From: a virus
Reading direction: 5' to 3' (one strand)
Virus record (IMG/VR): IMGVR_UViG_3300032897_000024
Location: 1 to 27,146 of that record
Length of the DNA stretch: 27,146 nucleotides
Shown here: piece after piece, positions 1-27,146 of the stretch
Layout: each line of letters starts with the position of its first letter
Position numbering within the stretch: the stretch's first letter is position 1
Position numbers and translations under genes: made by a program
Notes under the pieces: generated by a model
What the model saw: only the letters and a program-made list of their open reading frames with translations
The model's database searches: none
What the model was told of the DNA's origin: nothing

Positions 1-271
1 TCACCGCTCTACGGTGTGCGAGTGAGATGATTTTGTTTGAGTGGGCTCTGCCGTGATGTGGGGCATAAAGACAACTCAAAGCCAGATTTCCAAGCAGCTA
101 CTCACGCTACTTGTTGCTGTGTCAGAAGCTTTCGCTTCTCGCTCCTGCTAAGTCAGCATTCTATCTTGCTGCTCGCCTCTCAGCTAGTGGTCTCCACTCG
201 CCAGGAGCTTCACCGATTCGCCCCGGTGCTGGGCTATTCAGTTGTTCCTCACTGTGCTATCGTATCCTTAC
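1..271 (-). ncRNA. Candidate structured RNA or long leader, leaves window
   Basis: This stretch has no convincing coding gene on either strand. It lies immediately downstream of a consensus leftward promoter (306-278). Read on the minus strand it folds into many short hairpins: CACCG/CGGTG, AGTGG-AGA-CCACT, GAAGC-GAAA-GCTTC (a GNRA tetraloop), CAAGTAGC/GCTGCTTG, TTTGAGT/ACTCAAA and ACCG/CGGT near the edge. A long GNRA-bearing, ORF-poor transcript in a mobile element could be an ornate phage RNA, an omega-RNA-like transposon RNA or a long 5' leader of a gene beyond the left edge. I cannot assign a family. The RNA status is inferred from promoter plus structure. Confidence 0.35.
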
Positions 272-335
272 AATACTATTATAACACCAACTTAGGCGAT
301 AGTCAATACTTTTTATAACCAATTTAGGAATTAGT
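271..335. repeat. Imperfect tandem repeat, two 32-33 bp copies
   Basis: Copy one (271-303) and copy two (304-335) both begin CAATACT, continue with an AT-rich TATAA segment, then CCAACTTAGG or CCAATTTAGG, and end in ATAGT or TTAGT. The two copies abut directly. They sit between the two divergent -10 boxes and contain the leftward promoter, so they may be repressor sites or a duplicated promoter. About three helical turns separate equivalent positions. Confidence 0.6.
278..306 (-). promoter_or_regulatory. Consensus leftward promoter
   Basis: On the minus strand TTGACT (306-301) and TATAAT (283-278) are separated by 17 bases, a near-perfect housekeeping sigma promoter. The start site would fall near 271. 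It points at the hairpin-rich region leading out of the window and is divergent from the promoter at 348-376. Confidence 0.65.
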
Positions 336-347
336 ACTATTTTCCTA

Positions 348-376
348 TTGCCGTATTCGGTGATAATAAATATAAT
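348..376 (+). promoter_or_regulatory. Rightward promoter of the excisionase-like gene
   Basis: TTGCCG (348-353) and TATAAT (371-376) are spaced by 17 bases. The transcript would start near 383, just ahead of the GGGAGG ribosome binding site at 392-397. It is the evident promoter for the 406-1031 gene pair. Confidence 0.65.
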
Positions 377-405
377 GAAAGCACAAAACGTGGGAGGTGA
401 GCACT

Positions 406-636
406 TTGGAAGACTGGCTTAGTATTCAACAGGCATCATTGTTATTAAATCTTCAACCGAGACAGGTACGAAAACTTGTGCATGACGGCATGTTGTTATC
501 GCGTTCTATTGGTGGTGATAAACGAGTAGGAACATATCTTGTCGATCCTGTAAGCATTCGAGAATATCTTGCACAACATCCTACAGGCCGTCAACGTGAA
601 CCTAAAACACCTAAAGCGAAAGAGGAAGCACAATGA
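406..636 (+). CDS. Excisionase/MerR-like helix-turn-helix protein
   Basis: This is a 76-residue small DNA-binding protein. The body (LSIQQASLLLNLQPRQVRKL, residues 4-23) followed by a G-rich turn and a VDPVSIREYL segment matches the HTH_17/excisionase fold, in which a winged helix-turn-helix is followed by a short helix. The tail is Lys/Pro rich. I chose the TTG at 406 because GGGAGGTGA lies at 392-400 with good spacing. The GTG at 397 sits inside that ribosome binding site. It overlaps the next gene by four bases (ATGA), so the two are translationally coupled. In an integrated element such proteins direct excision or regulate transcription. Which role applies here is not visible. Confidence 0.75.
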   Translation: MEDWLSIQQASLLLNLQPRQVRKLVHDGMLLSRSIGGDKRVGTYLVDPVSIREYLAQHPTGRQREPKTPKAKEEAQ

Positions 637-1031
637 CAGAAGAAAAAATCAATCATCGTCCTGTTGGCTCAGGATACACGACTATTCGTATTCAAAAACG
701 CACCGATCCAACCTATGGACGCGATAAGCAACCAATCCCAGGTACACAAAACGCCGGATATTTTATTCACATCGGTCGTTCTCTCTGGCAACAGATCGGA
801 TCACCGGAGAGAGTGGCAATTGATGTGACACACAAAAACACATACGTGATTTGTGCATGTGGTGATTCTGAAGGTTGGCGCGTGGTAAACACTGAGCAAA
901 ACGGTATGCCAAGGATATCAATCGGGAAAATAGCAATTGAGGATCTTGGTCTTATCGAGGAAACATATCAAGGCGAGGTCCAGGATAATCAAATTTGGTT
1001 TCCAGTGAGTCAAAAAGAAGAGCCGTTTTAA
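633..1031 (+). CDS. Hypothetical 132-aa protein coupled to the HTH gene
   Basis: The start ATG overlaps the stop of the upstream HTH gene (ATGA at 633-636), so both are made from one message. The product is mixed alpha/beta by inspection, with a motif-poor N-terminus (GSGYTTIRIQKR) and a central hydrophobic segment (AGYFIHIGRSLWQQIG). It has no membrane segment or signal peptide. I do not recognise a family. Its stop codon lies inside the hairpin 1019-1040. The pairing with an excisionase-like protein suggests a role in element control or maintenance, but this is context only. Confidence 0.65.
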   Translation: MTEEKINHRPVGSGYTTIRIQKRTDPTYGRDKQPIPGTQNAGYFIHIGRSLWQQIGSPERVAIDVTHKNTYVICACGDSEGWRVVNTEQNGMPRISIGKIAIEDLGLIEETYQGEVQDNQIWFPVSQKEEPF

Positions 1032-1040
1032 AACGGCTCT
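1011..1040 (-). terminator. Terminator hairpin at a convergent gene junction
   Basis: An 11-bp perfect stem (AGAGCCGTTTT / AAAACGGCTCT, 1019-1040) is followed on the minus strand by TCTTTTTG. It is therefore a normal intrinsic terminator for the leftward gene 1047-1661. The stop codon of the rightward gene ending at 1031 is inside the hairpin. On the plus strand there is no U-run after the stem, so any rightward termination would be weaker. Confidence 0.75.
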
Positions 1041-1046
1041 CACAAC

Positions 1047-1661
1047 TTACGAATTTGCAAGATAGATTTCACAGGCATTGGCATTGCCTTTATGGATAAT
1101 CACATCTCCGACAGGACTATGGTAATCAATAAAGACGCTTGTATCGTTGTATTTGTTAAATCCAGGTGGTAAGAGTTGGATGCAACTATTTAGTGCGTCT
1201 GTCCAATCATTTGGTCCTGCGATGCCCGCCTTTGTTACGATGTTGTTAGTGTTTACTGTGGCTGTAACCGTTACCCCATCCTGAACCGGATCATTGAATA
1301 TTTTTTCAACATTATTGTCTACTATCGGACTTCCATAACGAAATACAAATCGAGAATATGGACCGCCAACATACGGAAATCCCGTTGATGATATAGTTGA
1401 CATAGCTGTTGCTTGTACTTTTGGTACTGATGTATTTGTGGCCTGCACTTTTGTCGTAGCAGTAGATATTGGCTTTGTTGTAGCTTTAGCTTGTACTGTA
1501 CTTGCATTTGGAAGTTTTGACCCAATAGCCGCAAGTACAGTACAACAAGCACACATAACCACAACAGAAGAGACAATAATCACTACCGCCTTTTGTCCAA
1601 CGCCAGCATTCCAAAATTGTATAAACCAGTTTTGCTTTTTCGGGGGTAAATTTATTTGCAT
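1047..1661 (-). CDS. Membrane-anchored Thr-rich protein, unknown function
   Basis: This 204-residue protein starts at an ATG preceded by AGGAGG. A short basic N-terminus is followed by one strong hydrophobic helix (about residues 22-47, with three cysteines at its outer half). Then comes a low-complexity Thr/Ala/Lys linker (about 50-88, with repeats such as KATTK, TATTK and KVQAT) and a C-terminal folded domain of about 110 residues with cysteines at both ends. The layout is that of a type II-like membrane-tethered extracytoplasmic domain. I recognise no enzyme motif. It lies alone between two terminators near the repressor, which is typical of a gene expressed from a resident prophage (a moron or exclusion protein), but that function is inference. 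Confidence 0.7.
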   Translation of the reverse strand: MQINLPPKKQNWFIQFWNAGVGQKAVVIIVSSVVVMCACCTVLAAIGSKLPNASTVQAKATTKPISTATTKVQATNTSVPKVQATAMSTISSTGFPYVGGPYSRFVFRYGSPIVDNNVEKIFNDPVQDGVTVTATVNTNNIVTKAGIAGPNDWTDALNSCIQLLPPGFNKYNDTSVFIDYHSPVGDVIIHKGNANACEIYLANS

Positions 1662-1761
1662 AAGGCCTCCTATTTTTCTCTATCATATCGTCCTTGTCAA
1701 TACTGTTAGCCTGCATAGTCGGTCGGTATGTTTGTTCTATGATTTTGGTTTCTCTATGATA

Positions 1762-1801
1762 TAATGCCCGATGAATCTTACATACAATTCATCGGGCATT
1801 A
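1762..1801. repeat. Perfect 15-bp hairpin
   Basis: Bases 1762-1776 and 1787-1801 are exact reverse complements (TAATGCCCGATGAAT and partner) around a 10-base loop. No U-run follows on either strand, so it is not a classical intrinsic terminator. It lies in the gap between the repressor and the next leftward gene. It may act as a U-less terminator, an RNA-stabilising 3' end or a protein site. Confidence 0.6.
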
Positions 1802-1819
1802 CGATTAGACGGCTTTGTC

Positions 1820-1873
1820 CTTGGCGGGATCTCTCTAGATTGTTGGCGGCAAGTCTAGAGAGATCCCGCCAAG
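1820..1873. repeat. Perfect 20-bp hairpin overlapping the repressor stop
   Basis: Bases 1820-1839 pair exactly with 1854-1873 around a 14-base loop. The right arm encodes the last codons and the TAG stop of the repressor, so the left arm is an inverted copy of the gene's 3' end. No U-run follows. Together with the hairpin at 1762-1801, it places two long perfect stems in 112 bases. Confidence 0.7.
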
Positions 1874-2103
1874 ACTTGCGTTTCAGCCTCTTCATCAGCA
1901 ATTAAGTCTTTTACTGTTACTTTCAAAGCTTGCGCGATTTTCTCCAATGTTTCAAAATCTGGAGCTTGTGTGCGATTATTCCAGATTGCATGCAACGTTG
2001 GATAGGTTACGCCAGAGACTTTTTGTAGACTTGATATGCTTGTATACCCTTTTTGTTTCGCAATCTCATCTACACGAAAACGACGTTTAGCGATTATTCT
2101 CAC
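1855..2103 (-). CDS. Xre/Cro-CI family repressor
   Basis: This 82-residue protein is almost entirely one HTH_XRE domain (residues about 13-68). SISSLQKVSGVTYPTLHAIW forms the helix-turn-helix, followed by the typical DFETLEKIAQALKVTVKDLI segment. It is a small repressor without a dimerisation or protease-cleavage domain. It is transcribed leftward from a -10 box at 2133-2128 and shares the 2104-2426 region with the early promoter, the usual arrangement for a lysis/lysogeny switch. The start is odd. The only standard start, GTG at 2103-2101, shares its first G with the AGGAGG (2108-2103). That ribosome binding site is correctly spaced for ATA (2097) or ATC (2094) instead. The last codons lie in the hairpin 1820-1873. 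Confidence 0.85.
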   Translation of the reverse strand: MRIIAKRRFRVDEIAKQKGYTSISSLQKVSGVTYPTLHAIWNNRTQAPDFETLEKIAQALKVTVKDLIADEEAETQVLAGSL

Positions 2104-2127
2104 CTCCTACGATGATGGTACTACTGT

Positions 2128-2156
2128 ATTATATCATCCATTTTGTTATCACCTTG
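2128..2156 (-). promoter_or_regulatory. Probable repressor promoter
   Basis: TATAAT occurs on the minus strand at 2133-2128, about 20 bases before the ribosome binding site of the repressor. The -35 region (around 2156-2151, CAAGGT) is poor, which suggests an activated or weak promoter. Confidence 0.45.
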
Positions 2157-2183
2157 ATATAAAGACTTATTTAGAAAGAACCA

Positions 2184-2213
2184 TTGACATGATACCATGT
2201 ATATGGATATAAT
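2184..2213 (+). promoter_or_regulatory. Early rightward promoter with dyads
   Basis: TTGACA (2184-2189) and TATAAT (2208-2213) are spaced by 18 bases, close to perfect consensus. The spacer holds the dyad CCAT-GTAT-ATGG (2195-2206). A longer inverted pair TTTAGAAAG (2170-2178) / CTTTCTAAA (2239-2247) brackets the promoter. These are natural candidates for the operator of the adjacent Xre repressor. It drives the early operon starting at 2427, leaving a leader of about 200 bases. Confidence 0.7.
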
Positions 2214-2283
2214 TAGAAACAGATACTTAAAAATACTACTTTCTAAATGGTACTTAATTCCGCCTTACATATCGAACATTTTT

Positions 2284-2338
2284 AGGAGGCTCATCAGATG
2301 CACTAGAACGCGATTTAAGCAAAGACGTTCTCGTTTTT
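2284..2338 (+). promoter_or_regulatory. Leader minigene plus attenuator-like hairpin
   Basis: AGGAGG (2284-2289) is followed eight bases later by ATG CAC TAG (2298-2306), a two-codon reading frame. The stem AGAACG (2305-2310) / CGTTCT (2326-2331) starts within its stop codon and is followed by CGTTTTT, a terminator-like end. The rest of the leader to 2426 holds the G5/C4 hairpin near 2341-2355 and a 19-base match to the CHAP gene (2349-2367). The arrangement suggests translation-coupled attenuation of the early operon. Confidence 0.4.
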
Positions 2339-2426
2339 AAGGGGGTCTACTCCCCAACCTGTATGATTCATCATCTAGCACAAAACACTAGCCTGAAAAA
2401 TTAGATGTCTATACGGAGTCAGAAAG

Positions 2427-2687
2427 ATGAAATCCAAAGAGTCAAAAACATGGTATGAAATTCCAGCGGGTTATAAGGTTGCTAACTTTTGTCGATCATG
2501 TGGCAAAGACTTCGGATCGATGTGGGCTTTTGATTTACATCGTACTGGTAAACCTGGTAATCGTCGCTGTCTCACAGATAAGGAAATGGAGTTAAAAGGA
2601 TTTCATCTAGACTCTAATCATCGATACCGAGCAAAAACAAAGCCTCAAAATCCTTACACCAAAAAGCCCAAAGAAAATGTCGTCTAA
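2427..2687 (+). CDS. FDXHR-type putative zinc-binding phage protein
   Basis: This 86-residue protein carries Cys22-x2-Cys25, FDLHR (35-39, supplying His38) and Cys48, the C-C-H-C arrangement of the small FDXHR zinc-binding proteins found in phages of high-GC Gram-positives and relatives. The C-terminal 30 residues are basic and Pro-rich. The start is supported by GGAG (2416-2419). It is the first gene of the early operon after the attenuator-like leader. The family has no proven function. A nucleic-acid-binding role is inferred from the zinc knuckle and the basic tail. Confidence 0.7.
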   Translation: MKSKESKTWYEIPAGYKVANFCRSCGKDFGSMWAFDLHRTGKPGNRRCLTDKEMELKGFHLDSNHRYRAKTKPQNPYTKKPKENVV

Positions 2688-2745
2688 AGTTACCCAAGTC
2701 CTTGCCGATAAGGAGGAAAACCCCCAATCATTCACCGATGAATAA
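2677..2745 (+). CDS. Possible 22-aa small protein
   Basis: An ATG at 2677 overlaps the end of the zinc-binding gene and opens a 22-codon frame ending at 2745. The peptide begins MSSKVTQVLADKEENPQ and is hydrophilic and acidic. There is no clear ribosome binding site, so expression would depend on coupling to the upstream gene. The frame fills most of the gap before the next gene, but it could be chance. Confidence 0.2.
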   Translation: MSSKVTQVLADKEENPQSFTDE

Positions 2746-2765
2746 AACGAAGGAGAAACCAACCC

Positions 2766-3020
2766 ATGTACGCCTATACCGCTAAACTCACCATTCACCG
2801 CGTCCCTGTATCTCGTCAACCAGTCGAAGAGCCACCAAACGTACTCGCTTTAGGTGAACTGCTCATGAAATATCCGATCTCGCAACGCAAACTGCGAAAG
2901 CTCCATAACATGTGCCAGTTGTTAGCAAAAGACCGAGACTTTCAAGGCGATGAAGTTCTCGGGCACATCTTAGACTGCTTGCAGGATGCGACAAAACCAC
3001 AACTAAGAGTTATCCGATAA
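2766..3020 (+). CDS. Hypothetical early protein, 84 aa
   Basis: This is a small, mainly helical, soluble protein of the early operon. The ATG is preceded by AAGGAG (2749-2754). Residues 27-75 (starting LALGELLMKYPISQRKL) are predicted as three amphipathic helices with a cysteine pair around positions 51 and 71. The N-terminus is strand-like. I recognise no family. Its size and position among other early small genes suggest a host-takeover or anti-defence accessory protein, without direct evidence. Confidence 0.65.
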   Translation: MYAYTAKLTIHRVPVSRQPVEEPPNVLALGELLMKYPISQRKLRKLHNMCQLLAKDRDFQGDEVLGHILDCLQDATKPQLRVIR

Positions 3021-3038
3021 CCAAAAGGAGCGTTATTC

Positions 3039-3254
3039 ATGCTGTACGAAACGGTTGTTGAATACACTGATGCAATTCGTCGCGTCAGAGAGCGCAATAG
3101 ATGCGACAAAAACCAGTTTCTTCGAGCATGTGCCCGATGTGAGAAACGTAATCTTGACACAACAAATCTTTATGCCGTTCGCTTTCATGTTGCTGTACGA
3201 GATGCATTGTTCATCCAGCGATTGAAAGACGAGCGAGAGCAAATCAAGAAATGA
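3039..3254 (+). CDS. Hypothetical early protein, 71 aa
   Basis: This is a short, very basic helical protein with an ATG preceded by AAGGAG. It contains a single CxxC pair (ACARCEKR, residues 30-37) flanked by Arg-rich helices, and it ends in KDEREQIKK. The combination of CxxC and a basic surface hints at nucleic-acid binding, but two cysteines alone would not make a zinc site without dimerisation or another ligand such as Cys23. Its stop is overlapped by an ATG of the next frame (ATGA, 3251-3254). Confidence 0.65.
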   Translation: MLYETVVEYTDAIRRVRERNRCDKNQFLRACARCEKRNLDTTNLYAVRFHVAVRDALFIQRLKDEREQIKK

Positions 3255-3265
3255 GAGAGGAACCT

Positions 3266-3508
3266 ATGCGTATCCCATTTACCCAACAAGTCCAGATTTT
3301 GACCGGCCAGATTATTGGGCAGTCGATCCAGTTGGATGATTTACGCCGACTTAAAATCTCACCTGATCAGAAACATCGGATTGTGTCCGATATCTCAGAG
3401 TCATATACACAGACTCTCAACCAACTCAACGAAGCATTTGCTGATGTTATTGAAACCATGCCACTCCATGTATGTGGCGATGGTCCTATTCCAGAACCAG
3501 ATTGTTAG
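3266..3508 (+). CDS. Hypothetical early protein, 80 aa
   Basis: This is a helical soluble protein with a QQVQILTGQIIGQSIQLDDL N-terminal helix pair and a C-terminal loop ending in GPIPEPDC. I place the start at the ATG at 3266 because AGAGG (3256-3260) is six bases upstream. An ATG at 3251, overlapping the previous stop, would add five residues and is also possible through coupling. No family is recognised. Confidence 0.6.
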   Translation: MRIPFTQQVQILTGQIIGQSIQLDDLRRLKISPDQKHRIVSDISESYTQTLNQLNEAFADVIETMPLHVCGDGPIPEPDC

Positions 3509-3517
3509 GAGAAATCA

Positions 3518-3892
3518 GTGTTTAAACGAATCGTTTTTCTAAGCGCCTGTGTGGCGCCTCATACACCAGGTACGAGCAATGTCTACATCACTGGCGATTT
3601 TAACCAGGACCGTTTTCAATCCATTATATTGCCGTCAGCAAGGCAACTTGCTATTCCACATATCTCATATGTCGGACACGAAGGTACTGCTAAATTTATG
3701 TCCGAAAAGCTCATAATGGATGTCGCATTAAATCGTGCAACTTGGATACCTGAACCCGGAGACTTTTGCGTTTGTTGTCGTTCCATCAAGCGACTAGAAG
3801 AGGGCAGAATTTATACATTTGAGGAAATGGATCCGCTCTTTGAACTGTCTATCATGACTGTCCACTCACTGAACGACATTGAGTTTGTCTAA
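3518..3892 (+). CDS. DUF1874/AcrIII-1-like protein, predicted cyclic-oligoadenylate ring nuclease
   Basis: This 124-residue protein has the landmarks of the DUF1874 family (STIV B116, SIRV1 gp29). A first strand VYITGDF (22-28) is followed by the signature SYVGHEGTA (50-58), a VALNRATW segment (69-76), PEPGDFCVCC (78-87) and KRLEEGRIYTFEEM (91-104). Characterised viral members (AcrIII-1) degrade the type III CRISPR second messenger cyclic tetra-adenylate. The equivalents of the catalytic His and the conserved Arg/Glu appear to be His54, Arg92 and Glu95. The N-terminal 20 residues extend beyond the usual start, and three cysteines replace typical residues in the 84-87 strand. GTG start, AGGAG at 3508-3512. 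It sits among other small early genes, as expected for an anti-defence gene. Enzymatic activity is inferred. Confidence 0.75.
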   Translation: MFKRIVFLSACVAPHTPGTSNVYITGDFNQDRFQSIILPSARQLAIPHISYVGHEGTAKFMSEKLIMDVALNRATWIPEPGDFCVCCRSIKRLEEGRIYTFEEMDPLFELSIMTVHSLNDIEFV

Positions 3893-3908
3893 AAGCCCAG
3901 CCAAGAGG

Positions 3909-3979
3909 CCGCGCGTTTCTTTCGCATCGATGCGCGGACCCTGGCCCACTAAGCACTTCCAGTGTATCACGGAAAGTGC
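3909..3979. other. Structured intergenic segment in the early operon
   Basis: Between the DUF1874 gene and the next start lie a 12-base palindrome CGCATCGATGCG (3923-3934), flanked by GC-rich partial repeats (CCGCGCG and GCGCGG), and a second hairpin GCACTTCC (3953-3960) / GGAAAGTGC (3971-3979). No U-run follows, so they look like RNA processing or stability elements rather than terminators. Confidence 0.4.
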
Positions 3980-4005
3980 AAAGAACGAAACGGAGTTTCA
4001 AACCT

Positions 4006-4299
4006 ATGCAAACACTTGTTGATTTATTAACTGATAGCGCCGCGTTTCTACGTGCTCGTGACGGTAATCAAAATATCATCGACGCTTGCGAAATGGCGAT
4101 TCAGCAAGGCAATCGACTTCTCCATCCTGACCAATACGACGATGAACTGTTGCCATTTGAGCGTGAGGAAGCTGAAGAAACCTGGCAGGAATCCGCACAA
4201 GAGACATTAGCCATTGCGCGTCAAGAAGAAGAACTGTTGATTGATCAGGCTACGCCTCATACAGCAATGATTCCCTGGCAAGAGGATATGGCGTCATGA
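4006..4299 (+). CDS. Hypothetical acidic early protein, 97 aa
   Basis: This is a helical, strongly acidic protein (many Glu/Gln, with segments such as FEREEAEETWQESAQE). I use the ATG at 4006 preceded by GGAG (3991-3994). An in-frame GTG at 3976 lacks a ribosome binding site. It overlaps the next gene by four bases (ATGA at 4296). The high negative charge is compatible with DNA mimicry, a property of many anti-defence proteins, but charge alone is weak evidence. No family is recognised. Confidence 0.6.
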   Translation: MQTLVDLLTDSAAFLRARDGNQNIIDACEMAIQQGNRLLHPDQYDDELLPFEREEAEETWQESAQETLAIARQEEELLIDQATPHTAMIPWQEDMAS

Positions 4300-4598
4300 A
4301 CGAACTTACCTATACCGAATTGTGTGAGAAGTACCGCGTCAATGCAAGATATATCGGCTATCTTCAGGATGGTAATATCGTTCCACTTGATAAAGCTCTT
4401 GAAGAACTTGGAATGGATCTAGATACCTTCCGACGCGTACTTAATGAAGATCTCCTAACCTGCAATGTCGTTACTGAGCCAGGAGCAAAGCCGATTCAAT
4501 GTGTGTTTCTGTGCGATATCAATAAAGCCCGACGTTTCAAAGAAATGCCTTCTGAAGAAGAACTACAAGCATTCTTCGCTGGTGAAACCCAACAATAA
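4296..4598 (+). CDS. Hypothetical early protein, 100 aa
   Basis: The ATG overlaps the upstream stop (ATGA), so the pair is translationally coupled. The N-terminal half is helical (YTELCEKYRVNARYIGYLQD). The centre (NVVTEPGAKPIQCVFLCDIN) is strand-like with two cysteines. The C-terminal helix is acidic. No membrane segment is present and no family is recognised. A hairpin with a T-rich tail follows the stop. Confidence 0.6.
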   Translation: MNELTYTELCEKYRVNARYIGYLQDGNIVPLDKALEELGMDLDTFRRVLNEDLLTCNVVTEPGAKPIQCVFLCDINKARRFKEMPSEEELQAFFAGETQQ

Positions 4599-4606
4599 TT
4601 TCCCCG

Positions 4607-4650
4607 CCTGGTGGTGCACACTGCCAGGCTCTTTCCATCTTTATTTTTAG
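4607..4650 (+). terminator. Weak terminator-like hairpin
   Basis: CCTGG (4607-4611) pairs with CCAGG (4624-4628), with an inner stem containing two G-U pairs. It is followed by a pyrimidine- and T-rich tract ending TTTATTTTT. Because the ribosome binding site of the next gene overlaps the tail, it probably gives partial termination. Confidence 0.4.
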
Positions 4651-4664
4651 GAGTGAACCATCTT

Positions 4665-5663
4665 ATGGACGATGAAAACTTACCAGGAATCCGGCAGATC
4701 TCTGCTGGTATTCGCTGGCTCATTGAACTGCAAATCGTGATAGCCGTACCTGCATTGATGTTTAGTGCAGTGGCGATTGTCGCCAGTGAATTGGCTGGCG
4801 GAGGATTGCTTTCGTCAGATCCAAACTTTGTGTTCGTTACGTCACTAACACAAGCAATAGGCATCGAAGGTGCGTTCTTTTCCAACATGATTCATGCACG
4901 ACAGGCATTTAACAAAAGCCACCATGGACGTGGTACGATCATGATCCTCATCGGCATCATTTTGTGTGTGATAACCGTCTTGGCAATGGTCGCCGGAAAT
5001 TTCGAAAGCGCATTCGGTTTAGATACGAAAGACGCGCTTTTTGCACTTGGCATAAACACCGCCGTTTGGGCATGGATTCGTGCGATTGTCTATGGCATAG
5101 TTTCGTTTGCTGATGCGTATATGTTCTATGTTCCTGCGTCGAAACTCACAGAGCAACAAGTGAAAGATCAAATCGAACAGCAACGATTAAAGTCGCAATT
5201 AGTGCAGGAAAATTCTCGGTTACGTGGCGAGAATCTAAAAGCAAATCTTGGGATTGTTGGGGGAGTAATCGGTCAGGTTGTGGGAAGAAAACCTAGCGAT
5301 TCCACACCAGATAATTCTGTCGATACCACCGATAAAACAACAGAATTATCACCAGAGAATCCGCCCGATTCTCCGCCAGAAAACACCGAGAATTCCACAC
5401 CAGAAAACCAGGAACCACCAGTACCAACACGTCTGATTTCTAACCGTGATATGTGGACCTGGCAAGACTTACAACAATATATTCAATCAACTTATTCCCG
5501 TCCTTTTGCGGAAAAGAAAGCACGCGATATTGTGCGATTTATTGGCAACAACCATCAAGACAATACTCAACGTGGTCAGCCATATGTTGCGGAAAAGAAA
5601 AAGCTTATGGCGTGGTCAAAGAAACAAGACTTCGTACAAGAGCGAGCGGTTTCTAACGAGTAA
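4665..5663 (+). CDS. Multi-pass membrane protein with Pro/Glu/Asn linker
   Basis: This 332-residue protein starts at an ATG preceded by AGGAG (4650-4654). Hydrophobic helices lie at about 20-43, 55-75 (weaker), 90-112 and 124-152. A coiled-coil-like segment (about 160-192, LTEQQVKDQIEQQRLKSQL) follows, then a disordered acidic Pro/Ser/Thr linker with PEN repeats (PENPPDSPPENTENSTPEN) and a C-terminal basic helical domain (about 265-332, TWQDLQQYIQSTYSRPFAEK). The layout is a membrane anchor tethering a cytoplasmic helical domain, possibly DNA-binding. I know no family. As a late member of the early block it could be a superinfection-exclusion or membrane-targeting protein. That is speculation. 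Confidence 0.7.
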   Translation: MDDENLPGIRQISAGIRWLIELQIVIAVPALMFSAVAIVASELAGGGLLSSDPNFVFVTSLTQAIGIEGAFFSNMIHARQAFNKSHHGRGTIMILIGIILCVITVLAMVAGNFESAFGLDTKDALFALGINTAVWAWIRAIVYGIVSFADAYMFYVPASKLTEQQVKDQIEQQRLKSQLVQENSRLRGENLKANLGIVGGVIGQVVGRKPSDSTPDNSVDTTDKTTELSPENPPDSPPENTENSTPENQEPPVPTRLISNRDMWTWQDLQQYIQSTYSRPFAEKKARDIVRFIGNNHQDNTQRGQPYVAEKKKLMAWSKKQDFVQERAVSNE

Positions 5664-5701
5664 TCGCGTGATAAACTGAAAGAAAAAACGAGGAAAAATG
5701 A

Positions 5702-5911
5702 ATGAAAGTATATTGTCCGCTGTGTGGAAATCTTCTTGAAAAACGAGAGACGACTGTATACTTCAAGACGTGCATTATGATTGTATGCAATACATGCACA
5801 CAACATGCAACATGCGATTATCCTGAAAGCAATTCTGTAGTAAACGAAGCTATGGCATACAGGACATATTTGAATTATATTGCCGCGTATATCGTCAATG
5901 CGGCAATATAA
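5702..5911 (+). CDS. Zinc-ribbon-like small protein
   Basis: This 69-residue protein has CPLC (residues 5-8) and CNTC (29-32), a classic two-knuckle zinc ribbon, plus extra cysteines at 24 and 38. The C-terminal 30 residues form a helix rich in Ala/Tyr. The ATG at 5702 follows GAGGA at 5690-5694. It is the last gene of the early operon, directly before the bidirectional terminator. Zinc binding is well supported by the spacing. The partner (nucleic acid or protein) is unknown. Confidence 0.6.
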   Translation: MKVYCPLCGNLLEKRETTVYFKTCIMIVCNTCTQHATCDYPESNSVVNEAMAYRTYLNYIAAYIVNAAI

Positions 5912-5946
5912 TTCAAGAATAACATTGGAGATTAATCAATCATAAC

Positions 5947-5982
5947 AAAGAAGACCAGAGAGCAGATTCTCTGGTCTTCTTT
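5947..5982. terminator. Bidirectional terminator between early and late blocks
   Basis: A 15-bp perfect stem (AAAGAAGACCAGAGA and partner, 5947-5961 with 5968-5982) closes a six-base loop. It ends in T-runs on both strands (TTCTTT). It lies between the last early gene and the convergent CHAP lysin gene, so it ends both transcripts. Confidence 0.85.
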
Positions 5983-6024
5983 CTATCCTATCGCTGAAGA
6001 AGTATCAAGGATGATTATACCATC

Positions 6025-6681
6025 CTAATAGATGAAGCTGACTCCCCAACCTGTATGATACCAATTCGTATTGTATCGCCCAAAGCCTCCGAGATAGCTA
6101 TTGTTCATCTCTTCGACCTCAAATGATGAACCAGAGACGGCAATGACATGGGCGACATGCCCTAGCGATGATGCGCCTTGTACACCGCCAGCAAAGACGA
6201 CAGTCGCGCCAACCTGTGGATATGAGCCGGTAGGAATACCACGACGCACAGCATTATATGCCCAATCGCCAGCATTGCCAAGGTAATTCAGATCACGATT
6301 AGCGAGCTCTTCAGCTCCCCAGGTACACCAACCCCAAGGATAGCTATTCGGTCCTTTGCCACTATATGAGACCGGAACAGCAACAGCGGATCCGCCAGCA
6401 TCACAGATCCGCTGACCTGGATAGATCAGGTCAGGATTGCTAATGCCGTTCGCAACTGCTACTGATTGCCAATTACCAGGAAATAACTCACTCAGATATT
6501 GACCTGGTTGAACGGTAATGCACGACGAGAGAGCACGTGCAGGGATTATCTTTGCAGTCACATGCATGTGACTTGTATTTTGAGATCTCGAGAGAGAGGA
6601 AGCAGAAACCGATGGAGCCATGACAAGACCTGAGAGGAAGGTCGCCACGACGATGAACGCGCTTATCACAAAGCGTAACAT
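6025..6681 (-). CDS. Secreted LysM-CHAP cell-wall hydrolase (lysin)
   Basis: This 218-residue protein starts at the ATG at 6681, preceded by AAGGAG. A Sec signal peptide covers about residues 1-28 (LRFVISAFIVVATFLSGLVM then ASA). A LysM-like wall-binding module lies at about 54-93 (ITVQPGQYLSEL, ending NPDLIYPGQRIC), and a CHAP domain at about 112-218. The catalytic Cys is in GWCTWG (Cys119), the His in GHVAHV (His175 or 178), and acidic partners lie in FEVEEMN. CHAP enzymes cut peptidoglycan peptides as amidases or endopeptidases. The signal peptide means export without a holin. It is transcribed from its own promoter and is insulated by a terminator from the late genes, so it may be timed separately or serve a different wall task. 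Confidence 0.88.
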   Translation of the reverse strand: MLRFVISAFIVVATFLSGLVMAPSVSASSLSRSQNTSHMHVTAKIIPARALSSCITVQPGQYLSELFPGNWQSVAVANGISNPDLIYPGQRICDAGGSAVAVPVSYSGKGPNSYPWGWCTWGAEELANRDLNYLGNAGDWAYNAVRRGIPTGSYPQVGATVVFAGGVQGASSLGHVAHVIAVSGSSFEVEEMNNSYLGGFGRYNTNWYHTGWGVSFIY

Positions 6682-6721
6682 AGGAAACTCCTTTTGTCGG
6701 GTACTAGCCGACATAGAGGAG

Positions 6722-6751
6722 ATAATACACAGTGTGAATAGTCACTGTCAA
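6722..6751 (-). promoter_or_regulatory. Promoter of the CHAP lysin with internal dyad
   Basis: TTGACA (6751-6746) and TATTAT (6727-6722) are spaced by 18 bases on the minus strand. The inverted pair ACAGTG (6729-6734) / CACTGT (6743-6748) lies between and over the boxes. A further ATTCACAC at 6765-6772 mirrors GTGTGAAT in the spacer. This is a strong candidate for a repressible promoter. Confidence 0.7.
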
Positions 6752-6775
6752 TTTAGCACTATACATTCACACCAT

Positions 6776-6809
6776 AAAGAAAACGCTAGACATGAGTTTT
6801 CCTAGCGTT
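6776..6809 (-). terminator. Terminator insulating the CHAP gene
   Basis: An 8-bp stem AACGCTAG/CTAGCGTT (6782-6789 with 6802-6809) with a 12-base loop is followed on the minus strand by TTCTTTA. It would stop late transcripts just before the CHAP promoter. Confidence 0.55.
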
Positions 6810-6889
6810 CTTAAGGTCATGAGAAAATCAGGCTATGAGACAAAAGAGATGAGCCGATCAGAACGATCGACCCACCTCAGCAAGCTATA

Positions 6890-6977
6890 TGTGTACGGGC
6901 TATTAGTCTGTATCCGAGATACACGCTATGGAGGTCAAGATCTTGAATCGCAGAGGATCGGCCGGTCACCACCATAG
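6890..6977. other. Dyad-rich noncoding segment between holin and CHAP genes
   Basis: The 348-base gap 6682-7029 holds no convincing gene. Its middle is dense in dyads: TGTATC-CGA-GATACA (6909-6923), the 12-base palindrome TCAAGATCTTGA (6935-6946), the near-palindrome GATCGGCCGGTC (6956-6967), and an outer pair CTATGG (6926-6931) / CCATAG (6972-6977) enclosing the last two. It may be a structured RNA or a regulatory or recombination site. I cannot assign it. Confidence 0.35.
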
Positions 6978-7011
6978 ACGACTTTCGCCCTATTGGCATT
7001 AACGGAACAAT

Positions 7012-7039
7012 AACAATATAACACATTGGTTATGTTGTT
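7012..7039 (-). terminator. Hairpin at the end of the holin-like gene
   Basis: AACAATATAAC (7012-7022) pairs with GTTATGTTGTT (7029-7039), with one G-U pair. On the minus strand the T-rich ATTGTT follows. The stop codon of the holin-like gene lies in the stem. It is a probable, AT-rich terminator of the main late transcript. Confidence 0.5.
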
Positions 7040-7476
7040 TGCGGCGCAGGGACCTCGGTACTAGTATTGGTAGTCCGTGTAGTAATCGCCATCGGTGCAG
7101 TAGTAGTTCCTACTGTGAGTGGCGCAACTGGTGTAACTAATGGAATTAATGGAGTAACTGGTGTAACTAATGGAGTAGCTGTTATGCCTGCAGATGGCAC
7201 TGTATTTGGAATAACTAGCGTAGGTGTAACGACTGGAGCAGGCGATTGTGGCAGCGTTGTAGGAACGGTAGATTTCACCGACACATAAGCATCAACCGTT
7301 TTCAATGACTGTCGACTATGTGTATAAATCACTGTCGCCACACCACTTGCCAGCAAAGCCACGGCTTGGACGTATGGCTGCGTGTTCGTGGTCATCGGAT
7401 GAAACAACGCAATGATAGACAAGATGTAACTTGAAAGCGTTACATAGAACTCGGTCGTCGTGTATCCAGCTTTCAT
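7030..7476 (-). CDS. Holin-like two-helix membrane protein with Pro/Thr tail
   Basis: This 148-residue protein starts at an ATG preceded by AAGGAG. Its N-terminus (MKAGYTTTEFYVTL) resembles the GYKTTEFW start common in small phage holin-like proteins. Two hydrophobic helices lie at about 10-28 and 35-51. The rest (from about 67) is a low-complexity Thr/Pro/Val tail with a repeated PLVTPV unit. It lies directly after the glycosidase-LysM lysin gene, the usual holin position. A holin would form membrane holes that release the leaderless lysin encoded at 7487-8455. The long tail is unusual and could regulate timing or reach the wall. Confidence 0.6.
   Translation of the reverse strand: MKAGYTTTEFYVTLSSYILSIIALFHPMTTNTQPYVQAVALLASGVATVIYTHSRQSLKTVDAYVSVKSTVPTTLPQSPAPVVTPTLVIPNTVPSAGITATPLVTPVTPLIPLVTPVAPLTVGTTTAPMAITTRTTNTSTEVPAPQTT
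7126..7174. repeat. Tandem 30-bp repeat inside the holin-like tail
   Basis: The 19-base string AACTGGTGTAACTAATGGA occurs exactly at 7126-7144 and again at 7156-7174, a 30-base (ten-codon) period. It encodes the repeated PLVTPV segments, so tail length can vary by replication slippage. Confidence 0.75.
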
Positions 7477-7486
7477 GGATTTCTCC

Positions 7487-8455
7487 TTAGTAATAGAGTA
7501 TTTGGCCGGCGTGAATCAGGTTCGGATTGATGCCGATGGTCGCTTTATTTTCGTCATAGAGGACATGCCAATCGGCTATTCCAAGTTTGGACGCAATCTC
7601 TGACAAGTTATCACCGTACTTTACCATGTACGAACGTTTTACTGGCGGAGGGGTGGCTACCACGGGGGCAGCTACGGATACGCCTAGCCCGGCTTTCATA
7701 TCCGCGATCATTTGCCCATTGATGTCATTGTTTTCCCATACGGCCACGCCGTCTTTCCATGCCGTCAGGTACTGACACAATGGCTTGAGGTCTGCCTCAT
7801 TGACGCCTTCCACGTTGATCGCTGGCTGGATTGGAAAGTCTTGCCCCAAGCCAAAATGCGCGAACTGTTGCGCACATTGCCCGTCCGCCCATCCGATCGC
7901 ATACTGCCAACCACCTTGTTTGTATGGCGTCCACCATCCGATATACCACTGTGGCTGATAGCCATCAGCATTCTGTATCGCGCTGAAGTCCCAACCAAAA
8001 CCCAGGGCAGTCGTGGGATCACCATATCCAGTCACAACGATACATTTATCTGGAGCTTGTGCCCGAACAGCATCAACCAATGAACGCAATGGACCGGATT
8101 GATTAAGAAACTGTTCTTCACAATCCAGGATTATTCCACCCGCTTCATTTGCTAACTTTGCACAGATGGATGCATCCGATTGCCAATACTGTGGTCGATT
8201 GAAATAAAATGGTGCACAACCCACACCGTGTTTAAGAAAGACCGCTCGAATAGCTGGGAACGTGCCGTTGTACCACTCGTGGCCAGCTTCCCCGACCTTG
8301 ATGATAGCGTAGTCCACGCCTTGTGCTGCGAACTGCACTGCTTTCGCTTCGAACTGTGCAAGTGTCCAGGACGCGGTATAGGTGCCAACATAGATGCCAA
8401 GTGTCTTCACACCGAGCCACTGTTGAATTCTGGTTAACTTATCACTATTTGACAT
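7487..8455 (-). CDS. Glycosidase-like endolysin with C-terminal LysM
   Basis: This 322-residue protein without a signal peptide starts at the ATG at 8455, which overlaps the stop of the upstream membrane gene. Residues about 15-235 show a TIM-barrel muramidase-like layout. They contain LGIYVGTYTASW, then VDYAIIKVGEAG, the acidic strand GGIILDCEEQFL (catalytic Asp/Glu candidates) and the late strand GVAVWENN. This is closest to GH25-type or related glycoside-hydrolase-like lysins. Residues 275-322 are a LysM module (YGDNLSEIASKLG, ending NPNLIHAGQILYY). It probably cleaves glycan strands after holin release. The exact glycosidase family is uncertain. Confidence 0.7.
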   Translation of the reverse strand: MSNSDKLTRIQQWLGVKTLGIYVGTYTASWTLAQFEAKAVQFAAQGVDYAIIKVGEAGHEWYNGTFPAIRAVFLKHGVGCAPFYFNRPQYWQSDASICAKLANEAGGIILDCEEQFLNQSGPLRSLVDAVRAQAPDKCIVVTGYGDPTTALGFGWDFSAIQNADGYQPQWYIGWWTPYKQGGWQYAIGWADGQCAQQFAHFGLGQDFPIQPAINVEGVNEADLKPLCQYLTAWKDGVAVWENNDINGQMIADMKAGLGVSVAAPVVATPPPVKRSYMVKYGDNLSEIASKLGIADWHVLYDENKATIGINPNLIHAGQILYY

Positions 8456-9011
8456 GTTGCTTCTCTCTCTTTCTGAATGGATGAACGATATCAGAGATGA
8501 TGGAAGAATGAGATGAGTCCTGGCGTTTCTCCATAGCGTTAAGTTGCGTATGGAGTTGGATAACTTCCACAAGAAGCATGTTATTCTGACTAATTAGCTT
8601 TTGCATGTGGTCTATCATGGTATTGAGTGCCTTTGTTTGTTGAATGAGCTCTTTGTCCTGCTCATCCTCGTGGTTGTGAATCTCATTGACCTCATGTAGA
8701 ACGTGAACAGTTGTCTGGTACTGCTCATCGGTTTGTATCTCTGAGCGCCGGTTGAGATCATTGGAACGCTTTTGGATGATTGGCAAAAAAACCAATTGGA
8801 TAAAATAGCTGGACAATGCGCCGCAAACACCAGCAAGGAGTGCATTTCTCGTAATGATTCCGATGAGACTGCCAATTCCGATACACGCAAAAAGGTAAAT
8901 GCAGATCGTCGTGCCTGCCCAATCGGCCAATGTCGTTGAGAAGTCCTTTTTGCTTAAATCGTTCACGTTTTTTGGTACATGGTCATGTGCTTTGCGTTGA
9001 TATAAGCTCAT
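8445..9011 (-). CDS. DUF1003-like two-helix membrane protein
   Basis: This 188-residue protein starts at an ATG preceded by GGTGAGGA. Hydrophobic helices lie at about 32-52 and 56-76. The following FLPIIQKRSNDLNRRSEIQT segment, with its QxTVHVLHEVNEIH continuation, resembles the DUF1003 family, in which two helices precede an Asn/Arg-rich turn and a long helix. A coiled coil follows (about 95-160) with a basic end. It sits in the lysis block and overlaps the lysin start by 11 bases. It could be a holin, antiholin or other lysis modulator. The family assignment is from pattern only. Confidence 0.6.
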   Translation of the reverse strand: MSLYQRKAHDHVPKNVNDLSKKDFSTTLADWAGTTICIYLFACIGIGSLIGIITRNALLAGVCGALSSYFIQLVFLPIIQKRSNDLNRRSEIQTDEQYQTTVHVLHEVNEIHNHEDEQDKELIQQTKALNTMIDHMQKLISQNNMLLVEVIQLHTQLNAMEKRQDSSHSSIISDIVHPFRKREKQHVK

Positions 9012-9020
9012 TTCCTCACC

Positions 9021-9368
9021 TCAATGAAACACAACGTGGCTCAGAATGGCTCCAAGCAGCAACGTTATGACACCAACCGCAATACTAATCGTGATGTACA
9101 TATACTGAAGATTCTTGTTTGCTTCGAATGACCGTTGCTGGAGATCGTCATTTTCAAGTGCCTTTATCCGCTCATCGAACGCTTTATGTTGCGCCTCTGC
9201 CACACTCTTGAGTGCGTAATCGGCAAGCATCGCTTGAGAGACTGCCGTCCGCTGCACTTCGTCAATCTTGAATCGCAGATCGTCAATATCTTTTCGGAGT
9301 GGCTGTATCCCTTGTGTCACCGCTTCGATAAGCTGCTTGTACGTTAATTGTTCCCGATCTCCAAACAT
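9021..9368 (-). CDS. Coiled-coil protein with C-terminal membrane helix
   Basis: This 115-residue protein is read from the ATG at 9368, six bases downstream of the TAA of the preceding gene. A longer in-frame extension to 9515 would overlap that gene and lacks a ribosome binding site. Residues about 8-75 form a heptad-rich coiled coil (AVTQGIQPLRKDIDDLRFKI). A single hydrophobic helix lies near the C-terminus (about 87-112). This tail-anchored shape is common among small holin-like or spanin-like proteins of the lysis block. Function is inferred from shape and position only. Confidence 0.6.
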   Translation of the reverse strand: MFGDREQLTYKQLIEAVTQGIQPLRKDIDDLRFKIDEVQRTAVSQAMLADYALKSVAEAQHKAFDERIKALENDDLQQRSFEANKNLQYMYITISIAVGVITLLLGAILSHVVFH

Positions 9369-9373
9369 ACGCT

Positions 9374-9655
9374 TTACCCAACCACTGTTACTAATCGCGA
9401 TGCATCGATTCCCACAACGATGACAAAAATCATAACAATGATTTGTATCACTCGAAGCGTCCACCAATCCCACATAGCTATCCAAAACAACACGATTGCC
9501 AGCTTCCAAACACATAATCCCAATAATCCCCAGTGCCAGGCAAACTTTGCCAGGATATTCAATTCACACGCATGATGTAACAGTCCTTGATATGTCAGAT
9601 ATAAATCAATTCCTTGGAGTGCAAAAAAGGCAATATGCCAGTAAATAAGTTTCAT
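9374..9655 (-). CDS. Small polytopic membrane protein, DUF5658-like, holin candidate
   Basis: This 93-residue protein consists almost entirely of three or four hydrophobic helices. The first helix contains GIDLYLTYQGLL, followed by ACELN and a later WKLAIVLFWI helix. The D..LT...L....E.N pattern recalls DUF5658-type membrane proteins. The ATG follows AGGAAAAGACG. It is compact like a class I holin and lies between the tail glycosidase and other lysis-block membrane genes. Confidence 0.6.
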   Translation of the reverse strand: MKLIYWHIAFFALQGIDLYLTYQGLLHHACELNILAKFAWHWGLLGLCVWKLAIVLFWIAMWDWWTLRVIQIIVMIFVIVVGIDASRLVTVVG

Positions 9656-9664
9656 CGTCTTTTC

Positions 9665-10363
9665 CTATGAGTTCAAAAGCAACTTCTCGGTATTCCAGTA
9701 GTTTATGTCAGGCATATGTGAGTATGCGTTGACGGTATATGTTCCGTTGCTGAAATAGGCATATCCGATGTTACGTTGTGTCAGAAGTGGCAAACATTGA
9801 TGCATGCACGCTGGAGAATTGCTCGTAATCATAGCTGCGAACATCGATGCAGGATTAGAATGAATCCAGGTTGCATCTGCGTAGCTGTTGATGAATGTCG
9901 CCGCCGTTCCTTCAAAAATCACAAACTTGTCCGCACAATCAATGTATGTCGAATCAGGTATTCGATAGCAATTAATGACTGAAAGCACAGTAGCAGCTTT
10001 CGCTTTCGTGTACGTATACAACGTACTATAGTATACATGGTTGCTTACATCGAGATTGATCTCATCGAGAAAAATACCATCGAGTGATGGATACCAGGTG
10101 TACCACTTATCGATATCTGCTTCTACGGTTGCCAGACTGTTTGCGGCAAATGCAGAATTGACGTAGCCGATAACCTTAATTCCATCAGCTTGAATGAGTG
10201 GTATTTGGGTGACAAATCGAGAGTCCTGAGCGTTCCCCGGTCCGCTACTAACATTGACGCATACCCAAGAAACGCTAGGATATGAAACCTTTATGCGTGA
10301 CCAATCACGTGCGAGATTTGCGTTGCCGGGGTATTGCCAGAGGGGAACATGCGCGTGTGTCAT
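9665..10363 (-). CDS. Spherulin-4/GH135-like glycosidase, probable tail depolymerase
   Basis: This 232-residue protein starts at an ATG after AGGAG. It matches the spherulin-4 (GH135, Sph3-like) pattern. An N-terminal PLWQYPG strand is followed by VNVSSGPG (37-43), GIKVIGYVNS (61-70), the DIDKWYTWYP helix, and SLDGIFLDEI (93-102), whose acidic residues are the expected catalytic group. Characterised GH135 members cleave galactosamine-rich exopolysaccharide. There is no signal peptide. It is encoded directly downstream of the beta-helix tailspike, so a virion-attached capsule or slime depolymerase is likely. A role as an additional lysin is possible. Confidence 0.75.
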   Translation of the reverse strand: MTHAHVPLWQYPGNANLARDWSRIKVSYPSVSWVCVNVSSGPGNAQDSRFVTQIPLIQADGIKVIGYVNSAFAANSLATVEADIDKWYTWYPSLDGIFLDEINLDVSNHVYYSTLYTYTKAKAATVLSVINCYRIPDSTYIDCADKFVIFEGTAATFINSYADATWIHSNPASMFAAMITSNSPACMHQCLPLLTQRNIGYAYFSNGTYTVNAYSHMPDINYWNTEKLLLNS

Positions 10364-10374
10364 ATATATATCTC

Positions 10375-11685
10375 CTAACTGCGATACCAGAGAGATGTAC
10401 CACTATCCCACAGGAACCACGCCGCACTTTTTGCTGCAATGACATCACTGGAACCATCAGCTACATTCGAACTCGACGCAGCAAACGTTATCGTGTAAGC
10501 GGATTCATTGACGACTGCTACCGTTTGTCCCGCCGATGTGCCCGCCGATAACGTGACACCTGTCACATTGCCTCCCGGATTTACTCGTGATACACCTAGT
10601 GACGCTGTGGCTATTGCATAATTGTTGGTTATTGCGACCGCACTGGAACTTTGTGCCAATTTAAACGCCCCATAAAGCGTAAGGTTTGCACCAAGTGTGC
10701 AATTCCCGCTGCCACTCGCAAAGAGAATGTGGCCAGTTCCACCTGTGCTAATTGTCGAGCTATAGGTACAATTCATATACAGGTAAGAAGTGGCAGAGTC
10801 GCTTTTGATGAATGTCGAGACGCCAGCATTTGGTGATATTTCACGACATCCAAGAAGGGTTACCTGGTTCGAACTGGACGTGATATAGAATTCATCGCCA
10901 TTACCATTTCTCGTCCAACAACCGGCAGCAAGTACGCCGGTACAACTGCTGAACTTGTAAGAATTGGTTGTACACGATATCGCGCCACATGCGGACAACA
11001 CAATACCCTGGCAGGTATTCATCGAGATCCCAATCACATCGCTTACTACGCATGATATGAGTGTAGTAGATGACATAAATGTCAACAGAATGCCTGCTGT
11101 CCCATTGCCTAGTGTATTGCACCCTGTAAGCGTTGTTCCCACACCTTGATTTGCTGTACTATCACCCCCATGCAAATAAATCCCATAGGTACCATTTCCA
11201 GTAGCTTGTACATTACGCATAGTTACACTGACCGGTGTAGCGATGTAAATACCGCTAGCTCCCCAGTTTGACACGATGACGTTATCAATCAGGACATCAG
11301 GTGTGACGATATTGTTGTAAATCGTGAAATCGAGCCCTACGCCAGTTCCTGACCCGGTTCCTGCAAAACACAGATCCCGGATAGTCACATTATCAACATC
11401 GACTGCTGTAATACCGTTCTGGTTTGTTGTTGTTTGAATGATGACTGAATAGACACCACTCCCTAGTAGTGTAGTTCCTGAGATGATTGTCAACGCTGAT
11501 GAAATGAGGTAATTGCCAGGCGGAAAGAAGACAGAGCCTTTACCGTCATTATTGCCGCTTATTGATGCGTTGATAGCAGCTTGAATAGCTGCGGTATCAT
11601 CGATAACGCCATTGCCAGCGGCACCAAACGATTTAGCGTTGATGTAGGTGAGAGATGTCTGTTGGGTAAGCTGCATATTTCCCAT
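10375..11685 (-). CDS. Right-handed beta-helix tailspike (pectate-lyase-3-like)
   Basis: This 436-residue protein starts at the ATG at 11685, which shares a base with the upstream stop (TAATG). The N-terminal motif AKSFGAAGNGVIDDTAAIQA (17-36) with FPPGNY further on is the signature of the pectate_lyase_3/tailspike beta helix. The middle is a run of short Gly/Asn/Thr-rich rungs (about 70-330). The C-terminus (about 345-436, with AINTNNYAI-like strands and a final WLWDSG-like turn) is probably the trimerisation domain. It should recognise and perhaps cleave a host surface polysaccharide. Confidence 0.8.
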   Translation of the reverse strand: MGNMQLTQQTSLTYINAKSFGAAGNGVIDDTAAIQAAINASISGNNDGKGSVFFPPGNYLISSALTIISGTTLLGSGVYSVIIQTTTNQNGITAVDVDNVTIRDLCFAGTGSGTGVGLDFTIYNNIVTPDVLIDNVIVSNWGASGIYIATPVSVTMRNVQATGNGTYGIYLHGGDSTANQGVGTTLTGCNTLGNGTAGILLTFMSSTTLISCVVSDVIGISMNTCQGIVLSACGAISCTTNSYKFSSCTGVLAAGCWTRNGNGDEFYITSSSNQVTLLGCREISPNAGVSTFIKSDSATSYLYMNCTYSSTISTGGTGHILFASGSGNCTLGANLTLYGAFKLAQSSSAVAITNNYAIATASLGVSRVNPGGNVTGVTLSAGTSAGQTVAVVNESAYTITFAASSSNVADGSSDVIAAKSAAWFLWDSGTSLWYRS

Positions 11686-12113
11686 TACATCCACCCCCAC
11701 ACTACAATGTTGCCCGCGCTGGTACCATTAATGTTTTGCGCGGATGCCGTGAGGAGATGCATGGTTGTGACTCGCAGATCAAAGAACAATGTACCGCCAG
11801 ACGCAAGGATCGGGCTCCCTGCGCTGGTTACCGCGTCTGGTGAGAACTGTACGTTACCAGCGGTATTGTTCTGGATCATAATGTGGCGCACTTTTTGAGC
11901 AAACGACCAGGCGGTATCTGCCCCCGCGGTCGTTTGCGTCGGTTGACTCAACGCTGGCCCAATAATCCCATCCATTGCGCTCGTGACAACACGCTCTGGC
12001 CCACATCCATTCGCGTTGCTATCGAGTTCTCGCGCCACACTCACAGCACCACCAGGATCATAGCCTCCTTCGTAGACGACATTATTCGCGTCGGTCGGCG
12101 CAGTATACGCCAT
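11685..12113 (-). CDS. Tail-tip or fibre-associated structural protein, 142 aa
   Basis: This is a beta-rich, Ala/Thr/Gly/Asn-rich protein typical of phage virion proteins. The N-terminus reads MAYTAPTDANNVVYEGGYDP. The C-terminal 75 residues look like a small beta-sandwich ending in NIVVWGWM. It starts after a GAGGGTGATG ribosome binding region and is coupled to the tailspike by TAATG. It may be a tailspike adaptor or a collar on the tail tip. No family is recognised. Confidence 0.65.
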   Translation of the reverse strand: MAYTAPTDANNVVYEGGYDPGGAVSVARELDSNANGCGPERVVTSAMDGIIGPALSQPTQTTAGADTAWSFAQKVRHIMIQNNTAGNVQFSPDAVTSAGSPILASGGTLFFDLRVTTMHLLTASAQNINGTSAGNIVVWGWM

Positions 12114-12128
12114 TGCTCATCACCCTCT

Positions 12129-12998
12129 CTAATAATCCATAACCATGTAATTAAAACTGTATGTTGTATTTGGTTGGCTGCTGGTTGGCGCGTTTGCACA
12201 ACCAAGGACAAACCCCGCCGACGATTGACTATACACGTAGAGTCCGAGCGCTGCGGTAGCGGCATTTCTCGGACAAACGAGAATGTTCGGATTACTGTAC
12301 ACCGAATGAAATGTAACATTGACCTGTTGCCCTGCCACGGCACCGGTCCCCGTCCCAAACGAAACGCTTCCCGCTGCGTCCGCCGAATTACTCGCAACAA
12401 TTGGGGAAGGTGGAGATGTCCCAGCATTAGTGCCAGCGGTAGCGCTCGGTGCTCCACCAGATGCATAGATGTGAACGACCACCGCAAGGTTAAGTGTCGC
12501 CTGTCCGGTTACACCGATGTTCGCGGGGAAAAAAATCGTTCCTGAGCTCATGGATGGAAACAGGACCGTTAACAAAAGCCGACTATCAGCAACAGTGCTG
12601 ATATTCCCGGATCCGTCCGTCGTCACACTGCAAATAAATAAACATCCATACGGTCCACTGTTCGAGGTTGACCATTGCCATGTTCCATCGTTGCACAGAA
12701 CCAAGTAGTACGTCGTCGATGGTGTTGACGTAGAGAACGTTGTAGCATTCGTGGCAATACGATTAAGTTCATTTGTTCCGCCAAGTGGTTGCCGCGTATA
12801 GGCAACACCAGATGTGACATTAAGCTGATTGGCAATTGTTCCATCCTTGGACGCCACGAAGCCAGAAAGGACGAATGATGAAAACAAATCGGAATTGATC
12901 GATGAGACCGATTGAGCGAACTGTGTTTCTAGATTGTTCATGCGTGTCTGATTGATAAGCGTGGTATTGTCTTCCCAGCTTGTTGCATTGTATGGCAT
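12129..12998 (-). CDS. Putative tail fibre or baseplate protein, 289 aa
   Basis: The ATG is preceded by GGAGGTGA. A short helical N-terminus (NLETQFAQSVSSINSDLF) leads into a Ser/Thr/Gly-rich beta protein. An adhesion-like segment QLNVTSGVAYTRQPLGG (about 59-75) and a C-terminal block (about 225-289) rich in aromatic strands follow. The low charge, high Ser/Thr/Gly and place among tail-tip genes argue for a fibre or receptor-binding component. The fold is not certain. Confidence 0.65.
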   Translation of the reverse strand: MPYNATSWEDNTTLINQTRMNNLETQFAQSVSSINSDLFSSFVLSGFVASKDGTIANQLNVTSGVAYTRQPLGGTNELNRIATNATTFSTSTPSTTYYLVLCNDGTWQWSTSNSGPYGCLFICSVTTDGSGNISTVADSRLLLTVLFPSMSSGTIFFPANIGVTGQATLNLAVVVHIYASGGAPSATAGTNAGTSPPSPIVASNSADAAGSVSFGTGTGAVAGQQVNVTFHSVYSNPNILVCPRNAATAALGLYVYSQSSAGFVLGCANAPTSSQPNTTYSFNYMVMDY

Positions 12999-13010
12999 CT
13001 TCTCACCTCC

Positions 13011-13619
13011 TCATATCGTGTAGTCTGCCTGGTACATGTTCGAGTCTACATTGTTCGTATGATTCCAATATTGATTATCCGCAATCATCAGCGTTCCCGT
13101 TCCTGGAGTAGACGTGGCGGTTGAGCCACCAAAATAGCCGACCAGCATATAGACATTGGTGGGTTGCGTGCCATCGAAGTACGCGCTAGTCAAACTCTCG
13201 CCTGGATTCGAACCGGCTGTTCCAACGTTTGCTGCTACACGCACCGCATTTGTGCCATTGTAGAGGGCCGTATCGGTTGTCTGTGGAATCGGACTCACTG
13301 CTGTAGTGTTGGCCGCAAAATTCGCAGATGCGGTAAAGAGATTCACGGCAATTGTTGTTGAGCCAATAGGAATGGAGAGCGACGTGGTAACGACCTGAGA
13401 AGCTGCACCGTTGCTAATCAATAAGCTTTGACCGCTGGCGATAATTGCTGGTACGCCAACATTGAGCGAGAGTGATGAATAGCTCACACCACTCGTGAGT
13501 CCTGTTGATAACGTACCGGCTCCTACCACAATATCGGCATATGTAATTGCCACGTCTACACTCGATGTTTGCATGGCGGTTGCTGCTAAGCTGATTCCGC
13601 CGTTTGTCCACGTTGCCAT
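13011..13619 (-). CDS. Tail-tip structural protein, 202 aa
   Basis: The start is the ATG at 13619, which overlaps the stop of the tail hub gene as TAATG, with GGAGAAGG in the hub's last codons acting as ribosome binding site. The protein is nearly all beta strand, low in charge and rich in Ser/Thr/Ala/Gly (for example GAGTLSTGLTSGVSYSSLSL), ending in NQYWNHTNN and a short tail. It is typical of a virion surface or tail-tip component. I do not recognise the family. Confidence 0.65.
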   Translation of the reverse strand: MATWTNGGISLAATAMQTSSVDVAITYADIVVGAGTLSTGLTSGVSYSSLSLNVGVPAIIASGQSLLISNGAASQVVTTSLSIPIGSTTIAVNLFTASANFAANTTAVSPIPQTTDTALYNGTNAVRVAANVGTAGSNPGESLTSAYFDGTQPTNVYMLVGYFGGSTATSTPGTGTLMIADNQYWNHTNNVDSNMYQADYTI

Positions 13620-15130
13620 TAGCACACCTTCTCCTGTCCGCAAATAACCTGTCCGCAAATGCCGCCAATGACTTTCATCGTTGTTATTGTGGACGTTGGT
13701 ATTCGCACAACATACGAACTTGAAAGATACGAGAGTGACGTATCTGTCGTATCTGAGAGATCCGAGGGATCGGCACTTTGATTCATGAGGTTTTGCCAAT
13801 ACGTCTGCCATTGTGCGAGCTCAATGGCTGAACCAACCGCTTGCACGTGGTACCAGATATTCAATCCGTCGTTTTGATCGTCAATAGCCACGCTATTGAT
13901 CAACATCTGCCTGTTAAGGCTAAAATCAGGCAAGTTGACTGGGATACTCTGCCCCGGCATCAAGCCTTTTGATCGCGTATCAAATGTTAAAATCGTGCCA
14001 TCACATCCATAGTGGCTGAGTAACGCTGAAGCAATCTGAAATGCTGCTTGAATAGTATGGACTTTCGTATTCGTGTAGCAGCTTTCCACAATGCCACTCG
14101 ACCCCGTGCCCTCACGAGCTTTTTGGGCAGCTTGGAGGAGAGGATTCTGGGCCACCGCTAAGACCGGATAACGGCCTTTATAGGTAACCGTGAGTGTATC
14201 GCCAGCACCTAACACTGTGCCGCCAGTGTCTTGAGCAACCACGGCATCCCCAATCGCAACATACCACTGCGAACCTGTGGCGCCTTTGGTTCCAACCGTT
14301 TGCGCTACGCCATTCACACTGATACTCAGATCTGTGGTTGATGTCGATGCCAGGTCATACGAGAGCGTGAAGTTCCGTTGGAGGCTATTACCGTGAAACG
14401 TCTCTGTCTGTGTGCCAAGTTGTGCATAAGCGCCTTTTGCATACTGCTTGTTGATGTAGAGATCATTGCCATACTCAACCGAGAGATTTTGTGTGGCGTC
14501 AACCTGAGTGCCATCAATCGCGAATGGAGCAGACACGCCGCCGTATGGCTGAAACCAGAGCACATTGTTGATATCAATCTGCCACCAGTAGCCCGCCTGA
14601 GTTGCAAGCCAGGTGAGAGCTGCACTGACCTGTTTCCCGTTCCAGATCGCCTCTGTAATGGTTGGTCCTGCCGCAATGCTTGATGCTGTGACAGTGACGC
14701 CTTCGCTGGCTAAGACCTTGCCGAGAATGTCCAGCACAATAGATCCAGCGCTTTGATTCAAATAGCTCGCAAAGATCACGCGCTTATCGGCTTTGTAGCA
14801 GTTATCCATGAGCGTGAGTGTATGCTTGAGATAGCCTGTCCCCTGGCGTGCCCCGGATTTGGTGATTTTGTCTTTACTCACGTATCCGCTATATGCAAGA
14901 TTGCCGCTTACGTCATAGATTTGACACTGCGTGCCATACGTCCAATAGATTCCCGGCGCGGTCCACACTTCCATACTTCCCGTTCCGCGCTGACCTATCG
15001 CTTGCTGGATATTCATCGTTCCAGCCTGAATGCCATAGCGGATTCCGCCGATCCTGGCAATCCAGGCATTCCAATAGATCGGCAGGTATGGAAGCTTTGC
15101 ATGTGTGGCGACGCTTAAGGTATTCAGCAT
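13619..15130 (-). CDS. Tail hub / distal baseplate protein
   Basis: This 503-residue protein follows the tape measure gene with a TAATG overlap. The N-terminal 100 residues (strand-rich, with VWTAPGIYWTYGTQCQIYD) and the middle segment (QVSAALTWLATQAGYWWQID, about 168-187) match siphovirus tail hub proteins of the gp27/Tal or ReqiPepy6 gp37-like type, in which repeated beta domains form the ring below the tail tube. The C-terminal third contains LMPGQSIPVNLPDF, also typical of hub proteins. It joins tube, tape measure and tip appendages. No lysozyme or peptidase motif is seen. Confidence 0.75.
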   Translation of the reverse strand: MLNTLSVATHAKLPYLPIYWNAWIARIGGIRYGIQAGTMNIQQAIGQRGTGSMEVWTAPGIYWTYGTQCQIYDVSGNLAYSGYVSKDKITKSGARQGTGYLKHTLTLMDNCYKADKRVIFASYLNQSAGSIVLDILGKVLASEGVTVTASSIAAGPTITEAIWNGKQVSAALTWLATQAGYWWQIDINNVLWFQPYGGVSAPFAIDGTQVDATQNLSVEYGNDLYINKQYAKGAYAQLGTQTETFHGNSLQRNFTLSYDLASTSTTDLSISVNGVAQTVGTKGATGSQWYVAIGDAVVAQDTGGTVLGAGDTLTVTYKGRYPVLAVAQNPLLQAAQKAREGTGSSGIVESCYTNTKVHTIQAAFQIASALLSHYGCDGTILTFDTRSKGLMPGQSIPVNLPDFSLNRQMLINSVAIDDQNDGLNIWYHVQAVGSAIELAQWQTYWQNLMNQSADPSDLSDTTDTSLSYLSSSYVVRIPTSTITTMKVIGGICGQVICGQEKVC

Positions 15131-17313
15131 TAGAACCCCCTCACGCCGGTTGCTACGCGAATCGTGCTAGGCATATTTTTAGCAGCTATCTGCCCAATAA
15201 TCCGCCCGTCAAGTTGGATAATGATTGTTTGGTTTTGGCCAGATGACGAGCTCACACTTGATGGAGCAGATAGTAGCGGCGTAAACGTGGAAGGCACAAA
15301 GGATGAGGAGCCAGAAATACTCATTGATGCACTACCCGTGATACCAGAAAGTGATGCTTGCAATGTTCCTGCGATAATCGCCCCGGCGTTTGCAATCTTG
15401 CCCCGATTGTCGAGCATCGTCTGTGCAAGCATGGCGACCAAGTTTGGTCCCCAGGTGTCGGCGTCCGCCCCTGGTCCTTCTTTGGCTGGCGAATGAAATC
15501 CCAGTTGATTTTTGATAGCATCAACAATCTTACCACCTGCGTTTTTCGCCTCGTTGAGATTTCCAAGCATGCCATTGATAAATCCCTGGATAAGATTAGC
15601 TCCCCAAGAAAATCCTTTTCCTATCAACCCGTTCCAAATCTTCTCTATCTCACTCGTGAGCATATTTAGTGCGGTTGCCACAGCGGTTTTCGCGACGTTA
15701 AACTCTCGTGTTACCTCTGTCCATGTCGCTGTCCATGCATTTTCTAGCCAGCCAAGCACGATACCAATGTCGTGCTTGACATCATTAAAGCTCTTCGTCA
15801 TGATGTCTGTCAGGTTCTTGATGTAATAGTTATGGTCATAAAGCCAGGAGAGACCGGACACGATACCATTGATGACATTCTGGACGGTATTTTTAACAAA
15901 ATTGAACTCCAGTTCCAAACCTTTTAATTCATTGATAAACGCGGATTTAATGAAATTAACGATATCTCCCCAATGTTGAATTAATTCCATCCCGATAAAG
16001 ACCACACCAGCGATTGCCGCCGCTATTGCCAGGAATGGCCACGTCGCAGCTACAACAGCCACTGCCATGGACCACAGAGCCGGTACAACACCAATCACGA
16101 TCGCCCCTGCAAGTCCGATAAGACTTGCTTTTAATGCGTCAAATGCCCACTCATGCGTGGATATGAAGCCTGCTACATTCTGAATCGCTGGTACCATTTT
16201 ATCGGTGAACGCACTAACTACATCACCAAGAACCGGTAGAAGCTTCTGTCCAAGATTAATCATAAACACTTCTAAGACTTCCTTGGCTTTATCCATCTTC
16301 TGATTGAATGTATCTTGAACAAGAGCCCAGCCAGTAATCGAGTTTCCGCCTTTATCGACAGCGGTTGAGATATTTGTGACGTTATCCTTGAATGTCTGCA
16401 AATGATCGCCGGTCAGGTCCAGTATTCCTTGCATTTGCTTGCTACCACCAGCGATGTCCTTGAGTGCTTGCAGGTATTGTGCAGATCCGGCTGGGAATTT
16501 TTGAGAAAGATGATCTTCAATAAGTTGCAGCGCACCTGGCAAGGATACTTTCATCTCATCAAAGACTTGCTGAGACGTGAGTCCGATAGATGCCAACGTG
16601 TCTTTTGCTTGCTGCCCCGGAGCAGTCAACGCGATGAGTAGTTGACGAAGATAGGTACTCGCATTAGCTGCGTCAACGCCTTCACCGGTCATCGTCGCCA
16701 TAGCCGCACTAACATCTGTCAGTGATATGCCAACAGCGCTGGCAGTTGGAAGGATTGTACTGAGCGTGTTGACGAGATCAGCCATGTGTGTTTTACCGTT
16801 TGCCACGGTAGCAATCAACGTGTTTACCGCAACACTGGACGATGTGCCAAAATCCTTCATAATCGTCGTCATGCCGTTGGCCACGTCGCCAAGGTCAGCC
16901 GTGCCAACTTTTGCGCCTTCAGCAGCATCTTTAAGTGCTTGGAGCGAGGCGGCACCATGGATACCAGCAGAATCGATCATATATTCGCCAGCAATCAATT
17001 GCTGAGTGCTGGTGCCTGTGTCAATTGCGGTTTGTTTAATGCCAGCTGCAATCATGGCGAGATTCGCTTGTGCTTCACCGGCTCCTGTCACCAAGCTTGT
17101 CATACCGGATTGGAAATCACCAGCCATTTTGGCAGAGATGACCCCAAGGCCAATGATCGCCGCGGCGGCAATACCACCAGCAATGAGCGAGACCTTTTGT
17201 AGCGACATTGCCGCGCCTTCAGACGCCTCACCAACTGCCGCAATTTCACCAGCGGCGGCGGCAGCACCTGGAGCAGAGACGAGCGCGATAATTTGAGCGG
17301 CAGTAAGAGCCAT
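15130..17313 (-). CDS. Tail tape measure protein
   Basis: This 727-residue protein is the longest in the window. An Ala-rich N-terminus with a hydrophobic stretch (AGGIAAAAIIGLGVISAKMA, 46-65) leads into the TP901-type phage tail tape measure core (about 65-330, including GEAQANLAMIAAGIKQTAID and VADLVNTLSTILPT-like segments). Further hydrophobic helices lie at about 390-450. A helical region and a Ser-rich C-terminus close the protein. The length predicts a tail of roughly 100 nm by the usual rule of about 0.15 nm per residue. It follows the tail chaperone genes and is coupled to the hub gene by TAATG. Confidence 0.9.
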   Translation of the reverse strand: MALTAAQIIALVSAPGAAAAAGEIAAVGEASEGAAMSLQKVSLIAGGIAAAAIIGLGVISAKMAGDFQSGMTSLVTGAGEAQANLAMIAAGIKQTAIDTGTSTQQLIAGEYMIDSAGIHGAASLQALKDAAEGAKVGTADLGDVANGMTTIMKDFGTSSSVAVNTLIATVANGKTHMADLVNTLSTILPTASAVGISLTDVSAAMATMTGEGVDAANASTYLRQLLIALTAPGQQAKDTLASIGLTSQQVFDEMKVSLPGALQLIEDHLSQKFPAGSAQYLQALKDIAGGSKQMQGILDLTGDHLQTFKDNVTNISTAVDKGGNSITGWALVQDTFNQKMDKAKEVLEVFMINLGQKLLPVLGDVVSAFTDKMVPAIQNVAGFISTHEWAFDALKASLIGLAGAIVIGVVPALWSMAVAVVAATWPFLAIAAAIAGVVFIGMELIQHWGDIVNFIKSAFINELKGLELEFNFVKNTVQNVINGIVSGLSWLYDHNYYIKNLTDIMTKSFNDVKHDIGIVLGWLENAWTATWTEVTREFNVAKTAVATALNMLTSEIEKIWNGLIGKGFSWGANLIQGFINGMLGNLNEAKNAGGKIVDAIKNQLGFHSPAKEGPGADADTWGPNLVAMLAQTMLDNRGKIANAGAIIAGTLQASLSGITGSASMSISGSSSFVPSTFTPLLSAPSSVSSSSGQNQTIIIQLDGRIIGQIAAKNMPSTIRVATGVRGF

Positions 17314-17317
17314 TTTC

Positions 17318-17545
17318 TTATCCTCGCTTTCTCAGAATCTCTTGTGCCTGCGCTTCAGCAGCCATGGCAATCAGCGCTTTGTCTTGCCAGTACACGGATT
17401 GCTCTAACAACACCCACGGCGGACAGTTGCAGTATTGTGCCGCCTTAAAGAGTGGATACCACTCTGGGCACCAGGCTGTTTCCGTTTCTTCGTTTAGCGT
17501 CAACCATCGACGTAAGGCTCTTAGCTCGACGTTGACGCCGTCACG
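17318..17545 (-). CDS. Frameshift extension of the tail assembly chaperone (GT-like)
   Basis: This frame has no credible start of its own (only TTG at 17503, without a ribosome binding site). It is open without a stop back to the slippery site at 17551-17545. A -1 shift from the upstream chaperone gene reads RDGVNVELRALRRW and continues through TETAWCPEWYPLFKAAQYCN to the stop, giving a fused protein of about 187 residues. The helical WYPLFKAA...PPWVLLEQ pattern fits the T domain of lambda GT-type chaperones. The extension would recruit the tape measure protein or tail tube monomers. Confidence 0.8.
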   Translation of the reverse strand, partial: RDGVNVELRALRRWLTLNEETETAWCPEWYPLFKAAQYCNCPPWVLLEQSVYWQDKALIAMAAEAQAQEILRKRG

Positions 17546-17551
17546 TTTTTT
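17497..17551 (-). promoter_or_regulatory. Programmed -1 ribosomal frameshift signal
   Basis: The heptamer A AAA AAC (17551-17545) is in the correct phase (CCA AAA AAC, codons 110-112 of the chaperone gene). After a six-base spacer comes an 8-bp perfect stem GCGTCAAC/GTTGACGC (17538-17531 with 17504-17497), extended inside by TCGA/TCGA. Slippery site, spacer and stem all match the known requirements for -1 frameshifting. Confidence 0.85.
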
Positions 17552-17880
17552 GGTTTCATATCTGCAATGATTGCGTAAAAAACCGTTAACCGAAATTCCC
17601 AGGGCAGTCGTTTAAGCTGTTCTTTGTCAATTGGGAAAGGTGTCCCATCATCGTCCATAACATCCCAAGATTTCATGAGCTGGCAAAGTACGTCATTAAT
17701 CGCGGTAAAGTTTTCGTCGAGATCGTTTTGTGTAGGATCGGACAAAATCTTGGCATCTGCATACGTCTTTTCTGTTAGGCGACTTGGGTAATATGTGATC
17801 TCAACCGTTCCCCCGTCGTTCCCATACGGCATCGTAAATGTTGCCGTATTTTTAGCAATTTGAGAAAGTGTTATTGGCAT
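17521..17880 (-). CDS. Tail assembly chaperone (gpG-like)
   Basis: This 119-residue protein lies between the major tail protein and the tape measure gene, the invariant place of siphovirus tail chaperones. The N-terminus is strand-rich (TVEITYYPSRLTEKTYADAK), and a helical body (FTAINDVLCQLMKSWDVMDD) follows. The short form ends NVTASTSS after the slippery site. A minority of ribosomes should make the longer form described for 17318-17545. It coats the tape measure protein and delivers tail tube subunits. Identification rests on position, size and the frameshift signal. Confidence 0.82.
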   Translation of the reverse strand: MPITLSQIAKNTATFTMPYGNDGGTVEITYYPSRLTEKTYADAKILSDPTQNDLDENFTAINDVLCQLMKSWDVMDDDGTPFPIDKEQLKRLPWEFRLTVFYAIIADMKPKNVTASTSS

Positions 17881-17888
17881 AGAATCAC

Positions 17889-18908
17889 CTATAAGGCCGT
17901 TATTAAATTCGTGACTGTGAGCTTTTGGGCTTGTCCCCAGGTCAGGTCTTCAGCAAGAGAATACGGATATTCGATTGCAAACACTCCATCGCTATCAGTC
18001 CAAGGCTTTGGTTCAGCGAACAGAATACACATGTCGTGCTGGAAAGCGTTGGTGGTATGTGGAGTGGTTGCAGTGTCAATCTCGCTACCGACTGCATCAA
18101 CACGCAAATAGTATTTGGTGCCAGCACGAACATACGTGAGTGGCGCCATACCGGTAGAATCCGCTTCAAGCAAAATGGAGCCTTTTCCAGTCGGTACGGT
18201 CTCAACCGTCGCGCTAAAACTCTCATTGCTTCGATTCAAGAACCACGTTGGACCACGGATGTTATCATCTGCAAATTCCACGCTTAGGATTTTTGCAAGT
18301 TGTGTTGTACCCAAACCAGCTTGTGTGCTATCGAGGTACACGTTGAAATGTTTAGAGAGCATAGCGGCAATCGCTATGGCGGTAGGAGTAGACGAAAGCG
18401 AAACACCATCAGACGTTTTCTGGCCAAGCATTTTGGCCGTCAGGTTGGCATCTTTACGAGTTAATTTATATCCCCAACCACTAACAAAGCAGCCTGCAAA
18501 TTGCGCAGCACGGCTTTGATCGCCTTGCTGCAATGTGTACGTTTGTGGCTCTACCGCTGCCGTGAGACCGGTAAGTTGTGGATTGGAAACCCAATCTTTT
18601 GCAATCGTGCTCGTGCCGTGCGCCGCTGGCGAAATGCGGCCATACGCGCTAGCGATGATATACACCAATGTGTTGTAGTCGAGGTTGCCAGAAATCGGTA
18701 ACTCTGACCATTCTTTATTGACCTCTTGCGCTGCTGGATAACGGTGTCCAACACTGCGATAGGTCGTGAGTTCCATCTTGATACCAGGTTTGATATCAAG
18801 CTCCTGGATAATTTTTCCGGCGGCAACAGGAGTCCCCATGGCACCTGACGCTTCAGGTCCGATCTGGACAATCTGGTTTACCGTCGCGCGCTCGCTCGTC
18901 CACGTCAT
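17889..18908 (-). CDS. Major tail tube protein
   Basis: This 339-residue protein is read from the ATG at 18908, where AGGAG lies eight bases upstream. An extension to 18968 would overlap the previous gene. The beta-rich sequence includes PVAAGKIIQELDIKPGIKME, VNKEWSELPISGNLDYNTLV and a C-terminal domain. It is typical of siphovirus major tail (tube) proteins of the phi13/TP901 or gpV type, which stack as hexamers. The position just upstream of the chaperone pair is decisive. The extra length (tail tubes are often about 200 residues) suggests an added surface domain. Confidence 0.75.
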   Translation of the reverse strand: MTWTSERATVNQIVQIGPEASGAMGTPVAAGKIIQELDIKPGIKMELTTYRSVGHRYPAAQEVNKEWSELPISGNLDYNTLVYIIASAYGRISPAAHGTSTIAKDWVSNPQLTGLTAAVEPQTYTLQQGDQSRAAQFAGCFVSGWGYKLTRKDANLTAKMLGQKTSDGVSLSSTPTAIAIAAMLSKHFNVYLDSTQAGLGTTQLAKILSVEFADDNIRGPTWFLNRSNESFSATVETVPTGKGSILLEADSTGMAPLTYVRAGTKYYLRVDAVGSEIDTATTPHTTNAFQHDMCILFAEPKPWTDSDGVFAIEYPYSLAEDLTWGQAQKLTVTNLITAL

Positions 18909-18919
18909 GAGTGAGACTC

Positions 18920-19339
18920 CTAACTCGCTTGTAATGCAATGCGGTAGAGACCGCCTAAATGGCTCCAAGCTGAACCATTGATAATTTCGCTATATGAGAC
19001 CGACTGCTCGCGGTAGCAGGCTAATACCCCGCCTCCGCCAGTAATCGCAACCGGTCCAGTGCGCCTAAAAAGCGCATCAATCCGATCGGCAATCGTGATG
19101 AGTGTGGTAAATCCTGAGGTCGGACCAATAGCCTTGATTTGAAAAACGCCGTTCGTGAACAGTCTCACGGCGTTCATGGTCAACACATCCACATCTGATT
19201 GACAGGTCACAAGCGCGTATGGTGCGATCGTCCCAATGTCGGCAAAACCCTGCCACACCCCACCTGTGGCATTGGCCATGAGTGTGGTATCAGCTTTCAT
19301 TGTGGTACTGATCCAACTAAACGCTTGTGCGATTTCCAT
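18920..19339 (-). CDS. Tail terminator-like protein
   Basis: This 139-residue protein starts directly after the TAA of the gp10-like gene. Its pattern is an N-terminal helix (MEIAQAFSWISTTMKADTTL), a central strand-rich core (PYALVTCQSDVDVLTMNAVR), the helix TTLITIADRIDALF and a final GGLYRIALQAS strand. This fits DUF3168/gpU-like tail terminators, which cap the tail tube and bind the head. Gene order (before the tail tube) agrees. The similarity is at the level of layout, not a specific motif. Confidence 0.65.
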   Translation of the reverse strand: MEIAQAFSWISTTMKADTTLMANATGGVWQGFADIGTIAPYALVTCQSDVDVLTMNAVRLFTNGVFQIKAIGPTSGFTTLITIADRIDALFRRTGPVAITGGGGVLACYREQSVSYSEIINGSAWSHLGGLYRIALQAS

Positions 19340-19750
19340 TTATTCATCACCGCCTAAACCGGTTAGATATTCTTCGAGTTTGCTTGCAATCTGATCGAAC
19401 TGTGCTTGGATTGTCGCGACGGCAGGTGCTAAGTATGGCTTTCCCGGTCTACCATGGACGCCCATTTCAACGTAAATGCCATAACTGGCGGCCACTGCCA
19501 CATATGCCGTGCCTAGCTCGGCTGGCGGTACCTGGTCATCGATGATATCGTGATCGGCATTTCCTGGATACTGGTTATCTTTGTCGGTTTTCGTGTAGAT
19601 GGAATTCTTCAGATTGCCAGTTTGAACAGGACAGGTCATTTGTGCCTGCGCCTGAATTTGAAATGCCGTAGCACGCACTATTTTCGATATTGATTCTGGG
19701 AACCGCTCAGCTATTTCAGGGAGAATATTAAAATACGTGAATGCTGCCAT
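19340..19750 (-). CDS. HK97 gp10-like head-tail / tail component
   Basis: This 136-residue protein starts at the ATG at 19750 (AAGGAG at nine bases). An earlier start would run over the HNH gene's promoter region. It contains the family hallmarks: a long N-terminal helix (about 8-40), the turn TCPVQTGNLKNSIYTK (about 41-56), then AVAASYGIYVEMGVHGRPGK and PYLAPAVATI, matching the PVdTG.LR.Si...Y...vE.Gt....p.PFl.PA pattern of HK97-gp10. These proteins form part of the head-tail neck. The upstream neighbour on the transcript is separated from it by the inserted HNH gene. Confidence 0.85.
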   Translation of the reverse strand: MAAFTYFNILPEIAERFPESISKIVRATAFQIQAQAQMTCPVQTGNLKNSIYTKTDKDNQYPGNADHDIIDDQVPPAELGTAYVAVAASYGIYVEMGVHGRPGKPYLAPAVATIQAQFDQIASKLEEYLTGLGGDE

Positions 19751-19769
19751 AACATGCCTCTCCTTCTTC

Positions 19770-19798
19770 TTGAACCTTCTCGCTAACGGTTGTATAAT
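19770..19798 (+). promoter_or_regulatory. Own promoter of the HNH endonuclease gene
   Basis: TTGAAC (19770-19775) and TATAAT (19793-19798) are spaced by 17 bases on the plus strand. A ribosome binding site (AGAAAGAGG, 19805-19813) and the ATG at 19821 follow directly. It opposes the late transcription direction. Confidence 0.65.
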
Positions 19799-19820
19799 AT
19801 CGTAAGAAAGAGGTTTTGAT

Positions 19821-20462
19821 ATGCAAATAGAAAGAAAATGCATAGTATGTGACAAGTGTTTTACAGCACTGCCTCACGCTATAAAAATTGGTAAGGCTCT
19901 CTATTGCTCTAAATCCTGTGCATCCAAAAATAAACATGGCAACAAGTCTTTTGAGCAACGTTTCTGGGAAAAGGTGAACAAAAGAGAGCCAAATGAATGT
20001 TGGACCTGGACAGGCGCTACTCAAGCCCCATGGCATTATGGTTCTTTTCAACGCGGAATAGGTTCCGATGGTAAAAGTCATTCTGATGTAGCGCATCGAG
20101 TATCCTATGAATTGACCTATGGATGCATTCAGAAGGGACTTTTTGTTTGCCATCGTTGTGATAACCCCCGTTGTGTTAACCCTAATCACTTGTTTCTTGG
20201 GACACACACTGACAACATGCGTGACATGCACCAGAAAAGACGCGGCATGCAGTACACAAAGCCAGAACGCATCACACGTGGTGAACATCAACATCTTGCA
20301 AAACTGACTAGTGATGATATAAAAGCTATTCGCGCTACCTACCAACCTGGTAAAGCGGGGCATAGTAGCGATATGTCTATAGGTGCTTTGGCTAGAAAGT
20401 ACCATGTATCGAAATCTACTATGAACTCGATTATTAAGCGTGAAACATGGAAACATATCTAG
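19821..20462 (+). CDS. HNH homing endonuclease inserted in the head-tail operon
   Basis: This 213-residue protein has an N-terminal CxxC...CxxxC zinc motif (Cys7, Cys10, Cys29, Cys33). An HNH_3-type nuclease core follows (about 90-135): VAHRVSYELTYG, then FVCHRCDNPRCVNPNHLFLG and THTDNM, with His111, Asn/His122-123 and Asn132 as metal and catalytic candidates. The C-terminal helix-turn-helix (about 186-210, SIGALARKYHVSKSTMNSII) would set target specificity. It is the only plus-strand gene in the structural block and has its own promoter. It sits cleanly between two head-tail genes, the typical habit of a free-standing homing endonuclease. Confidence 0.88.
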   Translation: MQIERKCIVCDKCFTALPHAIKIGKALYCSKSCASKNKHGNKSFEQRFWEKVNKREPNECWTWTGATQAPWHYGSFQRGIGSDGKSHSDVAHRVSYELTYGCIQKGLFVCHRCDNPRCVNPNHLFLGTHTDNMRDMHQKRRGMQYTKPERITRGEHQHLAKLTSDDIKAIRATYQPGKAGHSSDMSIGALARKYHVSKSTMNSIIKRETWKHI

Positions 20463-20470
20463 TTCTGCCA

Positions 20471-20836
20471 TCAGACTACCGCCGTCATAAAAAACTCTAA
20501 AGTTACGGTGTACGATTCTGCATTCTGAATCGCATTCACAATCCAGGTTTTCCCGTCATAGACAATCCGATCGCCTTCTTTGATGTCAGTGTCATACATA
20601 CAGCGAACCATGAACCCCCACTTTGCCCCAATGATTGCGGCATACGCTTGCAACTCATTAGCTGTTGGCTTAATCGTCAAGCAGCTAATGACAAGACCGG
20701 TCGGATCTGGCGTTACTGTCGTATGACCGTAACCGTCATCAGTCCGCGTATCGCGGTAGCGCGTCATCGTGGCATAGAGCGTTGACTTGATCGTGTTGTA
20801 GATGTCAGTGAGTTCGGATGGTTGAACAGGATACAT
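20471..20836 (-). CDS. Head closure / head-tail joining protein
   Basis: This 121-residue protein starts at an ATG after AAGGAG. It has an N-terminal helical segment (LTDIYNTIKSTLYATMTRYR), then beta strands with IKEGDRIVYDGKTWIVNAIQ, the hallmark of small beta-barrel head-closure proteins (SPP1 gp16-like and HK97 gp9-like, D...v...G..w.V). It binds the portal-connector ring and accepts the tail. Gene order (connector, closure, gp10-like, terminator) supports this. Confidence 0.75.
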   Translation of the reverse strand: MYPVQPSELTDIYNTIKSTLYATMTRYRDTRTDDGYGHTTVTPDPTGLVISCLTIKPTANELQAYAAIIGAKWGFMVRCMYDTDIKEGDRIVYDGKTWIVNAIQNAESYTVTLEFFMTAVV

Positions 20837-20838
20837 GG

Positions 20839-21498
20839 CTATGCTCCTTTGACCACATCGTCATTGTCCATAAGCCTCATTCTTCTGGTACTGATAGGGG
20901 CAAGTACATCATGGCGATCCATCTTAACCACACGTGGCTTTGCCTTGAATCGATATTGTTCTGCAAGTTTCATCTTCATTTGGAACTTTTGTGAACGATG
21001 GAATGATTGTGCATCGGATGTGAAATCATAAGCAGATGTTAGAATCGATGTCCAGAACTCCAGAAGATCTGCAGCGGCACAATAGATGTCGTACACCTTG
21101 CCGGTTGCAAATACAGGCGGTAACTGTCCAGGAACCGTACCAGCGGTGAACACGTTTGACTCGAATGCCCAGTGCCCAACAATCGGTTCTGATGAGACAG
21201 GAGTCAGAACAATCCATGGTGCGCCATTGTTGTAGCCTTGCAGCACAACGTCGTTTTCCCAGTACTGAAACTTACTGTAATAGTCAGCAAAGATCGTCTG
21301 AGCCATATTGTTCGTGCTAGTCGTGTTGACAATAGATGGCGCAATGGTTAAGCCTTCATAACGCACATCTTCACGGCTGTTATCGAGAACTGCTTGAATG
21401 TCGAGATCCGCGAACTGTTGACTTACGCCTGACGGGTCCCCGATCATTAATCGGACCTTGGTTATCAAGTCTGACATCGTTGATCTGGCTGTCGCCAT
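20839..21498 (-). CDS. Head-tail connector (adaptor) protein
   Basis: This 219-residue protein starts at an ATG with AGGAGGTGA just upstream. The N-terminus (MSDLITKVRLMIGDPSGVSQ, then FADLDIQAVLDNSREDVRYE) is the DnaT-like/gp6-like connector pattern (tkVR.lIgD......f.D..i...Ld). A central beta region and a C-terminal helical part (SFHRSQKFQMKMKLAEQYRF) follow. It should form the ring under the portal. It is larger than HK97 gp6-type adaptors. Confidence 0.7.
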   Translation of the reverse strand: MATARSTMSDLITKVRLMIGDPSGVSQQFADLDIQAVLDNSREDVRYEGLTIAPSIVNTTSTNNMAQTIFADYYSKFQYWENDVVLQGYNNGAPWIVLTPVSSEPIVGHWAFESNVFTAGTVPGQLPPVFATGKVYDIYCAAADLLEFWTSILTSAYDFTSDAQSFHRSQKFQMKMKLAEQYRFKAKPRVVKMDRHDVLAPISTRRMRLMDNDDVVKGA

Positions 21499-21625
21499 GG
21501 TCTCTCACCTCCTCAACTATTCGCGGATCAGGAACTTCATATCCACCTTCACCTAACAACCGTTTGATATGTGCTTGATCGACCACTAACACCACATTCT
21601 TACTGATTGGATTAAACATCCACAT
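21380..21625 (-). CDS. Small protein overlapping the connector gene
   Basis: This frame of up to 81 codons (ATG at 21625, or 21619) fills the 128-base gap after the last decoration-like gene. It then overlaps the connector gene by 119 bases. The first 40 residues (FNPISKNVVLVVDQAHIKRL, then GEGGYEVPDP) look like a real small capsid-module protein. The part inside the connector gene is Arg/Ser rich and looks like shadow coding. It may be a complete overlapping gene, or a short gene whose end has drifted. The start lacks a clear ribosome binding site. Confidence 0.45.
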   Translation of the reverse strand: MWMFNPISKNVVLVVDQAHIKRLLGEGGYEVPDPRIVEEVRDHGDSQINDVRLDNQGPINDRGPVRRKSTVRGSRHSSSSR

Positions 21626-21626
21626 A

Positions 21627-22061
21627 CTAGAATGCTCGTGGAATAAGAACCGCCCAAATGGTGCCTGTGGCATTTGCCGTAAAGTCAATCCAAATCGTGT
21701 TATCGAGTTGGATGAATCGGGAAATATCGAGCGGGCCAACAAATGCGGTTCCCGTTGTTGCCGTGATATTTCCCGTCTGGAAATCTCCGAGTCCAGAGCG
21801 AAACGCAGCACCTGCCGTTGCACCACCACCGACGCCAGCTTTGACGGTTAGTTTTGCTGTACCTGCATAAGAATTCGCAAAATACAGAAGTAATCTATCC
21901 GCATTTCCGCCAGCCGGTATCGCTGTTGATGGAATCTGAACATACATTCCGGTTGACTGATTGATTGCAGTACCAGCGTCATTGAGATCCGAAAAAGCAC
22001 CAGCGGGTGTTGAGGCCGTAAGTGTCGATACTGGTATCTGTGTTCGTGTTGCAGTTGACAT
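21627..22061 (-). CDS. Decoration-like capsid protein, paralog 4
   Basis: This is the fourth of four adjacent paralogs. The ATG at 22061 is chosen because GGAGG lies five bases upstream, which gives 144 residues. A TTG at 22079 would place that site inside the gene. Its core aligns with the others: an N-terminal thr/ala segment, GTAINQSTGMYVQIP, then NADRLLLYFANS, LTVKAGVGGGATAGAAFRSG, FVGPLDISRFIQLDNTIWID and IWAVLIPRAF. It is closest to paralog 3, sharing the motif KAGVGGGATxGxAFRSGLGD. It has a short N-terminal extension. Probable surface component of the capsid. Confidence 0.7.
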   Translation of the reverse strand: MSTATRTQIPVSTLTASTPAGAFSDLNDAGTAINQSTGMYVQIPSTAIPAGGNADRLLLYFANSYAGTAKLTVKAGVGGGATAGAAFRSGLGDFQTGNITATTGTAFVGPLDISRFIQLDNTIWIDFTANATGTIWAVLIPRAF

Positions 22062-22082
22062 GATTTCCTCCGCTGCCAATGA

Positions 22083-22490
22083 CTACCAACTGCGTGGCAG
22101 CATGAGCGCTATAATTTTTCCTTGGCTTCCTGCATCAAAGGTCAGATTGATCGTGTTATCGAGTTGGAGATAGCGCGATGGATCGAACGGGCCGACAATG
22201 CCTCCCCCTGAGGCAGCGTGAATTGTTGCCGCTAGATCTCCGAGCCCGCTTCGAAATGCCGGTCCAGGAGTCGCGCCGCCGCCAACACCGGCTTTGACCG
22301 TCAAGACCTGATCAGATGCCGAGTTCGATTGAACAATCAAAACCATTCGGTCAATATTCGGATTAGCAGGAATCGCTGTTGTGGTCAGCGCGATATACAT
22401 CCCGTGCGCTTGATCGATTGCCGTTCCGGACGGGATATCTGTGACACTGTCAGCGGTCAACGTGGTAAGCGGCAGTAAAGTAGCAGTCAT
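22083..22490 (-). CDS. Decoration-like capsid protein, paralog 3
   Basis: This 135-residue protein is directly downstream of paralog 2 (three-base gap), with GGTGG-type ribosome binding bases before the ATG. It is beta-rich with the shared blocks GTAIDQAHGMYIALTTTAIP, DRMVLIVQSNS, LTVKAGVGGGATPGPAFRSG, GGGIVGPFDPSRYLQLDNTI and NLTFDAGSQGKIIALMLPRS. The constant ends and variable middles fit a jelly-roll-like decoration fold. It has no membrane segment. Confidence 0.7.
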   Translation of the reverse strand: MTATLLPLTTLTADSVTDIPSGTAIDQAHGMYIALTTTAIPANPNIDRMVLIVQSNSASDQVLTVKAGVGGGATPGPAFRSGLGDLAATIHAASGGGIVGPFDPSRYLQLDNTINLTFDAGSQGKIIALMLPRSW

Positions 22491-22493
22491 TTC

Positions 22494-22886
22494 TTACCAC
22501 CTCTCCGGGAAGGCATAGGCCCAAATGGCACCAGTGAGCCCAGTCTGGAAGTCCACATTAATAACGCCATTTGCCTGTTCGAAACGGGTTGCTTCCAATG
22601 GTCCGATGATTGCCCCACCTGATGCTGTTGTGACAGTGACTGTTAAATCTCCAGATCCACCCCGATAGGTTGCCGCTCCTGCTCCGCCATTCGGCCCGGA
22701 CTTCACTGTAACAGTTTTGTCTGCTCCTGCCGTGTTTGTGACGTATAAGAAAAGCGTATTCGATGTATCAGGACCAACGGCGGCGGCAACAACAGCACCA
22801 TTCGTTGGATTGATAGCTAATCCGGTAGCAAGATTGGTTTTTCCGTTCTGAGTGAGCACCGTTCGTGCGAGTGCATCTCTTGCCAT
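22494..22886 (-). CDS. Decoration-like capsid protein, paralog 2
   Basis: This 130-residue protein starts at an ATG with GAGAGGAAG upstream. The shared blocks are LAINPTNGAVVAAA, SNTLFLYVTNTAGADKTVTV, GGSGDLTVTVTTASGGAIIG, PLEATRFEQANGVINVDFQT and IWAYAFPERW. It differs most from paralogs 3 and 4 in the loop after the TVK strand (SGPNGGAGAATYRGG). Confidence 0.7.
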   Translation of the reverse strand: MARDALARTVLTQNGKTNLATGLAINPTNGAVVAAAVGPDTSNTLFLYVTNTAGADKTVTVKSGPNGGAGAATYRGGSGDLTVTVTTASGGAIIGPLEATRFEQANGVINVDFQTGLTGAIWAYAFPERW

Positions 22887-22902
22887 TTATGCTTCCTCTC
22901 TC

Positions 22903-23301
22903 CTACCAGCGTGTAGGCCACATAAATGCAGTAATCGTGCCTTGCGAACCAGCATCAAAATCCACCCAAACAGCACCACCAGTTTGTGCAAAACGCGTAA
23001 CCTCTAACGGACCAATCACACAACCGCCAGAAGCGGCATGACAGGTTACTGTCAAATCAGCGCCAGCCGTCCCACCACGAGTAGGAGTTGTTGTTGACGA
23101 GTTACCTTTGACAGTCACAACCTGATCTGATAGTGACGTGCTCTGGATCAGAAGAAACAAATGATCAGCAGTTCCAGCGGCAGGCCCAGCGCCAGGAAGG
23201 GCAATAGCAAAGCCATTGGTTTGGTCAATTGGCGTACCAGTGGGAATGTTAATTCCCGCATTCTGCGTAAGAGCAGTAACAGCCAATGCAGTTCGTCCCA
23301 T
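22903..23301 (-). CDS. Decoration-like capsid protein, paralog 1
   Basis: This 132-residue protein is the first gene after the major capsid protein, the usual place of a head decoration gene. The shared blocks are GTPIDQTNGFAIALPGAGPA, ADHLFLLIQSTSLSDQVVTV, GADLTVTCHAASGGCVIGPL, EVTRFAQTGGAVWVDFDAGS and ITAFMWPTRW. AACAGGA precedes the ATG. The conserved C-terminal aromatic Trp/Arg end is shared with paralogs 2 and 3. Confidence 0.7.
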   Translation of the reverse strand: MGRTALAVTALTQNAGINIPTGTPIDQTNGFAIALPGAGPAAGTADHLFLLIQSTSLSDQVVTVKGNSSTTTPTRGGTAGADLTVTCHAASGGCVIGPLEVTRFAQTGGAVWVDFDAGSQGTITAFMWPTRW

Positions 23302-23317
23302 TTCCTGTTACCCCCCC

Positions 23318-24244
23318 TTATGGATGCTGCAAGTAGGCTGCTGCGAGAGCGTAAGGACGAACAGTTTTCGCGCCATAAAGAGCGAGACCTTTCACAGCAT
23401 CGGCAAAACGGTAGGGAGGTCGGTAAGCTTCGGTCTTCACGAGTCCGACAGCTTTTGTGAGGGCCATCTTGTGACCTGCGAGAACAACGTCCTGACTGCC
23501 ACTTTTCCCTTTTGTGCCTCCAAGATTAGGAGCATTGAGAGATTCGTAAACGCTCATACCTTCAATCATGCCAAGGTAAGCGTCGGTTGCCTCCCCTGCA
23601 CTTGCGTCGAGTTTTCCGGTCAGAATCGTTGCACGTCCAGCATCGGTGTTAAAGCTGGTGAATCGAGGATCTTGAGTGAGAAATGTTTTGACCCAAGGCG
23701 GAACAACACACCAACGTCCCTGTTTGGGAACGGCTTGTTCTGTGAGATATTGAGAAAGCGACACAAGGTAATCATAGACGGTTGTGCCTTTTCCTACCTT
23801 GTCATACGTCGCAACGTCGGGAGTGACAAAGCCACTTGACGTACCGACAAGATTGGTCGTTGCAGCATCGGTATAGAAACCAGCATAGTACTGATCCATC
23901 GTCAATGACATCTTATATGCAGCCCAGGCCATAGCTTCAGTCATGACTTCAGGATGGGCCTGTGCCTGATCTACATCGTCAACTTCAAAGTTATAGTACT
24001 TGGCATTCGATATGGTGAGCATGGACTGTGCGTCAGTTAACGCCTGTGGCGCATTAAGATCAGTGTCTTTAGTGTAATCGTAGATGGTGATATCGCCGAT
24101 CGCATTGATCTTGACTGTATCTCCCATGCGTTGAATGGTCCCCTCATAGTCTTCGTTGAACAATGCTCCATACACAAGATTCTTACGTAAGGCAGCGAGC
24201 AGTGTGTCTGCCCAAAGTTGAGGGATGAAATTATTAAGAGACAT
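23318..24244 (-). CDS. Major capsid protein
   Basis: This 308-residue protein follows the scaffold gene and precedes the decoration array. The pattern fits a P22-coat/HK97-fold capsid family. MSLNNFIPQLWADTLLAALR is the N-terminus, then FNEDYEGTIQRMGDTVKINA, ITIYDYTK, YYNFEVDDVDQAQAHPEVMT (E-loop/P-domain region) and a C-terminal DVVLAGHKMALTKAVGLVKT segment. These features closely follow phage coat proteins of the P22-like group, which build the icosahedral shell from HK97-fold subunits. GGGGA precedes the ATG. Confidence 0.82.
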   Translation of the reverse strand: MSLNNFIPQLWADTLLAALRKNLVYGALFNEDYEGTIQRMGDTVKINAIGDITIYDYTKDTDLNAPQALTDAQSMLTISNAKYYNFEVDDVDQAQAHPEVMTEAMAWAAYKMSLTMDQYYAGFYTDAATTNLVGTSSGFVTPDVATYDKVGKGTTVYDYLVSLSQYLTEQAVPKQGRWCVVPPWVKTFLTQDPRFTSFNTDAGRATILTGKLDASAGEATDAYLGMIEGMSVYESLNAPNLGGTKGKSGSQDVVLAGHKMALTKAVGLVKTEAYRPPYRFADAVKGLALYGAKTVRPYALAAAYLQHP

Positions 24245-24292
24245 TGCAGTCCCCTTCTATCGTAGGTTCGGGGACTTGCTATTCTGTCCCCT

Positions 24293-24967
24293 TTATCGAA
24301 ATCTGGGAGGATTATTCTGCATCCATTTCTGAATTTCAGGTCGCCGCGTATCGTATTCTTGCGGCGTCATGGCTGAAATAACCGCCCAGGACAATTCTTT
24401 TGGTGCATTTGTTGATGAGCGACTGGGATTGGTCGCTCCGCCCGATGTTGGTGTAGGTACTTTACCAATCAAGTACGGTTTCTTCTTGAGAAGTTCTTTC
24501 AGCAATGTCGCAACGTTCTTTGGTGATCCGTCCTCGTCGTATTCCAGTTCTGACCAATCAAGAAGTTTCGCGGCGGCGTCCGGATCGACAATGCCCATTT
24601 GTGCGGCTTGCAATCGGACTTCATAGCCAACCGCTCGTTCTTGCGATTGACGAAGAGCTAAATCATGTTGGGATTGTAGCGTTGATAGTTGCTTTTGTAA
24701 CTTTTCCGTCTCGGAAAGTTTCTCTGCCTCAATCTTGGCTTTCAGATCGTCGAGTTCTTTGGCTTTATGTCGATGCGTTGCTGATTCAGTGTTCGCTTTT
24801 TTAAGAGCCGCTTGCAGATCAGCAATTTGTTTAAGAGCATCTTCAACGGTTGGAGAAGAAGGTTGATTTGAACCTGGCGTCTCACCAGCGTTCTGAAGGG
24901 GGACCATCTCGGTCGGTCCTGCTCCTGGCGTCTCACCAGAATTAGGAATATTTGGTTCTTCTGGCAT
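24293..24967 (-). CDS. Scaffold protein (Gp20-like, coiled coil)
   Basis: This 224-residue protein precedes the major capsid gene. A disordered N-terminus with two SGETPG/AGETPG repeats (about 10-32) is followed by a long charged coiled coil (about 40-125, with ALKQIADLQAALKKANTESA and LSETEKLQKQLSTLQSQHDL). The C-terminus contains LKELLKKKPYLIGK and a helical end (RRPEIQKWMQNN) that probably binds the coat protein. This is the architecture of Gp20/minor structural scaffolds. The start has no good ribosome binding site. A weak TTGTCA/TATACT promoter pair lies just upstream on the minus strand. Confidence 0.75.
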   Translation of the reverse strand: MPEEPNIPNSGETPGAGPTEMVPLQNAGETPGSNQPSSPTVEDALKQIADLQAALKKANTESATHRHKAKELDDLKAKIEAEKLSETEKLQKQLSTLQSQHDLALRQSQERAVGYEVRLQAAQMGIVDPDAAAKLLDWSELEYDEDGSPKNVATLLKELLKKKPYLIGKVPTPTSGGATNPSRSSTNAPKELSWAVISAMTPQEYDTRRPEIQKWMQNNPPRFR

Positions 24968-25005
24968 ATAGTATACTTTACTTTCTTGTTTTATGACAAA
25001 CAGAA

Positions 25006-25389
25006 TTACAACATAGCCTTAATGGATGGAGGAAGGTCCTCCTTCATCGCAGCATACAATCGTCTCAATTGCCGTGCGGCTGATTTTTTAACTGCCGGTG
25101 GAGCATCAACCCCACCTCTACCGCCAGCAAGAGCGGCAACTGCCGAATGCACGGCATTCTTGTTGACGGTTCCATCTGGCTCTTTCACGGGCAATTTGCA
25201 ATTGTCCTTAGTCCAGTCTTTGGAATCGCCTGTGTTGAGATTGATGAGACAACTTTTTGCGTAATCCGCTGCTGTCTCCCATCGGGACGCGCTACCGTCC
25301 CAAGGTTTATCAGTGAACTCCACGGTTAATCGATTCTCCTTTAATCTGAGATCGGCTGGGGTGTGGCGCTGGGGTGTTGTTCCAGCCAT
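25006..25389 (-). CDS. Small capsid-module protein of a conserved phage domain
   Basis: This 127-residue protein starts at the ATG at 25389 (GGGA six bases upstream). It has the recurrent phage pattern KPWDGSASRWETAADYAKSC, a Lys/Asp-rich middle with CKLPVKEPDGTVNKNAVHSA, then AVAALAGGRGGV and a basic helix KKSAARQLRRLYAAMKE. I recognise this as a domain often found near prohead protease or portal genes of siphoviruses, either free or fused to them. Its function is not known to me. Between MuF and scaffold it should be virion- or prohead-related. Confidence 0.65.
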   Translation of the reverse strand: MAGTTPQRHTPADLRLKENRLTVEFTDKPWDGSASRWETAADYAKSCLINLNTGDSKDWTKDNCKLPVKEPDGTVNKNAVHSAVAALAGGRGGVDAPPAVKKSAARQLRRLYAAMKEDLPPSIKAML

Positions 25390-25415
25390 AATGATTCCCA
25401 CTTTCTGTGTTACTA

Positions 25416-25460
25416 ATTATAGTATTTATAAAATATACTAATGTTCCACATGGAACATTA
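25416..25460. promoter_or_regulatory. Perfect dyad and -10 box in the head operon
   Basis: TAATGTTCCA (25439-25448) and TGGAACATTA (25451-25460) form a 10-bp perfect inverted repeat with a two-base centre. Directly downstream on the minus strand lie a second inverted pair TAGTAT/ATACTA (25420-25425 with 25435-25440) and a TATAAT (25421-25416) about 27 bases before the next start. The segment looks like a regulated internal promoter. Confidence 0.45.
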
Positions 25461-25461
25461 T

Positions 25462-26499
25462 TTATGAAATTAAATCTTTTAGCGGCTTAACATACATCGA
25501 ATCACCCCAATCCTCGGAGTGGTGCATCCCAACCATATCTTTGAATGTGAAATCACCGTTCGCCCAACCATCGTAACGCGGACCTAAGATTTGCTGCTGA
25601 ACTGATTTATCCTGGTCGTTGAACCAATCCACACCGGTTTGCATGTCAGGGTTGGTATCGCCATCCTCACCCAGATCGACACCAAGAATATCAGACCACG
25701 ATTTAGTTTGAGCGACAAGCGAGCATCGACAATTGGGGTGCTGAAAGTCCATATCTTCATCTAACGGAAATAACTGACCATCGTAGTAAAGACAAGCCTC
25801 ACAGGTGTTTGCTCCCAAGGCACAAGTCCATCTCGCATAACCAACTACATCACTATTTGCACGATAATTCGTGAGTTGTGCCGATCTGTACGCTCTCAAC
25901 ATTTCTGTGCGAGATATCGTTTTCGCACGGTATAGCGGCACATTCAACGCATCTCTGACCATTGGCGCAATAGCATTCGGATTCATCCCAAGAGAAATAC
26001 CGGTTATCAGCGCTTGTGCGGCATCATTAGCAGCCTGAGAGCCGAACGTATTGAAAAGATTGAACAGCGGACTTCCTGGTTGCGTGGCTCCAATCAAGTC
26101 ATGAATAGCACTAGGAAGTGGAACACCAAACGTCCAAGCCACGCCACTAGGAACCAATGATTTCAACATCGCTTGTGCAGAGTCCTGGCCAAGATGCACG
26201 CCAGACATTTCTAATTGAGCAACCACTGATCGTGCTAACGCGCCATAATGACTGAACTGTCCAGTAATCAAACCCTGAATAATTTCTAACCGATTTTCTT
26301 CATACAGCCAGGACAGAGGGATATCCTCGCCAGCATCAATCTTATCCTGAATCTGGCCATAGAGCTTATCCAGTTGTGGCTGAATGGTTTGGAGCGTGGC
26401 CGTATGAGCATCTTGCAACGCACGCATAGCCGCCGCTTCCGCTTTTTCGATGCGAGAGCGGTAGTCGCTGATAATGCGTTGTAAGGTGCTGGTAGCCAT
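25462..26499 (-). CDS. MuF/SPP1 gp7-like head morphogenesis protein
   Basis: This 345-residue protein has a helical N-terminal half and the MuF core at about 150-260. It runs DALNVPLYRAKTISRTEMLR, then ANTCEACLYYDGQLFPLDED and HPNCRCSL, the cysteine/histidine signature of phage_Mu_F domains (TC..C...dG..F.......HP.CRC). Such proteins bind the portal and are packaged in the head. AAGGA precedes the ATG. The C-terminal 90 residues (NDQDKSVQQQILGPRYDGWA) also follow the family. No toxin domain is fused here. Confidence 0.85.
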   Translation of the reverse strand: MATSTLQRIISDYRSRIEKAEAAAMRALQDAHTATLQTIQPQLDKLYGQIQDKIDAGEDIPLSWLYEENRLEIIQGLITGQFSHYGALARSVVAQLEMSGVHLGQDSAQAMLKSLVPSGVAWTFGVPLPSAIHDLIGATQPGSPLFNLFNTFGSQAANDAAQALITGISLGMNPNAIAPMVRDALNVPLYRAKTISRTEMLRAYRSAQLTNYRANSDVVGYARWTCALGANTCEACLYYDGQLFPLDEDMDFQHPNCRCSLVAQTKSWSDILGVDLGEDGDTNPDMQTGVDWFNDQDKSVQQQILGPRYDGWANGDFTFKDMVGMHHSEDWGDSMYVKPLKDLIS

Positions 26500-26524
26500 G
26501 ATTGTTTATCCTTGGTGATTCTCT

Positions 26525-27142
26525 TCAATCGAAAAAATCAGAACGCTTATAATTTTCTAAAAACTCCCAAGCTTGTTTATTCCAACGTGCATCTGCCAGT
26601 GCATTGTGCTCATATCCTTCCTGTTTAGGTAATCGGGGATTGCCAAGCATGTCGCACCACTGTTTGATGTCACGTGTGTACATCGGCCAACCTTTTGGTA
26701 AATCGATCATCCTCCCGAAAAGCTGACAGAGCGCAACGTGATCATAGTCGGCATAGTATGCCCAAAATTCCGGTTTACCATATTGCGCAGGATCGCAAAA
26801 TGCAAGGAGATCCAATTGCAGTTCATAACGTTTACGCCAAGGACAAGTCTCTTCTGTACAATGAACCCACTTTCCATCTATCTTTCCGATTTGTCCTCTA
26901 TGAATTGACCAACCAAGATGGTAATCAGGTGTGCCTGGATCATGAGGAAATGCCGGATACTTGACACATGGAAGCAATTGACCGAGAACATTTTTACTCA
27001 CCCATTCACTTGCTTTGCTATAATCTGCCTCTGCGACCTGGGCATATAACTCACGTCCATCTTCCGCAACTATCCCAATGCTAACGAGATCAATGGTGTG
27101 ACCATCCTCAATAAATTCTGTATCATACCAATATTTCATCAT
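26525..27142 (-). CDS. RNase AS-like DEDDh 3'-5' exonuclease
   Basis: This 205-residue protein carries the DEDDh pattern: Asp7 and Glu9 in YDTEF, Asp134 in ADYDHVAL, His179 and Asp184 in EHNALADA. The N-terminus (YDTEFIEDGHTIDLVSIGIV) is nearly a consensus for mycobacterial polyadenylate-specific exoribonuclease AS. It has an insertion (about 66-102) with a Cys pair (C95, C100) that family members usually lack. The upstream start region is cut short by the window edge; ATG at 27142 or 27139. As the first visible gene of the head block it may process phage or host RNA. A DNA role is not excluded. Confidence 0.78.
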   Translation of the reverse strand: MMKYWYDTEFIEDGHTIDLVSIGIVAEDGRELYAQVAEADYSKASEWVSKNVLGQLLPCVKYPAFPHDPGTPDYHLGWSIHRGQIGKIDGKWVHCTEETCPWRKRYELQLDLLAFCDPAQYGKPEFWAYYADYDHVALCQLFGRMIDLPKGWPMYTRDIKQWCDMLGNPRLPKQEGYEHNALADARWNKQAWEFLENYKRSDFFD

Positions 27143-27146
27143 TCAC

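Follow-up and report, generated by a model that had tools for sequence, protein, structure and literature searches.

Gene content of the locus

The window, which is the whole stretch of DNA analysed here, corresponds to a 27,146-base virus record and constitutes a fragment of the genome of an uncultured tailed phage. On its forward strand, we found an intact open reading frame at 3518-3892, which starts with GTG and encodes a product of 124 amino acids, just as the first-pass annotation had described it. A good ribosome-binding site (TTAGGAG) is located 7-8 bases 5' of the GTG at 3518 and the distance to the preceding reading frame (3266-3508, forward strand) is 9 bases. The reading frame at 3518-3892 is a real gene.

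This gene is part of a run of small forward-strand genes (2427-5911), which lies back to back with a reverse-strand gene encoding a Cro/C1-type helix-turn-helix repressor (1855-2103; HTH_26, 4.2e-13; transcriptional regulator in PHROGs). Judging from this arrangement, the run looks like a phage early operon. A perfect match to a sigma-70-type promoter (TTGACA-18-TATAAT, 12 of 12 bases) is present on the forward strand at 2184-2213 and, as a consensus match, it is likely to be the early promoter of this operon. The window contains five sigma-70-type sites in total, fewer than the mean of 9.0 obtained with shuffled sequences. Adjoining the repressor gene there is also an inverted repeat (1820-1873), with perfectly matching arms of 20 bases and a loop of 14 bases, which probably acts as a terminator or as a site resembling an operator.

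The other small genes of the run, all on the forward strand, yielded little in searches of Pfam, PHROGs and PADLOC. The product of 2427-2687 weakly matches a phage FDXHR zinc-binding family (PF24071, 1.1e-4, below the cut-off; phrog_7707, 5.6e-6). No family was found for 2766-3020, 3039-3254 and 4006-4299, and no significant one for 3266-3508 and for 4296-4598, which overlaps 4006-4299 by 4 bases. A weak resemblance of the 4296-4598 product to the DUF1874 profile (8 bits; E 0.0073 in a set of 43 proteins) was taken as chance. The first-pass annotation had regarded the neighbours of 3518-3892 as natural anti-defence candidates. What is left of this proposal is their position, as none of them gave a significant defence or anti-defence match in the three collections. 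A search of Rfam found nothing.

In the remainder of the window lies a structural module of the tailed-phage type, with genes for the major head protein, a minor head protein, a tape measure protein and lysins. Inserted between its head-tail genes, and on the opposite strand to the structural genes, is an HNH_3 endonuclease gene (19821-20462, forward strand), which looks like a free-standing homing endonuclease.

Family membership and predicted fold

When the 124-residue protein was searched against Pfam, a single match was obtained, namely STIV_B116-like PF08960 (DUF1874; E 1.1e-10). Its score of 41.9 bits exceeds the curated cut-off of 26 bits and bears out the family assignment of the first-pass annotation. 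PHROGs placed the protein in phrog_5063 (function unknown, 1.6e-8) and NCBIfam returned no match for it. In PADLOC, it was matched by PDLC01147 (3.3e-10), a profile named Csx16. This profile also recognizes four known DUF1874 viral proteins (1e-13 to 1e-20) and thus it amounts to a DUF1874 profile, the label of which does not tell Csx16 from plain DUF1874 viral proteins. We consider a Csx16 identity of the protein a matter of naming, since PDLC01147 matches DUF1874 (AcrIII-1/Crn2) proteins. Automatic defence annotation with this profile will label viral AcrIII-1 proteins as Csx16.

Against a profile built from 17 relatives, from which the window protein was left out, the 124-residue protein scored 54.8 bits, and 1000 shuffles of its own sequence reached at most 4.5 bits. 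The resemblance to DUF1874 proteins is far beyond chance. Among PDB sequences, phmmer retrieved the Csx1-Crn2 fusion protein (best match, 1.4e-6), AFV3-109, SIRV1 ORF114 and STIV B116. The identity to any relative is 34-37% at most, no close relatives were detected in the viral contigs searched, and the protein forms the longest end branch of the tree, its exact placement being unsure. AFV3-109 forms the closest sequence group (25-37% identity) together with homologues of Hydrogenobaculum phage 1, Fusobacterium phage Fnu1 and Vibrio phage Rostov 7. AFV3-109 and most phage homologues carry LN(S/T) at the first strand and have shorter loops, whereas the window protein carries LSA.

For structural modeling with AlphaFold (single chain), an alignment of 18 sequences was needed, as the sequence on its own gave no usable model (pLDDT 33). 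With the alignment, a pLDDT of 74 and a pTM of 0.70 were reached, residues 12-29 being of low confidence. When this model was compared with the PDB by Foldseek, we found 2j6b (2.0e-6), Csx1-Crn2, 6scf, 2x4i and 2j85, and beyond these only noise. DUF1874 structures are its only significant PDB neighbours (seven of the seven entries listed). The Z-scores calculated by VIA-align were 11.9 for 2j6b, which is AFV3-109 and the best structural match (26% identity), 10.5 for 6scf, 10.3 for 8y7g and 9.7 for 2x4i. The model thus shows a DUF1874 fold comparable with that of SIRV1 gp29 (2x4i, 6scf), in line with what the first-pass annotation implied. Best matches in a library of viral models (BFVD) include proteins of phage THSA-485A and STIV.

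Two sequence peculiarities suggested at first pass looked different in the 18-sequence alignment. The alleged N-terminal extension amounts to only 2-3 residues compared with the shortest relatives; the starts of the relatives lie within 2-4 residues of that of the window protein and other members begin at the same place. As for the cysteine-rich strand, Cys86-Cys87 is indeed distinctive, but Cys84 is common to four relatives (L040, L044, L045 and L047). The actual differences from the relatives are this cysteine pair and an insertion of about 6 residues near positions 25-30.

Catalytic positions and probable function

In the translation, both motifs named in the first-pass annotation can be read, GHEGTA at residues 53-58 and KRLEEGRIYTFEE at residues 91-103, with His, Arg and Glu at positions 54, 92 and 95. 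Profile alignment to SIRV1 gp29 pairs His54 with His47, Arg73 with Arg66, Arg92 with Arg85 and Glu95 with Glu88, and in the phmmer alignment His54 corresponds to His495 of Csx1-Crn2. Both phmmer and MAFFT place His54 on the catalytic histidine, and Arg92 and Glu95 on the conserved Arg and Glu of the family, so that the conservation claimed for these residues stands. The profile alignment also pairs Ser9 with SIRV1 Ser11, which presumably matters for catalysis, and a hydroxyl is therefore still available at the altered LSA strand. The functional weight of the histidine has been documented for both reference enzymes. The H495A mutant of Csx1-Crn2 does not degrade cyclic tetra-adenylate (cA4) (PMC7293037) and the H47A mutant of SIRV1 gp29 is catalytically inactive with retained cA4 binding (PMC7213978).

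Nine residues (S50, V52, G53, H54, T57, A58, N72, R73, R92) are invariant in the 18-sequence alignment. Glu95 is invariant in a set of six phage and archaeal-virus members and is lacking in L041, L046 and L048, which form a more remote branch. The proteins of this separate branch, encoded by viral contigs (L041, 5835-6410; L046, 4090-4629; L048, 1362-1931), carry the DUF1874 His motif and NR without R..EG and have C-terminal extensions.

Taken together, profile, alignment and predicted fold back the first-pass prediction that the 124-residue protein is a phage-encoded AcrIII-1-type ring nuclease removing cA4, and we put the probability of this reading at about 0.8. Cleavage of cyclic oligoadenylates by this protein is predicted from its sequence. 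The small DUF1874 enzyme, probably a dimer, would be produced from the operon beside the phage repressor, either at an early stage of infection or upon induction. It would bind cA4 synthesized by Cas10 of a host type III CRISPR system and may cleave it in a metal-free reaction, in which His54 would be the general acid and linear A2>P and A2-P the products. The cA4-activated effectors (Csx1/Csm6 and others) would then switch off and the phage would survive. Points against the ring-nuclease reading are the high divergence, the LSA strand, the low-confidence residues 12-29 and the absence of the gene from the closest capsid-related contigs.

With SIRV1 gp29 (ORF114), the protein has in common the fold, the viral origin and the His/Arg/Arg/Glu positions. 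It differs from it by its tailed-phage source (SIRV1 is an archaeal rudivirus), by the loop insertion and the paired cysteines, and the identity over the structure alignment is 12-17%. The Crn2 domain of Marinitoga Csx1-Crn2 (8y6z, 8y7f, 8y7g) shares the KR.EEG.IYT.EEMD motif, but Csx1-Crn2 is a cellular fusion with a cA4-activated ribonuclease, whereas the window protein is stand-alone and viral. A bacteriophage counterpart among the model matches is the AcrIII-1 of Thermoanaerobacterium phage THSA-485A (E 4.1e-4), the sequence identity being low (18%). The AcrIII-1 protein of THSA-485A abolishes cA4 immunity in vivo (PMC7371418).

The long branch, the altered N-terminal loop and the low confidence of the model at residues 12-29 would also fit a protein in which fold and ligand site of DUF1874 are preserved, fast catalysis is lost, and cA4 or some other cyclic nucleotide is merely bound or soaked up. 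Such phage sponges for cyclic nucleotides are known (mentioned in PMC12409355). However, His54, Arg92 and Glu95 have all been kept although about 65-75% of the positions differ from the relatives. A pure binder would not need these residues and thus their retention counts against a sponge, which we consider unlikely. Still less probable is a DUF1874 branch of changed specificity, directed for instance at a different cyclic oligonucleotide produced by a type III or a CBASS-like system; the divergent sequence, the loop insertion, the paired cysteines and a phage lineage lacking a characterised relative would be its marks.

DUF1874 enzymes are also found in certain cellular type III loci (PMC7293037, PMC12409355), and a regulator of the Crn2 type that is part of a CRISPR-Cas locus, whether the element carries this locus or has captured it from a host, would tune immunity instead of blocking it. 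As the window is a fragment, such a locus may lie outside of it. Against this origin, the gene sits amid phage early genes beside a repressor, and it lies in a virus record outside any CRISPR locus seen in what was scanned: neither another Cas-type match in the PADLOC-scanned reading frames nor a CRISPR-like repeat array in the scanned parts of the fragment was observed. In favour of an AcrIII-1-type enzyme, viral AcrIII-1 is common and host-type Crn2 rare, with 36 of 28,114 phage genomes versus 7 prokaryotic genomes (PMC12409355). We regard a Crn2-type role as very improbable. The same holds for a DNA-binding or regulatory phage protein lacking ring-nuclease function, a role suggested by two archaeal virus records that label a homologue 'DNA binding protein', since tested family members use the residues conserved here to cleave cA4 (PMC7293037, PMC7213978, PMC7371418).

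Relatives of the phage and distribution of the gene

AcrIII-1 is already established in phages (dozens of them) and the 124-residue protein is a well-supported divergent addition. As a ring nuclease, it would add a divergent group of uncultured tailed phages to the viral AcrIII-1 set known so far, and its presence suggests type III CRISPR signalling in the host. It leaves the known mechanism of the family unchanged and would provide a sequence-diverse enzyme for testing which family residues are truly needed.

No near relative of the phage at the DNA level was found among 50,697 phage records. Searching viral contigs with the major head protein yielded 13 contigs, ten of them at 63-82% identity, and none of the 13 carries a DUF1874 gene. 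The genes common to the compared contigs are those of the structural module, and the repressor is the one early-region gene with a homologue there. Since nearly all of the early region is missing from these contigs, all of which are possible fragments, their lack of the DUF1874 gene would fit gain as well as loss. Viral contigs searched with the early genes 4665-5663 and 633-1031 contained no relatives. In genome contigs, the capsid query retrieved no relative and the CHAP query weak domain matches only. The gene for the major head protein is followed downstream by four tandem paralogous genes on the reverse strand (21627-23301), each encoding about 130-150 amino acids. In most sister contigs, all four paralogues match one and the same place, and thus this family has multiplied in the window phage.
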